From positions 1,364,001 to 1,428,000 of the forward strand of contig NZ_BRVO01000001.1 of assembly GCF_027924185.1 (NCBI RefSeq): DNA of 64,000 nucleotides, given 5' to 3'. Below the pieces are notes generated by a model. It had not been told where the DNA came from. It did no database searches and saw nothing but the letters and a program-made list of their open reading frames with translations. Shown piece after piece: positions 1 through 64,000 of this stretch. The stretch's first letter is position 1; each line of letters starts with the position of its first letter. The position numbers were made by a program, and so were the translations under genes. The DNA comes from Neptunitalea lumnitzerae. Lineage in GTDB: Bacteria > Bacteroidota > Bacteroidia > Flavobacteriales > Flavobacteriaceae.

Positions 1-723
1 AATAAAAGATGCACCGTCAATACTTGCAAATTCACTGTTTGAATTTCCAGTAGATTCTTGTCTAACAAGAAGTCTTAACTTCATTGTGTTAGCAAATTCT
101 AACCAACTATTAATATCTCCACCATAAACAGGGTCTGAAGATGCTTCTATATCAAGTGCTGAAGCAGGAGCATTTTCAAAAGTCTCAATAGCAGCAGTAA
201 CTTGCGCAATTAAATCTACATAGATAGCAGCATCATCATCGTAAGCAGGAGTTAAGTTATCCCCTAATTGATGTGCTTCAGAATAAGGTACATCTCCGTA
301 AAGGTCAACAATATACTGGAAATAGTAAGCTCTCATTACTTTAGCAACAGCGCTATAGTAAGCGTATTGCTCATCCTCGTTGTTAGCCATAGCGGTAAGT
401 GTAGCTGTATCTAAATAAAGATATCTCCAAATACCTGTATACATAGATGTTGTAAAGCTTAATGCAAATTCATCTTGAAATGCACCAGTATAGTTGGTAA
501 CATCACCAGCCCAAGTTTGCATCATTATATTACCTAACCTGTTAGCCGTTTGTGACATTACAATATGTGGTTCTGTAATAGCAGCTGATAGCTGTAATGG
601 AGGAGTTCCTGTTTCTTGAGTTATATTATTAGGATCTGTGTTAACGTCCAAATAATTTTCACAAGAATAAGTACTACCAAGTGCAATAGCTAGTACTGCA
701 ATATTTTTAAATATTCTTTTCAT
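1..723 (-). CDS. SusD/RagB-type outer-membrane lipoprotein, N-terminal part (cut by window edge)
   Basis: The first 241 codons are present and the 3' end lies outside the window. The product starts MKRIFKNIAVLAIALG and has a lipobox ending at Cys21 (TYSC), so it should be a lipoprotein. The following region resembles SusD-like family 2 proteins, which cap SusC transporters at the cell surface and bind their substrate: helical, with a DVNTDPNN segment after the lipidated cysteine and a YFQYIVDLYGDVPYSEA stretch. The start lies 12 bases after the stop of the SusC gene on the same strand, so the two form an operon. The substrate cannot be told from this fragment. Identification rests on the N-terminal pattern and on the neighbour. 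Confidence 0.88.
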   Translation of the reverse strand, partial: MKRIFKNIAVLAIALGSTYSCENYLDVNTDPNNITQETGTPPLQLSAAITEPHIVMSQTANRLGNIMMQTWAGDVTNYTGAFQDEFALSFTTSMYTGIWRYLYLDTATLTAMANNEDEQYAYYSAVAKVMRAYYFQYIVDLYGDVPYSEAHQLGDNLTPAYDDDAAIYVDLIAQVTAAIETFENAPASALDIEASSDPVYGGDINSWLEFANTMKLRLLVRQESTGNSNSEFASIDGASFI

Positions 724-735
724 AATTCCTTTTAA

Positions 736-3700
736 TTAAAATATAACGTTTAAACCTAATCCGAAAGATCTAGTAGAAGGGTAGTTACCTGTAACTGCTA
801 AACCAACAGCATTACCAGAAGTATTAGCAGATTCAGGATCTGAATATCCTCTATTTTCTTTAGGTAACCAAGTATATAAGTTTCTTGCGTTAGCAGAAAT
901 TGTGATATCAGAAATAAATGTATTTTCTAATAATTTACTTGGCACAGAGTATTTTAAGCTAATCTCTCTTAATTTAACGGCAGAAGCGTCTAATACGTTA
1001 TTCTCGTCTACACCACCAACATAAGTACTGTAATATTGAGAATATGCTGATGCTGAATTACCTGCAGTAATGTTTGTATTAGGTACATAGTTACCAGAAC
1101 CATCTTGGTAAACAGAGTTAGGAACAACAAATGATCCTCTGTTGTATGCACTTTCTACTAAGTGACCAGACCATGAAAGAGCATATTTAGTTTGGCTCCA
1201 GAAAACGTGTCCGGTTCTATAGTCCATTGTTGCAGATAAAGTGAAGTTTTTCCAAGATACAGTAGAATTTAAACCGTAAATATATTTTGGAGTAGTTCTA
1301 CCAAAGTTTTTATTTCCAGATGCAATAATTGGGTTACCAGTAGTAGCATCAACAACTATGTGACCTTCTGGATCTCTTTCGTAAGCAGTACCTTGAAGTA
1401 CTGGGAATTCTTCTCCTACCACAGCATAAATACCAGGTGCACTTGAAGATGAAATTAATACCTCGTTAGACTGATCTGTTACAGAAACAACATTTGTTTT
1501 GTTTGTAGAGAAAGATAAGTTTAATGCCCAATCTACTTGATCAGGAGATGAAGATTGGAATGGATTTAATCCTAAATCAATTTCAAAACCATTTACTTCA
1601 GTTTCTGCTAAGTTAACTGTTGCGTTAGATAAACCAGAAGCATATGAAGGTGTAATGTCAGTAATTAAGTCTGTAGTAGATGTGTAGAAATAAGCAGCAT
1701 CTAAAGTTACTTTATCATGGAATAAACCTGCATTTAAACCAACTTCATAAGAGTCTGTAAACTCAGGAGTTAATAATGGGTCTGTTTGAGATTGGCTTAA
1801 AATGTAAGAGTTAGAATTGAATGGGTAACCAGTACCTTGAGATAAAGTAGCATTAATTTCATAAGGATTAATACTTGCGTTACCAACTTGTACGTAACTA
1901 GCAAAAACTTTTAAGAAATTAATAGCATCACTATTTTGTAAACCTTCAATAGCTTTTGTTGGTACAAAAGATAAACCTACAGAAGGGTAGAAGAAACTAT
2001 TGTTACTTTGATCTAACACAGAAGTCCAGTCGTTTCTAGCAGTAGCGTTTAAGAAAAGGAAATCTTTATAACCTAAATCAAGGTTAGCATAAACAGCATA
2101 TGAACGGCTGAAGAATTGATTATCAAATGTACCCATACCGCGTTCAGCGTCTGAACCATAAGTTACTCCATTTTCAAGGTTGCTAGTAGTGTAAATTCCA
2201 GGTACAGTTAAGTTTTGACCTCCAACTCTTGTTTGGAATCCAGTAGAGTATTGGTTATTTGCACCAATGTTAGCTTTCAAATTTAAATCATCTGTTAATT
2301 GATAATCAAAGTTTACAAGAAAATCTGTATAAAAATATCTTGTGTTGTAGCTATCTCTATAAAAACCAGAGTTTTGTGTTCTTTGGTTTCCTGTAATATC
2401 TACTACTGATTGAGGGTCAGCATAACCGTTTTGGTAATATAAAATATCTCTGCTGGCTAAACGTGCATTAGAACGAAGAATTACATCAATATGATCGTTA
2501 AATTCATATCCTATCTCACCAATAAAGTTAGAATACTCATCACGTCTTTCGTATCTATTATTATCTCTTAACCAATAAGGGTTAAAATAGTATCCGTTCC
2601 AGTGACCTTCGTTACCAGAGTTTTCAAATGCTTGAACAGGAATGTTAGAAGCAGTTTGTAATAAATCTGCGTATAGCGTAGAACGTGCGTAATCTGTACC
2701 TTTAGAAGTGTACGTAGCGTTTGCAGATAATTTCCATTTCCCTAAAGTTTTACCAGCTTTAAAGTTGAAAGTGTTTTGTTTTAAGTTGTCATTTTCTATA
2801 ACAAACTCTCTTTGCTGATTTTGGAATGATAAGTTCGCATATCCTTCAGAATCACCGTAAGCAAGTTCTGCTTGATTTTGAGTAGTGATACCTGTTTGAA
2901 AGAATTCTTTAATGTTGTCATAACCTAAAGAAGAATAAGGTCTTGTGATGTAAGAACCATCTGCTTGTGGTAAACCAATAGTTGCCATTTGTCCGTCGAA
3001 TTCAGGACCCCATCCACCATTTTCATACGTGTAGTTAGCCCATCCGTCTCCAGAAGACCATCCTTGTCCGTAACGAGTTTGTCTTTCAGGAAGGAAAGCA
3101 ACTTGTTGGAAATCGATGTTAGAACGAACACTAATCGTCAATTTTCCTTCACCGCCATTAGATCCTTTTTTAGTTTCAACAACGATAACACCGTTAGAAC
3201 CTGCTGAACCGTATAACGCAGCACCATTAGCACCTTTAATAACGTTTACGCTTGCAATACTGTTAGGGTCAATAGACTTTAAGAAGTTTAAGCTAGAGAT
3301 AACCCCATCAATAACAACTAAAGCCTCGTTGTTTCCAGAAATAGAACGACCACCACGTAATACAACTCTAGTAGTTTCATTAACTCCAGAAGAAGTAGTA
3401 GTAATATTCAAACCAGAAACTTTACCAGTTAATGCTACAACAGCATCTGGTTGTCCCGCCTGAGTTAATTTTTCTGCTTTAACTACTTCTTGAGCAGCGG
3501 TAAGCTCTTCTTGCTTTCTTTTAATACCTAAAGCACCAGTAACAACAACTTCTCCTAGTTGTTCTGCATCCATTTGCATTGTTACATCAACTGTAGATGA
3601 ACTACCTACTGGAGCTTCAAAAGATTTAAAACCGATGTAAGAGAAAACTAAAACATCACCTTCGGTAGCGGTGATAGAGTAATTTCCATCAAAATCAGTT

Positions 3701-3861
3701 TGTGTACCAGTACTTTTACCTTTCACCTGAACGGTCGTTCCAGGAAGCGGAAGACCATCTGGGTCAACAACAGTACCAGTGATTGTTTTTTCTTGTGCAA
3801 AACCAAGCTGCACAATTAACACTAATAATAGTGTTAAGAATCCACTAAACTTTGTTCTCAT
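736..3861 (-). CDS. SusC/RagA-family TonB-linked outer-membrane transporter
   Basis: The product has 1041 residues, usual for SusC. A signal peptide (about 1-22, cleaved after GFA) is followed by a carboxypeptidase-regulatory-like beta domain (about 27-105, ITGTVVDPDGLPLPGTTV). Next come a plug domain (about 115-230, with VVLRGGRSISGNNEALVVIDGV) and a long barrel ending in an aromatic residue (NVIF). Such proteins import oligosaccharides or peptides across the outer membrane using TonB energy, with a SusD partner on top. The SusD gene follows directly. No glycoside hydrolase, peptidase or regulator is visible nearby, so the substrate is unknown. The 116 bases upstream show no clear -7 box. 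Confidence 0.95.
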   Translation of the reverse strand: MRTKFSGFLTLLLVLIVQLGFAQEKTITGTVVDPDGLPLPGTTVQVKGKSTGTQTDFDGNYSITATEGDVLVFSYIGFKSFEAPVGSSSTVDVTMQMDAEQLGEVVVTGALGIKRKQEELTAAQEVVKAEKLTQAGQPDAVVALTGKVSGLNITTTSSGVNETTRVVLRGGRSISGNNEALVVIDGVISSLNFLKSIDPNSIASVNVIKGANGAALYGSAGSNGVIVVETKKGSNGGEGKLTISVRSNIDFQQVAFLPERQTRYGQGWSSGDGWANYTYENGGWGPEFDGQMATIGLPQADGSYITRPYSSLGYDNIKEFFQTGITTQNQAELAYGDSEGYANLSFQNQQREFVIENDNLKQNTFNFKAGKTLGKWKLSANATYTSKGTDYARSTLYADLLQTASNIPVQAFENSGNEGHWNGYYFNPYWLRDNNRYERRDEYSNFIGEIGYEFNDHIDVILRSNARLASRDILYYQNGYADPQSVVDITGNQRTQNSGFYRDSYNTRYFYTDFLVNFDYQLTDDLNLKANIGANNQYSTGFQTRVGGQNLTVPGIYTTSNLENGVTYGSDAERGMGTFDNQFFSRSYAVYANLDLGYKDFLFLNATARNDWTSVLDQSNNSFFYPSVGLSFVPTKAIEGLQNSDAINFLKVFASYVQVGNASINPYEINATLSQGTGYPFNSNSYILSQSQTDPLLTPEFTDSYEVGLNAGLFHDKVTLDAAYFYTSTTDLITDITPSYASGLSNATVNLAETEVNGFEIDLGLNPFQSSSPDQVDWALNLSFSTNKTNVVSVTDQSNEVLISSSSAPGIYAVVGEEFPVLQGTAYERDPEGHIVVDATTGNPIIASGNKNFGRTTPKYIYGLNSTVSWKNFTLSATMDYRTGHVFWSQTKYALSWSGHLVESAYNRGSFVVPNSVYQDGSGNYVPNTNITAGNSASAYSQYYSTYVGGVDENNVLDASAVKLREISLKYSVPSKLLENTFISDITISANARNLYTWLPKENRGYSDPESANTSGNAVGLAVTGNYPSTRSFGLGLNVIF

Positions 3862-3977
3862 TTTTTAAAATTATTTGAATTAGCTGACGTCAAAAATCTT
3901 AAATAGTTGTTAATTATCCAATTTTTTGTTCAGAAAATTTAAATAATTAAACTTTTGTGAATTAGTTGTCGATAATT

Positions 3978-5648
3978 TTAAAAGAATGTAGAATAACTTA
4001 GATGTATTTTAGAATTGTTTAATTTTTCCGCAGTTTCATTTGTTAATCCAACGGCGTAATTTAGTTTAAATATGCTTGATTTATTGATAATTCCTATTCC
4101 AACTCCTAAGCTAAACAGGTTGTTTTTTAAAGAGTTGTTGGTGTCTTCGTAGTAGCAAAAGTCTGTTATGGAGTGTAGGTATAATTTTTTTGTGAGCATG
4201 TTTCTAAACTCTATATTGGTTATCGTGTAAAAATTACCTGAAAGTGAGTTTTCTTCAAAACCTCTAATGGAATTTATACCCCCAAATAAATATTGTTCAT
4301 TTATTAAGTAATTGTTAGAAAATAAGCTTCGTGTAGTGTTTTTGGTGTATATTTTTGAGTTTTGTGTTATGTTAAATTGATAAAAACCTTCAAATTCTAT
4401 TGTTGTTTGTGGTGTTTGGTTGTTGTCTAGTGTTCTTGTTCCGGTGGCAATTGTGGTGTTAAAGCCTTTTGTTTGTAAAAAAGGATGTTGGTTTTGATTA
4501 TCTGTGAAGTTGTAGGTGATTCCGTATAGAGTAGTGGTGTAGTCTTCTATGTTGTTAATTTCTGCAGATCGTGTTCCGGTAGAAGTGTTATTTTGGTAAG
4601 TTAGTCCTAAGCTGTGTTTGCTGTTTATAGTGTATGAAGGTGATAGTTTTAAAAACGTGTTTGCGTAAGTAGAGTCTTGTCTAATGATTGAAAGGTTGGT
4701 GGTGATGGAAATAGGGGTGTTAAATAAGTATGGTGCTTTGCCTGTTAAATTAAATGTGCTTTGTTCTTCTCCGTTGTTTTTCCAGTAGATGTTTATTTCT
4801 TCTCCGTAGTTCAGGTTGTTGTTTAATTGGAGGTTGACGGTTCCGTTAAATTTTAATTTGTTGGTTTCTTCATCGGTGTTAAATCCAATATAGCCATCAA
4901 AGTAATTGCTGTTTGTTTTGGTTAAATATAGGTAAAGGGTAGTAGAGTCTTTTGAAAATAATACTTCGGGTGGTTTTTGTAATGATGTAAAACTAAGGTT
5001 GTTTAAAAGGTTTGCTTTTTCTTCTAGTTGTTGTTTGCTAAACGGTATTCCTGTTTTTAGTTTGGCGTAATGCTTTAGAAAGTTTTTAGGGAAATTGGTG
5101 TATTCTCTAATGGTTATAGAATCGAGTGTTCTTTTTTGTGCTTCCGTAAGTTTTAGGGTAGCGGAGAGTGTTCTGTTTTTAATATGTAGGTTGGTTAAGG
5201 ATATTTGACTAAACGGACTGTTTAGTTGGTCTAAGGTTTTGGTAAGGTTGTTAAGTGTGCTGGTGAGTTCTTTAGGTTTTATATGTATTGTTTTTGGATG
5301 GTTTTTTAAACTAGGTATGTTGTTGGTTATAACAATGGAGTCAACTTTTTTTCTAGGGTTAATATAATAGGTGTAATTTTTATCATGTTGATGGAAAGAG
5401 TCAACGGTGTGGTTAAAAAAACCTTCATGGGTTAGGTTGGTTTTGAAGGTTTCTATTTCGTTGTGTACAGATTTTAAGTTAGCGTGTTCTAAATTGTAGG
5501 GTATTTTTAAGTTGTGGGTTTTAATTTCAGAGCTGTCTGTTAGTTGAATGGTTAGATGTAGGTTTTGACTATTGGCTTCTGTAAATGTTAAAATGCAAAC
5601 AAAAAACAGTAGTATTGTGCAAAATATTTGATTGTTAAATGATTGCAT
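3978..5648 (-). CDS. Omp85-superfamily (BamA/TamA-like) outer-membrane protein
   Basis: The product has 556 residues with a signal peptide (about 1-27, ending EANSQ). The N-terminal half (about 30-230) has the spacing of one or two POTRA-like domains. The C-terminal half is a beta-barrel with the signature FGGINSIRGF near residue 450 and a terminal aromatic pair (YSTFF), both typical of the bacterial surface antigen (Omp85) family. Such proteins insert or export proteins or lipids at the outer membrane. At this size it is shorter than BamA, so an accessory paralogue is more likely than the essential assembly factor. The coding strand is poor in G and rich in C-ending codons such as AAC and ACC, unlike the genes around it. 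It is divergent from the ribosomal superoperon. Confidence 0.75.
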   Translation of the reverse strand: MQSFNNQIFCTILLFFVCILTFTEANSQNLHLTIQLTDSSEIKTHNLKIPYNLEHANLKSVHNEIETFKTNLTHEGFFNHTVDSFHQHDKNYTYYINPRKKVDSIVITNNIPSLKNHPKTIHIKPKELTSTLNNLTKTLDQLNSPFSQISLTNLHIKNRTLSATLKLTEAQKRTLDSITIREYTNFPKNFLKHYAKLKTGIPFSKQQLEEKANLLNNLSFTSLQKPPEVLFSKDSTTLYLYLTKTNSNYFDGYIGFNTDEETNKLKFNGTVNLQLNNNLNYGEEINIYWKNNGEEQSTFNLTGKAPYLFNTPISITTNLSIIRQDSTYANTFLKLSPSYTINSKHSLGLTYQNNTSTGTRSAEINNIEDYTTTLYGITYNFTDNQNQHPFLQTKGFNTTIATGTRTLDNNQTPQTTIEFEGFYQFNITQNSKIYTKNTTRSLFSNNYLINEQYLFGGINSIRGFEENSLSGNFYTITNIEFRNMLTKKLYLHSITDFCYYEDTNNSLKNNLFSLGVGIGIINKSSIFKLNYAVGLTNETAEKLNNSKIHLSYSTFF

Positions 5649-5773
5649 TTTATAATTTTAGGTATAACGTAATTTTGGGTGTAAAGGTATGTGTTTTGAA
5701 TTTGTATTTTGATTTGTTGGTTGTTTCAGTAATATTAAGAAATAATAAGGTTGTGAAAATTAATCAATTATGA

Positions 5774-5821
5774 TTTGAATTATTGAAATATTTTTTTACC
5801 TTTGCCACCCTCTAAAAAGAG
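5774..5821 (+). promoter_or_regulatory. Promoter of the ribosomal superoperon with a 5' stem-loop
   Basis: A TTTG at 5774-5777 and a TACCTTTG at 5797-5804, 19 bases apart, match the Bacteroidota promoter consensus (TTTG, about 17-23 bases, TAnnTTTG). Right after the -7 box, CTCT (5810-5813) and AGAG (5818-5821) can form a small hairpin at or near the predicted RNA 5' end. The same arrangement precedes ffh. The rpsL start is about 50 bases downstream. Confidence 0.75.
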
Positions 5822-5859
5822 AGATTAGTAAAAATTAAATGTTTATTGTAAAGTAAATT

Positions 5860-6240
5860 ATGCCAACAATTTCACAATTAGTACGAAAAGGAAGAGTCAG
5901 CATTACTAAGAAGAGTAAATCGGCTGCTTTGGATTCGTGCCCTCAAAGAAGAGGTGTTTGTACGCGTGTTTACACCACAACTCCTAAAAAACCGAACTCA
6001 GCGATGCGTAAAGTAGCGCGTGTTCGTTTAACTAACGGAAACGAGGTGAATGCTTACATCCCAGGTGAGGGTCACAACTTACAAGAGCACTCGATAGTAT
6101 TAGTAAGAGGCGGAAGGGTAAAAGATTTACCAGGTGTTAGGTATCACATTGTTCGTGGTGCTTTAGATACAGCTGGTGTTCAAGGTAGAACGCAACGTAG
6201 ATCAAAATACGGAGCAAAACGCCCAAAGGATAAAAAGTAA
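5860..6240 (+). CDS. rpsL: 30S ribosomal protein uS12
   Basis: This 126-residue protein sits at the decoding centre of the small subunit. The conserved loops [11 protein letters not shown] (Lys44 region) and [13 protein letters not shown] (Lys88 region) are intact, with the lysines at which streptomycin-resistance substitutions usually fall, so the sequence is of the sensitive type. It is the first gene of the superoperon, followed after 22 bases by rpsG, the classical str order. Confidence 0.99.
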
Positions 6241-6262
6241 TCATAACTTTTAATTAGAAGAA

Positions 6263-6739
6263 ATGAGAAAAAGACAGGCGAAAAAAAGACCACTTTTACC
6301 AGATCCTAAGTTTAACGACCAGTTAGTTACACGTTTTGTGAATAACTTAATGTGGGACGGTAAGAAGTCGGTTGCTTTTAAAGTGTTCTATGATGCAATC
6401 GAGATTGTAGATCAGAAGAAAAACGACGACGAAAAAACTGCTTTAGAAATTTGGAAAGATGCGTTATCAAATGTGATGCCTCACGTTGAAGTGAGAAGTC
6501 GTAGAGTTGGTGGTGCTACATTTCAGATTCCTATGCAAATTAGACCAGATAGAAAAATTTCAATGGCCATGAAATGGTTAATCGGTTATGCGCGTAAGCG
6601 TAACGAGAAATCAATGGCTCAGAGATTAGCTTCAGAGATTTTAGCGGCTGCAAAAGAAGAAGGTGCTGCTGTTAAGAAAAGAGTTGATACGCATAAGATG
6701 GCTGAAGCTAACAAAGCATTCTCGCACTTTAGATTTTAA
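6263..6739 (+). CDS. rpsG: 30S ribosomal protein uS7
   Basis: This 158-residue primary 16S rRNA-binding protein organises the 3' domain (head) of the small subunit near the E site. The start [17 protein letters not shown] and the conserved [16 protein letters not shown] segment are clear. It lies between rpsL and fusA with short gaps (22 and 12 bases). In enterobacteria uS7 is the autoregulator of the str operon, but no comparable structure is evident in the short rpsL-rpsG gap here. Confidence 0.99.
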
Positions 6740-6751
6740 TAAAATAAAACA

Positions 6752-8881
6752 ATGGGAAGAGATTTAAAATACACTAGAAACATCGGGATTGCAGCGCATA
6801 TTGATGCTGGAAAAACAACAACTACAGAGCGTATCCTGTTTTATGCCGGTGTAAGTCATAAAATTGGTGAAGTTCACGATGGTGCTGCTACTATGGACTG
6901 GATGGAGCAAGAGCAAGAGCGTGGTATTACCATTACTTCTGCTGCTACTACCTGTGAATGGCAGTTTCCAAGAGAGAACGGTGTTCCAACTGAGGATGCT
7001 AAAGGATATCAGTTTAATATTATTGATACTCCTGGTCACGTTGACTTTACTGTAGAGGTGAACCGTTCATTAAGAGTTCTTGATGGATTAGTTTTCTTAT
7101 TTAGTGCTGTTGATGGGGTTGAGCCTCAGTCTGAAACTAACTGGAGATTAGCAGATAACTATAAGGTGCCTCGTATGGGGTTTGTTAACAAGATGGACCG
7201 TCAAGGGGCTAACTTCTTAAACGTGTGTAAGCAGGTTAAAGAGATGTTAGGTTCTAACGCTGTGCCAATTGTTTTACCTATTGGTGATGAAGCTGATTTT
7301 AAAGGTGTGGTTGATTTAGTTAAAAACCGCGCAATTGTATGGCACGATGATAACTTCGGTTCTACTTTTGATGTAGTAGATATCCCTGCTGAAATGGCAG
7401 ACGAGGTTTCTGAATATAGAGCTTTCTTAATTGAAGCAGTTGCTGAATATGATGAAACTTTAATGGAGAAATTCTTCGAAGATGAGAACTCTATTACTGA
7501 AGATGAAATTCATGCTGCTTTAAGAGCTGCTGTTATGGATATGGCTATCATTCCTATGACTTGTGGTTCTTCATTCAAAAACAAAGGTGTTCAGTTCTTA
7601 TTAGATGCTGTTTGTAGATACTTACCTTCTCCAATAGATAAGGATGATATCATTGGTGTGAATCCTGATACTGACGAGCAAGTAAGTCGTAAGCCATCTG
7701 TAGATGAGCCTTTTGCTGCATTAGCATTTAAAATTGCTACTGACCCATTCGTAGGTCGTTTAGCATTCTTCCGTGCTTATTCAGGGCATTTAGATGCTGG
7801 TTCTTATGTGTTAAACAACCGTTCTGGTAAAAAAGAGCGTATTTCACGTATTTACCAAATGCACTCTAACAAGCAGAATGCGATTGATTTTATTGAAGCT
7901 GGAGATATTGGAGCTGCTGTAGGTTTTAAAGATATTAAAACCGGTGACACTTTATCTGACGAGAAACATCCAATTGTTTTAGAAAGTATGGAATTCCCTG
8001 ATCCTGTAATTGGTATCGCGGTTGAGCCTAAAACTAAGGCAGATGTTGATAAGTTAGGTATGGCACTAGCTAAGTTAGCTGAAGAAGATCCAACTTTCCA
8101 AGTTAAAACTGATGAGGCTTCAGGACAGACTATTATTTCTGGAATGGGTGAGCTTCACTTAGATATTATTGTTGACCGTTTAAGACGTGAGTTTAAGGTA
8201 GAGGTTAACCAAGGTCAGCCACAGGTTGAGTACAAAGAAGCTCTTACGGCTACTGCAGATCACAGAGAGGTTTATAAGAAACAATCTGGTGGACGTGGTA
8301 AGTTTGCTGATATTGTATTTACAATGGAGCCTGCTGAAGAAGGTGCTAAACCAGGTCTTGTGTTTGTAAACGAAGTAAAAGGTGGTAACGTGCCTAAGGA
8401 ATATGTTCCAAACGTTGAAAAAGGATTTAAAGAGGCTATGAAAAATGGTCCTTTAGCTGGATTTGAAATGGACGCGATGAAAGTTACTTTAAAAGATGGA
8501 TCTTTCCACCCTGTGGATTCTGATGGTCTTTCTTTCGAATTAGCTGCGAAAATGGGTTATAAAGCTGCTGCTAAATCTGCAAAAGCTGTTATTATGGAGC
8601 CTATCATGAAACTGGAAGTTATTACTCCAGAAGAAAACATGGGTGATATCGTAGGTGACCTTAACCGTCGTCGTGGACAGGTGAATAGTATGGATGATAG
8701 AAATGGTGCTAAGTCTATTAAAGCTTTAGTTCCTCTATCTGAAATGTTTGGTTATGTAACTTCCTTAAGAACATTATCTTCTGGTAGAGCAACTTCAACA
8801 ATGGAATTTTCTCACTATGCTGAAACTCCTTCAAATATTTCTGAAGAAGTTATTAAGGCAGCTAAAGGTGTAGAAGCTTAA
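6752..8881 (+). CDS. fusA: Elongation factor G
   Basis: This 709-residue translocation GTPase has its G motifs in place: AHIDAGKT at 15-22, DTPGH at 92-96 and NKMD at 146-149. The downstream domains II-V are complete and end with [14 protein letters not shown]. It drives mRNA-tRNA movement on the ribosome and, with a recycling factor, subunit splitting. It is the fusA of the str cluster; unlike the enterobacterial order, no tuf gene follows and rpsJ comes next. Confidence 0.99.
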
Positions 8882-8891
8882 ATTTTAAGAA

Positions 8892-9197
8892 ATGAGTCAA
8901 AAAATAAGAATAAAGTTAAAGTCTTACGATCATAATTTAGTAGACAAGTCTGCTGAGAAGATTGTTAAAACGGTAAAAACTACCGGAGCAGTTGTAACAG
9001 GACCAATTCCGTTACCTACTCACAAAAAGATCTTTACAGTTTTACGTTCTCCACACGTAAATAAAAAATCTAGAGAGCAGTTTCAATTAAGCTCTTATAA
9101 AAGATTATTAGATATCTACAGTTCTTCTTCAAAAACGATTGATGCGTTAATGAAGTTAGAATTACCAAGTGGGGTTGAAGTAGAGATTAAGGTATAA
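8892..9197 (+). CDS. rpsJ: 30S ribosomal protein uS10
   Basis: This 101-residue protein of the small-subunit head begins [14 protein letters not shown] and keeps the [20 protein letters not shown] loop. It also acts as NusE in antitermination complexes in other bacteria. It directly follows fusA and is separated from rplC by an unusually long 137-base gap for this operon, which holds a terminator-like structure described separately. Confidence 0.99.
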
Positions 9198-9205
9198 GTA
9201 CCTTC

Positions 9206-9307
9206 TAGAAGAAAGGAATTTCTTCTAAACATGTCCTGAGCTTAGTGCAAGGGAAAAACGGAAAAAAATACATTCAGGGTTAAATGTATTTGACCCTGAA
9301 TTTTTTT
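9206..9307 (+). promoter_or_regulatory. Attenuator-like leader between rpsJ and rplC
   Basis: Three RNA elements are visible. (1) A perfect 9-bp hairpin with a GGAA (GNRA-type) loop: 9206-9214 pairs with 9219-9227. (2) A long hairpin, 9272-9284 with 9289-9301 (one G-U pair, TGTA loop), followed by seven T at 9301-9307: an intrinsic terminator. (3) An alternative 9-bp helix, 9266-9274 with 9283-9291, that cannot coexist with the terminator. This is the layout of a transcription attenuator inside the S10 operon. A near-match to a -7 box (TGTATTTG, 9285-9292) also lies here, so an internal promoter is a weaker alternative. Confidence 0.6.
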
Positions 9308-9334
9308 AATAACAATGTTTAATTAATAATAACT

Positions 9335-9952
9335 ATGTCTGGGTTAATTGGTAAAAAAATCGGAATGACCAGCATCTTTGATGAAAATGGAAAGAATATT
9401 CCATGTACAGTAATTCAAGCTGGTCCATGCGTAGTTACCCAAGTCAGAACCACTGAGGTTGACGGGTATGAGGCTCTTCAACTTGGTTTCGATGACAAAG
9501 AGGAAAAACGTGCTAACAAAGCTGAATTAGGTCACGCTAAAAAAGCTGGTGTTGCTCCTCAAAAGAAAGTTGTTGAATTCCAAGGTTTCGAAGAAGGTTT
9601 TAAATTAGGTGATGCTATCACTGTAGAGCATTTTGCTGAAGGAGAATTTGTTGATGTATCTGCTACCTCTAAAGGTAAAGGATTCCAAGGTGTTGTTAAA
9701 AGACACGGATTTGGTGGTGTAGGTCAAGCTACTCACGGTCAACATAACCGTTTAAGAGCTCCTGGTTCTGTGGGTGCGTCGTCGTATCCATCTCGTGTAT
9801 TTAAAGGTATGCGTATGGCAGGTAGAACTGGCGGAAGTAAAGTGACAGTACAAAACTTAAGAGTATTAAAAGTGGTTGCGGACAAAAATCTTTTAGTTGT
9901 TAAAGGATGTGTGCCAGGTCACAAGAATGCTTATGTAATCATTGAGAAGTAA
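9335..9952 (+). CDS. rplC: 50S ribosomal protein uL3
   Basis: This 205-residue protein begins [15 protein letters not shown] and carries the [20 protein letters not shown] loop that reaches towards the peptidyl transferase centre. It is an early assembly protein of the large subunit. Its stop codon shares one base with the rplD start (TAATG), indicating translational coupling. It is the first gene after the attenuator-like leader and so the direct target of any control there. Confidence 0.99.
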
Positions 9953-10581
9953 TGGAAGTAGCAGTATTAAATAGTAATGGAAAAGAAACAGGTAGAAAGG
10001 TTGAACTTTCTAATGCTGTTTTTGGTATAGAGCCTAATAACCATGCTGTTTACTTAGATGTAAAACAGTATTTGGCAAACCAACGCCAAGGTACTCACAA
10101 AGCTAAAGAAAGAGCTGAGATTGCGGGTAGTACTCGTAAAATCAAGAAGCAAAAGGGTACTGGTACTGCAAGAGCAGGTAGTATTAAATCTCCTGTATTT
10201 GTTGGTGGTGGTAGAATTTTTGGTCCAAGACCAAAAGATTATACTCAAAAGCTTACAAAAGGATTAAAGAAAGTTGCAAGAAGATCAGCTTTATCTTTAA
10301 AGGCAAAAGAGCAAGCTATAGTAGTTTTAGAAGATTTAAGTTTTGAAACTCCAAGCACAAAAGATTTTGCTAATGTTTTGAAAGCTTTACAGTTAGATGG
10401 AAAAAAATCTTTAATTGTGTTGGGAGAGTCAAATAAAAACGTATATTTGTCGTCACGCAATTTAAAAGGGTCTGAAGTTATAACTACCTCAGAATTAAAC
10501 ACTTACAAGATTGTAAATGCAAATAATGTAGTGTTTGTAGAGGGAGCTTTAGAAGGAATTGAGTCGAATTTGAGTAAATAA
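9952..10581 (+). CDS. rplD: 50S ribosomal protein uL4
   Basis: This 209-residue protein has an extended loop (about 50-95, with KQKGTGTARAGSIKSPVFVGGG) that lines the nascent-peptide exit tunnel. In Escherichia coli uL4 represses its own S10 operon by attenuation and translation block in the leader. The candidate leader in this window lies before rplC, so uL4 is a reasonable but unproven ligand. The start overlaps the rplC stop. Confidence 0.99.
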   Translation: MEVAVLNSNGKETGRKVELSNAVFGIEPNNHAVYLDVKQYLANQRQGTHKAKERAEIAGSTRKIKKQKGTGTARAGSIKSPVFVGGGRIFGPRPKDYTQKLTKGLKKVARRSALSLKAKEQAIVVLEDLSFETPSTKDFANVLKALQLDGKKSLIVLGESNKNVYLSSRNLKGSEVITTSELNTYKIVNANNVVFVEGALEGIESNLSK

Positions 10582-10589
10582 GTAACGAA

Positions 10590-10880
10590 ATGAGTGTGTT
10601 AATTAAACCAATTATTACGGAAAAAGTTACTGCTGATAGCGAGGTAAATAATCGTTATGGTTTCTACGTAGCTACAGGTGCTAACAAAGTAGAGATTAAA
10701 AAAGCAGTAGAGGCTACATACGGGGTTACTGTAGAAAAGGTTCGTACAATGAATTATGGCCCTGAAAGAAAAACTCGTTACACAAAAACCGGAATTCAGC
10801 ACGGTAAAACCAATGCTGTAAAGAAGGCAATTGTACAAGTGGCAGAAGGTGATACTATCGATTTTTATAGTAATATATAA
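10590..10880 (+). CDS. rplW: 50S ribosomal protein uL23
   Basis: This 96-residue protein sits at the tunnel exit and is the docking site for signal recognition particle and trigger factor. The start MSVLIKPIITEKVT and the segment YGVTVEKVRTMNY are typical. It lies between rplD (8-base gap) and rplB (13-base gap) in the standard S10 order. Confidence 0.99.
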   Translation: MSVLIKPIITEKVTADSEVNNRYGFYVATGANKVEIKKAVEATYGVTVEKVRTMNYGPERKTRYTKTGIQHGKTNAVKKAIVQVAEGDTIDFYSNI

Positions 10881-10893
10881 GTAAAGACGAAAA

Positions 10894-11718
10894 ATGTCAG
10901 TTAGAAAATTAAAACCGATCACTCCAGGACAGCGTTTTAGAGTAGTAAACGAATTTGACGCGATTACTACTGATAAGCCGGAGAAATCTTTGATAGCTCC
11001 GTTAAAAAAGTCGGGAGGTAGAAACAGTCAAGGAAAAATGACCATGCGCTATATTGGTGGTGGTCATAAGAGAAAGTATCGTATTATTGATTTTAAAAGA
11101 AGCAAAACTGGAGTTGAGGCTACAGTTGTTTCTATTCAGTACGATCCTAACAGAACTGCTTTCATTGCATTAGTAGAGTATACTGATGGTGAGAAAAGTT
11201 ATGTGATAGCACAAAATGGTTTACAAGTTGGGCAAACTATCGTTTCTGGTTCAGGATCAGCTCCTGAAATTGGTAACGCAATGCCTTTAAGTGATATTCC
11301 GTTAGGTACTATTATTTCATGCGTAGAGTTACGCCCAGGTCAAGGTGCTGTTATGGCGCGTTCTGCTGGTGCTTTTGCTCAGTTAATGGCAAAAGACGGT
11401 AAGTATGCGACTATTAAGTTGCCTTCTGGAGAAACTCGTATGGTTTTAGCAGACTGTTTTGCAACAGTTGGAGTTGTGTCTAACTCAGATCATCAGTTAG
11501 TTGTTAGTGGTAAAGCTGGTAGAAGCAGATGGTTAGGTAGAAGACCAAGAACTAGACCAGTAGTTATGAACCCTGTAGATCACCCAATGGGTGGTGGTGA
11601 AGGTAGAGCTTCAGGAGGTCACCCAAGATCTAGAAAAGGTTTACCAGCTAAAGGATTTAGAACTCGTGCTAAAGCTAAGGCAAGTAATAAGTATATTGTA
11701 GAACGTAGAAAGAAATAA
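10894..11718 (+). CDS. rplB: 50S ribosomal protein uL2
   Basis: This 274-residue protein is needed for subunit association and peptidyl transfer. The conserved C-terminal block [19 protein letters not shown] contains the histidine region (HPMGGGEG) implicated in activity. Its length matches bacterial uL2. It is followed by rpsS after 11 bases. Confidence 0.99.
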
Positions 11719-11729
11719 AACAGTAAGAA

Positions 11730-12008
11730 ATGGCACGTTCACTTAAAAAAGGACCTTTTGTACATTACAGTTTAGAGAAAAAAGTACAAGCTAATATAGA
11801 GTCAGGTAAGAAAACAGTTATCAAGACTTGGTCTAGAGCATCAATGATTACTCCAGATTTCGTAGGTCAAACTATAGCTGTTCATAATGGTAAGCAATTT
11901 GTTCCTGTTTATGTTACTGAAAACATGGTAGGACACAAATTGGGTGAATTTTCTCCAACAAGATCTTTTAGAGGTCACGCTGGGGCAAAAAATAAAGGAA
12001 AAAAATAA
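11730..12008 (+). CDS. rpsS: 30S ribosomal protein uS19
   Basis: This 92-residue protein of the small-subunit head begins [15 protein letters not shown] and includes the [16 protein letters not shown] motif. It forms a head complex with uS13 near the A site. The next gene, rplV, follows after 8 bases. Confidence 0.99.
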
Positions 12009-12016
12009 AGTAAGCC

Positions 12017-12424
12017 ATGGGAGTTCGTAAACATAACAAAGCACAGCAAATCAAAGAAGCTAAAAAGAGTTTAGCATTTGCTAAGTTGAATAACTGCCCT
12101 ACTTCTCCTCGTAAAATGAGAATCGTTGCTGATCTTGTTAGAGGACAAAAAGTAGAAAAGGCGCTTGCTATATTGAAATTCAATAGTAAAGACGCATCTC
12201 GCAGCTTAGAAAAATTAGTTTTGTCTGCTATCGCAAACTGGCAAGCTAAGAATGAAGAAGCAAGCTTAGAGGACGCAGATTTATTCATTAAAGAGATAAG
12301 AGTAGACGGTGGTACGATGTTGAAAAGATTACGTCCTGCACCACAAGGTCGTGCTCATAGAATTAGAAAACGTTCCAACCACGTAACAGTTGTGCTTGGA
12401 TCTAATAATAACACTCAAAGCTAA
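12017..12424 (+). CDS. rplV: 50S ribosomal protein uL22
   Basis: This 135-residue protein has a long beta-hairpin ([20 protein letters not shown]) that lines the exit tunnel and forms its constriction with uL4. Changes there cause macrolide resistance in other bacteria; none is evident here. Normal gene order with rpsC following. Confidence 0.99.
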
Positions 12425-12433
12425 GATAGAGAA

Positions 12434-13156
12434 ATGGGACAAAAGACAAATCCAATCGGAAATCGCCTAGGAATTATCAGAGGATGGGAATCTAACTGGT
12501 ACGGAGGTAATGATTACGGTGATAAGTTAGCTGAAGATGATAAGATCAGAAAGTATGTTCACGCTCGTCTATCTAAAGCTAGTGTTTCTCGAGTAATTAT
12601 CGAAAGAACTTTGAAACTTGTAACCGTTACTATCACTACGGCTCGTCCAGGTATCATTATTGGTAAAGGCGGTCAAGAGGTAGACAAGTTAAAAGAAGAG
12701 CTTAAGAAGATTACCGAAAAAGAGGTTCAGATTAACATTTTTGAAATTAAAAGACCAGAGCTTGATGCGAACTTAGTTGCTGCAAGTATTGCTCGTCAGA
12801 TCGAAAACAGAATTTCGTACAGAAGAGCAATTAAAATGGCTATTGCTGCTGCAATTCGTATGAACGCAGAAGGGATTAAAATCCAAATTTCTGGTCGTTT
12901 GAATGGTGCTGAAATGGCACGTTCTGAATCTTACAAAGAAGGTAGAATTCCTCTATCGACTTTTAGAGCTGACATTGATTACGCACTTGATGAAGCGCAT
13001 ACTACTTATGGTAGATTGGGTATCAAAGTGTGGATTATGAAAGGCGAAGTGTACGGTAAAAGAGAATTGTCTCCGCTTGTAGGTATGTCCAAAAAACAAG
13101 GAGGTAAGAGCGGTGGAAACAACTCAGGACAAAGAAAATCTCGCCGTAGAAAGTAA
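12434..13156 (+). CDS. rpsC: 30S ribosomal protein uS3
   Basis: This 240-residue protein contains a KH domain with the GxxG-type loop ([14 protein letters not shown]) and a C-terminal domain ([21 protein letters not shown]). It sits at the mRNA entry site and contributes to mRNA helicase activity. The basic C-terminal tail (GQRKSRRRK) is normal for this phylum. rplP follows after 20 bases. Confidence 0.99.
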
Positions 13157-13176
13157 TTTTTTAAAGAAAAGTAAAA

Positions 13177-13596
13177 ATGTTACAGCCAAAAAGAACCAAA
13201 TTTAGAAAACAGCAGAAAGGCCGTATGAAAGGAATCTCTCAAAGAGGTTTCGAACTTTCAAACGGTATGTTTGGTATTAAATCATTGGATTCTTCATTCA
13301 TAACTTCACGTCAAATCGAGGCGGCTCGTGTTGCTGCAACTCGTTATATGAAAAGAGAAGGACAATTATGGATTAAGATATTTCCAGATAAACCTATCAC
13401 TAAAAAGCCTCTAGAGGTACGTATGGGTAAAGGTAAAGGTGCTCCAGAATATTGGGCAGCTGTTGTAAAACCGGGTAGAATTATGTTTGAAGTAGGTGGA
13501 GTGCCTATGGATGTGGCTAAAGAAGCTTTACGCCTTGCAGCTCAAAAACTGCCTGTGAGAACGAAGTTTGTTGTAGCAAGAGATTATTCAGCTTAA
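13177..13596 (+). CDS. rplP: 50S ribosomal protein uL16
   Basis: This 139-residue protein begins [16 protein letters not shown] and has the conserved [18 protein letters not shown] stretch. It lies near the A-site tRNA elbow and the peptidyl transferase centre, and contains the arginine region hydroxylated in some bacteria. Standard position between rpsC and rpmC. Confidence 0.99.
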
Positions 13597-13607
13597 TTTT
13601 TTAAACT

Positions 13608-13799
13608 ATGAAACAGTCAGAAATCAAAGAATTATCTGTTACCGAGTTACAAGAGAAACTTGGTGAGTACAAGAAAAATTATGCAGATTTAAAAATGGCT
13701 CATGCTATTACACCGTTAGAAAATCCACTTCAATTAAGAAGTGTAAGAAGAACAGTGGCAAGATTAGCTACAGAGCTCACTAAAAGAGAATTACAATAA
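13608..13799 (+). CDS. rpmC: 50S ribosomal protein uL29
   Basis: This 63-residue two-helix protein ([18 protein letters not shown], with the family ending [12 protein letters not shown]) sits beside uL23 at the tunnel exit. Its size and order (rplP-rpmC-rpsQ) are standard. Confidence 0.98.
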
Positions 13800-13813
13800 T
13801 TCTATTCTGCTAT

Positions 13814-14074
13814 ATGATGGAAAATAGAAATTTAAGAAAAGAAAGAGTAGGGGTTGTTACCAGTAATAAAATGGAGAAATCTATTGTGGTTTCAGAAGTT
13901 AAACGTGTAAAACACCCTATGTACGGTAAGTTCGTGTTAAAAACTAAAAAATACGTTGCACACGACGAAAAGAACGATTGCAATATTGGTGATACTGTGA
14001 AAATTATGGAGACTCGTCCATTAAGTAAAACCAAATGTTGGAGATTAGTTGAAATCCTTGAAAGAGCGAAGTAA
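13814..14074 (+). CDS. rpsQ: 30S ribosomal protein uS17
   Basis: This primary 16S rRNA-binding protein has 86 residues. The motif [25 protein letters not shown] is characteristic. Two consecutive ATG codons (13814 and 13817) are possible starts, and the sequence does not decide between them. rplN follows after two bases. Confidence 0.98.
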
Positions 14075-14076
14075 TT

Positions 14077-14445
14077 ATGGTACAGTCAGAATCTAGATTA
14101 AAAGTAGCAGACAATACTGGAGCTAAAGAAGTTTTAGCTATCCGTATTTTAGGTGGTACAAAAAGAAGATATGCATCTGTTGGAGACAAAATAGTTGTAA
14201 CAGTTAAAGATGCAACTCCTAACGGTAACGTTAAAAAAGGACAAGTATCTACTGCTGTAGTTGTACGTACCAAGAAAGAGGTAAGAAGACCTGATGGTTC
14301 TTATATCCGTTTCGATGATAATGCTTGTGTTTTATTAAACCCTGCAGGAGAAATGAGAGGAACACGTGTATTTGGTCCTGTTGCCAGAGAACTTCGTGAT
14401 AAACAATTTATGAAGATTGTATCATTGGCACCTGAGGTGCTTTAA
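14077..14445 (+). CDS. rplN: 50S ribosomal protein uL14
   Basis: This 122-residue protein begins [18 protein letters not shown] and includes the conserved [17 protein letters not shown] segment. It takes part in an inter-subunit bridge and binds the silencing factor RsfS in other bacteria. It starts the segment equivalent to the spc operon, with no separate promoter visible. Confidence 0.99.
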
Positions 14446-14460
14446 TACTATTGTATAGAA

Positions 14461-14775
14461 ATGATAAAGCTTAAAATAAAATCAGGAGATACTGTTAAAG
14501 TAATTGCTGGAGACCACAAAGGTACAGAAGGTAAAGTGCTTAAAGTTGATCGTGAAAAAAACAAAGCGATTGTTGAGGGAGTAAACATGGTGTCTAAGCA
14601 TACAAAGCCTAGCGCTACTAATCCTCAAGGTGGAATCGTAGAGAAAGAAGCTCCAATTCATATTTCTAACCTTGCTTTGTTAGATCCTAAGTCTAACGAA
14701 ACTACAAGAGTTGGATATGAAGTAAGAGATGGTGAAAAAGTAAGATTTTCAAAAAAATCTAAAGAAGTATTATAA
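14461..14775 (+). CDS. rplX: 50S ribosomal protein uL24
   Basis: This 104-residue assembly initiator of the large subunit has an N-terminal KOW motif ([20 protein letters not shown], about 8-27) and the [10 protein letters not shown] segment. rplE follows after two bases. Confidence 0.99.
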
Positions 14776-14777
14776 TT

Positions 14778-15329
14778 ATGGCTTACATTCCAAGACTAAA
14801 ACAAGAGTATAAGGAGCGCGTAGTTTCTGCTCTTACAGAAGAATTCGGATATAAGAACGTAATGCAAGTGCCAGTTCTTGAGAAGATTGTAGTTAGCCGT
14901 GGTGTAGGTGCAGCTGTTGCTGATAAAAAGTTAATCGACTATGCAGTAGACGAGTTAACAAGAATTACAGGACAAAAAGCAGTATCTACTATTTCTAAGA
15001 AAGACGTTGCAACTTTTAAATTACGTAAAGGGATGCCAATTGGGGCTAAAGTTACTTTACGTGGAGAAAGAATGTACGAATTTTTAGATAGATTAATTAC
15101 TTCTGCTTTACCAAGGGTAAGAGATTTTCAAGGGATTAACGCTACTGGTTTTGATGGTAGAGGTAACTATAACTTAGGTGTTACAGAGCAAATTATCTTC
15201 CCTGAAATCAATATTGATAAAATTCATAAGATTTCTGGTATGGATATAACTTTTGTTACGTCTGCAGAAACCGATAAAGAAGCTAAATCACTATTAACTG
15301 AACTAGGTTTACCTTTTAAAAAGAATTAA
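14778..15329 (+). CDS. rplE: 50S ribosomal protein uL5
   Basis: This 183-residue 5S rRNA-binding protein contains [22 protein letters not shown] and a C-terminal [20 protein letters not shown] segment. It bridges the large subunit to the small-subunit head. In Escherichia coli the uS8 repressor site lies at the start of rplE; here rplX and rplE are only two bases apart and the candidate structure is further downstream, before rpsH. Confidence 0.99.
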
Positions 15330-15331
15330 GT

Positions 15332-15601
15332 ATGGCTAAAGAATCAATGAAAGCCCGTGAGGTTAAAAGACAGAAATTGGTAGAGAAGTATGCTGAAAAA
15401 CGTAAAGCTTTAAAAGAAGCTGGAGATTATGAGGCATTACAGAAATTACCAAAAAATTCTTCTCCTGTTCGTTTACACAACCGTTGTAAATTAACTGGAA
15501 GACCAAAAGGGTATATGCGTACTTTTGGTATCTCTCGTGTAACATTCAGAGAGATGGCTAACAACGGGTTAATACCTGGAGTTAAAAAAGCAAGCTGGTA
15601 A
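15332..15601 (+). CDS. rpsN: 30S ribosomal protein uS14, zinc-free form
   Basis: This 89-residue protein ([17 protein letters not shown]) contains the conserved [17 protein letters not shown] core. It lacks the CxxC...CxxC zinc ribbon of the short uS14 form and so is the zinc-independent type. Together with the zinc-free bL36 below, it suggests this ribosome's small proteins do not demand zinc. A 66-base gap with a hairpin follows. Confidence 0.99.
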
Positions 15602-15616
15602 GATAGATTATAAATT

Positions 15617-15653
15617 GGTAGTAAGTTCATAAAATTATTTGAAAACTATTACC
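15617..15653 (+). promoter_or_regulatory. Hairpin before rpsH, candidate ribosomal-protein binding site
   Basis: The 66-base gap between rpsN and rpsH is long for this operon. It contains a stem of about ten pairs, 15617-15627 with 15644-15653, having one bulged A and one G-U pair, around a 16-base loop. uS8 is the known repressor of spc operons and its gene is the next one, so a feedback site is plausible. It has no T-tract and so is not a terminator. Confidence 0.35.
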
Positions 15654-15667
15654 GCAAATTAATACAG

Positions 15668-16066
15668 ATGTATACAGATCCTATTGCAGATTATTTAACA
15701 AGAATTAGAAACGCTAATAGCGCAGGACACAGAGTGGTAGAGATACCAGCATCAAACCTTAAAAAGGAAATAACTAAAATTTTATTCGATCAAGGATATA
15801 TTTTAAGTTATAAATTTGATGACAGTTCTGTACAGGGTACTATTAAGATAGCTTTAAAATATAATAAAGCTACTAAAGAGCCTGTAATTAAAAAGATAGA
15901 GCGTGTAAGTAAGCCAGGTTTACGTAAGTATGCTGGTAAATCAGAATTACCAAGAGTTTTAAATGGTTTAGGTATTGCTGTTGTGTCTACTTCTCATGGA
16001 GTTATGACAAGTAAGCAAGCTAAGCTTGAGAATGTTGGTGGTGAAGTTTTGTGTTACGTTTACTAA
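15668..16066 (+). CDS. rpsH: 30S ribosomal protein uS8
   Basis: This 132-residue primary rRNA-binding protein begins MYTDPIADYLTRIRNAN and ends with the conserved block LGIAVVSTSHGVMTSKQA. It is the feedback repressor of spc operons in other bacteria. It is preceded by the only sizeable gap in this part of the operon. Confidence 0.99.
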   Translation: MYTDPIADYLTRIRNANSAGHRVVEIPASNLKKEITKILFDQGYILSYKFDDSSVQGTIKIALKYNKATKEPVIKKIERVSKPGLRKYAGKSELPRVLNGLGIAVVSTSHGVMTSKQAKLENVGGEVLCYVY

Positions 16067-16085
16067 AATTTAAAGACAAGAAGAA

Positions 16086-16628
16086 ATGTCAAGAATAGGT
16101 AAAAGTCCAATTACAGTACCTGCAGGTGTTACAGTTACCATTGATGGTGATGTTGTAACAGTAAAAGGGAAGTTAGGCGAATTAACTCAAGAAGTTAAAG
16201 ACATTGCTGTAAAGCAAGAGGATGGACAATTAGTATTAGAAACTACTGATGAAACTAAAGCTCAAAAAGCCAAGCACGGTTTGTACAGAGCTTTAATCAA
16301 TAACATGGTTTTAGGTGTATCAGAAGGTTTTACTAAAGAATTAGAATTAGTTGGGGTAGGTTACAGAGCTAGTAACCAAGGTCAGAAATTAGACCTTGCC
16401 TTAGGATTCTCTCACAACATTGTTATGGAGTTAGCTCCAGAAGTAAAAGTTGAGACAGTTTCTGAAAAAGGTAAAAACCCTATCGTGAAATTGACTTCAC
16501 ATGATAAGCAACTTGTAGGACAAGTAGCGGCTAAGATCCGTTCGTTCCGTAAGCCAGAGCCATATAAAGGTAAAGGTGTTAAGTTTGTTGGAGAAGTAAT
16601 AAGAAGAAAAGCAGGTAAATCAGCTTAA
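16086..16628 (+). CDS. rplF: 50S ribosomal protein uL6
   Basis: This 180-residue protein (MSRIGKSPITVPAGVTV) has two similar folds and the C-terminal EPYKGKGVKFVGEVIRRKAGK motif near the sarcin-ricin loop. Normal length and context. Confidence 0.99.
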   Translation: MSRIGKSPITVPAGVTVTIDGDVVTVKGKLGELTQEVKDIAVKQEDGQLVLETTDETKAQKAKHGLYRALINNMVLGVSEGFTKELELVGVGYRASNQGQKLDLALGFSHNIVMELAPEVKVETVSEKGKNPIVKLTSHDKQLVGQVAAKIRSFRKPEPYKGKGVKFVGEVIRRKAGKSA

Positions 16629-16639
16629 TAATTAGCAAT

Positions 16640-16996
16640 ATGGCATTATCAAAGACTGAAAGAAGACAACGTATTAAGAACAGAATCAGAAAAGTGGTTA
16701 GCGGATCTGCTGAGAAACCAAGATTGGCTGTTTTTAGAAGTAATAATGAGATCTATGCTCAATTAATAGATGATGTAAATGGTAAAACCATTACTGCTGC
16801 ATCTTCAAGAGATAAAGATATCAGTTCTGTAAAAGCAACGAAAAGCGAAAAGGCTGCACTAGTAGGTAAGTCTATTGCTACGAAGGCTTTAGAAGCAGGT
16901 GTAAACACAATTTCCTTTGATAGAGGTGGGTATTTATACCATGGTAGAGTTAAATCATTAGCCGAAGGAGCTAGAGAAGCAGGACTAAAATTCTAA
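16640..16996 (+). CDS. rplR: 50S ribosomal protein uL18
   Basis: This 118-residue 5S rRNA-binding protein has the conserved RLAVFRSNNEIYAQLIDD and SFDRGGYLYHGRVKSLAEGAR segments. It lies between rplF and rpsE as usual. Confidence 0.99.
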   Translation: MALSKTERRQRIKNRIRKVVSGSAEKPRLAVFRSNNEIYAQLIDDVNGKTITAASSRDKDISSVKATKSEKAALVGKSIATKALEAGVNTISFDRGGYLYHGRVKSLAEGAREAGLKF

Positions 16997-17002
16997 GAAA
17001 TT

Positions 17003-17527
17003 ATGTATCAGAATTATAAAAACGTAGAACTAGTTAAACCTAGCGGACTTGAATTAAAAGATCGTTTAGTAGGTGTGCAAAGAGTTACCAAAGTAACCAA
17101 AGGTGGTAGAGCATTCGGTTTTTCTGCAATTGTTGTTGTAGGAGATGAGAATGGTGTAGTAGGACACGGTTTAGGTAAATCTAAAGAAGTTGCAGACGCT
17201 ATCTCTAAAGCGGTTGAAGATGCTAAAAAGAACTTAGTAAGAATTCCTTTAAATAAAGGTACTTTACCACACGAGCAAAAAGGTAAATACGGTGGGGCAA
17301 GAGTTTATATTCAACCTGCTTCTCACGGTACCGGAGTAATTGCTGGTGGTGCATTACGTGCAGTATTAGAAGCTGTTGGGGTACATGATGTATTATCTAA
17401 ATCTCAAGGTTCTTCTAACCCTCACAACGTAGTAAAAGCAACTTTTGATGCTTTATTACAATTAAGAGATGCACGTACTATTGCTACTGAAAGAGGAGTA
17501 TCTTTAGAAAAAGTTTTTAAAGGATAA
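17003..17527 (+). CDS. rpsE: 30S ribosomal protein uS5
   Basis: This 174-residue protein with a double-stranded RNA-binding-like N domain ([20 protein letters not shown]) works at the mRNA entry channel and in decoding accuracy. The C-terminal [15 protein letters not shown] block is typical. The stop is 12 bases before rpmD. Confidence 0.99.
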
Positions 17528-17539
17528 ATCAAGGAGAAA

Positions 17540-17719
17540 ATGGCAAAGATTAAAGTTACACAGGTAAAAAGTAAAATTAAGCGTCCTGAGAATCAAAAAA
17601 GAACGCTTGAGGCACTTGGCCTAACACGTATTGGTCAAGTAGTGGAACATGAGGCTACTCCGAGTATCCTTGGTATGGTAAATAAAGTTAAACACTTAGT
17701 TTCTGTTCAAGAAGCTTAA
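17540..17719 (+). CDS. rpmD: 50S ribosomal protein uL30
   Basis: The product has 59 residues starting MAKIKVTQVKSKIKRPENQK and containing the family pattern GLTRIGQVVEHEATPSILGMVNKVKHLV. The gene is complete. It is preceded by AAGGAG at 17531-17536, three bases before the start, an almost perfect Shine-Dalgarno sequence that stands out because the other genes of this operon have only A-rich leaders. rplO follows. Confidence 0.98.
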   Translation: MAKIKVTQVKSKIKRPENQKRTLEALGLTRIGQVVEHEATPSILGMVNKVKHLVSVQEA

Positions 17720-17735
17720 TAATAGATAGTGTATT

Positions 17736-18188
17736 ATGAGTTTAAGTAACTTACAACCGGCGAAAGGTTCAGTTCATAAAGACGGAAAAAGAGTTGGTAG
17801 AGGTCAGGGATCCGGAAAAGGAGGAACTGCTACCAGAGGTCATAAAGGAGCTAAATCTCGTTCAGGTTATTCTAAAAAGATTGGTTTTGAAGGAGGACAG
17901 ATGCCACTTCAAAGACGTGTTCCTAAATTTGGTTTTACAAATATTAACCGTAAGGAGTACGTAGGTATCAATTTAGGTAAATTACAAGAAATGGTTGATA
18001 AAGGTGTTGTTACAGACACTGTTGATTTAGATATTATTGTAGCTAATGGTTTGGCAAAGAAAACTGAGTTAGTTAAAATCCTTGGAGGAGGAGAATTAAA
18101 ATCTAATCTAAAAGTAACCGTTCATAAATTTACTGCTAGTGCAAAAGCTGCTATTGAAGCTGCTGGAGGTGAAGCTGTAAGTTTATAA
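17736..18188 (+). CDS. rplO: 50S ribosomal protein uL15
   Basis: This 150-residue protein has the glycine- and lysine-rich N-terminal region (RVGRGQGSGKGGTATRGHKG) that penetrates rRNA, and a globular C-terminal part. It directly precedes secY, as in most bacteria. Confidence 0.99.
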   Translation: MSLSNLQPAKGSVHKDGKRVGRGQGSGKGGTATRGHKGAKSRSGYSKKIGFEGGQMPLQRRVPKFGFTNINRKEYVGINLGKLQEMVDKGVVTDTVDLDIIVANGLAKKTELVKILGGGELKSNLKVTVHKFTASAKAAIEAAGGEAVSL

Positions 18189-18201
18189 CCAATAATTAAC
18201 C

Positions 18202-19551
18202 ATGAAGAAATTTATAGAGACATTAACCAATATCTGGAAGATTGATGAATTACGTAACAGAGTCGTACTTACACTAAGTTTATTATTAGTGTATAGGTTA
18301 GGTTCTCACGTGGCCCTTCCGGGTATTGACACTGGACAATTATCTGAGCTTACTCAAAAAACCAGTGGTGGAGGATTGTTAGATATTCTTAATGCTTTTA
18401 CAGGTGGTGCGTTTGCAAAAGCTTCTGTATTTGCATTAGGAATTATGCCGTATATCTCGGCTTCAATTGTAGTTCAATTAATGGGACTTGCAATTCCTTA
18501 CCTTCAGAAATTACAAAATGAAGGAGAAAGTGGAAGAAAGACCATCAACCAAATTACTAGATGGTTAACCATCGGTATTTGTATTGTTCAGGCGCCAGCT
18601 TATTTATGGGGTTTAAAACAATTAGGTGTTCCAGAAACTGCTTTCGTTAAAGGGCAAGGATTAGACTTTATTATTCCTTCTGTAATCATTTTAGTTACTG
18701 GTACAATTTTTGCTATGTGGCTTGGTGAGAAAATTACAGATAGAGGTATTGGTAATGGGATCTCTTTATTGATCATGGTAGGTATTATTGCCAGATTGCC
18801 TCAAGCTTTCTTACAGGAAGTTTCCTCTAGAGTCTCAGAAAACAATGGAGGATGGATGGTGATCCTTATTGAAGTTATTATGTGGTTTGTAGTGATATTA
18901 CTTAGTATAATGCTGGTAATGGCCGTAAGGCAAATTGGTGTACAGTACGCCAGAAGAACTGCAACCGGAGGATACGAAGAAAAAGATGCTTTAGGTGGAG
19001 CACGTCAATTTATTCCGCTTAAGTTAAATGCCTCTGGGGTAATGCCAATTATCTTTGCTCAGGCTATTATGTTTGTACCGTCTGCATTAGCAGGGTTATC
19101 TGATTCAGAAACTGCACAAAGCATTCAAGTGGAGTTCAGTAATATGTTCGGATTTTGGTATAATTTAGTTTTTGCATTGTTAATTATTACCTTTACATAC
19201 TTTTATACTGCTATCACAGTGCCTACTAATAAAATGGCTGATGATCTTAAGAGAAGTCAAGGTTTCATTCCTGGTGTAAGACCAGGTACTGAAACAGCTG
19301 ATTACTTAGACAAAATTATGTCTTTAATCACCTTCCCAGGATCGTTGTTCTTAGTGTGTTTAGCTGTATTACCTGCAATTGCTTACAATGTTGGTATTCA
19401 ACAAGGTTGGGCATTGTTTTACGGTGGTACATCTTTACTAATTATGGTAGGTGTTGCTATTGATACTATGCAACAAGTAAATTCATACTTGTTAAATAGA
19501 CATTATGATGGCTTAATGAAAACTGGTAAAAACAGAAAAGTATCAGCATAA
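18202..19551 (+). CDS. secY: Preprotein translocase channel subunit SecY
   Basis: This 449-residue inner-membrane protein has the ten-helix pattern of SecY, starting [20 protein letters not shown]. It has a plug-region [13 protein letters not shown] and the cytoplasmic loop [40 protein letters not shown] (written across that region), the SecA contact. It forms the Sec channel with SecE and SecG. Its place among ribosomal genes is conserved. Confidence 0.99.
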
Positions 19552-19553
19552 TT

Positions 19554-19769
19554 ATGGCAAAACAGTCGGCAATAGAACAAGACGGAACCATTATTGAAGC
19601 ATTGTCTAATGCAATGTTTAGAGTTGAGTTAGAAAATGGTCATGTGGTGACTGCACATATCTCTGGTAAAATGCGTATGCATTATATTAAATTATTACCA
19701 GGTGATAAGGTGAAGTTAGAAATGAGTCCATATGATCTTACAAAAGCAAGAATTACTTATAGATATTAA
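19554..19769 (+). CDS. infA: Translation initiation factor IF-1
   Basis: This 71-residue OB-fold protein has the family pattern [28 protein letters not shown]. It binds the ribosomal A site during initiation. It starts two bases after secY. The secY-infA-rpmJ order is standard for genomes without adk and map at this spot. Confidence 0.99.
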
Positions 19770-19780
19770 ATAGTAGTTAG

Positions 19781-19897
19781 ATGAAAGTAAGAGCATCACT
19801 AAAAAAGAGAAGTCCCGAGTGCAAAATTGTGCGTCGTAAGGGGAGATTGTACGTAATTAACAAAAAGAATCCTAGATTTAAACAAAGACAAGGATAA
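19781..19897 (+). CDS. rpmJ: 50S ribosomal protein bL36, zinc-free form
   Basis: The product has 38 residues ([20 protein letters not shown], ending NPRFKQRQG). The usual zinc ligands, three cysteines and one histidine, are reduced to a single Cys14, the histidine position being Phe. It is therefore the zinc-independent variant. The gene is complete, between infA and rpsM; its stop is two bases before rpsM. Confidence 0.98.
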
Positions 19898-19899
19898 TT

Positions 19900-20274
19900 A
19901 TGGCTAGAATCGCAGGTGTAGATATACCAAATAACAAAAGAGGTGTTATATCTTTAACATATATCTTTGGTATAGGAAAAAGTAGAGCTAAAGAAATTTT
20001 AGAAACAGCTCAAGTAGACGAAAGTAAAAAAGTATCAGATTGGAATGACGACGAAACAGGTCGTATCCGTGATGCTGTAGGTGCTTTCACAATCGAAGGT
20101 GAATTACGTTCAGAAGTTCAGTTAAACATTAAACGTTTAATGGATATCGGATGTCAAAGAGGTATTCGTCATAGAGCAGGCTTACCATTACGTGGTCAGC
20201 GTACTAAGAATAACTCAAGAACTAGAAAAGGTAAAAGAAAAACTGTTGCTAACAAGAAAAAAGCAACTAAATAA
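19900..20274 (+). CDS. rpsM: 30S ribosomal protein uS13
   Basis: This 124-residue head protein ([20 protein letters not shown]) has the [14 protein letters not shown] helix-hairpin region and the [19 protein letters not shown] motif contacting P-site tRNA. It begins the segment equivalent to the alpha operon (rpsM-rpsK-rpsD-rpoA-rplQ). Confidence 0.99.
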
Positions 20275-20287
20275 TAAGTAGTTAACA

Positions 20288-20686
20288 ATGGCAAAGTCGA
20301 ATAAAACTGCAAAAACTTCTAAAAAGCGTAAAGTTATAGTAGAATCAGTTGGTGAGGCACACATTTCTGCTACTTTTAATAACATCATCATCTCTTTAAC
20401 TAATAAAAAGGGTGATGTTATTTCTTGGTCATCAGCTGGTAAAATGGGCTTCAGAGGTTCTAAGAAGAACACTCCTTATGCTGCTCAGGTAGCTGCTGAA
20501 GATGCTGCTAAAGTTGCAAATGAAGCTGGTTTACGTAAAGTAAAAGTTTTTGTTAAGGGACCTGGAAATGGTAGAGAATCTGCAATCAGATCTTTACACA
20601 ATACAGGAATTGAAGTAACAGAAATTATTGACGTTACTCCATTACCACACAACGGATGTCGTCCTCCTAAAAGACGTAGAGTTTAA
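20288..20686 (+). CDS. rpsK: 30S ribosomal protein uS11
   Basis: This 132-residue platform protein has the conserved [20 protein letters not shown] and the ending [17 protein letters not shown]. An 84-base structured leader separates it from rpsD. Confidence 0.99.
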
Positions 20687-20702
20687 TAAATTATTGTAAC
20701 CT

Positions 20703-20757
20703 TTAAGGGCGCTGATACGATTATCGAAGGATAGCCTTAATTCATAATCGCCCTTAA
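20703..20757 (+). ncRNA. uS4-type ribosomal leader before rpsD
   Basis: The rpsK-rpsD gap folds into a perfect 9-bp stem (20703-20711 with 20749-20757) enclosing 37 bases. These include an AAGG/CCTT hairpin (20727-20730 with 20735-20738) and an alternative GATTAT/ATAATC pairing (20719-20724 with 20744-20749) that competes at the base of the stem. Structured leaders preceding rpsD and bound by uS4 are known or predicted in several bacterial groups including Flavobacteriia. The position and structure fit that class; the exact family assignment is from memory. Confidence 0.6.
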
Positions 20758-20770
20758 TAAATTTTATAAA

Positions 20771-21376
20771 ATGGCAAGATATACTGGTCCAAAAACTAAA
20801 ATTGCTCGTAAGTTTGGTGAAGCAATTTTTGGAGAAGATAAATCTTTTGAAAAAAGAAATTATCCTCCAGGTCAACACGGTAACAACCGTAGAAGAGGTA
20901 AAAAATCTGAATACGCAATCCAGTTAATGGAGAAGCAGAAAGCTAAGTATACTTACGGTATCTTAGAGCGTCAGTTCAGAAACCTTTTCGAAAAAGCTAA
21001 CCGTAGCAAAGGTGTTACTGGTGAAGTTTTACTTCAATTATGTGAATCTCGTTTAGATAATGTAGTTTACAGAATGGGTGTTGCTCCTTCAAGAAGAGGT
21101 GCACGTCAATTAGTTTCTCACCGTCACATTACTGTAAACGGAGAGATCGTAAACATTCCTTCATATTCTTTAAAAGCTGGAGATGTTGTTGGAGTAAGAG
21201 AAAAATCTAAATCTTTAGAGGTAATAGAGAATGCATTAGCTGCAAATAGTACTGTTTACGAATGGATTACATGGAATACGGAGAAGAAAGAAGGTACTTA
21301 TGTAGCAGTTCCTGAAAGACTTCAGATTCCTGAAAACATTAAAGAACAGTTAATCGTCGAGTTATACTCTAAATAA
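20771..21376 (+). CDS. rpsD: 30S ribosomal protein uS4
   Basis: This 201-residue assembly-initiating protein has an S4 RNA-binding domain (about 92-155: [20 protein letters not shown], then [20 protein letters not shown]). It is the autoregulator of alpha operons in other bacteria. The leader directly upstream supports such feedback here, acting on rpsD and perhaps on rpoA and rplQ downstream. Confidence 0.99.
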
Positions 21377-21400
21377 TAAATAAAAGACAGCAGTCAAACT

Positions 21401-22393
21401 ATGGCATTATTTAATTTTCAAAAGCCCGATAAAGTTATAATGATCGATTCATCTGAGTTCGAAGGCAAATTTGAGTTTCGCCCTCTAGAACCAGGCTATG
21501 GATTGACCATTGGTAACGCTTTACGAAGAGTTCTATTATCTTCGCTTGAAGGGTTTGCTATCAGTTCGGTAAGAATTGATAAAGTAGAGCATGAGTTCTC
21601 TACCATTCCCGGAGTTGTAGAAGATGTTACAGAAATCATTCTTAACTTAAAACAAGTACGTTTTAAAAGACAGATTGAAGATATTGATAATGAAACAGTA
21701 TCTATTTCTGTAGGAGGTACAGAACAATTAACTGCTGGCGATTTCCAAAAGTTTATTTCCGGATTCCAGGTGTTAAATCCTGATTTAGTTATTTGTAATA
21801 TGGAATCTGATATTACAATAAACATGGAAATCACTATTGAGAAGGGTAGAGGGTATGTACCTGCAGATGAGAATAAGAAACCTAATTCTCCGCTAGGTGT
21901 TATTGCTACAGACTCTATCTATACTCCTGTGAAAAATGTTAAGTATAGTATAGAAAACTATCGTGTAGAGCAAAAAACTGACTATGAAAAGTTAGTTTTC
22001 GAAATTATTACAGATGGTTCTATTCATCCTAAAGATGCTTTAACTGAAGCTGCAAAAACATTGATTCATCACTTCATGTTATTCTCAGATGAGCGTATTA
22101 CTTTAGAGGCTGATGAAATTGCACAAACAGAAACTTATGACGAAGAGTCATTACATATGCGCCAGTTACTTAAAACTAAGTTGGTAGATATGGATCTTTC
22201 TGTGAGAGCATTAAATTGTTTAAAAGCTGCTGAAGTAGATACCTTAGGGGATTTAGTATCTTTTAATAAGAATGACTTGATGAAATTCCGAAACTTTGGT
22301 AAAAAATCTTTAACAGAGTTAGAAGAGCTTGTACATAACAAGAACTTACACTTCGGAATGGATTTATCAAAATATAAATTAGATAAAGATTAG
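21401..22393 (+). CDS. rpoA: DNA-directed RNA polymerase alpha subunit
   Basis: This 330-residue protein has an N-terminal assembly domain ([20 protein letters not shown]) and a C-terminal helix-hairpin-helix domain (about 250-325, [20 protein letters not shown]) that contacts DNA and regulators. It lies in the usual rpsD-rpoA-rplQ order, so polymerase alpha is co-transcribed with the ribosomal genes. Confidence 0.99.
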
Positions 22394-22422
22394 CTGTTGG
22401 CTAAAGTGTAATACATAGGAAA

Positions 22423-22941
22423 ATGAGACACGGAAATAAAATTAATAATTTAGGAAGAAAAACTGCTCATAGAAAAGCTATGCTAGCTAATATGGCATGT
22501 TCTTTAATAGAGCATAAGCGTATTAATACTACAGTTGCCAAAGCTAAAGCGCTTAAGCAGTTTGTTGAGCCTCTAATTACTAAAGCAAAATCTGAAAATA
22601 ATCAAGAGATTGCTGGTAGTACTCACAACAGAAGAGTTGTATTTAGTCAGTTAAGAAGCAAAGAAGCAGTTACTGAATTATTTAGTACTGTTGCTGATAA
22701 AGTAGGAGAAAGACCAGGTGGATATACAAGAATTATTAAGCTTGGAAATCGTTTAGGTGATAACGCTGAAATGGCTTTAATTGAATTAGTAGATTTTAAC
22801 GAGCTATATAACGCTGGTAAACCTGCCAAGAAGAAAACTACTCGTAGAAGTAGATCTGCAAAGAAAGCTGAAGAAACTACTGTAGAAAATACTTCTGCAG
22901 ACGTTACTAACGAAGAAGCTACTGACAAAACAAATGAATAA
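22423..22941 (+). CDS. rplQ: 50S ribosomal protein bL17 with a C-terminal extension
   Basis: The conserved bL17 core ([20 protein letters not shown] to about residue 125) is followed by some 45 extra residues. The extension is first very basic ([13 protein letters not shown]) and then acidic and Ser/Thr-rich, and is probably disordered. Extensions of this type occur in Bacteroidota. It is the last gene of the superoperon and is followed by a strong terminator. Confidence 0.99.
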
Positions 22942-22968
22942 ATTTGTTTTTACATATTATTAAATTTT

Positions 22969-23000
22969 AAAAGGATAAACTTTTTAGTTTATCCTTTTTT
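22969..23000 (+). terminator. Terminator of the ribosomal superoperon
   Basis: A 13-bp stem (22969-22981 with 22986-22998), TTTT loop and a run of T follow rplQ. Nothing comparable occurs between rplC and this point, so it closes the superoperon. Confidence 0.9.
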
Positions 23001-23049
23001 TTGTGTTATTTTGTATAATATTTCAAACATTACTTTTAGAACTATTTAG

Positions 23050-25457
<2,408 letters not shown>

Positions 25458-25480
25458 TTTATTGTTCTTTTAGATATTTA

Positions 25481-25507
25481 AAAGCCCCTTTTTGGGGCTT
25501 TTTTTAT
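25481..25507 (+). terminator. Terminator after eno
   Basis: A perfect 9-bp stem AAAAGCCCC/GGGGCTTTT with a five-T loop and trailing T-tract ends the carA-eno transcript. Confidence 0.92.
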
Positions 25508-25624
25508 TTGCAAACGTTAAAGTTTTGCATTTAATATTTTTTTAATACAAAATGGGTTTTTTATTTAATTTATAATCAATACTTTAACGTAGTAGTTAGT
25601 CATGATTCAAAAACCCGTTTTAGT

Positions 25625-27241
25625 TTGCAACGAAATTTTCTATTTGTTTCCGCCGAAAATGACGCCATACCTGCCTGTAAAGCAGGAGGAATGGGCGATG
25701 TAGTTAGAGATATACCCAGACATATTGCAGAGTCTGGAGATAGTGTGCATGTGCTTACACCTGCTTATGGAAGATTGCATAAGAAAGGTGCATTTTTACA
25801 AGAACTTCATTTTATTTACCGTGGGCAACCTACTACCGCTTTTTTATACGAGGTGCAAGGTAAAAGACCAGTGGCAAACATTAAGCATTATGTGATTGAT
25901 CATCCTGATATAAAATCTGGAAACATAGCAGATATTTATATGAATGATTTTACACAACCCTTCTTTACAGATGCCTGTACATTCTCTTTGTTTTGTGTTG
26001 CAGCAGCAGAAGCAATTAAGGAAGATGCGTTTAAAAAACTTGATATAGTACACTTGCACGATTGGCATACAAGTTTAATGTTGTTTTTAAGAAGGTACCA
26101 TTACGATTATAAGGATCCTTTAGAAAAAATTAGATTTGTTTATTCTATTCATAACTTAGCTATTCAAGGGATACGCCCTTTTGATGGTAATTACTCTTCT
26201 TTAAAAGCGTTCTTTCCTTATGTAGATTATAATGAGGAAGAATTGAAAGACCCAAGATACCCAGATTGTATTAATTTAATGGCATTGGGTATTCGTTTTG
26301 CCGATACTGTACATACCGTTTCAGACTCCTATAAAGAGAATATACAACAGCCTAGTAACTTTCCGCACTTTATTGGAGGCGAAGGATTAGAAGAAGACTT
26401 AAAGAATGCACAGGAAGAAGATAGATTGTTTGGAATTTTAAATGGTTGCAATTATAAAAACTACACTACGGTTAGAAGAGGTAAGTTGTATCCGCACGCG
26501 CTAAGAGCGCTGCTAGCAGGTATGGAAGATCAGGAAAAAGCTTATAAGCACGAGTTTTTAAGACATACTTCCGAAAAGGTTATAGCGTTGGTAGAAAAAA
26601 AGCCAGCATTTATCTGTAGTAGCGTAGCTAGACTTACTGAGCAGAAGTTTTACTTTTTTAAAGAAGATCCTGCCCTTTTAGAAAGTATGCTTAGAAGATT
26701 GAAAAAAGATAATGGAGTATATATATTATTAGGTACTGGCGCACCAGATTATGAAGAACTTTTTAGAAGTTTTAGTTATGCGCATGAAAATTTCATTTTT
26801 ATCAATATTCAATCTGAAGAAGTTATTGACTCTCTATATCTAGAGTCTAATGTATACTTAATGCCAAGTTTGTTTGAGCCATGTGGTATTAGTCAAATGC
26901 TAGCCATGCGTAATGGGCAACCCTGTATGGTGCACAACACAGGTGGATTAAAGGATACTGTAATACATAACAAAACCGGCTTTGTATTTGGAGGCGAAAC
27001 TTTTGAAGAGAAGAAGATTAATTTTATGCAGGTGTTTGATGCCTTATTGATACTTTTCTTTGAAAATAAAGACAAATGGAGAGCTATTTCTAGAGAAGCA
27101 AAGAAGCAAAAATTCACTTGGCAGAGTTCTGTTAAGTTATATTATTCGTTGTTGTATAAAATAACTTACAACGTTCCGCAAACAGAAAAGTCTAAAGCTA
27201 GAAGAACCAAAAAAAACACTGATGAGAATGTTATGAAATAA
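25625..27241 (+). CDS. Glycogen/starch synthase family glycosyltransferase
   Basis: The product has about 538 residues of the GT5 family, which adds glucose from ADP- or UDP-glucose to alpha-1,4-glucan. The donor-binding KAGGMGDVV loop starts at Lys19, followed by HLHDWHTSL (catalytic histidine region), a C-terminal Rossmann domain with SSVARLTEQKFYFF, and the acceptor/donor loop MPSLFEPCGISQM. The start is taken as TTG at 25625, because the conserved N-terminus FLFVSAENDAIP begins directly there and no in-frame ATG lies upstream. The basic C-terminal tail (about 520-538) looks unstructured. It stands alone, with no branching enzyme or GlgC next to it. Confidence 0.88.
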   Translation: MQRNFLFVSAENDAIPACKAGGMGDVVRDIPRHIAESGDSVHVLTPAYGRLHKKGAFLQELHFIYRGQPTTAFLYEVQGKRPVANIKHYVIDHPDIKSGNIADIYMNDFTQPFFTDACTFSLFCVAAAEAIKEDAFKKLDIVHLHDWHTSLMLFLRRYHYDYKDPLEKIRFVYSIHNLAIQGIRPFDGNYSSLKAFFPYVDYNEEELKDPRYPDCINLMALGIRFADTVHTVSDSYKENIQQPSNFPHFIGGEGLEEDLKNAQEEDRLFGILNGCNYKNYTTVRRGKLYPHALRALLAGMEDQEKAYKHEFLRHTSEKVIALVEKKPAFICSSVARLTEQKFYFFKEDPALLESMLRRLKKDNGVYILLGTGAPDYEELFRSFSYAHENFIFINIQSEEVIDSLYLESNVYLMPSLFEPCGISQMLAMRNGQPCMVHNTGGLKDTVIHNKTGFVFGGETFEEKKINFMQVFDALLILFFENKDKWRAISREAKKQKFTWQSSVKLYYSLLYKITYNVPQTEKSKARRTKKNTDENVMK

Positions 27242-27300
27242 TTAACATATTATATTGTAATTTAGCAAAGAACGATTCAAATACACAATTCAATTCAGTT

Positions 27301-27308
27301 TATTTTTG
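27301..27308 (+). promoter_or_regulatory. Promoter -7 box of gltA
   Basis: TATTTTTG matches TAnnTTTG and gives a leader of about 55 bases before the gltA ATG. Confidence 0.45.
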
Positions 27309-27369
27309 TAAATTCGCAATAATTAAAAATCTTTTATAAAATACTTCACTAAAACTATTAAATAATAAA

Positions 27370-28653
27370 ATGTCAGATAAAGCAACGTTAGAATTCAATG
27401 GCGAGAAATATGAGTTTCCAGTTATCAAAGGAACCGAAAACGAATTAGCTATTGATATTAAAACACTACGTGCTGGTTCAGGTATAATTACAATTGACCC
27501 CGGATACAAAAACACAGGAGCTTGTGAGAGTGCAATTACGTATTTGGACGGTGAAAAAGGTATTTTGAGATATAGAGGTTACTCTATTGAAGACCTTGCT
27601 GAGAAAGCTACCTTTTTAGAAGTGATATACCTTCTTATTTTTGGAGAATTACCAACAGCGGACCAGCTGAAGAAATTTAAGTCAGATATAGATGATGAGG
27701 CTATTGTTGATCAAGATATGAAAAAGATCATTGATGGTTTCCCTAAGTATGCCCACCCAATGGGAGTACTTTCATCTTTAACTAGTGCATTAATTGCATT
27801 TAATCCTTCATCGGTTAATGTAGCTTCTGAGGAAGAAATGTATAAAGCTATTGTAAAGCTTTTAGCTAAATTCCCAATATTAGTTGCATGGACTTACCAT
27901 AAAAGAACCGGATTACCTTTAGATTATGGTGATGCGCGCTTAGGATATGTAGAGAACTTCGCTAAAATGATGTTCCAGAAGCCTAACCGTGTGTACGAAC
28001 AAGATCAGGTGGTAATTGATGCTTTACAAAAGCTTTTAATATTACACGCAGACCATGAGCAAAACTGTTCTACTTCTACCGTTAGAATCGTAGGATCTTC
28101 TCATGCAGGTCTATTCGCTTCTATCTCTGCTGGTATTTCTGCGCTTTGGGGACCATTACATGGTGGTGCTAACCAGGCGGTATTAGAAATGCTGGAAGCT
28201 ATTAAAGCAGATGGTGGTGATACTAAAAAGTACATGGCGAAAGCTAAGGATAAAGATGATCCGTTCCGTTTAATGGGATTCGGACACAGAGTTTATAAAA
28301 ACTTTGATCCTCGTGCTAGAATCATCAAAAAAGCAGCAGACGAAGTGTTAGAAAGCTTAGGAGTTAACGATCCTATTTTAGATATAGCTAAAGGTTTAGA
28401 AAAAGAAGCTTTAGAAGATCCGTACTTCGTAGATAGAAAATTATACCCGAATGTAGATTTCTATTCAGGTATTATTTACAGAGCTTTAGGTATACCTGTT
28501 GAAATGTTTACTGTTATGTTTGCATTAGGTAGACTACCTGGATGGATTTCTCAGTGGAGAGAGATGCGCTTAAGAGGGGAACCAATAGGACGCCCACGCC
28601 AAGTGTACATTGGAGAAAATGCCAGAGATTATAAAGATTTAGCTGATAGATAG
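27370..28653 (+). CDS. gltA: Citrate synthase
   Basis: This 427-residue type II (hexameric-length) enzyme condenses acetyl-CoA with oxaloacetate in the TCA cycle. Catalytic regions are visible: GPLHGGANQAV with its histidine, LMGFGHRVYKNFDPRA with the second histidine, and YPNVDFYSG with the aspartate. A terminator directly follows, so the gene is probably transcribed alone. Confidence 0.98.
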   Translation: MSDKATLEFNGEKYEFPVIKGTENELAIDIKTLRAGSGIITIDPGYKNTGACESAITYLDGEKGILRYRGYSIEDLAEKATFLEVIYLLIFGELPTADQLKKFKSDIDDEAIVDQDMKKIIDGFPKYAHPMGVLSSLTSALIAFNPSSVNVASEEEMYKAIVKLLAKFPILVAWTYHKRTGLPLDYGDARLGYVENFAKMMFQKPNRVYEQDQVVIDALQKLLILHADHEQNCSTSTVRIVGSSHAGLFASISAGISALWGPLHGGANQAVLEMLEAIKADGGDTKKYMAKAKDKDDPFRLMGFGHRVYKNFDPRARIIKKAADEVLESLGVNDPILDIAKGLEKEALEDPYFVDRKLYPNVDFYSGIIYRALGIPVEMFTVMFALGRLPGWISQWREMRLRGEPIGRPRQVYIGENARDYKDLADR

Positions 28654-28672
28654 TATTTGAAGCTAACGATAT

Positions 28673-28708
28673 AAAAAAAGCCTTGCTAACATTAGCAAGG
28701 CTTTTTTT
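28673..28708 (+). terminator. Terminator after gltA, abutting the next promoter
   Basis: An AAAAAAAGCCTTGCT arm pairs with AGCAAGGCTTTTTTT (core 28680-28687 with 28694-28701). The last T of the tract is also the first base of the following -7 box. Confidence 0.9.
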
Positions 28709-28715
28709 ATATTTG
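28708..28715 (+). promoter_or_regulatory. Promoter -7 box of the amidinohydrolase pair
   Basis: TATATTTG fits TAnnTTTG and lies 20 bases before the ATG at 28736. The corresponding -33 region would fall inside the gltA terminator stem. Confidence 0.6.
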
Positions 28716-28735
28716 CCCTATTGCAAAAGAAGATT

Positions 28736-29650
28736 ATGCTAGATTTACATATACAAAACGAAACATCCCGATTAAAAGCTGTAGTTCTTGGTACAGCAGA
28801 GAGTATTGGTCCGGAACCTACACTAGAAGAAGCGTACGACCCAAAATCTAAAGAACATATACTTGCAGGTACGTATCCTGTAGAGGCGGATATGGTAAAA
28901 GAAATGGATGCTTTTAATAAAGTATTCGAAAAATATAACGTAGAAGTTTACAGACCTAAACTTATTACTGATTATAATCAGATTTTTGCACGTGATATCG
29001 CTTTTGTAATTGAAGACTTATTTATAAAAGCTAACATATTACCTGAAAGAGAACAAGAGTTAGATGCTTTACAGTATTTAATAGACCAGATAGACCCATC
29101 TAAAGTGATTACACCACCAGAGGAAGTACACATTGAAGGGGGAGATGTAATGCCTTGGAACGACCATATTTTTATTGGTACCTATAAAGGTAGTGATTAC
29201 AAAAACTACATTACTGCCAGAACAAACCAATATGGAGTAGATTTTATTAAGGAACTTTTTCCAAATAAAATAGTAAAGGAGTTTGATTTAGTAAAGTCTA
29301 AAATTGAACCTAGAGATAATGCCTTGCATTTAGATTGTTGTTTTCAGCCTATTGGGAAAGATAAAGGAATCATACACAAAAGCGGATTTAGAGAAGAAGG
29401 AGATTATATGTACTTGGTTGATTTGTTTGGTAAAGAAAACCTATTTCATATAGATAGAGAAGAAATGTACCATATGTATAGCAATGTGTTTTCTATAGAT
29501 ACCGATGTGGTAGTTTCTGAACGTAATTTTACAAGATTGAATAATTGGTTGAGAGATCATGGAATGACCGTTGAGGAAATTCCGTATGCTGAAATTTCTA
29601 AGCAAGAAGGATTGTTAAGATGTTCTACCATGCCATTAATTAGAGAATAA
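28736..29650 (+). CDS. Amidinotransferase-fold hydrolase (dimethylargininase/arginine deiminase-like)
   Basis: From the ATG at 28736 the product has 304 residues. A TTG 15 bases earlier is possible but sits at the predicted transcription start. The superfamily triad is visible: an acidic EGGD (134-137), HLD at 198-200 and Cys296 in the C-terminal LLRCSTM. Such enzymes hydrolyse guanidino groups, for example arginine to citrulline or methylarginine to citrulline. Two bases separate it from a CtlX-type relative, suggesting joint work on arginine/citrulline-type compounds. The exact substrate cannot be set from sequence. Confidence 0.82.
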   Translation: MLDLHIQNETSRLKAVVLGTAESIGPEPTLEEAYDPKSKEHILAGTYPVEADMVKEMDAFNKVFEKYNVEVYRPKLITDYNQIFARDIAFVIEDLFIKANILPEREQELDALQYLIDQIDPSKVITPPEEVHIEGGDVMPWNDHIFIGTYKGSDYKNYITARTNQYGVDFIKELFPNKIVKEFDLVKSKIEPRDNALHLDCCFQPIGKDKGIIHKSGFREEGDYMYLVDLFGKENLFHIDREEMYHMYSNVFSIDTDVVVSERNFTRLNNWLRDHGMTVEEIPYAEISKQEGLLRCSTMPLIRE

Positions 29651-29652
29651 AA

Positions 29653-30588
29653 ATGTCACAAATAACAAATACAGTACTAATGGTTCGTCCTGCAAAGTTT
29701 AGGATGAATGAGCAAACCGCAGTAAACAACTATTTTCAGGAAAACCTGGAAGCAAAGCAAGAAGAGGTTGCAAAAAATGCTATAGAGGAGTTTGATACTT
29801 TTGTACAAAAGTTAAAAATGGTAGGGGTAGAAGTAATTGTTGTAGACGATACCGAAACACCAGATACACCTGATGCTGTTTTTCCAAATAACTGGATTTC
29901 TTTTCATGAGAATGGAGATATAGGGGTATACCCAATGTTTGCAGAAAACAGAAGGTTAGAGCGTAGAGAAGATGTGTTTAGTATGGTAGAAGCACGTGGT
30001 TACCATATCAACCAAATTATAGATTATACAGAGGCTGAAGAAGAAGAAATTTATTTAGAAGGAACAGGGAGCATTATTTTAGACCGTGTACATAAAATTG
30101 CTTATTGTGCTTTATCGGCTAGAGCAGATGAAGATTTGTTTATAGAGTTTTGTGAAGATTTTGAATATGCACCTGTGATTTTTAATGCTTACCAAACGGT
30201 AGATGGAAAGCGTATGCCAATTTATCATACCAATGTGATGATGGCTATAGCAGAAACTTTTGCGGTTATTTGTCTTGATACCATAGATGATAAAAAGGAA
30301 AAGAAAGCGGTAGTTAAGCAGCTTAAAGAAAGTGGTAAAGAGGTAATTGCAATTACCGAAGCTCAAATGCACCAATTTGCAGGTAATATGTTGCAGGTAA
30401 TGGGAAACGATAACAGACCGTTTTTAGTAATGAGTAGTACTGCCTATAATAGTTTAACCAAAGCCCAAATTGGTGCTATTGAAAAGCATTGTGCTATTTT
30501 ACATACCGATTTAAATACGATTGAAACCTGTGGAGGTGGAAGCGCACGCTGTATGTTGGCAGAGGTGTTTTTACCAAAGGAGGTATAA
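29653..30588 (+). CDS. ctlX: CtlX-type citrulline hydrolase, amidinotransferase fold
   Basis: This 311-residue protein has the pattern of the family called citrulline utilization hydrolase CtlX: MVRPAKFRMNEQTAVNNYFQ at the start, PDAVFPNNWISF (74-84), YLEGTGSIILDR and a C-terminal GGGSARCM with the probable nucleophile Cys300. It would turn a ureido or guanidino substrate such as citrulline towards ornithine. It sits two bases behind the other amidinohydrolase and 44 before an Rrf2 regulator. The specific substrate is an inference from the family name. Confidence 0.8.
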   Translation: MSQITNTVLMVRPAKFRMNEQTAVNNYFQENLEAKQEEVAKNAIEEFDTFVQKLKMVGVEVIVVDDTETPDTPDAVFPNNWISFHENGDIGVYPMFAENRRLERREDVFSMVEARGYHINQIIDYTEAEEEEIYLEGTGSIILDRVHKIAYCALSARADEDLFIEFCEDFEYAPVIFNAYQTVDGKRMPIYHTNVMMAIAETFAVICLDTIDDKKEKKAVVKQLKESGKEVIAITEAQMHQFAGNMLQVMGNDNRPFLVMSSTAYNSLTKAQIGAIEKHCAILHTDLNTIETCGGGSARCMLAEVFLPKEV

Positions 30589-30620
30589 TTAATTAGATAG
30601 GGGTAAAAAAATAAAATAGG

Positions 30621-30628
30621 TATCTTTA
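30621..30628 (+). promoter_or_regulatory. Promoter -7 box of the Rrf2 gene
   Basis: TATCTTTA is one base off TAnnTTTG. It ends four bases before the ATG, so the transcript may start at the start codon, giving a leaderless mRNA. Confidence 0.4.
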
Positions 30629-30632
30629 CAGT

Positions 30633-31040
30633 ATGCTTTCTAAAAAAACAAAATACGGCTTAAAGGCACTGGCAAATTTGGCTAAAAAAGGAAAAGGGAC
30701 ACCAGTTCTAATTTCTCAGATAGCACAAGAAGAAAATATTTCCAAAAAGTTTTTAGAATCTATTTTATTACAACTAAAAAACAATGGTTTTTTAGGCTCT
30801 AAGATGGGTAAAGGAGGAGGCTATTATTTACTAAAAGAGCCGGCAGAAATAAAGTTAGCCTCCATGTACCGTATTCTAGAAGGGCCTATTGCATTGCTTC
30901 CGTGTGTTAGTTTAAATTACTACGAAAAATGTGATGACTGCAAAAGTGAAGAAACCTGTATGCTTAATAAAGTTATGATAGAGGTTAGAGATAATACACT
31001 TTGCGTTCTAGAAAATAAAACCTTAGCCGATCTTATTTAG
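30633..31040 (+). CDS. Rrf2-family transcriptional regulator
   Basis: This 135-residue regulator has a winged-helix start (MLSKKTKYGLKALANLAKKG), recognition helix region ENISKKFLESILLQLKNNG and wing GSKMGKGGGYYL. Four cysteines at 91, 100, 103 and 109 (C-x8-C-x2-C-x5-C) could hold an iron-sulfur cluster as in IscR or NsrR. No sulfur or Fe-S operon is adjacent, so its target is unknown. Its 3' end overlaps the convergent DUF2867 gene by eight bases. Confidence 0.9.
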   Translation: MLSKKTKYGLKALANLAKKGKGTPVLISQIAQEENISKKFLESILLQLKNNGFLGSKMGKGGGYYLLKEPAEIKLASMYRILEGPIALLPCVSLNYYEKCDDCKSEETCMLNKVMIEVRDNTLCVLENKTLADLI

Positions 31041-32457
31041 TGGTTATATTTTTTATCATACCACCAAAAATAAAATAATGAAAGGGTAGTAGGCTGTACC
31101 AATACAGTCTACCCCAAAGTCCTCGGGGTCTAAAGGTGGCTGTTTGAGATAGTACGTTGTTTTTGTCTATTTTAAATTCAAGCCAAGCTTCTCCGGGTAA
31201 TCGCATTTCGGCAAGTAGTAACAATCTTTTTTCTTCTCTATCAGCTAATAGTACCCTCCAGAAATCTAAAGAGTCCCCAGCAAAAATTTTATCGGTATGG
31301 GTTCTTCCTCTTCTAAGGCCTACACCACCACTTAGTTTATCTAAAAATCCTCTTATTTGCCACATCCAATTGCCATAATACCAACCTGTTTGCCCGCCAA
31401 TTTTCCAGATGTTATTTAGTACTTTCTCAGGGTTTTCTATTTTAAGTTCTTTTTTATCGGTTAATACACCATGCTTGGGTACTTGTATGTATTTGTTTAA
31501 ACTCTTTTTAACCCTTCCGCTAGACATGGAGTCTTTCCAGCTACTAATTACTTCGTTTTGCTCTATTTTTGTAAAGGCAGCTTTAATAGCTTCATCATAG
31601 CCCAAAGGAGTATGGTTAAAATGTTCTTGTAAACTATTGTCTTTGGCTACAACTTCCATTTTCATGCTATCTACTAAATTAACAGCTAATTTATAAGAGG
31701 TAGAGGTAACAAAGTAAAGCCAATAACTAGATAATTTTGGGGTCATTACAGGAACGGTTATCATGCGTAAATTTAAACCTCTTATTTTGCTGTAATGTAA
31801 TAACATATCTTTGTAGGTAAGTACATTGGCTCCGCCTACATCAAACCCTTTATTAAAACAAAATGGGTCATTTAATACATGAATTAGGTAGAATAAAATA
31901 TCTCTTATGGCAATGGGGTGCGTTTTGGTAAGTACCCATTTAGGGGTAACCATAATGGGCAATTTTTCACACAAATCTCGTATAATCTCGAAAGAAGAAC
32001 TTCCTGAACCTACTATAATGCCGGCTCTTATTACCGTTAAATTAAAGTCGCCTTTTTGTAAAATAGATTCCACATTTTTACGAGAGGAAAGATGCTTAGA
32101 TAATTTTTTTTCGTTTACAATACCGCTTAAGTATACTACCTGTTTAATATTAGTTGTAGCAACCATGGTATTAAAGTTATCTGCTGCCGTGGCTTCTTTT
32201 TCACTAAAATCAGTGGTAGAGGAAGTCATACTATGTATCAGATAGTAAGCAGCATCAATATCCTTGGGAATGGCATCAGATGCTTCTGGTTGTAAAAAAT
32301 CAATTTCAATAACCTCAATTTCTTCTCTAAGTTCAGGATCTACAGAGAGTCTGTTAGCATCTCTTACTGCACATACAACCGTATGTCCATTTTCTACAAG
32401 ATGAGGTAATAACCGCATGCCAATATAGCCATTGGCTCCGGTAAGTAATATTTTCAT
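31033..32457 (-). CDS. NAD(P)-binding SDR-type protein with C-terminal DUF2867
   Basis: This 474-residue protein has an N-terminal extended-SDR Rossmann fold (nucleotide loop GANGYIG at 7-13) and a C-terminal DUF2867 domain (about 325-470, with FWRVLLADREEKRLLLLAEM and PGEAWLEFKI). Proteins of this two-part type are widespread in Flavobacteriia but have no assigned reaction. It lies immediately downstream of marC on the same strand (29-base gap) and may share its promoter. The last bases overlap the Rrf2 gene on the other strand. Confidence 0.85.
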   Translation of the reverse strand: MKILLTGANGYIGMRLLPHLVENGHTVVCAVRDANRLSVDPELREEIEVIEIDFLQPEASDAIPKDIDAAYYLIHSMTSSTTDFSEKEATAADNFNTMVATTNIKQVVYLSGIVNEKKLSKHLSSRKNVESILQKGDFNLTVIRAGIIVGSGSSSFEIIRDLCEKLPIMVTPKWVLTKTHPIAIRDILFYLIHVLNDPFCFNKGFDVGGANVLTYKDMLLHYSKIRGLNLRMITVPVMTPKLSSYWLYFVTSTSYKLAVNLVDSMKMEVVAKDNSLQEHFNHTPLGYDEAIKAAFTKIEQNEVISSWKDSMSSGRVKKSLNKYIQVPKHGVLTDKKELKIENPEKVLNNIWKIGGQTGWYYGNWMWQIRGFLDKLSGGVGLRRGRTHTDKIFAGDSLDFWRVLLADREEKRLLLLAEMRLPGEAWLEFKIDKNNVLSQTATFRPRGLWGRLYWYSLLPFHYFIFGGMIKNITTK

Positions 32458-32486
32458 GTAGCTTTTCTTTCTAAGATACTAATTAT

Positions 32487-33116
32487 TTATCTAATAGAAG
32501 AAAGTAAGTTAATTACAGAACTGCTTATGTATTCAATACCTATAGCAATTACTATAAACCCAATAATGCGTGAGATAGCGTTGATACCAGAAGCACCCAA
32601 ATATTTTACTATGGGGTGCGCAAATTTAAGCATCACATATACGGCTAGGCACACTACTAAAATAGCACAAACCGTAACCAGTATATCTACAATATTGGTA
32701 TAAGTTTGGTTAAGTGATATTAGCAATGATATAGAACCTGGACCAGCAAGCATAGGTATGGCTAATGGGGTTAAGGCAATGTCATTTCGGTCTTTAATAT
32801 CTTCTTTAACCCTTGGCTTTTCCATTCCCTTGTGTTTAGAGAATGTGCCGGTAAGTAAAGCAAACCCCGATGTAACAATAATTAGTCCTCCTGCAATTCT
32901 TAAAGAATCTATGGTAATACCAAAAAAGCTCAAGATGTATTTGCCAGAGAAAAAGGCAATCACCAAAATGATAAAAGTATTAATAGCCGTCCATAATGAT
33001 ATGCGAGCTTGTTCTTTACTGGAATCGTTTTGAGTAAGAGCCACAAATACGGGTATGGTACCTAACGGATTTATGACAGAGAATAGAGCAGCAAACGTGT
33101 ATACAAATAGTTCCAT
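32487..33116 (-). CDS. MarC-family integral membrane protein
   Basis: The likely start is the ATG at 33116, giving 209 residues (MELFVYTFAALFSVINPLGT). An upstream in-frame extension is hydrophilic and lacks family similarity. Six transmembrane segments are expected, with the typical NPLGTIPVF and PLAIPMLAGPGSISLL motifs. Despite the name, members are not proven antibiotic exporters; the function is unknown. Confidence 0.9.
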   Translation of the reverse strand: MELFVYTFAALFSVINPLGTIPVFVALTQNDSSKEQARISLWTAINTFIILVIAFFSGKYILSFFGITIDSLRIAGGLIIVTSGFALLTGTFSKHKGMEKPRVKEDIKDRNDIALTPLAIPMLAGPGSISLLISLNQTYTNIVDILVTVCAILVVCLAVYVMLKFAHPIVKYLGASGINAISRIIGFIVIAIGIEYISSSVINLLSSIR

Positions 33117-33192
33117 TTTTTTGGCGCAAAAATGAACAGAATGCTTAGAATGTGCTTTATCCAAGCGTTAAGAAATGGTTGTTAAAACCAAC

Positions 33193-33615
33193 TTATAAAT
33201 CTTTCGGTTTTTCCGGAATGTTAGCAGCCCTGTGTGTTAATACTTTTTCCATAAAGTCATGCCCAATACCAGAAACCAATACTTTTATGTAGGTGCCACC
33301 CATGTGAATGCTATACTCGCCAGCAGCACTTTTAATAATAGATAACTGGTAATAAGGTATTACCATGGCATACAAATCTTTTTGGGCGTTGAAATTAACT
33401 ATGAGTCCTTTGGGTCTAATTTCTAGGGTGCACGTACAAATGTCCTTATTAAAAATCAGTAGGTTATGAATATTAACACTACACTTAGAAATTAATAGCG
33501 GAGGTGAGGTTGCCCCTCCAATAAGCTTTCTTTTAGCTAGCGTTAAAGGTTGTCCTACAGTCTTATTAATAGTTTTAATAAGCTTAGAGGTTTTGTATGA
33601 GGTATTAAAAAGCAT
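33193..33615 (-). CDS. Conserved hypothetical protein, 140 residues
   Basis: I do not recognise a named domain. The protein is soluble, has no signal peptide, and contains several beta-strand-like stretches (KGLIVNFNAQ, YAMVIPYYQLSI, SIHMGGTYIKVLV) that suggest a small PH-like or antiparallel sheet fold. It is divergent from argS and upstream of marC on the same strand. The reading frame is convincing because of its length and the lack of a competing frame. Confidence 0.65.
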   Translation of the reverse strand: MLFNTSYKTSKLIKTINKTVGQPLTLAKRKLIGGATSPPLLISKCSVNIHNLLIFNKDICTCTLEIRPKGLIVNFNAQKDLYAMVIPYYQLSIIKSAAGEYSIHMGGTYIKVLVSGIGHDFMEKVLTHRAANIPEKPKDL

Positions 33616-33693
33616 TTTTATTTTAAAGATACTACATATCTCGCTTTCTTTATATTCTATTAACGAACCATTTAGATTTACTAAAGTAAAATG

Positions 33694-33701
33694 TATCTTT
33701 G
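33694..33701 (+). promoter_or_regulatory. Promoter -7 box of argS
   Basis: TATCTTTG is a full match to TAnnTTTG, 24 bases before the argS ATG. It covers an in-frame TTG (33699) and so argues against that codon as the start. Confidence 0.65.
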
Positions 33702-33725
33702 CAGCTTGTAAAAAGAAATAAAAAC

Positions 33726-35504
33726 ATGAATATTCAGGAATTGTTAACCCAAAAGGTACAAGAAGCCGTTAAGGTAGTTTTTGATGTAGCACTTGAGACA
33801 GTAGAATTTCAGGCAACACGTAAAGAGTTTGCAGGAGATATTACTGTAGTAGTTTTTCCTATGTTACGCTTTGTAAAAGGAAATCCGCAAGTAATTGGGG
33901 AGCAAATAGGAACGTATCTTAAAGAACATGTTACCGAGGTAAACGATTTTAACGTAGTAAAAGGATTTTTGAATCTTGTGATAGATGATTCTTTTTACAT
34001 CAATTTCTTTAATGATATTAAAGATAGTACTCAGTTTGGTTTAGTAACTGCCGATGCAGATGCTAAGGCGGTAATGGTAGAATATTCTTCACCAAATACG
34101 AATAAGCCGTTGCACTTAGGGCATATACGTAATAATTTATTAGGTTATTCTGTGGCAGAAATATTAGGTGCTGCTGGGAACAAAGTCTATAAAACCCAAA
34201 TTATTAACGACCGTGGTATTCATATTTGTAAAAGTATGTTGGCATGGCAAAAATTTGGTGCAGGTGAAACACCAGCGTCTACTGGGTTAAAAGGTGATAA
34301 GTTAGTAGGTAACTACTATGTGAAGTTTGATGTTGAGTACAAAAAAGAAATTGCAGCTTTAGTAGCAGAAGGAAAAAGTAAGGAAGAAGCAGAAAAGCAA
34401 GCTCCGCTTTTATTAGAAGCACAAGAAATGTTACGTAAATGGGAAGCCGGTGATGCAGAAGTTGTAGCTCTTTGGAAAACCATGAACGAATGGGTGTATG
34501 ACGGATTTGCTGTAACTTACAAGAACTTAGGAGTTGATTTTGACTCTTACTATTACGAAAGTAACACCTATTTGTTAGGGAAAGAGTTTGTAGCAGAAGG
34601 TTTAGAAAAAGGCGTTTTTTATAAAAAGGAAGATGGTTCTGTTTGGTGCGATTTAACTGATGAAGGTTTAGACGAGAAGATTGTATTACGTGCAGATGGT
34701 ACTGCTGTGTATATGACGCAAGATATTGGTACAGCTATTCAACGTGTAAAAGATCATCCCGATGTTGGTGGTATGGTTTATACCGTAGGTAATGAGCAAG
34801 ATTACCACTTTAAAGTATTGTTTTTAATACTTAAAAAACTTGGATTTGACTGGGCAGAAAAACTATATCATTTAAGTTATGGTATGGTAGATTTACCTAG
34901 TGGTAAAATGAAAAGTAGAGAAGGTACTGTTGTAGATGCCGATGATTTGGTAGAAGAAATGGCTACGACAGCAGAAGAGATATCTAAAGACTTAGGAAAA
35001 CTAGACGGATTTAGCGAGGAAGAGAAGAAAGAGCTTTACAAAACCATTGGTTTAGGAGCGCTAAAATATTACATATTAAAAGTAGACCCTAAGAAGCGTA
35101 TTTTATTTGATCCTAAAGAGTCTATAGACTTTCAGGGTAACACAGGACCTTTTATTCAGTACACACATGCAAGAATTCAGTCTATTTTAAGAAAGGCCGA
35201 TTTTAATTTGGATGCTGATATAACGGGGGTTGCATTGCATGAGAAAGAAAAAGAATTATTAAAGCAGTTACAGTTATTCCCAGAGGTAATACAAAATGCT
35301 GCTGATAATTATAGCCCTGCACTTATTGCTAATTATATTTATGATTTAGTAAAAGAGTTTAACTCTTTTTACCAGAATGTATCTATTTTAGGCGAGGAAG
35401 ATGAACAATTAAAAGTGTTTAGAGTGTTGCTTGCTAAATTGGTAGGGTTAACTATTAAAAATGGTTTTGCCTTATTAGGTATACAAGTGCCAGATAGAAT
35501 GTAA
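33726..35504 (+). CDS. argS: Arginyl-tRNA synthetase
   Basis: Starting at ATG 33726 (MNIQELLTQKVQ), the product has 592 residues, the usual length. It is a class I synthetase: the HIGH motif is HLGHIRNN after SSPNTNKPL, and the KMSKS-like loop is SGKMKSREG. The N-terminal additional domain and C-terminal anticodon-binding DALR domain (about 470-592, ending LLGIQVPDRM) are complete. An upstream TTG in frame lies within the -7 box and is rejected. Confidence 0.97.
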   Translation: MNIQELLTQKVQEAVKVVFDVALETVEFQATRKEFAGDITVVVFPMLRFVKGNPQVIGEQIGTYLKEHVTEVNDFNVVKGFLNLVIDDSFYINFFNDIKDSTQFGLVTADADAKAVMVEYSSPNTNKPLHLGHIRNNLLGYSVAEILGAAGNKVYKTQIINDRGIHICKSMLAWQKFGAGETPASTGLKGDKLVGNYYVKFDVEYKKEIAALVAEGKSKEEAEKQAPLLLEAQEMLRKWEAGDAEVVALWKTMNEWVYDGFAVTYKNLGVDFDSYYYESNTYLLGKEFVAEGLEKGVFYKKEDGSVWCDLTDEGLDEKIVLRADGTAVYMTQDIGTAIQRVKDHPDVGGMVYTVGNEQDYHFKVLFLILKKLGFDWAEKLYHLSYGMVDLPSGKMKSREGTVVDADDLVEEMATTAEEISKDLGKLDGFSEEEKKELYKTIGLGALKYYILKVDPKKRILFDPKESIDFQGNTGPFIQYTHARIQSILRKADFNLDADITGVALHEKEKELLKQLQLFPEVIQNAADNYSPALIANYIYDLVKEFNSFYQNVSILGEEDEQLKVFRVLLAKLVGLTIKNGFALLGIQVPDRM

Positions 35505-35533
35505 CCATATATATTTAGAACATATATATATAG

Positions 35534-35566
35534 AAAGGGAAATATCAATAGGTATTTCCCTTTTTT
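35534..35566 (+). terminator. Terminator after argS
   Basis: A perfect stem AAAGGGAAATA (35534-35544) with TATTTCCCTTT (35553-35563), eight-base loop, then T-tract. Confidence 0.88.
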
Positions 35567-35659
35567 GTTTCTTTAAGTAGTTTTAATTTTACTGGATAAT
35601 TGAGATAAAATGCTTCAGGGAATTGCCTTGAAGTAATTTGTATACAAGTACTGTAAAAT

Positions 35660-36217
35660 ATGTATATAGAAGACCAAACCTTTAAAGGTATAGATGTTGA
35701 AACATTACGTAAGGCAGAGTATGAATACTGCACGTTCATAAATTGCGATTTTGGAAATTATAATTTATCTGGTTTTAAGTTTATAGAATGTGATTTTGAT
35801 GGGTGTAATTTTAGCAATGCTAACTTGGTAGATACCGCCTTTAAGCAAGTTACGTTTACCGAGTGTAAAATGTTAGGATTACTGTTTGATAAATGTGATT
35901 TGTTTAACCTGGAAATGAAGTTTGAAAACACAATGCTGTCGCATAGTAGCTTTTATAAACTGAACTTAAAAAGAACCGTATTTAATACCTGTAACCTAAC
36001 AGCGGTAGATTTTTCTGAGGCAAATTTATCAGATGCTTATTTTGATGGTAGTGATTTGTCTGGTGCTGTTTTTCAAAATAGTAATTTACAAGGCGCTGAC
36101 TTTAGAGGAGCAGAAAATTTTACCATACACCCAGAGGAGAATACTATTAAGGGGGCTAAGTTTTTAAAAAGTAACTTAGAAGGTTTGCTAAGGCATTATA
36201 AAATAAAATTGAGCTAA
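35660..36217 (+). CDS. Pentapeptide-repeat protein
   Basis: This 185-residue protein has repeats of the A(D/N)LxX type over about residues 22-160, such as CDFGNYNLSGFKFIECDFDG and EANLSDAYFDGSDLSGAVFQ, predicted to form a right-handed quadrilateral helix. A short tail with HPEENTIKGAKF and GLLRHYKIKL closes it. Some pentapeptide proteins (Qnr, MfpA) mimic DNA and protect gyrase; similarity here is at fold level only. It is preceded and followed by terminators, so it is its own transcription unit. Confidence 0.9.
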   Translation: MYIEDQTFKGIDVETLRKAEYEYCTFINCDFGNYNLSGFKFIECDFDGCNFSNANLVDTAFKQVTFTECKMLGLLFDKCDLFNLEMKFENTMLSHSSFYKLNLKRTVFNTCNLTAVDFSEANLSDAYFDGSDLSGAVFQNSNLQGADFRGAENFTIHPEENTIKGAKFLKSNLEGLLRHYKIKLS

Positions 36218-36222
36218 AATAA

Positions 36223-36250
36223 AAAAGCCATTACTAGAGTAATGGCTTTT
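36223..36250 (+). terminator. Terminator after the pentapeptide-repeat gene
   Basis: A 13-bp inverted repeat (36223-36235 with 36238-36250), A-rich before and T-rich after, could work in both directions between the convergent neighbours. Confidence 0.8.
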
Positions 36251-36321
36251 AAATACTTCAAACAAAAATTAAACGTAGACAAACTTTTACTCGATTACCG
36301 AGTTAAGTATCTTTAGGGATA

Positions 36322-37221
36322 TTACTTTACAAAACTATCTATAATAGCGTCGGTTTCTTTTTTAGAAGCATCTTCAGGTAAGCTGAATAAATGCTTGTAA
36401 AGAGGTTTTCCATCAACTGTTTTTTCTAATACAAGGTCTTTGTCTTTACTAAATACTTTTTCCCATTTAGTTCTTACATTAGCCCAAAGCTTTTCGTTTT
36501 TAGCCCACCAATCTTGCGCAGCTTTGCATTTAGAGTCGTCTACTTTAGTGTACACGTCGTAACCTTTTTCTTCTGCCAACAAAAAATCAGGAGCTCCATC
36601 TGCTCTAACAATTTTGTCGTTATCTTGTTCATGAATCCATCCAAAGTCTGTGATAGCATGAATGTTTCTTCTGTTTAAAACATTATAATCATGTCGCTTG
36701 GTATATTCTCTACGTGGTAGTGGAGCATCTGTTGTATTTACCCAGTAGTGTTTACCATCTACATGAACCCAAGTAGCAGTACCTTCATAACGAGGGCTGT
36801 CATCTACTTGATATACTTTTTGTGTCCACTGTCCTTTAACATCACCTTTGGCTAAAGTTTCATACTTCCAGGTAGTTTCTTTATCAAACTGATAGAACTC
36901 TGTGTTTTCAAAAAGCCAATCTTGTCTCCAGTGCTTAATAATCATATTTTCACCAACAATTAAAAGGTGTTGCATAGATACTTTGTTGTCTTTATCTTCT
37001 ACTAATTGTACCCATTCTAAACCTTTATCGTGTTTAGTTTTAGATGGTAAATACAAAGAGTCTTGAGAATAATTAAAAGTCTCAGTAAAATTAAATTCTA
37101 CTTCATAACACCCACACATGCTTTTAATGGCGTTTACATCTTCCTGTTTTTTGTCTTGTGCAAATAAGGCAACAGAAGCAGTGAATAATGCAGCAATAGT
37201 GCTTAAAAAAGTTGGTTTCAT
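36322..37221 (-). CDS. Secreted DUF6607-like protein beside the HmuY locus
   Basis: This 299-residue protein has a signal peptide (about 1-21, cleaved after LFA). The mature part begins with a cysteine pair motif (SMCGCYEVEFNFTETF) and is rich in Trp and charged residues, for example HLLIVGENMIIKHWRQDW and DFGWIHEQDNDKIVRADG. I assign it to DUF6607 from memory; the molecular role is unknown. It is divergent from a TonB receptor/HmuY operon and shares an inverted-repeat operator with it, which suggests an iron/heme-linked role. Confidence 0.75.
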   Translation of the reverse strand: MKPTFLSTIAALFTASVALFAQDKKQEDVNAIKSMCGCYEVEFNFTETFNYSQDSLYLPSKTKHDKGLEWVQLVEDKDNKVSMQHLLIVGENMIIKHWRQDWLFENTEFYQFDKETTWKYETLAKGDVKGQWTQKVYQVDDSPRYEGTATWVHVDGKHYWVNTTDAPLPRREYTKRHDYNVLNRRNIHAITDFGWIHEQDNDKIVRADGAPDFLLAEEKGYDVYTKVDDSKCKAAQDWWAKNEKLWANVRTKWEKVFSKDKDLVLEKTVDGKPLYKHLFSLPEDASKKETDAIIDSFVK

Positions 37222-37258
37222 AGTTTATAAATTAAATTCTTTAGTCAAACATTCGGGA

Positions 37259-37266
37259 CAAAAATA
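37259..37266 (-). promoter_or_regulatory. Promoter -7 box of the DUF6607-like gene
   Basis: The reverse strand reads TATTTTTG, a TAnnTTTG match, 38 bases before the start codon and directly beside one arm of the inverted repeat. Confidence 0.5.
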
Positions 37267-37270
37267 GTAA

Positions 37271-37337
37271 TTTTATTTAGATTGGATAAAAATAATAAAT
37301 ATATTTGCGCTGTTATTAAAAATGAATCTAAATAAAA
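37271..37337. promoter_or_regulatory. 13-bp inverted repeat spanning divergent promoters, candidate Fur-type operator
   Basis: TTTTATTTAGATT at 37271-37283 recurs exactly in reverse complement at 37325-37337, 41 bases away. The left arm overlaps the -33 region of the TonB receptor promoter and abuts the -7 box of the DUF6607-like gene; the right arm lies in the receptor's leader. The ATTTAGA core resembles Fur-type half sites. Assignment to Fur is inference from sequence and heme-uptake context. Confidence 0.5.
37300..37307 (+). promoter_or_regulatory. Promoter -7 box of the TonB receptor/HmuY operon
   Basis: TATATTTG, a full TAnnTTTG match, 39 bases before the receptor start and lying between the two arms of the inverted repeat. 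Confidence 0.65.
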
Positions 37338-37346
37338 ATAACATAA

Positions 37347-39482
37347 ATGAGCAGTCGAATACTACAGTCTATAATCATATTAATGTGTTTTTCATTTGTA
37401 GAAAATACTATAGCACAGGTGAATGATACATTACAAAAGAAAGAAAAGGTAAACGATTTAGAGGAGGTTGTAGTTAGTGGCCAATATAATCAGCAATCGG
37501 TAGATCAATCGGTGTTTGAGGTGAAAGTAATTACACAAGAACAGATAGCCAGGCAAGGAGGTAATAACCTTGCAGATATATTAAACCAAACACTAAACAT
37601 AACTATTATTCCAAATGCATCTACCGGTAAGTCGGGAGTACAATTATTTGGGTTAGACGCACAATACTTTAAAATATTAGTAGACAATATTCCTTTAATC
37701 AATGATGAGGGTATGGGGAATAATACCGATTTAACCCAGATTAATCTAGACGATATTGAACGTATAGAAATAGTAGAAGGCGCAATGGGGGTGCAATATG
37801 GTGCCAATGCCGTTTCTGGTGTTATTAATATTATTACTAAAAAGTCAACTTCAAAAAAATGGGAAGTAGTGCCTTATATACAAGAGGAAACTGTAGGTAG
37901 TGAATACAACTGGGTAGATAAAGGTAGGCATATACAATCTGTTAAGATGGGGCATAATTTTAATGATAAACTATATGCTAATGGAATTTTTACCAGAAAT
38001 AATTTTAATGGTTTTTGGGGAGATAAAGAAGGAGAGCATCACCTATACGACGATGGGAAAAGAGGGTATGAATGGTTGCCAAAGGATCAGTATACAGTAA
38101 AGTCACTGTGGAACTATAAAACAGATAACTTTAGAGCGTTTTACAAGTTTGAATACTTTGATGAAACCACAAATAGGTATGCAGAGGAGGTGCGAGAAAA
38201 TCATGATCCTGCTACAGATTTAACCTATCCGGTAGCATCTGATGAAGAATTCTCTTCTGAGCGAATATTTAACCACTTAAACATTAACGGGAAGTTTTTT
38301 AAACATGTGTTGTATGATGTGTCTTTGTCTTACCAGCAACAAAAGCGTAATGTAGAAACCTATAACTACCGTATACGAACAGGAGAAAAATTTGATGTAG
38401 CATCTTTTGTTTATGAAAGTAGAAAAGCATGGTATTCTAAGGGTAACTTCAGTAATTTTTTACCCAACAAGAAATCTGATTTTCAGTTAGGGTATGAAGT
38501 CACTAGCATTAATGGTTTTGCTTCAGCAATTTCAGGTATGTATTCCTCTGAGAATATAGCGCGCACCTTAGACTCTTATGATGTGTTTGCATCGTCTGAA
38601 TTGGTATTTTCAGACAAGTTTTCCTTACGTCCGGGAGCTAGAGCACTGTTTTCTTCCAATTTTAATACACAGGTAGCCCTGTCGGTAAGTGCAAAGTATA
38701 TTTTAGATAATGGCGTTGAAGTACGTGGTATTTTGGGTACTTCGCCAAGGTTGCCAAGTTATGAAGAATTATATACCTATTTGGTAGATGTAAACCATGA
38801 TGTAAGAGGTAACGTAACTCTTAACCCTGAACAAGGTACTTCTGCATTTCTTCATTTAAAGAAAAAATATAAGGTACAAGATTGGTATATGAGTAGCAAG
38901 CTATCTGGCTGGTATATGAACGTAAAAGACAGAATTGAACTTGCTATTATAAATCAGTCGCCACTACAATACCAATATACCAATATAGATAAGTATAATG
39001 CTTGGGGGCTTACATTCACGCATGCTGCCATGCTTCATAATTTTAGAGTAAATGCAGGGGCAACTTTTTCTGGAGTTTCTCAAGTAATGGAAACGGAAGA
39101 AGATTATAATGATGATTATTTATATGCACTGCAATTAAATACCAATGTGTCTTATACGGTACCTAAATGGAATACTACGTTTTCGGCATATTTAAAATAC
39201 ACCGGACCTCAATATCAATATGTTCAACAAACAAATGATGCAGGAGAAACCGTTTTGTTTAGAGGTAAACAACTAGACTTTTCATGGTTAGATGCTACTG
39301 TTAAGAAATCATTTTTTGATAACAAATTACAAGCAACCCTTGGTGCAAGAAATATATTAGACATTACATCTGTTAATACCACAGCGGTATCAGGTGGAGC
39401 ACATACAGATGCAGCCTCTTCTTTAATGTTAGGCTACGGGAGGTCGTATTTTATAAAACTACTTTACAATTTTAATTTCTAA
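37347..39482 (+). CDS. TonB-dependent outer-membrane receptor, probable heme/iron uptake
   Basis: This 711-residue receptor has a signal peptide (about 1-23), a TonB-box-like DLEEVVVSGQY (37-47), a plug (about 55-170, with ILVDNIPLINDEGMG and GVQYGANAVSGVINIITKK) and a 22-strand-type barrel ending LLYNFNF. The barrel contains LPSYEELY followed by a His-containing loop and NPEQ, similar in placement to the YRAP/NPDL signature of heme receptors. Two HmuY-type genes follow at once, the HmuR-HmuY arrangement known from Porphyromonas heme uptake. Confidence 0.9.
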   Translation: MSSRILQSIIILMCFSFVENTIAQVNDTLQKKEKVNDLEEVVVSGQYNQQSVDQSVFEVKVITQEQIARQGGNNLADILNQTLNITIIPNASTGKSGVQLFGLDAQYFKILVDNIPLINDEGMGNNTDLTQINLDDIERIEIVEGAMGVQYGANAVSGVINIITKKSTSKKWEVVPYIQEETVGSEYNWVDKGRHIQSVKMGHNFNDKLYANGIFTRNNFNGFWGDKEGEHHLYDDGKRGYEWLPKDQYTVKSLWNYKTDNFRAFYKFEYFDETTNRYAEEVRENHDPATDLTYPVASDEEFSSERIFNHLNINGKFFKHVLYDVSLSYQQQKRNVETYNYRIRTGEKFDVASFVYESRKAWYSKGNFSNFLPNKKSDFQLGYEVTSINGFASAISGMYSSENIARTLDSYDVFASSELVFSDKFSLRPGARALFSSNFNTQVALSVSAKYILDNGVEVRGILGTSPRLPSYEELYTYLVDVNHDVRGNVTLNPEQGTSAFLHLKKKYKVQDWYMSSKLSGWYMNVKDRIELAIINQSPLQYQYTNIDKYNAWGLTFTHAAMLHNFRVNAGATFSGVSQVMETEEDYNDDYLYALQLNTNVSYTVPKWNTTFSAYLKYTGPQYQYVQQTNDAGETVLFRGKQLDFSWLDATVKKSFFDNKLQATLGARNILDITSVNTTAVSGGAHTDAASSLMLGYGRSYFIKLLYNFNF

Positions 39483-39487
39483 AACAC

Positions 39488-40891
39488 ATGAAAAAGTATT
39501 ACCTACTACTTTTAGTAACTATTATAAGCTTGGTATCGTGCAATGAAAATGATGATATACCTGCACAACCTTTTGTAGCTGCCTTTGATAAATTATCGGT
39601 TAACTTTTCTACCATTACTTCTACAGAATCGGTTACTATCATATTTTCTGAAGCTGCGGCCTATAGTGGAGAAGTGGTGTTGCAAATGACAGCAGAAAAT
39701 ACAGTATATGGTCAAGATTTTACAACCAACCCAATAGCAACTGATAACCAAATTACTGTACCGTTTTCGGAAGGAGATGTAGCGGTGTCTTTTGTTTTTG
39801 AATCATTAATCTATCCGTATGAAGCAGAAGAGGATAATGATAAATCGGTGACTTTTGATATTGTAGCTATTAATTATAATGGATATTCTAACATACAAGG
39901 CTACACCAGTACAGTGGTATCCTTTGAAACCTCTTTAGGGGCAACAGTTACTGCAGAGATGGGAGGCCCTAATGAGGGGAATCAGGTGTTTGTAGATTTA
40001 AGTACAGAGGTAGTTACTTGGGCACAAAGAGATTCTTGGGATTTAGGTTTTTATGGAGGAGACGATTTTAGAGTAGCTATAAACGGATCTATTTACATGG
40101 CTGCTGCTGCCTTAGAGAGTACCGATATAGATGCTATTACAGCCTCAGATGTTACTGCATTACAAAGTCAGGTTGCTGTGGGTACTTTTGACCCTACCAA
40201 TGAAGATTATATAGACGAACCCTCTGGTGTTATTACAGGTACTGCAATAGATGAAATTACGGTTAGTGAGGCTAGCAATAAAGTGTATTTAGTAAATATG
40301 GGGTATTACATAGGTACTACACAACCATTAACAGGTAGTGTGGCTATTGCGGGAGACCATAGAGGATGGAAAAAAATTCGTGTGCTAAGAGATGGGGCAG
40401 ATTATATACTTCAGTATGCCGATTTAGATGCTACTACGCACCAAGAGATAACCATTACTAAAGATGCTGCTTACAACTTTACTTTTTTCAGTTTAGAAGA
40501 TGAAACTACCGTAATGTTAGAACCAGAAAAGGAATTATGGGACATTAGTTTTACGGTATTTACCAATATTATTAGTGGCGCAGGATCTTATGGATACTCA
40601 GATTTTGTAATTAATAATTTAAAGGCAGGTGTAAAAGCCTACGAGGTTTCTACAACAGAAGTTACTTACCAAGCATTTAGTCTTACTGATATTGATGAGA
40701 GTGCTTTTCTAGATGATCAACGAGTGATTGGTGCAGACTGGAGAGATGTATTCTCAGGCGGTGTTTACACCGATAGGTTCTATGTGTTAAAAGACCTAGA
40801 AGGCAATTACTATAAAATTAGAATGCTTGATTTGCTTAATGAAAGTGGAGAAAGAGGGTATCCAAGATTTACGTATGATTTAATCAATTAA
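39488..40891 (+). CDS. HmuY-family surface lipoprotein
   Basis: The product has 467 residues. The lipobox ends at Cys19 (SLVSC), followed by an acidic NENDD that fits the Bacteroidota lipoprotein surface-export signal. An N-terminal beta domain (about 25-150, Calx-beta-like, YSGEVVLQM) precedes the HmuY domain (about 160-465) with VFVDLSTEVVTWAQRDSWDL and ELWDISFTVFTN. HmuY captures heme and hands it to its receptor. The gene starts five bases after the TonB receptor. Heme ligands cannot be assigned with confidence because family members also use other folds of the same domain. Confidence 0.85.
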   Translation: MKKYYLLLLVTIISLVSCNENDDIPAQPFVAAFDKLSVNFSTITSTESVTIIFSEAAAYSGEVVLQMTAENTVYGQDFTTNPIATDNQITVPFSEGDVAVSFVFESLIYPYEAEEDNDKSVTFDIVAINYNGYSNIQGYTSTVVSFETSLGATVTAEMGGPNEGNQVFVDLSTEVVTWAQRDSWDLGFYGGDDFRVAINGSIYMAAAALESTDIDAITASDVTALQSQVAVGTFDPTNEDYIDEPSGVITGTAIDEITVSEASNKVYLVNMGYYIGTTQPLTGSVAIAGDHRGWKKIRVLRDGADYILQYADLDATTHQEITITKDAAYNFTFFSLEDETTVMLEPEKELWDISFTVFTNIISGAGSYGYSDFVINNLKAGVKAYEVSTTEVTYQAFSLTDIDESAFLDDQRVIGADWRDVFSGGVYTDRFYVLKDLEGNYYKIRMLDLLNESGERGYPRFTYDLIN

Positions 40892-40919
40892 CTATATATA
40901 ATCCAAATAAATTAAAATT

Positions 40920-42185
40920 ATGAAAAGAATATTACAATTCGTATTGGTATTAGTTGCCGGATTGTCTGCTAATGCGCAACAGGTTCAAGGATCTGTAAGT
41001 ATGGGCGCTGGGTATGCAAATATGGCCTATTATAAGTTAGCTACAAGTACTGAAGTAAATGCAGTAGCTAGCTCTTGGGATATCGCTTTTTTAAGAACTA
41101 GTAGTTTTAGTTTTGGGGCTAGAATTAACGACCAAAAAGGAATTAGTGTTTTTGAAGCTTCTATAAATCCAGCTGATTGGAGTACCATAGATTTAAATAA
41201 TATAGCTAACTGGCCACAGTTGTATAATAGTGAAACTGCATGGGAAACAGGTGCTTTTGATAATGCTTCGTATAATGCTGATAATGGATATCCGTTAGGG
41301 TATGGCTGGGGTGAGTATAATATGAGTACGCACCACATTACAGGTAAAGTAATTTTTGTATTAGAATATACAGATGGTACCTACCGTAAATTTATGATTG
41401 AAGACTTTTACGGAGGATATGCTATTAAGTATGCAACTTGGGATGGTACAACTTGGGGAGCAGACCAAACGTATACTGTTAGTAATAGTACTAACCCTAA
41501 TAATATTTTTAATTATTTTGACTTAGCTACAGGTGCTGAGGTTGTTGTTGAACCAGCAAGTACTGATTGGGATTTGTTGTTTACCCAGTATAATACAGAT
41601 TATTTTGGAGATGGTACTATGATGTACCCTGTAACAGGAGTATTGCATCACCCAGATCTTGAAGTGGCTAAGAATGATGAAAGTGTTTCATCGGACACTT
41701 CTAACTTAACTTTTGAAACGGACATTAATACTATTGGGTACGATTGGAAAACATATAGCGGAGGTAGTTATACAGTGAATACTACTATGGCGTATTACAT
41801 TAAGTATACCGATGATACTATTTACCGTTTAACTTTTGCAACTTTTGAAGGGAGTGCAACAGGTGTTGTAACGTTTAACTTTGAAGACGTAACTAATGCT
41901 ATGGCTACCGAAACATTTGGTAATGATGTTTCTTTTGGGGTATACCCAAACCCATCATACGATAAAAAAGTAACTGTGGTGTATGATATTCCTGGAGGAG
42001 TTTCTGTAGATAATACAATTTCTGTATACACTATAAATGGTGAAAAAGTTTTTGATAAAACCATTAATGCTAACGAAGGTTTTTATAACACTACTTTAGA
42101 CCTTTCATCTTTATCAGGAGGGGTGTATTTATTAAAAATGCAATCTGGAGATTTTTCAGGAACTAAAAAACTGATTTTAAATTAA
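40920..42185 (+). CDS. HmuY-like protein with a type IX secretion sorting domain
   Basis: This 421-residue protein has a signal peptide (about 1-19, SANAQ) and a HmuY-like body (with SSWDIAFLRTSSFSFGARIN and STDWDLLFTQYNTDYFGDG). A C-terminal T9SS type A sorting domain (about 342-421, FGVYPNPSYDKKVTVVYD ending GTKKLILN) completes it. It would cross the outer membrane via the type IX system and be anchored or released. Having both a lipoprotein and a T9SS version of HmuY behind one receptor is noteworthy. A terminator follows. Confidence 0.88.
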   Translation: MKRILQFVLVLVAGLSANAQQVQGSVSMGAGYANMAYYKLATSTEVNAVASSWDIAFLRTSSFSFGARINDQKGISVFEASINPADWSTIDLNNIANWPQLYNSETAWETGAFDNASYNADNGYPLGYGWGEYNMSTHHITGKVIFVLEYTDGTYRKFMIEDFYGGYAIKYATWDGTTWGADQTYTVSNSTNPNNIFNYFDLATGAEVVVEPASTDWDLLFTQYNTDYFGDGTMMYPVTGVLHHPDLEVAKNDESVSSDTSNLTFETDINTIGYDWKTYSGGSYTVNTTMAYYIKYTDDTIYRLTFATFEGSATGVVTFNFEDVTNAMATETFGNDVSFGVYPNPSYDKKVTVVYDIPGGVSVDNTISVYTINGEKVFDKTINANEGFYNTTLDLSSLSGGVYLLKMQSGDFSGTKKLILN

Positions 42186-42241
42186 TCATTCAAGATGAAC
42201 CTATTGTAAGTTTGATTGCTTATTATTTATTGTTGTGTTCT

Positions 42242-42273
42242 AAATACCACCTCCCCAAAAAGAGGTGGTATTT
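42242..42273 (+). terminator. Hairpin terminator after the HmuY operon
   Basis: A perfect 12-bp stem (42242-42253 with 42262-42273) with an eight-base loop; the trailing T-run is short. The rest of the 235-base gap to 42421 is AT-rich with nothing else recognisable. Confidence 0.75.
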
Positions 42274-42420
42274 ACGTTATGTAGGTGTATGAAGTTATAT
42301 GTATTAGATAAGTTAATAGCTACTTATTAAACTTCTGTTTTAGTTTTTTGATAAAATTAATAGGGAACATTTGCTTTTTTTATGATAAAACATCAATTTT
42401 AATAAAAATATATCGCTATT

Positions 42421-42882
42421 ATGTTAAAAAGAAGTTTAATGTTACTATGTTTTATAGTAATTGGCGCCTGCGAGTCTGACGACGGTGGGCAGAGTTTAGA
42501 AAATGTTATTGTAGAACTGAATAGTACTGTAGTATCTGGTAATTGGCAGGTGTCTTCATTTATTGATAGTGGTACCGATGAGACCTATCATTTTGATGGG
42601 TATACTTTTTATTTTAGTCAGAATGGTAATTTATCGGCTATCAATGGAGACTCTTCTATTAGTGGAACTTGGGCTATAACTAGTGACGATGATAGCGCTG
42701 ACGATAACCCGGGTACCACGTACGATGATATTGATTTTGTAATATACTTTGCGTCGCCAGAAGCATTTGAAGATTTATCAGATGATTGGGATGTATTAAC
42801 CTACTCTTCAAATACTATTGAATTAATAGATATTTCAGGGGGTAACGGAGGAACGGATTATCTTACCTTGACAAAAATATAA
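42421..42882 (+). CDS. Small lipocalin-like lipoprotein
   Basis: The product has 153 residues with a lipobox ending at Cys17 (VIGAC) and an acidic ESDDGG after it, fitting surface export. The mature part contains SGNWQVSSFIDSG and SISGTWAIT strand patterns typical of the lipocalin-like domains frequent in Flavobacteriia. No function can be assigned. It is flanked by terminators and so transcribed alone. Confidence 0.75.
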   Translation: MLKRSLMLLCFIVIGACESDDGGQSLENVIVELNSTVVSGNWQVSSFIDSGTDETYHFDGYTFYFSQNGNLSAINGDSSISGTWAITSDDDSADDNPGTTYDDIDFVIYFASPEAFEDLSDDWDVLTYSSNTIELIDISGGNGGTDYLTLTKI

Positions 42883-42911
42883 GGTAATCATTAATAAATT
42901 AATTTGGCTTT

Positions 42912-42944
42912 AAAAGATCGGAGGTAATCTTCGGTCTTTTTTTT
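42912..42944 (+). terminator. Terminator after the lipocalin-like gene
   Basis: An AAAAGATCGGAG arm pairs with CTTCGGTCTTTT (two G-U pairs) and runs into a T-tract. Confidence 0.75.
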
Positions 42945-42993
42945 CTTTTATTAAAATCTGTGGCAAGCGTTTCTTACTTAAAAACCAAATGCT

Positions 42994-43020
42994 TAAATTT
43001 GCCACTCTCTAAAAAAAGAG
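42994..43020 (+). promoter_or_regulatory. Promoter and 5' stem-loop of ffh
   Basis: TAAATTTG (42994-43001) matches the -7 consensus. It is followed by GCCACTCTCT, an A-tract and AGAG, nearly the same downstream sequence as at the rpsL promoter. CTCT/AGAG can pair around the A-tract at the RNA 5' end. Confidence 0.65.
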
Positions 43021-43027
43021 CTGTTTT

Positions 43028-44359
43028 ATGTTTGATAATTTAAGTGATAAGTTAGATAAAGCCCTTCATGTATTAAAAGGACATGGGCAAATTACCGAAA
43101 TAAACGTAGCTGAAACCATTAAAGAAGTTCGTAGAGCTCTTTTAGATGCGGATGTTAACTTTAAGATTGCAAAGCAATTTACCAATAGAGTTAAAGAAAA
43201 AGCATTAGGGCAAAACGTACTTACATCGTTACAACCTGGCCAGTTAATGGTGAAGATTGTAAAAGATGAATTAACAGAATTAATGGGTGGAGATGCCGAA
43301 GGTGTAAACCTTTCCGGTAACCCATCGGTAATTTTAATGTCTGGTTTACAGGGGTCTGGTAAAACAACTTTTTCTGGTAAGTTAGCTAACTTCCTTAAAA
43401 ACAAAAGAACTAAAAAACCTTTATTAGTAGCTTGTGATGTGTATCGTCCGGCGGCGGTAGATCAGTTACATGTTGTGGGAGATCAAATTCAGGTTGATGT
43501 ATATTCTGACAAAGGAAACACAAACCCTGTAGCTATTGCACAAGCAGGTATAGCACATGCGAAGGCAAACGGACATAATGTAGTAATTATAGATACCGCA
43601 GGGCGTTTAGCAGTAGATGAGCAAATGATGAAGGAAATTGCTGAAATTCACAAAGCAATTCAACCACAAGAAACATTGTTTGTAGTAGACGCTATGACAG
43701 GGCAAGATGCGGTGAATACAGCAAAAGCTTTTAACGATGTATTAAACTTTGACGGGGTAATACTTACCAAGTTAGATGGTGATACACGTGGGGGTGCTGC
43801 TATTTCTATTAAATCGGTAGTAGATAAGCCAATTAAGTTTATTGGTACCGGTGAGAAAATGGATGCTATTGATGTTTTCTATCCTGCACGTATGGCCGAC
43901 CGTATCTTAGGTATGGGGGATGTTGTATCGTTAGTGGAAAGAGCACAAGAGCAATATGATGAAGAAGAAGCAAGAAAACTTCAAAAGAAAATTGCTAAAA
44001 ACCAGTTTGGGTTTGATGATTTCTTATCTCAAATTCAACAGATAAAGAAAATGGGTAGTATGAAAGACCTTTTAGGAATGATACCTGGTGCAGGTAAAGC
44101 CTTAAAAGGAATTGATATTGAGGATGATGCCTTTAAACATGTAGAGGCTATTATACACTCTATGACTCCTGACGAACGTACTACACCTTCTGTTTTAAAT
44201 GCGAGCAGAAAGAAACGAATTGCAAAGGGTAGTGGTAGAACAGTGCAAGAGGTAAACCAATTGCTAAAGCAGTTTGACCAAATGAGTAAAATGATGAAGA
44301 TGATGCAAGGCGGCGGTGGACGCCAGATGATGCAAATGATGGGAAAAATGAAACGATAA
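43028..44359 (+). CDS. ffh: Signal recognition particle protein Ffh
   Basis: This 443-residue protein has an N domain and a GTPase domain with the P-loop GLQGSGKTT (106-114), DTAGR and TKLDGD motifs. A methionine-rich M domain (about 300-443, ending MMQMMGKMKR) binds signal sequences and 4.5S RNA. It targets nascent membrane proteins to SecY through FtsY. A terminator lies right after the stop. Confidence 0.98.
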   Translation: MFDNLSDKLDKALHVLKGHGQITEINVAETIKEVRRALLDADVNFKIAKQFTNRVKEKALGQNVLTSLQPGQLMVKIVKDELTELMGGDAEGVNLSGNPSVILMSGLQGSGKTTFSGKLANFLKNKRTKKPLLVACDVYRPAAVDQLHVVGDQIQVDVYSDKGNTNPVAIAQAGIAHAKANGHNVVIIDTAGRLAVDEQMMKEIAEIHKAIQPQETLFVVDAMTGQDAVNTAKAFNDVLNFDGVILTKLDGDTRGGAAISIKSVVDKPIKFIGTGEKMDAIDVFYPARMADRILGMGDVVSLVERAQEQYDEEEARKLQKKIAKNQFGFDDFLSQIQQIKKMGSMKDLLGMIPGAGKALKGIDIEDDAFKHVEAIIHSMTPDERTTPSVLNASRKKRIAKGSGRTVQEVNQLLKQFDQMSKMMKMMQGGGGRQMMQMMGKMKR

Positions 44360-44366
44360 ATATTAA

Positions 44367-44396
44367 AACGCCTGCTATAAACTCAGGCGTTCTTTT
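44367..44396 (+). terminator. Terminator after ffh
   Basis: AACGCCTG (44367-44374) pairs with CAGGCGTT (44384-44391), followed by CTTTTATT. Confidence 0.85.
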
Positions 44397-44430
44397 ATTC
44401 AGATAGCTATAACAACACAACACAACGAAT

Positions 44431-45312
44431 ATGGAGATTTTAGACGGGAAGAAAATTTCTGAACAAATTAAGGAAGAGATAGCGCAAGAAGTTAGTGCTA
44501 TGAAGGAAAGAGGTGAAAAGGTACCTCATTTAGCGGCTGTTTTAGTAGGTAATGACGGTGCTAGTTTAACCTATGTAGGTAGTAAAGTAAGATCTTGTGA
44601 AAAGATAGGGTTTGAGTCTACCTTGGTATCATTACCTGATACCACCACTGAAGAAGAGCTTTTGGTTAAAATAAAAGAGTTGAATGAAGATGCATCTATT
44701 GATGGGTTTATTGTTCAGTTGCCGTTACCAAAGCATATAGATGAACAAAAAGTATTAATGGCTATAGACCCAGATAAAGATGTAGATGGTTTTCATCCTA
44801 CTAACTTTGGTAAAATGGCATTAGAGTTAGAAACGTTTATTCCTGCAACACCTTTTGGTATTTTAGAGTTGTTGAAACGCTATAATGTAGAAACTAGTGG
44901 AAAGAATACGGTAGTTATTGGTAGGTCTCACATTGTGGGAAGACCAATGAGTATTTTAATGAGTAGAAAAGGTTTCCCTGGAGATTCAACAGTTACCTTA
45001 ACACATAGTAGAACTAAAGATTTAAAAGCTTTTACAAAAGATGCTGATATTGTAATTACGGCTTTAGGAAGCCCTGATTTCTTAAAAGCGGATATGGTAA
45101 AAGATGGAGTTGTAATTATTGATGTGGGAATTACACGTGTACCAGATGAAACTAAACCTAAAGGGTATAGAATTACAGGAGACGTAGATTTTGAAGAAGT
45201 AGCTCCTAAGGCAAGTTATATTACTCCTGTACCAGGTGGTGTAGGACCAATGACTATTGCTATGTTATTAAAAAATACATTGTTGGCTAGAGAACGTCAC
45301 AATGCAAAATAA
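44431..45312 (+). CDS. folD: Methylenetetrahydrofolate dehydrogenase/cyclohydrolase
   Basis: This 293-residue bifunctional enzyme interconverts methylene-, methenyl- and formyl-tetrahydrofolate. The motifs are intact: [14 protein letters not shown] with the catalytic lysine region, [24 protein letters not shown] and the C-terminal [15 protein letters not shown]. It is followed by a strong terminator and convergent genes. Confidence 0.98.
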
Positions 45313-45332
45313 TACATGCTTCTAATAATATT

Positions 45333-45360
45333 AAAAGGCACCTTATAGGTGCCTTTTTTA
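45333..45360. terminator. Terminator between folD and the AI-2E gene
   Basis: A perfect stem AAAAGGCACC (45333-45342)/GGTGCCTTTT (45348-45357), TTATA loop, with A- and T-runs on both sides. It can serve both convergent transcripts. Confidence 0.9.
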
Positions 45361-45362
45361 TT

Positions 45363-46463
45363 TTATAAGTTCTTGACTTTTTCAGGATTGTCTGAAGAGG
45401 GACCGATGAAAGAATCTGCTTCAATGCGTTCTTTATTAAGCTCTCTTGCCTCTTTACCATATTCGTTTTTATATATTTTTAGAAGAAGTAAAAATACACT
45501 TACCATAAGTGGCCCAAAAACCAAACCTATAAAACCGAATAACGGAACCCCAATAACTACTCCTATTAATGTAATAAGAGGGTGAAGGTTGGCAAGCTTG
45601 TTTTGTACTAAAATTCTAAATAGATTATCGGCAGAACCCACTATAACTACTCCGTAAATAAGTATGCCGTAAGCACCAAAGGTGTCTCCTTGACTAAGCA
45701 TTATAAGTGTTACCGGTATAATACCTAATGCCGTACCAACAAATGGTATCATAGAGCCTACAAAGGTAACTACAAACCATAAAATAGGATTTGGTATTCC
45801 AAATATAAAATACCCTGCTAATGCAATTACACCTTGAATTAATGCTACTAAAGGAATTCCTATAGCATTAGATTTTACAATCTCTCTACTTTCATTAGCT
45901 AATGTTTTAATGTTTTTGTCACTCAACGGAATATACATTGTAATATATTCTCTTATGTAGTTTCTATTGATAAGCATGAAATAGAGTATAAAGAACATTA
46001 GCGTAATAGATATGAACGTATTAAAAGTGGTATCTGCTACGTTGGTAAAGTAATCTGAAACCCATGAGGTAATTTTAGATGTGTTAATACCGGTACTAAT
46101 GTCAAATGGAAAAATATCTTCTATTTTTTGAATATTCTCATTTATAATGTTTGTAATGTCATCTTTGTTCTTAAATAAATCATTGATTTTGGTAACAAAC
46201 AGTATGGTAATGGCACCAAGAGGTATTACAATTATAGAGAGTGATGTAAGTAAAATAATGGTAGCTGCAACCCATGGTTTAAAACCTTTATCCAGCATTT
46301 TTTGCATCCACACATTAAATAAGACGTACAATGTAACGGCACCCAAAACTCCAGAGAGATAGGGCATCATTTCTTGTGTAATTAGAATACCTAAAAAGAT
46401 AATTACACAAAGTATAAATAGTTGTCTTACTAGGTCAGGGTGTAATGCATGTTTCTTTTCCAT
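45363..46463 (-). CDS. AI-2E family (TqsA/PerM-type) membrane transporter
   Basis: This 366-residue integral membrane protein has about eight hydrophobic segments and the family region LVALIQGVIALAGYFIFGIPNPILW, followed by SMIPFVGTALGIIPVTL and LIGVVIGVPLFGFIGLVFGPL. Members include autoinducer-2 exporters and ion/proton antiporters, so the substrate is open. It is the last gene of a three-gene operon with the Rho-N protein and the pyrophosphatase-like lipoprotein. Confidence 0.9.
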   Translation of the reverse strand: MEKKHALHPDLVRQLFILCVIIFLGILITQEMMPYLSGVLGAVTLYVLFNVWMQKMLDKGFKPWVAATIILLTSLSIIVIPLGAITILFVTKINDLFKNKDDITNIINENIQKIEDIFPFDISTGINTSKITSWVSDYFTNVADTTFNTFISITLMFFILYFMLINRNYIREYITMYIPLSDKNIKTLANESREIVKSNAIGIPLVALIQGVIALAGYFIFGIPNPILWFVVTFVGSMIPFVGTALGIIPVTLIMLSQGDTFGAYGILIYGVVIVGSADNLFRILVQNKLANLHPLITLIGVVIGVPLFGFIGLVFGPLMVSVFLLLLKIYKNEYGKEARELNKERIEADSFIGPSSDNPEKVKNL

Positions 46464-46490
46464 TGTTTGTTGTGTAGTTAGGTGGTATAA

Positions 46491-46739
46491 TTAATTGTTT
46501 CTTAATGCTTCAATAAGTTCACTCTTATTCATTTTAGAACGTCCTTCAATACCTACTTCTTTGGCTTTGTTATACAATTCTTCCTTAGTTCGGTCTTCAT
46601 AAGTACTTGCCTTTCCGCCCTTTTCACCACTATTTGGTGTATTCGCAATTCTGGCGGCTTTTTGCTTACTCATACCTTCATCTCGTAGGGCCTCGTATTG
46701 AGGTATGTTTTTAATACGGTTTGCTGTTTTGTCTGGCAT
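46491..46739 (-). CDS. Small Rho-N (SAP-like) domain protein, DUF7218-like
   Basis: This 82-residue basic protein has an N-terminal segment ALRDEGMSKQKAARIAN typical of small stress- or DNA-associated proteins. Its C-terminal half is a Rho termination factor N-terminal-like helix pair (TKEELYNKAKEVGIEGRSK, then MNKSELIEALRNN). That domain binds nucleic acid in several contexts. It follows the lipoprotein gene by four bases. The DUF7218 label is from memory. Confidence 0.75.
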   Translation of the reverse strand: MPDKTANRIKNIPQYEALRDEGMSKQKAARIANTPNSGEKGGKASTYEDRTKEELYNKAKEVGIEGRSKMNKSELIEALRNN

Positions 46740-46743
46740 CTTA

Positions 46744-47331
46744 TTAAGATTTTATATTCGCTTTAATATAGGCTATGGCCTCTTCTTCATTTCCCCAACC
46801 AACAATATCTTCGTTGGTTAATTTGTCATGGTTTTTAAACCACATCTCAACCATGGTTTCAATTTCTGGGTGTTGTGTTTGTAGGTCTTTAAAACAGGTT
46901 ACTTTAGAAAAGTTTCTGGAAGGTTTAGATGGTAAAGAAATCACCTTATAATCTAACTTACCATTTCTTACTAGTTTTAAAAGGGCTATAGGTTTGGTAG
47001 TTACAATTTTACCTAATTTTTGTCTTTTAGATAGTACCAAAACATCTACAGGTAAGCCATCTCCTTGCTCAGAAATGTTCGTTGCAGTTCCTGTTATAAA
47101 TCCATAATTACCAACATAGGAAAGATATTTGTTGGCCTTTTTTACGTTAGCGCCATCAAACGTATTAGAAATTTCATCGTAATTTAAATTACTTTTATCA
47201 CCAGAAGGTACCTCTATAATGGCATTTACATAATTGTCTTCAGTAAAAACAGTTGGTTCACTCTCTGTTTTGGGTCCACAGGACACTAAAAAAAGAATGA
47301 AAGTAATGATGTATAAATATTTAGTTTTCAT
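46744..47331 (-). CDS. Pyrophosphatase-like lipoprotein with a depleted active site
   Basis: This 195-residue protein has a lipobox ending at Cys18 (LVSC). The mature part aligns by eye with soluble family I inorganic pyrophosphatase: AIIEVPSG (Glu40), YVGNYGFITGT (72-82), GLPVDVLVL (92-100) and a C-terminal FKNHDKLTNEDIVGWGNEEEA. Compared with Escherichia coli Ppa, the metal-binding DGDPVD is DGLPVD (one Asp replaced by Leu), the Asp97 position is not acidic, and the late Tyr-Lys pair is missing. Lipidation places it outside the cytoplasm. Catalysis is doubtful; binding of phosphate compounds or another role is possible. Confidence 0.75.
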   Translation of the reverse strand: MKTKYLYIITFILFLVSCGPKTESEPTVFTEDNYVNAIIEVPSGDKSNLNYDEISNTFDGANVKKANKYLSYVGNYGFITGTATNISEQGDGLPVDVLVLSKRQKLGKIVTTKPIALLKLVRNGKLDYKVISLPSKPSRNFSKVTCFKDLQTQHPEIETMVEMWFKNHDKLTNEDIVGWGNEEEAIAYIKANIKS

Positions 47332-47444
47332 TTTCTCAATAGCTTTTTCTTAAAATTAAGAATGAAAACCGAACATTGTCAGGTGCTTAACAAAATATAA
47401 ACACAACTTTTAACTAGGAAAGGTGTAAATGTTAAAGTGTAAAA

Positions 47445-47831
47445 TTATTTTTCGTAGAATTCTATGGGTAAGTTGTCAGGGTCTGATAAAAAGAAGAATT
47501 GTTTTCCTGTGTGCTCATCAATTCTAATAGGTTCTACTGTAATATTTTGTGATTTCAAATAGTCATGAGCTTCAGTAATATTATCGGTTTCAAAGGCTAA
47601 ATGTCTTAATCCTTGGGCTTCTGGCCGTGAAGGACGCTGAGGTGGATTTGGAAATGAGAATAGCTCAATAATATATTCACCATTTAGTGCTAAGTCTAGT
47701 TTGAAAGAATTTCTTTCAGTTCGGTAAATTTCTTGAAGTATTTCAAGTCCTAAGATTTTAGTATAAAACTCTTTTGAAATATCGTAGTTGCTACATATGA
47801 TGGCAATGTGATGTACACGGTTTAATTGCAT
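47445..47831 (-). CDS. VOC-superfamily metalloprotein, YaeR/glyoxalase I-like
   Basis: This 128-residue protein has two beta-alpha-beta-beta-beta units: RVHHIAIICSNYDISKEFYTKILG with a metal-ligand histidine, and GLRHLAFETDNITEAHDYLK with a second. Glutamates IIELFSF and PIEFYEK complete the usual H-E-H-E site. It is close to the YaeR (SMU1112c) subgroup, whose substrate is not settled. It is the last gene of a four-gene reverse operon, one base after the cupin gene. Confidence 0.87.
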   Translation of the reverse strand: MQLNRVHHIAIICSNYDISKEFYTKILGLEILQEIYRTERNSFKLDLALNGEYIIELFSFPNPPQRPSRPEAQGLRHLAFETDNITEAHDYLKSQNITVEPIRIDEHTGKQFFFLSDPDNLPIEFYEK

Positions 47832-47832
47832 G

Positions 47833-48204
47833 CTACGCTTCTTCTCTGTTTACAAGGTCTATAGAAAATGCAGGGGTACAAATAGCCAAGTATTCACAAG
47901 CTTCTTCAAACGGATTTGAATATTGAACTCTTGCATTCTTCTCAATTTTAATTGATTCACCTGCGTGTAAAACTACCACTTCATCATTGATAATAAATTG
48001 TTTTTTACCTTTTATTATATAGGTGTATTCATCAAACTCTGGTGTTTGAAAGGGTTCACTCCAACCTGGTGGCGCAACCATATGGGCTATGCTTATATTT
48101 TTGTTTCCATCAGTAGCATTCCCAAAATGTTCTTCAATTAATTTGCCATCGGTAGTAGGGACAATAAATGGAGTTTTTTGAATGGTATATTTTTTCATGC
48201 TCAT
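47833..48204 (-). CDS. Cupin-domain protein
   Basis: This 123-residue single-domain cupin contains PGWSEPFQTPEFDEYTYIIKG and VVVLHAGESIKIEKNARVQY. The first motif lacks the usual HxH pair (Pro-Phe and Glu at those places), so metal binding is uncertain. Two ATG codons two codons apart (48204 and 48198) are both possible starts. It lies between the ABC protein and the VOC protein with short spacings. Confidence 0.85.
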   Translation of the reverse strand: MSMKKYTIQKTPFIVPTTDGKLIEEHFGNATDGNKNISIAHMVAPPGWSEPFQTPEFDEYTYIIKGKKQFIINDEVVVLHAGESIKIEKNARVQYSNPFEEACEYLAICTPAFSIDLVNREEA

Positions 48205-48222
48205 ACAAGTTTTAACTTCGGG

Positions 48223-49446
48223 TTAAATGCTGTTAATTATGTTGCCAATAGAACCTTCTGAGGTTTTTGTGAGTGTAAAGGTATGGTCTGGTGTTAAACC
48301 TTTTTCGGCTCTGTGGGATACATATAAAATGGTGGTATTACTTTCAGCTGCTATCTTATTGATAAAGGTAACCAAAAGATTTGCATTATGATCATCTAAA
48401 CCCGTAGTAGGTTCATCTAATATTAGTAATAACGGATGCTTTACCATTGCTCTGGCAATCATAATCATGCGTTGAGCTCCTAAAGGTAAATTTCTGAATA
48501 GCGTATTTTTTTGATTTTCCATACCTAAAACGTTCAGCCATTGAGCAGCTTTTTGTTTTTGTACATCGGTGGGTTTATTATATAAACCAATAGCATCAAA
48601 AAAACCTCCAATAATCATTTGCTCAGCTGTATATCTGCCTTTAAATTGTTGGGTTAGGTTGGTTGTAAAATAACCAATGCTTTTTTTAACATCCCATACG
48701 CTTTCACCGGTTCCTTTTCTTTTACCAAATATATATAGTTCTTGGCCGTACCCCTTAACGTTGTCTCCGGTAATCATACTTAGAAGGGTAGTTTTACCAG
48801 ATCCGTTGGGGCCTGTTAGTTGCCAAAATTCACCTGGTTTAATATTCCAAGTAATATTATTTAAAATGGGTTTATCTTGGTAGGTAACATTGATGTTTTT
48901 GCATTGTATAAGGTAGTTGTACCCGTACTCTTGTGGTTCTATGGGAGTAGGTATTGCAATGTCTTTAACAATGGTGTTAGCTGTATTGTTGTTAGTATAG
49001 GCTACAAGCGTGTTGTTGGTAGCTGAATATTTTTGTTTTATAAACTTTGGTATGTCCGTTGTTCTACTAAGAATAAGTATTAATTGAATAGTAGTAGCAA
49101 TAGTTTCTAATCTGTTTGATAATTCTTTTTGAGCTTGAATATCTAAATGGTCAAAAGGATTATCTAAAATTAATACGGCTGGTTGTGCTGCAATAAGATA
49201 GTTGAGTAATGCTTTCTTTTGCTCACCACCCGATAAGGTTTTTATGGGTTGGTTACTTGTGCCAAAAACATTGCGCTCATGTATTTCTTCTTCTTGTATA
49301 AATGCCTCTAAAACTTTAGGAGAAAAAATACGGATTTGCTGACTGGTGTCTAATGATAACTGAGGAAATTCGTTTGACTGAATTTTTTCTATTAATACGT
49401 TTGTATTACAGCTATTGTCGTGTATAATTAGAATACCCTGTTTCAT
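48223..49446 (-). CDS. ModF-like tandem ABC ATPase with one composite ATP site
   Basis: This 407-residue protein carries two ABC domains and no membrane segment. Domain 1 (about 1-150) has a signature LSGGEQ (71-76) and a Walker B-like VLILDN (91-96) but no P-loop, and Asn at the catalytic Glu position. Domain 2 (about 175-400) has Walker A GPNGSGKT (212-219), Walker B LLILDEP (340-346) and the switch His378, but its signature is the degenerate LPLGAQ (320-325). Paired head-to-tail, the intact halves form one working site. The layout resembles ModF/PhrA. It probably acts as a soluble ATPase rather than a transporter. Confidence 0.85.
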   Translation of the reverse strand: MKQGILIIHDNSCNTNVLIEKIQSNEFPQLSLDTSQQIRIFSPKVLEAFIQEEEIHERNVFGTSNQPIKTLSGGEQKKALLNYLIAAQPAVLILDNPFDHLDIQAQKELSNRLETIATTIQLILILSRTTDIPKFIKQKYSATNNTLVAYTNNNTANTIVKDIAIPTPIEPQEYGYNYLIQCKNINVTYQDKPILNNITWNIKPGEFWQLTGPNGSGKTTLLSMITGDNVKGYGQELYIFGKRKGTGESVWDVKKSIGYFTTNLTQQFKGRYTAEQMIIGGFFDAIGLYNKPTDVQKQKAAQWLNVLGMENQKNTLFRNLPLGAQRMIMIARAMVKHPLLLILDEPTTGLDDHNANLLVTFINKIAAESNTTILYVSHRAEKGLTPDHTFTLTKTSEGSIGNIINSI

Positions 49447-49449
49447 ACA

Positions 49450-50016
49450 TTAGTTCCAACTTATCATAAAATATTTAATAGGAGTATCACTCGGTATATC
49501 TTCTGCAGTAATGTCAACTGAGGAATTATTTTTGAATTTAGAATCCAACATTTTTTTGTCAATGGTAAAGTATACATCTAATTCATTAATGGAAATAATG
49601 ACACTGTTCCAAGTGTTTTGTATACTGCTAATGGTGTAGTTTTTGGTAATATCGCCAAAAGTACTTTTAGTAGAAATACCAGCTTTGGTGTGGTATAAAT
49701 CACTAATTATTCTAATATTACTTATGGTTTTAATGCTATCTTGAGAAGGGGTGATTTCCATAAGCGGGTTACCTTCTTTAGTAAAAATATGATAACGCTC
49801 TGTGCTAGCATAACGTAATTCCCCCTCATAAGCACTCTCAGAAATTGAGTCTTTTTGAAAAATAGTATCTAATTGAGAAATTCTTGTAGAAGGCGTAAGT
49901 AAGCCTATACCTTCTTTTGTAATTAGAAAAGGTTTTTCTTTATCACTAGTACAGCTCAGAACTACTGTTATAGACAAAGTTAGTATAAGCGCAATTTTAT
50001 ATAAGGATGATTTCAT
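49450..50016 (-). CDS. Hypothetical lipoprotein, 188 residues
   Basis: I do not recognise a family. The signal peptide ends in a lipobox at Cys22 (VVLSC), followed by TSDKEK. The mature part is beta-rich (RYHIFTKEGNPLMEITPSQ, VIISINELDVYFTIDKK) and may bind or sense something in the periplasm. It is the first gene of the operon with the ABC ATPase (three-base gap), cupin and VOC genes. Its upstream 202-base gap to queE is AT-rich and shows no clear reverse-strand -7 box. Confidence 0.7.
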   Translation of the reverse strand: MKSSLYKIALILTLSITVVLSCTSDKEKPFLITKEGIGLLTPSTRISQLDTIFQKDSISESAYEGELRYASTERYHIFTKEGNPLMEITPSQDSIKTISNIRIISDLYHTKAGISTKSTFGDITKNYTISSIQNTWNSVIISINELDVYFTIDKKMLDSKFKNNSSVDITAEDIPSDTPIKYFMISWN

Positions 50017-50206
50017 TGATAGTATATATTTCTATAAAAGCTATTAAGAAGTGCAAACTATTGTATATACACATTCTAATAGAGTTATTGGGTAAAATTA
50101 TGGTATATTTTATGAAAAGAAAATCATTACCCTATAAATTAATAAAGTTTTATAAGTTGTAAAAGTTTCTTGAGCTTTATCTTATATTTAATAGTTTTAT
50201 AGTTAG

Positions 50207-50214
50207 TATCTTTG
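50207..50214 (+). promoter_or_regulatory. Promoter -7 box of queE
   Basis: TATCTTTG, a full TAnnTTTG match, ends four bases before the ATG at 50219. Transcription should start at or within the start codon, so the mRNA is probably leaderless. Confidence 0.65.
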
Positions 50215-50218
50215 CCAG

Positions 50219-50857
50219 ATGAAAATGAGTAAAGAAGAATTAATGGGTTTGGTAAATCAGGGGTTATGGTTGCCGCTGATGGAAGAGTTTTACACCATTC
50301 AAGGAGAAGGATATTATAAAGGAACTGCTGCTTATTTTATTAGAGTTGGTGGTTGTGATGTTGGTTGTCACTGGTGTGATGTTAAAGAAAGTTGGAATGC
50401 AGAATTACACCCGCCTACAGAAATAACTCAAATTGTAGATAACGCAGTTAAATATTCAGATACTATTGTTATTACTGGTGGTGAGCCTTTAACCTGGGAC
50501 ATGGGGCCATTAACTAAACAGTTAAAAGAAAAAGGAGTCAAAACCCATATAGAAACTTCTGGAGCTTATGAGTTATCTGGTGAATGGGATTGGGTGTGCT
50601 TGTCTCCAAAAAAAATAAAATTACCTACAGATAGTGTTTATCAAGTTGCAGATGAGTTAAAAGTAATTATTTACAATCATCACGATTTTAAGTTTGCAGA
50701 AGAGCAAGCTGCTAAAGTAGGTGAAAATTGTATTTTATATATGCAACCAGAATGGAGTAAAAGAGAGGAAATGATTCCGCACATTGTACAGTATGTTATG
50801 GACAATCCGAAGTGGAAGGTTTCTTTACAAACTCACAAATATTTAAACATTCCGTAA
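50219..50857 (+). CDS. queE: 7-carboxy-7-deazaguanine synthase
   Basis: This 212-residue radical-SAM enzyme of the queuosine/7-deazaguanine pathway has its cluster cysteines at 46, 50 and 53 (GGCDVGCHWCDVK) and an early YTIQGEG substrate motif (26-32). TGGEP is intact. A second ATG two codons downstream (50225) is an alternative start; the promoter position favours the first codon on a leaderless transcript. No other que gene is adjacent. Confidence 0.95.
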   Translation: MKMSKEELMGLVNQGLWLPLMEEFYTIQGEGYYKGTAAYFIRVGGCDVGCHWCDVKESWNAELHPPTEITQIVDNAVKYSDTIVITGGEPLTWDMGPLTKQLKEKGVKTHIETSGAYELSGEWDWVCLSPKKIKLPTDSVYQVADELKVIIYNHHDFKFAEEQAAKVGENCILYMQPEWSKREEMIPHIVQYVMDNPKWKVSLQTHKYLNIP

Positions 50858-50938
50858 CAAATTAAAAAAAAATGTTATTAGTTACTTAATATTGGTAGAA
50901 AGTTTTATTTTTACCTAAACTACTAATCCATACTACTT

Positions 50939-51364
50939 ATGAAAAAAATTATTTTTGTTCTTATAGCGTTCGTTAGTTTACAACTTAGTGCTCAATCATC
51001 TGCTAAATCAAAAGCTATTGAGTTATTTAAAGCTAACGGAAAAGCTAGTCATTACACCGATTTATTCTTAGAGAACGGTGGAGCTTCTGAAACAGATGCT
51101 AAAATTGCTGCAGTGTTAGAAGATATAGCTGGGGTATATGCTATGTATTTAAACGAACAAGATTTACAAACCATGATTGATTTTTATAAAACAGAGGTTG
51201 GTCAAAGAGTTGCAAATGGTCTTTCTAGAACTGATGAAGAAGCTGTTGCGGCTTACGGGGAGTTTTCTAGAACAGAGGCTATGAGTAAGTTTTTAAAAAA
51301 TGCTAAAAACATTGGCGTTAAAGAAGCAGAAATTAGAGATGCTTGGATAGCGTCATTAAAATAA
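50939..51364 (+). CDS. Secreted DUF2059-type protein
   Basis: This 141-residue protein has a signal peptide (about 1-19, LQLSAQ). The helical remainder includes YAMYLNEQDLQTMIDFYKTEVGQRV, the pattern of DUF2059, a periplasmic family of unknown function. It converges with the methyltransferase gene with only six bases between stops and no terminator hairpin visible. Confidence 0.85.
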   Translation: MKKIIFVLIAFVSLQLSAQSSAKSKAIELFKANGKASHYTDLFLENGGASETDAKIAAVLEDIAGVYAMYLNEQDLQTMIDFYKTEVGQRVANGLSRTDEEAVAAYGEFSRTEAMSKFLKNAKNIGVKEAEIRDAWIASLK

Positions 51365-51370
51365 ATAAAA

Positions 51371-52081
51371 TTATAAGGTGAGTTTGGCTAAATAGTCATA
51401 ATGCTCTCCTTCCATAATACAAGTACACGAAAGGCCGCAATAGTTTGCGGCTTTTTTTAATGTAGTAAAGTCTACATACATCCAATCAAAAGCTGGTTCT
51501 GTTTCTCCTTTGTATTTTACAATATAGTCTACTTCTCCGTAGTATGATTTATCTGCGGGTATCCAAACGCCACCATCTTCATCATCGTCAAACATATATA
51601 TAATATCAGAAGAGTCTAATAGTATTTGACCTCCCGGAGCTAAAATAGATTTTAGCTTTTCTAAAAATGCACCTAATTTTTCTAGCTTCCCACACATACC
51701 AGCACCATTCATTAAAAGTAAAATGGTGTCGTACTTTTCAGTACTGTCTAGTGTCATTACATCTAAATTTCTAGCGTCTTTAACACCTCTTAATTCACAG
51801 GCTCTAATGGCATTCGGAGAAATATCTACAGCAGTAACCTCTAATTCTTTAGTGTCTTGCAAATACAAAGCATGGCTACCAGCACCACAACCTATGTCTA
51901 ATACTTTTCCTTTTGCAAGGGTTAGTGCTTTTCTTTCTAGCTTAGGCATATCTTTAAACGACCTGAATAAATAAGGTAGCGGTAAATCGTCTTCTTCAGA
52001 AATAGAAGTTTCCGTTTTAATGTCTTCTGTATAGTTACCTAGTTGATAATCTAAAATTGCTTTGCCAAAAAGATCTTTCAT
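51371..52081 (-). CDS. Class I SAM-dependent methyltransferase
   Basis: This 236-residue protein has the SAM-binding motif I VLDIGCGAGSHALYL (about 55-69), the acidic end of strand 2 (VTAVDISPNAI) and motif IV YDTILLLMNGAGM. The substrate is not evident; the C-terminal part (VDFTTLKKAANYCGLSCTCIMEGEHYDYL) does not point to a named subfamily. It is transcribed convergently to DUF2059 and divergently from YkgJ. Confidence 0.9.
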   Translation of the reverse strand: MKDLFGKAILDYQLGNYTEDIKTETSISEEDDLPLPYLFRSFKDMPKLERKALTLAKGKVLDIGCGAGSHALYLQDTKELEVTAVDISPNAIRACELRGVKDARNLDVMTLDSTEKYDTILLLMNGAGMCGKLEKLGAFLEKLKSILAPGGQILLDSSDIIYMFDDDEDGGVWIPADKSYYGEVDYIVKYKGETEPAFDWMYVDFTTLKKAANYCGLSCTCIMEGEHYDYLAKLTL

Positions 52082-52132
52082 ATTTAGAAATATAAATTAT
52101 AATTAAGACTTTTGCTATGTAGAATATATATT

Positions 52133-52630
52133 ATGGTAAAGCCTACATTAGAACAGTTGCCTCAATTGGCCAAAGATAAACATAACGAGAATAAGAAGTA
52201 CTTTGCAAAGCTTAAAAAAAAGCCGCCAAAGAATTTAGATTATGTAATGCAAGAGTTACATGATGAAGAGTTTGAGCGAACCGACTGTTTGTCTTGTGCT
52301 AACTGTTGTAAAACTACAGGCCCTTTATTTACCAATGCTGATATTGAACGTATAGCTAAACATTTAAAGTTAAAACCCCAACAGTTTATAGAGCAGTATT
52401 TAAGGGTAGATGAAGATAATGACCATGTACTACAGTCTGTGCCTTGTACTTTTTTAGCAGCCGATAATTATTGTATGATTTATGAAGTACGACCAAAGGC
52501 CTGCAGAGAGTATCCGCATACCGATAGAAAGAAGTTTCAGCAAATAACCAATCTTACCCTAAAAAATACACATATTTGTCCGGCTGCATTTAATATAGTG
52601 GAGGCAATGAAACAGAAAATTAAACTTTAG
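52133..52630 (+). CDS. YkgJ-family cysteine cluster protein
   Basis: Starting at ATG 52133 (MVKPTLEQLP) the product has 165 residues. The cysteine pattern CLSCANCC, then VPCTFL, NYCMIY and RPKACREYPHTD is the YkgJ (Fe-S or zinc cluster) signature. Family function is unknown, with proposed roles in metal or flagellin methylation contexts not supported here. An upstream TTG extension is rejected because it lacks family similarity. Confidence 0.9.
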   Translation: MVKPTLEQLPQLAKDKHNENKKYFAKLKKKPPKNLDYVMQELHDEEFERTDCLSCANCCKTTGPLFTNADIERIAKHLKLKPQQFIEQYLRVDEDNDHVLQSVPCTFLAADNYCMIYEVRPKACREYPHTDRKKFQQITNLTLKNTHICPAAFNIVEAMKQKIKL

Positions 52631-52727
52631 CTTTAACGTTTGTATAACATATTGATGTTTAATTATTTAAACTTTTTATAATAGATTGGAAACTAGCATA
52701 ATATGTTTTTATTTTTAAATAAAAACT

Positions 52728-53516
52728 ATGATCTCAAAATCCAATCTTTGTACTATTGCCAAGGCGGGTATGGCGTCTAAAGGGGTAGTCTATTTTATCA
52801 CAGGAGCGTTAACTTGTCTGGCGGCTTTTAATTTAGGAGGCAAAAAAGCTGGCAAATCAGACGCCTTATCATTTATAGATAACCAAGCTTTTGGTAATGT
52901 TTTACTACTCATTTTAGCGGTAGGATTATTTTGTTATGTATTCTGGCGAGGTATTCAGGCTATTCAAGACCCAGAAAATATAGGAAGTGATAAAAAAGGA
53001 AAAGTAAAAAGAGCAGCCTTTTTTGTAAGTGCTGTTATCTATGGTGCTTTAGCAGTTTCAGCCGTTATGAGAGTGGTAAGCAATAGTAGCGGAGGCTCAG
53101 GCTCTAAACCTGGAAGCTCTTTGCTAACGGGCGATGTTGGAGTGGTATTGTTTTTTATAATTGGACTTTCTATTATAGGTGCAGCGGTGAATCAGTTTCA
53201 TAAAGTATATACCAAGAAATTTTTAGAAAAATTCAACTATAAATCAATTACAGATAGCTCTAAAAGAAAAGTTATAAAAAATACCGGTATGGCCGGATTA
53301 TCCTCTAGAGGGATATTGTTTCTAATTTTAGGATATTTCTTTATTAGAGCTGCTATAGAATCTAATACCAACAATATAAAAAATACCAAGGATGCCTTTT
53401 CATTTTTAGAAAACTCATCTTATGGTTCAATTCTATTAGGGGTCGTAGCTGCGGGGTTAGTCTGCTACAGTATTTATATGTTTATGATGTCTAGATACCG
53501 AAAGTTTGATTTCTAG
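52728..53516 (+). CDS. DUF1206 membrane protein
   Basis: This 262-residue protein has about six transmembrane helices arranged as three repeats of roughly 85 residues, each with a GxxSxGxxF-type start (for example GMASKGVVYFITG and GLSSRGILFLILG) and a DAFSFL-like turn. This is the DUF1206 layout; function unknown. Its stop shares the CTAG palindrome with the stop of the convergent NamZ gene. Confidence 0.88.
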   Translation: MISKSNLCTIAKAGMASKGVVYFITGALTCLAAFNLGGKKAGKSDALSFIDNQAFGNVLLLILAVGLFCYVFWRGIQAIQDPENIGSDKKGKVKRAAFFVSAVIYGALAVSAVMRVVSNSSGGSGSKPGSSLLTGDVGVVLFFIIGLSIIGAAVNQFHKVYTKKFLEKFNYKSITDSSKRKVIKNTGMAGLSSRGILFLILGYFFIRAAIESNTNNIKNTKDAFSFLENSSYGSILLGVVAAGLVCYSIYMFMMSRYRKFDF

Positions 53517-54769
53517 TCTTCATATATTACATACTGCTTACGTATGGTTTTAAAAGTATCAAGGTCTTTTTGCCAGCTTTCTCTAATGGATGTTTCAGAA
53601 AGTCCTTGTGCTATTTGCTGCTGTAGTTTTTTGGTACCCGCTAATTTGGTAAAGAAAGAGATAAAAAAATCAGATTTATTATCAGCTATCTTATAGGCGT
53701 TCAAAAGCCATTTCAATTCTAGTTTGTTTAGGCGTTTTGTAGCACTTAGGTTGTACCCATGGCAAAGCGTACCATTATATTTTGGGTTTTTAGCTCCTTC
53801 ATTAGGGGCGGGAGTAAAACTAAAATCGGTTTCAGGGAAAAATGGTGCTCCATATAATTGGAACTGTAAATTAGTTCCCCTACCCACACTAACATTAGTG
53901 CCTTCAAAAAAGCAAAGGCTAGGGTATAATGCTATGGCATTATCATTAGGTAAATTAGGTGATGGTTTTACAGGTAAACTATAAAAAGATTGGTGTGTAT
54001 AATTTTTGCATGGTATTACCGTAAGCTGGCATTGTATATCATTGTTTAACCATTTTTCACCGTTAATCATTTTGCCATATTCACCTATCGTCATTCCGTA
54101 TAATACAGGTACAGGGTGCATACCTACAAAGCTTTTGTTTTCTTTTTCTAACAAAGGGCCGTCAATAATGTGTGCATTCGGGTTAGGTCTGTCTAAAACA
54201 ATTAACGGTATATTATTTTCTGCACAGGCTTCCATTACATAATGTAGGGTAGAGATATAGGTGTAAAATCTGGCACCTACATCTTGTAAGTCAAAAACAA
54301 GTACATCTAAACCCTTTAGTTGCTCACTTTTAGGTTTTTTATTATTTCCATATAGCGATATAATTGGGAGCCCGGTTTTCACATCTTTACCATCTTTTAA
54401 ATGCTCACCTGCATCGGCAGTACCTCTAAAGCCATGTTCTGGAGCAAATATTTTAGTAATGTTTATGTTTTTCTGAATAAGAAAATCAACTAAATGAATG
54501 GTTTCGGTAGTAGTTAAGGTTGCACCACCAATATTTTGTTCTTTGGTGGTTTGCAATATACCTGTTTGGTTGGTAACAATGCCTACTTTTTTATTACTCA
54601 ATTGTGCTAGATAAGCTTCTGTGTTTTCTGCTCCGGTTATAATTGGGGGAGTAGCTATTGGTTTATTATGGGTTGGCGCTTTTTCGTTGGCTGCGTTATT
54701 GTTTCCGCACGAAAAAAGTAGTATGACCAATAATAAAAATGTATTTTTGAAACTTAATTGAGAAATCAT
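53513..54769 (-). CDS. DUF1343 lipoprotein, NamZ-type exo-muramidase
   Basis: This 418-residue protein has a lipobox ending at Cys21 (LFSC) followed by asparagines. The DUF1343 body includes KKVGIVTNQTGIL, KIFAPEHGFRG, LPIISLYGN, DVLVFDLQDVGARFYTYIST and the late NVSVGRGTNLQFQLYGAPFF. Characterised members (NamZ) remove terminal N-acetylmuramic acid from peptidoglycan fragments, and the motifs agree. It is divergent from the permease gene with only five bases between the two start codons. Confidence 0.88.
   Translation of the reverse strand: MISQLSFKNTFLLLVILLFSCGNNNAANEKAPTHNKPIATPPIITGAENTEAYLAQLSNKKVGIVTNQTGILQTTKEQNIGGATLTTTETIHLVDFLIQKNINITKIFAPEHGFRGTADAGEHLKDGKDVKTGLPIISLYGNNKKPKSEQLKGLDVLVFDLQDVGARFYTYISTLHYVMEACAENNIPLIVLDRPNPNAHIIDGPLLEKENKSFVGMHPVPVLYGMTIGEYGKMINGEKWLNNDIQCQLTVIPCKNYTHQSFYSLPVKPSPNLPNDNAIALYPSLCFFEGTNVSVGRGTNLQFQLYGAPFFPETDFSFTPAPNEGAKNPKYNGTLCHGYNLSATKRLNKLELKWLLNAYKIADNKSDFFISFFTKLAGTKKLQQQIAQGLSETSIRESWQKDLDTFKTIRKQYVIYED
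54742..54749 (+). promoter_or_regulatory. Promoter -7 box of the permease gene, inside namZ
   Basis: TATTTTTG matches TAnnTTTG and lies 25 bases before the permease TTG start, within the first codons of the oppositely oriented muramidase gene. Confidence 0.5.
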
Positions 54770-54774
54770 ATAGC

Positions 54775-56010
54775 TTGAATTTTGAATATTTTATAGCAAA
54801 GCGTATTGCTACTGCTAAAGAAGATAAAAATAGTATATCGGCATCAATAATAAAAATAGCTATTGTAGCTATTGCTATTAGTTTGGTGATGATGTTGGTT
54901 GCTATAGCTACTGGTTTTGGACTTCAGCAAAAAATTAGAGAAAAAGTAGCTGCCTTTAATGGTCATATTCAGATATATAACTACGATTCTAACCAATCGG
55001 ATGTATCTGTAACTCCCATTTCTATCAATCAAAAGTTTTATCCAGATTTTAAAGAGGTACCTAATGTAAAGCACATTCAGGCGGTAGCTGGTAAGGGTGG
55101 TATTATTAGAACAGCTAAAACTTTTGAAGGTGTTATTGCTAAAGGTGTAGGGAAAGACTATGATTGGGAATATATGGACGACTTCCTAGTAGAAGGTGTG
55201 CTACCTGATTACTCTGGTGATAGAAATGAAGATATTTTAATGTCGTCTTACATGGCTAATAGGCTAGAGGTAAAAGTAGGCGATGAGGTAAGAGCTTTCT
55301 TTTTAAAGAATGATGGAGGCGATATACCAAACCAAATGAAATTGCATATTGTAGGTTTGTACGATAGCAGTTTTCAGGAGTTTGATGCTTCTTATATCAT
55401 TATGGACTTACGCCATATTCAACGTATGAATAAATGGAGTGAAGACCAAATAGGTGGCTTTGAGGTGTTTGTAGATGATTTTGATCAAATTCAAGAAACA
55501 GGTGATGTTATTTATAATTCTATTTCGTCTGATTTAAACTCGCAAACCATTTTAGAGAAATACATTTTTATTTTTGATTGGATCTCTTATTTCGATTTTA
55601 ATATTGTGCTTATTATTGGGATCATGATACTTGTTGGTGGTATTAATATGATAACCGCTTTGCTAGTTTTAGTGCTAGACAGAACTCCTATGATTGGTAT
55701 ATTAAAAGCAGTTGGTAATAGTAACTGGAGTATTCGGAAAATATTCTTATACAATGCTGCTTATTTAATTGGTAAAGGACTCTTATGGGGTAACCTTATT
55801 GGTATTGGTTTGTTATTATTACAACAACAATTTGGGTTGGTAAAATTAGACGCTACTACATATTACGTAACTGAGGCACCGGTATATTTAAATCCGGTAC
55901 ATATTTTATTGTTGAATGCCGGGGTATTATTGGTTTGTTTGTTAATGCTTGTAATACCTTCTTATATTATTACAAGAATAGCCCCAGTGAAAGCTATTAA
56001 GTTTGAGTAA
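54775..56010 (+). CDS. LolC/LolE-type ABC transporter permease
   Basis: This 411-residue protein starts at TTG 54775. The following sequence NFEYFIAKRIA is the family start and no ATG is available upstream without entering namZ. One N-terminal transmembrane helix (about 25-50), a large periplasmic domain (about 55-265), and three C-terminal helices with the FtsX-type motif DRTPMIGILKAVGNSNWSIRKIF are visible. It would extract lipoproteins from the inner membrane with LolD, which is not next to it. The rare start codon and minimal intergenic space suggest low expression. Confidence 0.88.
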   Translation: MNFEYFIAKRIATAKEDKNSISASIIKIAIVAIAISLVMMLVAIATGFGLQQKIREKVAAFNGHIQIYNYDSNQSDVSVTPISINQKFYPDFKEVPNVKHIQAVAGKGGIIRTAKTFEGVIAKGVGKDYDWEYMDDFLVEGVLPDYSGDRNEDILMSSYMANRLEVKVGDEVRAFFLKNDGGDIPNQMKLHIVGLYDSSFQEFDASYIIMDLRHIQRMNKWSEDQIGGFEVFVDDFDQIQETGDVIYNSISSDLNSQTILEKYIFIFDWISYFDFNIVLIIGIMILVGGINMITALLVLVLDRTPMIGILKAVGNSNWSIRKIFLYNAAYLIGKGLLWGNLIGIGLLLLQQQFGLVKLDATTYYVTEAPVYLNPVHILLLNAGVLLVCLLMLVIPSYIITRIAPVKAIKFE

Positions 56011-56116
56011 AGAGAGTTTTTTTGAGTTTGTATGAATAAACTTATCTTTACTGCAATAACTATATTTACATATAGGGCTACTGAAAGCCTATTTACACTT
56101 GAACATTGATAACGCT

Positions 56117-57475
56117 ATGAAATACGCTAAAAATATATTAGAAACTATTGGAAATACTCCATTAGTAAAAATTAATAAACTTACAGAAGATTGTAATGCT
56201 ACAATACTTGCTAAGGTAGAAACATTTAACCCGGGGAACTCTGTAAAAGACAGAATGGCGGTAAAAATGATAGAAGATGCCGAGGCAGATGGTAGGCTAC
56301 AACCAGGAGGTACTATTATAGAGGGTACCAGTGGTAACACCGGTATGGGGTTAGCATTAGGTGCTATTATTAAAGGGTATAAACTAGTTTGTGTAATTAG
56401 TGATAAGCAATCTAAAGAGAAAATAGATATTTTAAGAGCTGTTGGGGCAGAGGTAATTGTTTGTCCTACAAACGTAGAGCCATCAGACCCGCGTTCTTAT
56501 TATTCGGTTTCTAAAAGATTGGCAGAAGAAACGCCTAACGCTTGGTATGTAAACCAATATGATAATCCTTCAAACTCTCTTGCGCATTATGAGCAAACCG
56601 GACCCGAAATTTGGGAACAAACGGAAGGTAAAATAACGCATTTTGTGGTAGGTGTAGGTACAGGTGGTACCATCTCGGGAGTTGGTAAATACTTGAAAGA
56701 GAAAAATCCGAATATTAAAATTTGGGGTATTGATACTTACGGTTCAGTATTTAAGAAATATCATGAAACTGGTGAGTTTGATGAAAATGAAATTTATCCT
56801 TACATAACAGAAGGTATTGGGGAAGATATTTTGCCTAAAAATGTAGACTTTAGCATTATTGATGGTTTTACTAAAGTAACTGATAAAGATGCTGCCGTAT
56901 ATACCAGAAAGCTGGCAAAAGAAGAAGGTATTTTTGTAGGGAACTCAGCAGGCGCTGCTATTAAAGGTTTGTTGCAATTAAAAGAACATTTTACCAAAGA
57001 TGATGTAGTGGTTGTACTGTTTCATGACTCTGGTAGCCGTTATGTAGCTAAAATGTTTAATGATGATTGGATGCGTGAAAGAGGCTTTTTAGATGTAGAA
57101 GTAACCAAAGCAGAAGACCTGATAGAAAATCATATTAGTCAGCCTTTAGTTACCTTGAAAACAGAAGAATTAGTTTCGCATGCTATTGAACGCATGAAGA
57201 AATATAAAATATCTCAGATACCGGTAGAAGATGTAAATGGTTTTGTAGGTTCAGTAAACGAATCTGATTTGCTAATGGCATATATTTCTGATAGAAAAAT
57301 GTCTGATTTACCAGTGAAAGAGGTTATGGGAGCTCCGTTCCCAATTGTTGCTAAAGATACTCCGGTAGCAAAGTTATCAAAGTTAATTACTAGAGAAAAC
57401 GATGCGGTGCTGGTAGATTTAGGAAACGATACTTACCATATTATTACCAAGCACGATATTATAAGCGCTATTTAA
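56117..57475 (+). CDS. Cystathionine beta-synthase-like PLP enzyme with CBS pair
   Basis: From ATG 56117 (MKYAKNILETIGNTPLV) the product has 452 residues; a TTG 18 bases earlier is possible. The PLP domain (about 1-320) has the lysine site NPGNSVKDRM, the substrate loop EGTSGNTGMGLA and the phosphate cup GTGGTISGVGKY. Two CBS domains (about 335-452) probably bind an adenosyl ligand. It makes cystathionine from serine and homocysteine, or cysteine if it acts as a cysteine synthase; the CBS pair favours the first. Confidence 0.9.
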   Translation: MKYAKNILETIGNTPLVKINKLTEDCNATILAKVETFNPGNSVKDRMAVKMIEDAEADGRLQPGGTIIEGTSGNTGMGLALGAIIKGYKLVCVISDKQSKEKIDILRAVGAEVIVCPTNVEPSDPRSYYSVSKRLAEETPNAWYVNQYDNPSNSLAHYEQTGPEIWEQTEGKITHFVVGVGTGGTISGVGKYLKEKNPNIKIWGIDTYGSVFKKYHETGEFDENEIYPYITEGIGEDILPKNVDFSIIDGFTKVTDKDAAVYTRKLAKEEGIFVGNSAGAAIKGLLQLKEHFTKDDVVVVLFHDSGSRYVAKMFNDDWMRERGFLDVEVTKAEDLIENHISQPLVTLKTEELVSHAIERMKKYKISQIPVEDVNGFVGSVNESDLLMAYISDRKMSDLPVKEVMGAPFPIVAKDTPVAKLSKLITRENDAVLVDLGNDTYHIITKHDIISAI

Positions 57476-57479
57476 AATA

Positions 57480-57875
57480 ATTAATAAAATAAGAACACTA
57501 ACATTAATTATTGTGCTACTTTTTAGTGCAGTAGGCACTATAAGTGCACAAAGTAACGTTAACCATAGACAGGAGATAACGGAAATTACAACCCAAATAA
57601 AAGGTACGTGGGTAAGTGAGGAATATAGCTAGGTGAAAATTGTGATAGGAGATACCAACTATGATGATTACTATAGTAAAGTGCTTTCTGAAAGTAGTAA
57701 TTATACCATAACAAGTACTTGTGGAGAGGAAACAGCTATTACAAATAAGTATTTTTTGAAGGTTGTAGATGAAAGTGGAGCTATCTTATGTTATGATATT
57801 ATGGGGCTCAATGATGAGGTACTATCTGTAAGATCAATGATTAGCGGTAAAATTTTTGTTTTTAACAGACAATAG
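57480..57875 (+). pseudogene. Decayed gene for a small secreted protein
   Basis: One reading frame runs from 57480 to the stop at 57873-57875, interrupted only by TAG at 57630-57632. The first part encodes a signal peptide (IRTLTLIIVLLFSAVG, then SAQ) preceded by ATA at 57489, where the related genes downstream have ATG. A GTWVSEEYS segment precedes the internal stop, and 80 residues follow it. The protein resembles the tandem array members in its first 45 residues and only loosely after that. With both the start codon and an internal codon lost, it is probably not made. A short product from GTG 57633 is unlikely, as it would lack a signal peptide. Confidence 0.7.
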
Positions 57876-57960
57876 CTTTAGTAGTACTAGGATTGAAAGA
57901 TATGGGACAGAGAATTGATATCATAAATAAGACTTTTGTTTTAGTACCCTTCATGAAATC

Positions 57961-58017
57961 CCTTATGATGATTCTGATTATTTAATTCCAGAGAATTTGG
58001 TGTTGAATAAGTTATAA
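57961..58017 (+). pseudogene. 3' remnant of a tandem-array copy
   Basis: These 57 bases encode PYDDSDYLIPENLVLNKL and a stop, the exact C-terminal end of the array proteins, followed by the same post-gene sequence. In-frame sequence upstream is not related. It is what is left of a deleted first copy. Between it and 57875 nothing recognisable is seen. Confidence 0.8.
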
Positions 58018-58049
58018 AGGTATTGGGCGCACTTTTAAAATCAATCATA

Positions 58050-58655
58050 ATGAGAATAATAGTATTGATAATTGTATTTTTTAGTGTACTAGGTAATAGT
58101 TACTCGCAGGTTCTAGGTGAACCGGAGATAATTGTACCAATAGAAAATCAGGTAGACTTTTACCATAATCCGATTGAAGATCTTTTATATTATAAGGATG
58201 TAAATAATCTTTTAGATAAGTTTATTGGTACCTGGGAGGTTAATGATGGGGTAAATTATTTAAAAATAAGTATTGCCAAGCATGAGCATTTAGCCATGGG
58301 GAATAAATGGTTTAAAAACAATGATTTTGAAGATAAATTGATTTTAACAATCGTATCTTTTAAATTAAATGGGGTAGTTAAGTATACTAACGAGGCAGGT
58401 ATAGGAGGTAACTTTGTGAGCACGGAAAATTTAAATGCAGTAAAACTTCTCTATCGTGAACCATCATTAACAAGTTGTTTTCGTAAGAAGTCAGGAAATT
58501 TAACATTGGAAGTTATACAGAATGGTTCTACGGTACAACTTGCGTGGACACGTGTAAATTTTGTTGTAGAAGGCGGGGGAGAATGCTCTGATAGCACACC
58601 TTATGATGATTCCGATTTTTTAATTCCGGATCATTTGGTGTTGAATAAGTTATAA
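58050..58655 (+). CDS. Small secreted protein, DUF6705-like, array copy 1
   Basis: From ATG 58050 the product has 201 residues with a signal peptide (about 1-20, GNSYSQ). An upstream TTG would start inside the half-terminator and is rejected. The mature part has LLYYKDVNNLLDKFIGTWEV, seen in the family I remember as DUF6705, and a lipocalin-like beta pattern. Two cysteines near the end (LTSCF and GECSDS) may form a disulfide. The last third (about 138-195) differs most from copies 2 and 3, for example FVVEGGGECSDST. No function is known. Confidence 0.85.
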   Translation: MRIIVLIIVFFSVLGNSYSQVLGEPEIIVPIENQVDFYHNPIEDLLYYKDVNNLLDKFIGTWEVNDGVNYLKISIAKHEHLAMGNKWFKNNDFEDKLILTIVSFKLNGVVKYTNEAGIGGNFVSTENLNAVKLLYREPSLTSCFRKKSGNLTLEVIQNGSTVQLAWTRVNFVVEGGGECSDSTPYDDSDFLIPDHLVLNKL

Positions 58656-58687
58656 AGGTATTGGGCGCACTTTTAAAATCAATCAAA

Positions 58688-59293
58688 ATGAGAATAATAA
58701 TATTGATAATTGTATTTTTTAGTGTACTAGGTAATAGTTACTCGCAGGTTCTAGGTGAACCGGAGATAATTGTACCAATAGAAAATCAGGTAGACTTTTA
58801 CCATAATCCGATTGAAGATCTTTTATATTATAAGGATGTAAATAATCTTTTAGATAAGTTTGTTGGTACCTGGGAGGTTAATGATGGGGTAAATTATTTA
58901 AAAATAAGTATTGCCAAGCATGAGCATTTAGCCATGGGGAATAAATGGTTTAAAAACAATGATTTTGAAGATAAATTGATTTTAACAATCGTATCTTTTA
59001 AATTAAATGGGGTAGTTAAGTATACTAACGAAGCAGGTATAGGAGGTAACTTTGTGAGCACTGAAAATTTAAATGCAGTTGAACTTAATTATAAAGAACC
59101 ATCGTTAACGAGTTGTTTTCGTAGGAAGTCAGGAAATTTAACATTGGAAGTTATACAGAATGGTTCTACGGTACAACTTACTTGGACACGTGTAAATATG
59201 GTTTATGAGACGATAACTACGTGTGCTGACGGAACACCTAATGATGATTCTGATTATTTAATTCCGGAGAATTTGGTATTGAATAAGCTATAA
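58688..59293 (+). CDS. Small secreted protein, DUF6705-like, array copy 2
   Basis: This 201-residue copy differs from copy 1 at a few positions up to residue 135 (for example Val for Ile in KFVGTW). It then carries its own variant: LNYKEPSLTSCFRRK and MVYETITTCADGTPNDDSDYL. The signal peptide and length are the same. It lies 32 bases after copy 1, with the same half-terminator between, so all copies are probably co-transcribed. Confidence 0.85.
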   Translation: MRIIILIIVFFSVLGNSYSQVLGEPEIIVPIENQVDFYHNPIEDLLYYKDVNNLLDKFVGTWEVNDGVNYLKISIAKHEHLAMGNKWFKNNDFEDKLILTIVSFKLNGVVKYTNEAGIGGNFVSTENLNAVELNYKEPSLTSCFRRKSGNLTLEVIQNGSTVQLTWTRVNMVYETITTCADGTPNDDSDYLIPENLVLNKL

Positions 59294-59325
59294 AGGTATT
59301 GGGCGCACTTTTAAAATCAATCAAA

Positions 59326-59949
59326 ATGAGAATAATAATATTGATAATCGTATTTTTTAGTGTATTAGGTAATAGTTACTCGCAGGTTACAGGTGAACGT
59401 GAGGTTCTAGGTGAACCGGAGATAATTGTACCAATAGAAAATCAGGTAGACTTTTACGATAGTCCGATTGAAGATCTTTTATACTATAAGGATGTAAATA
59501 ATCTTTTAGATAAGTTTGTTGGTGTCTGGGAGGTTAATGATGGGGTAAATTATTTAAAAATAAGTATTGCCAAGCATGAGCATTTAGCCATGGGGAATAA
59601 ATGGTTTAAAAACAATGATTTTGAAGATAAATTGATTTTAACAATCGTTTCTTTTAAGTTAAATGGGGTAGTTAAGTATACTAACGAAGCAGGTATAGGA
59701 GGTAACTTTGTGACCACTGAAAATTTAAATGCAGTTGAACTTCACTATAGTGAACCATCATTAACAAGTTGTTCTCGTAAGAAGTCAGGAAATTTAACAT
59801 TGGAAGTTATACAGAATGGTTCTACGGTACAACTTACGTGGACACGTGTAAATATGGTTTATGAGAAAATAAATACATGTGCTGACGGAACACTTAAGGA
59901 TGATTCCGATTTTTTAATTCCAGAGAATTTGGTATTGAATAAGCTATAA
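59326..59949 (+). CDS. Small secreted protein, DUF6705-like, array copy 3
   Basis: This 207-residue copy has six extra residues just after the signal peptide (VTGERE before VLGEPE), a small in-frame duplication of that segment. Its C-terminal third is close to copy 2 (MVYEKINTCADGT) with some substitutions such as LHYSEPSLTSCSRKK. It is the only copy followed by a complete terminator. Confidence 0.85.
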   Translation: MRIIILIIVFFSVLGNSYSQVTGEREVLGEPEIIVPIENQVDFYDSPIEDLLYYKDVNNLLDKFVGVWEVNDGVNYLKISIAKHEHLAMGNKWFKNNDFEDKLILTIVSFKLNGVVKYTNEAGIGGNFVTTENLNAVELHYSEPSLTSCSRKKSGNLTLEVIQNGSTVQLTWTRVNMVYEKINTCADGTLKDDSDFLIPENLVLNKL

Positions 59950-59957
59950 AGGTATTG

Positions 59958-59987
59958 GGCGCACTTTTAAGGTGCGCCATTTTTTTT
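59958..59987 (+). terminator. Terminator of the tandem array
   Basis: GGCGCAC (59958-59964) pairs with GTGCGCC (59972-59978) around a seven-base loop, followed by a T-tract. The left arm is part of the repeat unit; the right arm is unique. Confidence 0.88.
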
Positions 59988-59998
59988 ATTAAAAAAAA

Positions 59999-61459
59999 CT
60001 AAACATCTAATACTTTAAAAACGGCCTGTAAATCTTTTTCAGAAGGAGCCATAATCATTAGCTTATCTTCTTTTTCTATAACGGTGGTACCATTAGGGGT
60101 AAAGTATTTACCGTTTCTTTGAATCATTACAATTAAAGATGTTTTAGGTAATTGTATATTGGTAACAGCCTTGCCTATTACCGGGTTGTTTTCGTCTATA
60201 CTTATTTCTACCAATTCGGTATCTACATTTTCAGATAGTTCTATATCTACCGGTGTACGTACTTTTTGGTTTTGTGGTAAAGCAACTTTAAGCCATTTAG
60301 AAACAGCAGATAATGAAGTACCTTGTATAAGTACCGAGGTAAGCGAAATAAAAAATACAATATTAAATATAATATCAGAACGGTCTACTTTAGCCACTAA
60401 GGCGTATGTTGCAAATACAATGGGAGAGGCACCACGCAAACCTACCCACGATATGAATAGCATATTTTTAAATTTCACCTTAAAAAATGCTAAGCTAATA
60501 AATACACTTAAGGGGCGTGCAATAAAAATTAAAAAGGCAGAAATAAACAATCCAACATGAATTACAGGGGGTATTCTACTGGGGAAAACCAATAAACCTA
60601 ATGTAAGGAACAAGATAATTTGCATTAACCAAGCATACCCATCAAAAGCCTTAATAATTGTTTTTTTTCTAACAATGGTTTTGTTTCCTATAAACACTGC
60701 GGAAAGGTACACCGCTAAAAAGCCATTTCCTCCAACAGCATCGGTAACGGAATACGTAATAAACATTAAAGCCATGATTAAAATAGGGTATAGCCCTTCA
60801 AAATCGGGCTTAATTTTATTAATAGCTTTTACGTTTAGGTATCCAAAACCAAAGCCAGCTAAAGCACCAATAATTAACTGCCCAAAAAAGAAAGGTAATA
60901 TCTCAGCAAAGCTTTTATCGGGTGTGGTAATAAGGTTTATAAGTACTATAGTAAGTACGTTTGCCATGGGGTCGTTACTACCACTTTCTAGCTCTAGCGT
61001 TGGTCTTAAATTATCTTTTAACGCTATGTTTTTAGAGCGTAATATAGAAAACACTGCCGCTGCATCTGTAGAAGATATAATGGCACCTACCAGTAAGCTT
61101 TCGTAAATAGCTAAGGGTGTAATATAATGCACAAAAACACCTACAGTCCCTGCGGTTATTAATACACCAAGCGTAGAAAGGGTTACTCCTTGCCACATTA
61201 CAGGCTTAATAGACGTCCACCGGGTTTCTAACCCACCAGAAAACAAAATAAAATTAAAAGCAACTACCCCCACAAAACGGGCAAGTACCGGGTTGTCAAA
61301 ATGAATACCTCCAATACCCTCAGAGCCAGCAACCATACCTATTAAAAGGAAGAATACCAATACGGGTACACCAAACCTATAACTGGTTTTACCAGCAATA
61401 ATACTAACCAGTAGTAGCACAGATCCTACAAGTAATATGTTCTCAATACTAAGTGTCAT
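59999..61459 (-). CDS. CPA1-type potassium/proton antiporter with TrkA-C domain
   Basis: The start is set at ATG 61459 (MTLSIENILLVGSVL), giving 486 residues; an upstream TTG-started extension of 38 residues is hydrophilic and unlike the family. About 12 transmembrane helices carry the exchanger core (GAIISSTDAAAVFSILRSK, LELESGSNDPMANVL). A C-terminal RCK_C/TrkA-C domain (about 405-480, VEISIDENNPVIGKAV) probably binds a nucleotide. It is similar to K+/H+ antiporters of the NhaP2/YcgO group. It is divergent from hemN. Confidence 0.9.
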   Translation of the reverse strand: MTLSIENILLVGSVLLLVSIIAGKTSYRFGVPVLVFFLLIGMVAGSEGIGGIHFDNPVLARFVGVVAFNFILFSGGLETRWTSIKPVMWQGVTLSTLGVLITAGTVGVFVHYITPLAIYESLLVGAIISSTDAAAVFSILRSKNIALKDNLRPTLELESGSNDPMANVLTIVLINLITTPDKSFAEILPFFFGQLIIGALAGFGFGYLNVKAINKIKPDFEGLYPILIMALMFITYSVTDAVGGNGFLAVYLSAVFIGNKTIVRKKTIIKAFDGYAWLMQIILFLTLGLLVFPSRIPPVIHVGLFISAFLIFIARPLSVFISLAFFKVKFKNMLFISWVGLRGASPIVFATYALVAKVDRSDIIFNIVFFISLTSVLIQGTSLSAVSKWLKVALPQNQKVRTPVDIELSENVDTELVEISIDENNPVIGKAVTNIQLPKTSLIVMIQRNGKYFTPNGTTVIEKEDKLMIMAPSEKDLQAVFKVLDV

Positions 61460-61555
61460 GGGTTTTTTAATACATCTATGTAAAGATAAATAAAGGCAAA
61501 TTGGTGCACTGTTAAAAACCTGATAATTGTCATGTTTTTTCAGTAATGCCTTAAA

Positions 61556-61563
61556 TACCTTTG
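61556..61563 (+). promoter_or_regulatory. Promoter -7 box of hemN
   Basis: TACCTTTG is a full TAnnTTTG match 16 bases before the hemN start. No FNR-type dyad is evident upstream. Confidence 0.6.
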
Positions 61564-61579
61564 TTTTAAACAAAAGGAT

Positions 61580-62944
61580 ATGAGCAATTCTTTAATTCAG
61601 AAATATAACGTGGCTGGTCCACGCTACACTAGCTACCCTACAGTTCCGTATTGGAACCCTGACTCTTACAGTTATACAGGGTGGATAGAGAGTGTTAAAA
61701 AAGCCTTCGATGAAAGTAATACTTCCGAAGGTATTAGTTTGTATATACACCTGCCTTTTTGCGAAAGTATGTGTACGTTTTGTGGCTGTCATAAGCGTAT
61801 TACAAAACGTCATGATGTAGAGCATCCGTACATAGAGGCTTTGTTGAAAGAGTGGAAGTTGTATGCACAATTACTAGGTGCTAAACCGCGTATTAAGGAA
61901 ATTCACTTAGGGGGTGGAACTCCTACATTTTTCTCGCCAGAAAATTTAACCCGATTAATTAATGGGTTGTTTGAAGATGCAGAATTATGTGAGACGTATG
62001 AGTTTAGTTTTGAAGGGCATCCAAACAATACTACAAGAGAACATTTGCAGGCCCTGTATAATGTTGGTTTTAGAAGAGTAAGTTATGGGGTGCAAGATTA
62101 TTCTAAAAAAGTACAAATAGCAATTAACAGAATTCAACCGTATGAACATGTTCAGCAAGCAACCGAAATGGCACGAGAAATTGGCTATACTTCTGTGGGG
62201 CACGATTTGGTTTTTGGACTGCCTTTTCAAACATTGGAAGATGTTATGGAAACAATTGGCAGTACCCAAAAATTAATGCCAGACCGCATTGCATTTTATA
62301 GCTACGCCCATGTACCATGGATAAAAGGTAATGGACAAAGAGGTTTTAAGGAGTCCGATTTACCCTCAGGAGAAGCAAAACGAGCTCTTTATGAACAAGG
62401 TAAGAAAAAGTTAGCCGAGATGGGATACATAGAAATAGGTATGGACCATTTTGCACTACCTTCGGATAATTTATACGAAGCCATGAAGCAAGAACGTATG
62501 CACCGTAACTTTATGGGGTACACTGCTTCAAAAACACAATTAATGATTGGTTTGGGCGTTTCTAGTATTAGCGATAGCTGGTATGGATTTGCTCAGAACG
62601 AGAAAAGCATTGAAAATTATTATCAATTATTAGAAAATGATACCATACCGGTATACCGTGGTCATTTATTATCGAAAGAAGATTTGGTAGTTCGTAAACA
62701 TATTTTAAATTTGATGTGCAATTTTAAAACTTCCTGGGACGAATCTAAAATGTATTTTGACGATATTCCTGAAGTCCTGATAAAATTGACAGAGATGGAG
62801 CAGGACGGATTGTTACAAATCTCCTCAAATGGTATGGTGGTTACGGAAGAAGGGAAACCTTTTGTACGCAATGTGTGTATGGCGTTTGATTTGCATTTGC
62901 AACGTAAAATGCCAGAAACCAAATTATTTTCAATGACTATTTAA
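61580..62944 (+). CDS. hemN: Oxygen-independent coproporphyrinogen III oxidase
   Basis: This 454-residue radical-SAM enzyme has its cluster motif at Cys61, Cys65 and Cys68 with the additional Cys70 (PFCESMCTFCGC). GGGTPT and the N-terminal YNVAGPRYTSYPTVPYW trip-wire segment are typical of true HemN rather than HemW. It decarboxylates two propionates of coproporphyrinogen III in heme synthesis without oxygen. A universal stress protein gene and a TauE/SafE-type gene follow, a context seen near cbb3 oxidase genes. Confidence 0.96.
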   Translation: MSNSLIQKYNVAGPRYTSYPTVPYWNPDSYSYTGWIESVKKAFDESNTSEGISLYIHLPFCESMCTFCGCHKRITKRHDVEHPYIEALLKEWKLYAQLLGAKPRIKEIHLGGGTPTFFSPENLTRLINGLFEDAELCETYEFSFEGHPNNTTREHLQALYNVGFRRVSYGVQDYSKKVQIAINRIQPYEHVQQATEMAREIGYTSVGHDLVFGLPFQTLEDVMETIGSTQKLMPDRIAFYSYAHVPWIKGNGQRGFKESDLPSGEAKRALYEQGKKKLAEMGYIEIGMDHFALPSDNLYEAMKQERMHRNFMGYTASKTQLMIGLGVSSISDSWYGFAQNEKSIENYYQLLENDTIPVYRGHLLSKEDLVVRKHILNLMCNFKTSWDESKMYFDDIPEVLIKLTEMEQDGLLQISSNGMVVTEEGKPFVRNVCMAFDLHLQRKMPETKLFSMTI

Positions 62945-62978
62945 ACTTTTTATACTTAAAACTTAAGCTATTAGCACT

Positions 62979-63797
62979 ATGAACAAAATTATTATACCTG
63001 TAGATTTTTCTGAGCATTCTGAACATGCTTTATTTGCAGCGTCAGTTTTGGCAAAGAAAACCAATACCGAAATAGAGGTAGTACACATGCTTGAACTTTC
63101 TGAGGCGTTATTAAACAAATCAGAATCTCAACAACAAATGGAGGCTATCTACTATATGAGATTAGCGGAAAAGAAATTTGATGAATTTTTAGATAAAGAT
63201 TACTTAAAAGGATTTAAAATTACTCCGGTAATTAAGCACTTTAAAGTATTTTCTGAATTAGCTGAAATGGCTAGTGATGCAGATCTTATTATTATGGGGT
63301 CTCACGGAACTTCTGGTGTAGAAGAATTCTTTATGGGGTCTAACACAGAGAAAGTTGTAAGAACTTCTGATGTACCTGTATTAGTGGTTAAAGATAGAGT
63401 AAACCTTGATATTGAAACTGTTGTTTTTGCTTGTGATCTTAAAGAAGAAAACATTGCTGCTTATAACAAAGCTCAAAAAATGTTTAATGCTATTGGGGCA
63501 AAAGTTCAGTTATTATACGTGAACTTACCTAACGATTATTTCTTAAGTACACATGAAATTAAAGAGTTAACAGATAAGTTTTTAGCTAAAACTGCTAAAG
63601 AACCAGATTTCCCTGTAGCTTATTATTCAGACTATACCGTAGAAGATGGTGTACTTAACTTTAGCAACACTATTAGTGCAGATGTTATTGCTATCCCTAC
63701 TCACGGTAGAACTGGTATGGCGCACTTCTTTAATGGAAGTATAGGAGAAGATATTGCAAACCATGCATTATTACCTGTAGTAACTTTTAAAATCTAG
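62979..63797 (+). CDS. Tandem universal stress protein (UspA family)
   Basis: This 272-residue protein has two Usp folds. The first (about 1-142) begins KIIIPVDFSEHSEHAL and has the ATP-binding-type loop IMGSHGTSGVEEFFMGSNTEKVVR. The second (about 147-272) begins ETVVFACDLKEENIAA and ends IPTHGRTGMAHFFNGSIGEDIANH. Such proteins help in energy stress or microaerobic survival. It follows hemN by 34 bases and may be co-transcribed. Confidence 0.93.
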   Translation: MNKIIIPVDFSEHSEHALFAASVLAKKTNTEIEVVHMLELSEALLNKSESQQQMEAIYYMRLAEKKFDEFLDKDYLKGFKITPVIKHFKVFSELAEMASDADLIIMGSHGTSGVEEFFMGSNTEKVVRTSDVPVLVVKDRVNLDIETVVFACDLKEENIAAYNKAQKMFNAIGAKVQLLYVNLPNDYFLSTHEIKELTDKFLAKTAKEPDFPVAYYSDYTVEDGVLNFSNTISADVIAIPTHGRTGMAHFFNGSIGEDIANHALLPVVTFKI

Positions 63798-63824
63798 TAG
63801 ATTCTAGATTTACCACAATAAAGT

Positions 63825-63862
63825 AAAAAAGGATGTTCATTATAAACGAACATCCTTTTTTG
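63825..63862. terminator. Bidirectional terminator after the universal stress protein
   Basis: A 13-bp stem (63826-63838 with 63848-63860), A-run before and T-run after, lies between convergent genes. Confidence 0.9.
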
Positions 63863-63896
63863 TATATAAAAAACTGGTTAGCTAATTAAAATAATT

Positions 63897-64000
63897 TTAA
63901 TGACAAGTAGGAGCTTCTTTTACCATAAGGTTCATGTTAGAGGGAGAAACGTAGGGAATACCTAGTCCTAAACCTCTTAAAATAAAGAATACTCCAATAA
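63897..64000 (-). CDS. C-terminal end of a probable TauE/SafE-type membrane protein (cut by window edge)
   Basis: The last 33 codons read IGVFFILRGLGLGIPYVSPS and then NMNLMVKEAPTCH with a stop. This ending matches my memory of sulfite exporter TauE/SafE-family proteins encoded at the end of flavobacterial cbb3 oxidase clusters. The fragment is short, so the assignment is tentative. Confidence 0.55.
   Translation of the reverse strand, partial: IGVFFILRGLGLGIPYVSPSNMNLMVKEAPTCH

Follow-up and report, generated by a model that had tools for sequence, protein, structure and literature searches.

In Escherichia coli the S10 leader precedes rpsJ and controls uS10 and the genes after it, while the bL20 leader of Bacillus subtilis and similar leaders contain a mutually exclusive terminator and antiterminator. 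The element described here lies between rpsJ and rplC of Neptunitalea lumnitzerae and bears a likeness to both. With bL20-type attenuators it shares two overlapping helices, one of them followed by a U-tract, but it differs in its putative sensor core, its sequence and the operon it would regulate. With the S10 leader it shares a Rho-independent terminator in an RNA leader in front of an operon containing rplC-rplD-rplW-rplB; this likeness is one of description, and the flavobacterial element differs by following rpsJ and by staying with rplC where rpsJ is 6.5 kb away. In E. coli, uL4 is the ligand, and uL4 together with NusA-dependent pausing is the trigger proposed in the relevant part of PMC10931766, whereas for the flavobacterial element uL4 is only a candidate. 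Flavobacteria are already represented in Table 1 of Eckert and Weinberg (2020) by leaders of S4, S15 and S16, to which the text of that paper adds L19 (PMC7247131). These, including the S4 leader RF03141, are likewise short structured leaders in front of ribosomal protein genes of the same lineage but belong to other genes, and no S10-operon or rplC leader is given for Flavobacteria in that table. It does contain a uL4 leader of Archaeoglobi which leads rplC, rplD, rplW and rplB (Table 1, PMC7247131); this leader is archaeal and can be likened to the present element by its regulated genes alone.

Within the window, i.e. the whole stretch of 64,000 nucleotides that was analysed, the sole Rfam match at the gathering threshold is the S4-Flavobacteria ribosomal leader (RF03141; positions 20719-20749, + strand, 48.7 bits) just 5' of an ORF at 20771. 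Neither positions 9206-9307 nor the loci of ten relatives matched any family of Rfam 15 at that threshold, in line with the sequence-only reading, which knew no named leader family for this place; below threshold, in 9150-9360, the top score was that of PyrR (21.3 vs 54) and the lowest E-value that of FuFi-1 (0.018; 19.6 vs 59.6 bits). A GUCCY-hairpin motif is tabulated for Bacteroidetes and Proteobacteria, marked '?' as an RNA by its authors and given no Rfam number (Weinberg 2010, PMC2864571). Its name and phylum suggest a GUCCY hairpin and the flavobacterial core holds UGUCC, a comparison by name and table row only. The main text of PMC11109978 mentions neither Flavobacteria, Bacteroidetes nor rplC, structured 5' regions are reported for Flavobacterium psychrophilum with rplC not named in the accessible part of that source (PMC9723704), and the rplC element is absent from the corresponding part of PMC2965389. 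In the literature searched, supplements aside, no description of the rplC element was found, nor any regulator of the S10 operon for the phylum Bacteroidetes. Since no Rfam match and no published description were found, with GUCCY-hairpin compared only as above, the element is regarded as a new RNA family within a known kind, the ribosomal protein leaders. It is read here, with moderate confidence, as a leader of the rplC (S10-spc) operon that acts in cis by transcription attenuation, is specific to Flavobacteriaceae and is most likely sensed by one of the operon's own ribosomal proteins, uL4 before uL3.

The gap between rpsJ (uS10; 8892-9197, + strand; NCBIfam rpsJ_bact, E 5.4e-44) and rplC (uL3; 9335-9952, + strand; NCBIfam L3_bact, E 1.4e-81) measures 137 nt, compared with -1 to 22 nt for the ten other gaps among the 12 ORFs from rpsL on, ten of which are named by family match. 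The gene order 3' of rplC is rplD, rplW, rplB, rpsS and rplV. Judged from this arrangement, rplC would be the first gene behind the switch and rpsJ would be outside its control. Four features were recovered on the forward strand of the gap: a 9-bp hairpin with a GGAA (GNRA) loop at 9206-9227, read from the sequence and by folding and taken as an accessory stem; an antiterminator (alternative) helix of 9 bp, with its 5' arm at 9266-9274 and its 3' arm at 9283-9291; an intrinsic terminator hairpin of 13 bp with a UGUA loop at 9272-9301, seen both by folding and in a terminator scan; and, also in sequence and scan, its U-tract of seven T at 9301-9307. All the helices that the sequence-only reading had named are therefore present, the GNRA-capped hairpin, the terminator stem with its seven T and the alternative helix that excludes it, but the most conserved part of the element (9229-9261) had been missed and the sequence of the GNRA hairpin is not conserved. 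The 3' arm of the antiterminator falls within the terminator's loop and upper stem. An intrinsic terminator precedes rplC, the first regulated gene if the element is an attenuator, and the alternative helix that overlaps it in sequence is conserved and excludes it. An H-type pseudoknot of the two helices was also considered; exclusion is likelier, by reasoning, because the 3' arm of the antiterminator abuts the 3' arm of the terminator and no crossing loop is left.

The fold of 9206-9307 has an energy of -32.3 kcal/mol, whereas its shuffles average -16.16 (z -4.89) and none of 200 was as stable. Taken by itself, the terminator reached -16.1 kcal/mol (z -4.59 against shuffles); for the 9-bp alternative helix the value was -5.8 kcal/mol (z -2.85), equalled or bettered by 3 of 200 shuffles. 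Across 16 kb, a generic terminator scan returned 8 sites where 7.7 were expected and is by itself no evidence for that reason; the site between rpsJ and rplC has 13 pairs, the other seven have 5-6.

Between the GNRA hairpin and the switch lies the conserved core (9229-9261), composed of ACAUGU, a small hairpin and GGAAAAACGG. The same core was found in 84 of 112 rpsJ-rplC gaps compared, with 79 distinct sequences; the 112 gaps comprise 80 named loci, 30 places in relatives and the window, such that the window's locus is counted three times and some genomes are repeated. In relatives the order is ACAUGUCC, small hairpin, (G)GGAAAAACGG, A-rich stretch and terminator. AUGUC, which begins within the 5' flank ACAUGU (9229-9234, + strand), does not vary among the 45 sequences of alignment A1, and the columns of the 3' flank GGAAAAACGG (9252-9261, + strand) are invariant or nearly so in the same alignment; exceptions outside A1 are UUGUC in locus L184 and ACGA in L047. 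The core hairpin itself (9234-9254, + strand) consists of the stems 9234-9237/9251-9254 and 9240-9241/9247-9248, a loop at 9242-9246 and an internal loop of G.A-type mismatches at 9238-9239/9249-9250. The two flanks, ACAUGU and GGAAAAACGG, are presumed from their sequence to be a putative protein-binding site, and this core rather than the GNRA hairpin is probably the sensor. A likeness of the core to 23S rRNA would back binding by a ribosomal protein, yet is not required. Against the 23S rRNA of a flavobacterial relative, which was found in one of two genomes searched (the organism's own rRNA was not found with RF02541 or RF00177), neither a position-weight scan (best score -17.8, compared with shuffled maxima averaging -21.8 with an sd of 6.2) nor a local alignment (10.0 vs a shuffled mean of 10.97) was significant. 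A loose core pattern matched 12 times away from rplC in 60 relatives; as a reversed control pattern gave a similar count (10), these matches are read as chance.

The distribution of the element was determined with a covariance model of core and terminator (R1), searched against genome sets of the family, order and class. In the window's family, Flavobacteriaceae, R1 matched 313 of 397 genomes (285 of the 330 of good quality) and 194 of 237 genera, leaving 84 genomes without a match. Each matching family genome has one match except G199, which has two, and the weakest (G393, E 6.5e-4) may be false, maybe of the A-rich-stretch sort. The order-wide sample gave 31 matches in 346 genomes, 30 of them in the family and the remaining one in G477, with all 19 listed genomes of genus g147 lacking a match. 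In the class-wide sample (n = 247) the three strong matches all belonged to the family, and a further five, weak at 34-43 bits, lay outside it. Matches outside the family thus number only six, all weak, and the three that were read, G477 and two at class level, lack the core and were rejected as A-rich stretches before ordinary terminators. Upstream stretches from 18 genomes of other families of the order also showed no core in the 16 that had rpsJ in the stretch; the other two did not have it there. Carrier genera include Aquimarina, Salegentibacter, Gramella, Maribacter, Winogradskyella, Leeuwenhoekiella, Lutibacter, Polaribacter and Tenacibaculum, whereas the core is absent from the four Flavobacterium-named loci, from those of Nonlabens, Avrilella and Ochrovirga, and from MAGs whose gaps are short. 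In the samples searched, the RNA element appears confined to Flavobacteriaceae and occurs in most of the members examined.

Some loci without the core have features of their own. Two Flavobacterium loci and one from a Flavobacteriaceae MAG (L041, L071, L075) show, on visual inspection, a hairpin resembling a terminator and a box resembling a promoter 5' of rplC, and the rplC operon seems to be cut off from rpsJ in these three. The promoter PrplC from Flavobacterium hibernum has been used as a tool, as the part of PMC6847099 concerned describes, which agrees with an rplC that is able to start a transcript in Flavobacterium, the genus whose four named loci here are without the core. In two loci from other families of the order (L170, L174) the same gap holds unrelated stable hairpins, GCTGGACA...TGTCCAGC and CTGATACC...GGTGTCAG with a T-run, and other families may therefore have an element of their own between rpsJ and rplC.

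Covariation was evaluated in alignment A2 (102 rows), from which the reverse-strand, terminator-only rows L055 and L034 were dropped for all counts based on 100 rows. Across the 102 rows, 92.2% of cells were paired compared with 84.5% after shuffling, and changes on both sides occurred in 14 of 19 pairs compared with 7.7; in the terminator this applied to 10 of 13 pairs. Under a tree-based substitution null (100 rows), the top three of 2850 column pairs were terminator pairs (E 0.025, 0.075 and 0.6), while in this all-pairs test the core pairs ranked lower, with E above 6, and none stood out. The per-column tree null placed terminator pairs 55-86 and 58-83 and core pairs 9-25 and 14-21 at p 0.0007, the floor of the test, and core pair 13-22 at p 0.0027, all uncorrected for 19 pairs; pairs 6-28, 7-27 and 52-89 were uninformative and 60-81, 61-80 and 62-78 not significant. 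The G.U pairs of the terminator (59-82, 60-81) fit the + strand. At least six T in the best 8-nt window of the U-tract were counted in 81 of 100 aligned elements, and in the 19 with five or fewer termination may be poor.

Since the model does not include the alternative helix, no part of the alignment was fitted to this helix. The A-rich stretch of each species was paired with its own terminator loop and with those of other species, and native pairs were the more stable (-4.10 vs -2.59 kcal/mol in 47 separated representatives; z -8.6, equalled by none of 20000 permutations), with a like result for 27 more widely separated representatives. Compensated arms include AAAUACA/UGUAUUU, AAAGAAAA/UUUUCUUU, AAACAA/UUGUUU, AAAAAUG/CAUUUUU and GAAAAUA/UAUUUUC. 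The same cross-species test gave z -13.8 for the terminator stem and z -3.5 for the core hairpin. Six of seven control segment pairs were not significant, and the seventh, the A-rich stretch with the 3' arm of the terminator, was weakly so (z -2.6, p 0.006). Both overlapping helices are under selection. Conservation and covariation of the two helices in relatives, the check that the sequence-only reading had proposed for itself, were found for both, and the element has the conserved, covarying RNA structure expected of a ribosomal protein leader.

The order in which the two helices form was followed by lengthening the transcript one base at a time and computing helix probabilities for each length. 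In the window the antiterminator climbs to 0.97, after which the terminator takes over at 0.60, 0.92 and 1.00 as GACCCUG completes (lengths 68-70). Across the alignment the antiterminator is favoured at first, reaching at least 0.5, in 99 of 100 sequences, and the full-length terminator reaches at least 0.9 in 83; the 17 below 0.9 are in part perhaps a matter of column mapping, as these probabilities use fixed columns and are perhaps too low for Polaribacter-like rows. The hybrid in the polymerase spans 9-10 nt, and the antiterminator hairpin would be complete with the polymerase at the U-tract, which would suit a pause. Given -16.1 kcal/mol for the terminator vs -5.8 for the antiterminator, the default at equilibrium would be OFF, and negative feedback would therefore need kinetics or pausing for read-through. 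With the terminator as the more stable state, the sign of control would be that of a repressor favouring termination or of a factor preventing it.

A core resembling a protein site, followed by antiterminator, terminator and ribosomal protein operon, is the arrangement of a ribosomal protein leader that works by transcription attenuation. For the attenuation leader proposed here, the core would be the binding site of a ribosomal protein whose gene lies in the operon. By computation, the antiterminator is favoured while only its own strands have emerged and the terminator, in most relatives, once its 3' arm has been made. If the protein is in excess over rRNA, its binding would favour the terminator and transcription would stop before rplC. 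Alternatively, as has been suggested for uL4 in E. coli, the bound protein could keep RNA polymerase paused at the U-tract. If the protein is not in excess, the polymerase would read through into rplC. Since they are made upstream, uS10, S7, S12 and EF-G would escape this control. The leader probably tunes the output of the large ribosomal protein operon. Among candidate ligands, uL4 would most likely come first and uL3, whose gene rplC is the nearest to the element, second. The preference for uL4 follows the rule of Eckert and Weinberg, by which a protein already known as a ligand elsewhere is preferred (PMC7247131, in the part concerned), and control by uL4 is itself a guess.

The stability of the terminator lends itself to the opposite sign of control as well. 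The terminator would then be the default and a factor recognising the core, a processive antitermination protein or a complex associated with RNA polymerase and no ribosomal protein repressor, would let the polymerase through. Such positive control would fit a terminator that is the stable state in the window and reaches at least 0.9 in 83 of 100 complete transcripts, and the conserved flanks of the core could resemble a protein site. A separately conserved antiterminator helix would, however, be superfluous for simple protein antitermination, and ribosomal leaders are described as negative feedback in the relevant part of PMC7247131, so that this explanation appears unlikely, if worth keeping in mind. 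Equally tentative is its wider form, in which the core ACAUGU-hairpin-GGAAAAACGG would represent a new family-wide RNA class, a positive antitermination signal through which some factor, so far not known to recognise RNA, would release an rplC operon stopped by default. If this were true, ribosomal protein synthesis would be gated in the middle of the superoperon, apart from uS10 (NusE), EF-G, S7 and S12.

A ribosomal protein leader of rplC would be expected in a constant place directly 5' of ribosomal protein genes, and this is where the element is found. In all 47 family loci fetched at genome-wide matches (21 + 26), some from the same genomes as among the 79 gap-derived sequences, rplC lies directly downstream. 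The same holds for 100 of 100 aligned elements, by construction in the 79 found in the rpsJ-rplC gap; loci of the 100-row set were chosen for carrying the core or for being genome-wide matches. The position after rpsJ and before rplC, noted before in a single genome, is accordingly the rule among family members that have the element (47 of 47 and the gap loci). Between the end of the element and rplC there are 6-138 nt in the 100-row set. Seven loci from Polaribacter, Tenacibaculum and other relatives have GACGCGCTGGA in common (L056:3058, L059:3152, L067:3053, L070:3287, L076:3050, L153:1443(-) and L157:1442(-)). In the five of these gaps that were read, it contributes to an additional hairpin, AGACG...CGUCU, located after the terminator and ahead of the rplC start, which may be a second control element in this lineage.

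One locus separates the element from rpsJ. In L157, a single-contig genome (G676), the distance from rpsJ to the element is about 6.5 kb, with rpsJ upstream and both on the same strand; rplC still follows the element. Between rpsJ and the rplC operon lies a gene for a family 18 glycosyl hydrolase with a secretion-sorting C-terminus (1950-3062 of L157, - strand; Pfam), and the layout is GH18 gene, hairpin with T-run, promoter-like site, element and rplC-rplD. Promoters of the Bacteroidetes type consist of TTG, a spacer of 18-23 nt and TAnnTTTG. A site of this kind was found upstream of the element in 8 of 100 sequences against 0.4 expected, L157 (600 nt scanned) among them, and in six of the nine upstream stretches longer than 120 nt. 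These observations bear on the possibility that the element is a constitutive partial terminator whose fixed read-through lowers expression from rplC onward relative to rpsL-rpsG-fusA-rpsJ. A terminator that is strong in most aligned relatives would be all that this needs, but it would explain neither the nearly invariant core, nor the covarying antiterminator, nor why the core is retained where rplC has its own promoter-like site and rpsJ is 6.5 kb away, and it is judged improbable.

The sequence 5' of the core, the site of the GNRA hairpin, differs between genera and can be as short as 9 nt, so that the GNRA hairpin is accessory at most. A sequence-variable hairpin directly 5' of the core (9198-9228 in the window, and in relatives) is common across genera, with 58 of the 87 stretches of at least 20 nt folding at z < -2 against mononucleotide shuffles, with sequences that differ among them. 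Stable hairpins this frequent after rpsJ, together with some short T-runs, could point to a role in RNA stability or processing, such as cleavage between rpsJ and rplC, or in the translation of rplC, the T-run being incidental. The layout of hairpin and T-run is nevertheless conserved together with the helix that excludes it, and the element ends at varying distances from rplC, for which reason occlusion of the start site does not fit. Such a role is considered slightly less credible again than a fixed partial terminator.

Much less probable still is attenuation by a leader peptide, in which the AUG of ACAUGUC would open a short ORF that sets the switch. This AUG is invariant in the 45 A1 sequences and AUG-UCC-stop forms a two-codon ORF in 47 of 100, but the other 53 read on for 4-49 codons, the length of the core (29 nt in 5 sequences, 30 in 81 and 31 in 14) shifts the frame, and L184 has UUG instead of AUG. 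The leader peptide was rejected, as neither frame nor stop is conserved and the AUG is not universal. The least credible explanation, an operon boundary with the str-rpsJ transcript ending at the terminator and rplC transcribed from a promoter further downstream, could draw on the hairpins with T-runs followed by promoter-like sites in some gaps, but these lie upstream of the element, and on a lone -7-like box between element start and rplC in 9 of 100 sequences (7.4 expected), all nine within the terminator region, but no promoter was found 3' of the terminator in the 100 sequences, with no -7-like box 3' of the U-tract (0 of 100, 2.1 expected) and no two-box site from the element start to rplC (0 of 100, 0.4 expected).

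If the element is indeed an attenuation leader read by a ribosomal protein, a major bacterial family of sea and soil would have a separate control point for its largest ribosomal protein operon, situated after rpsJ rather than in front of it. At about 80 nt and in one copy in nearly every matching genome, the element would offer a compact target for finding the ribosomal protein that reads it. It also suggests how control of the S10 operon can be rewired while the order of its genes remains unchanged.
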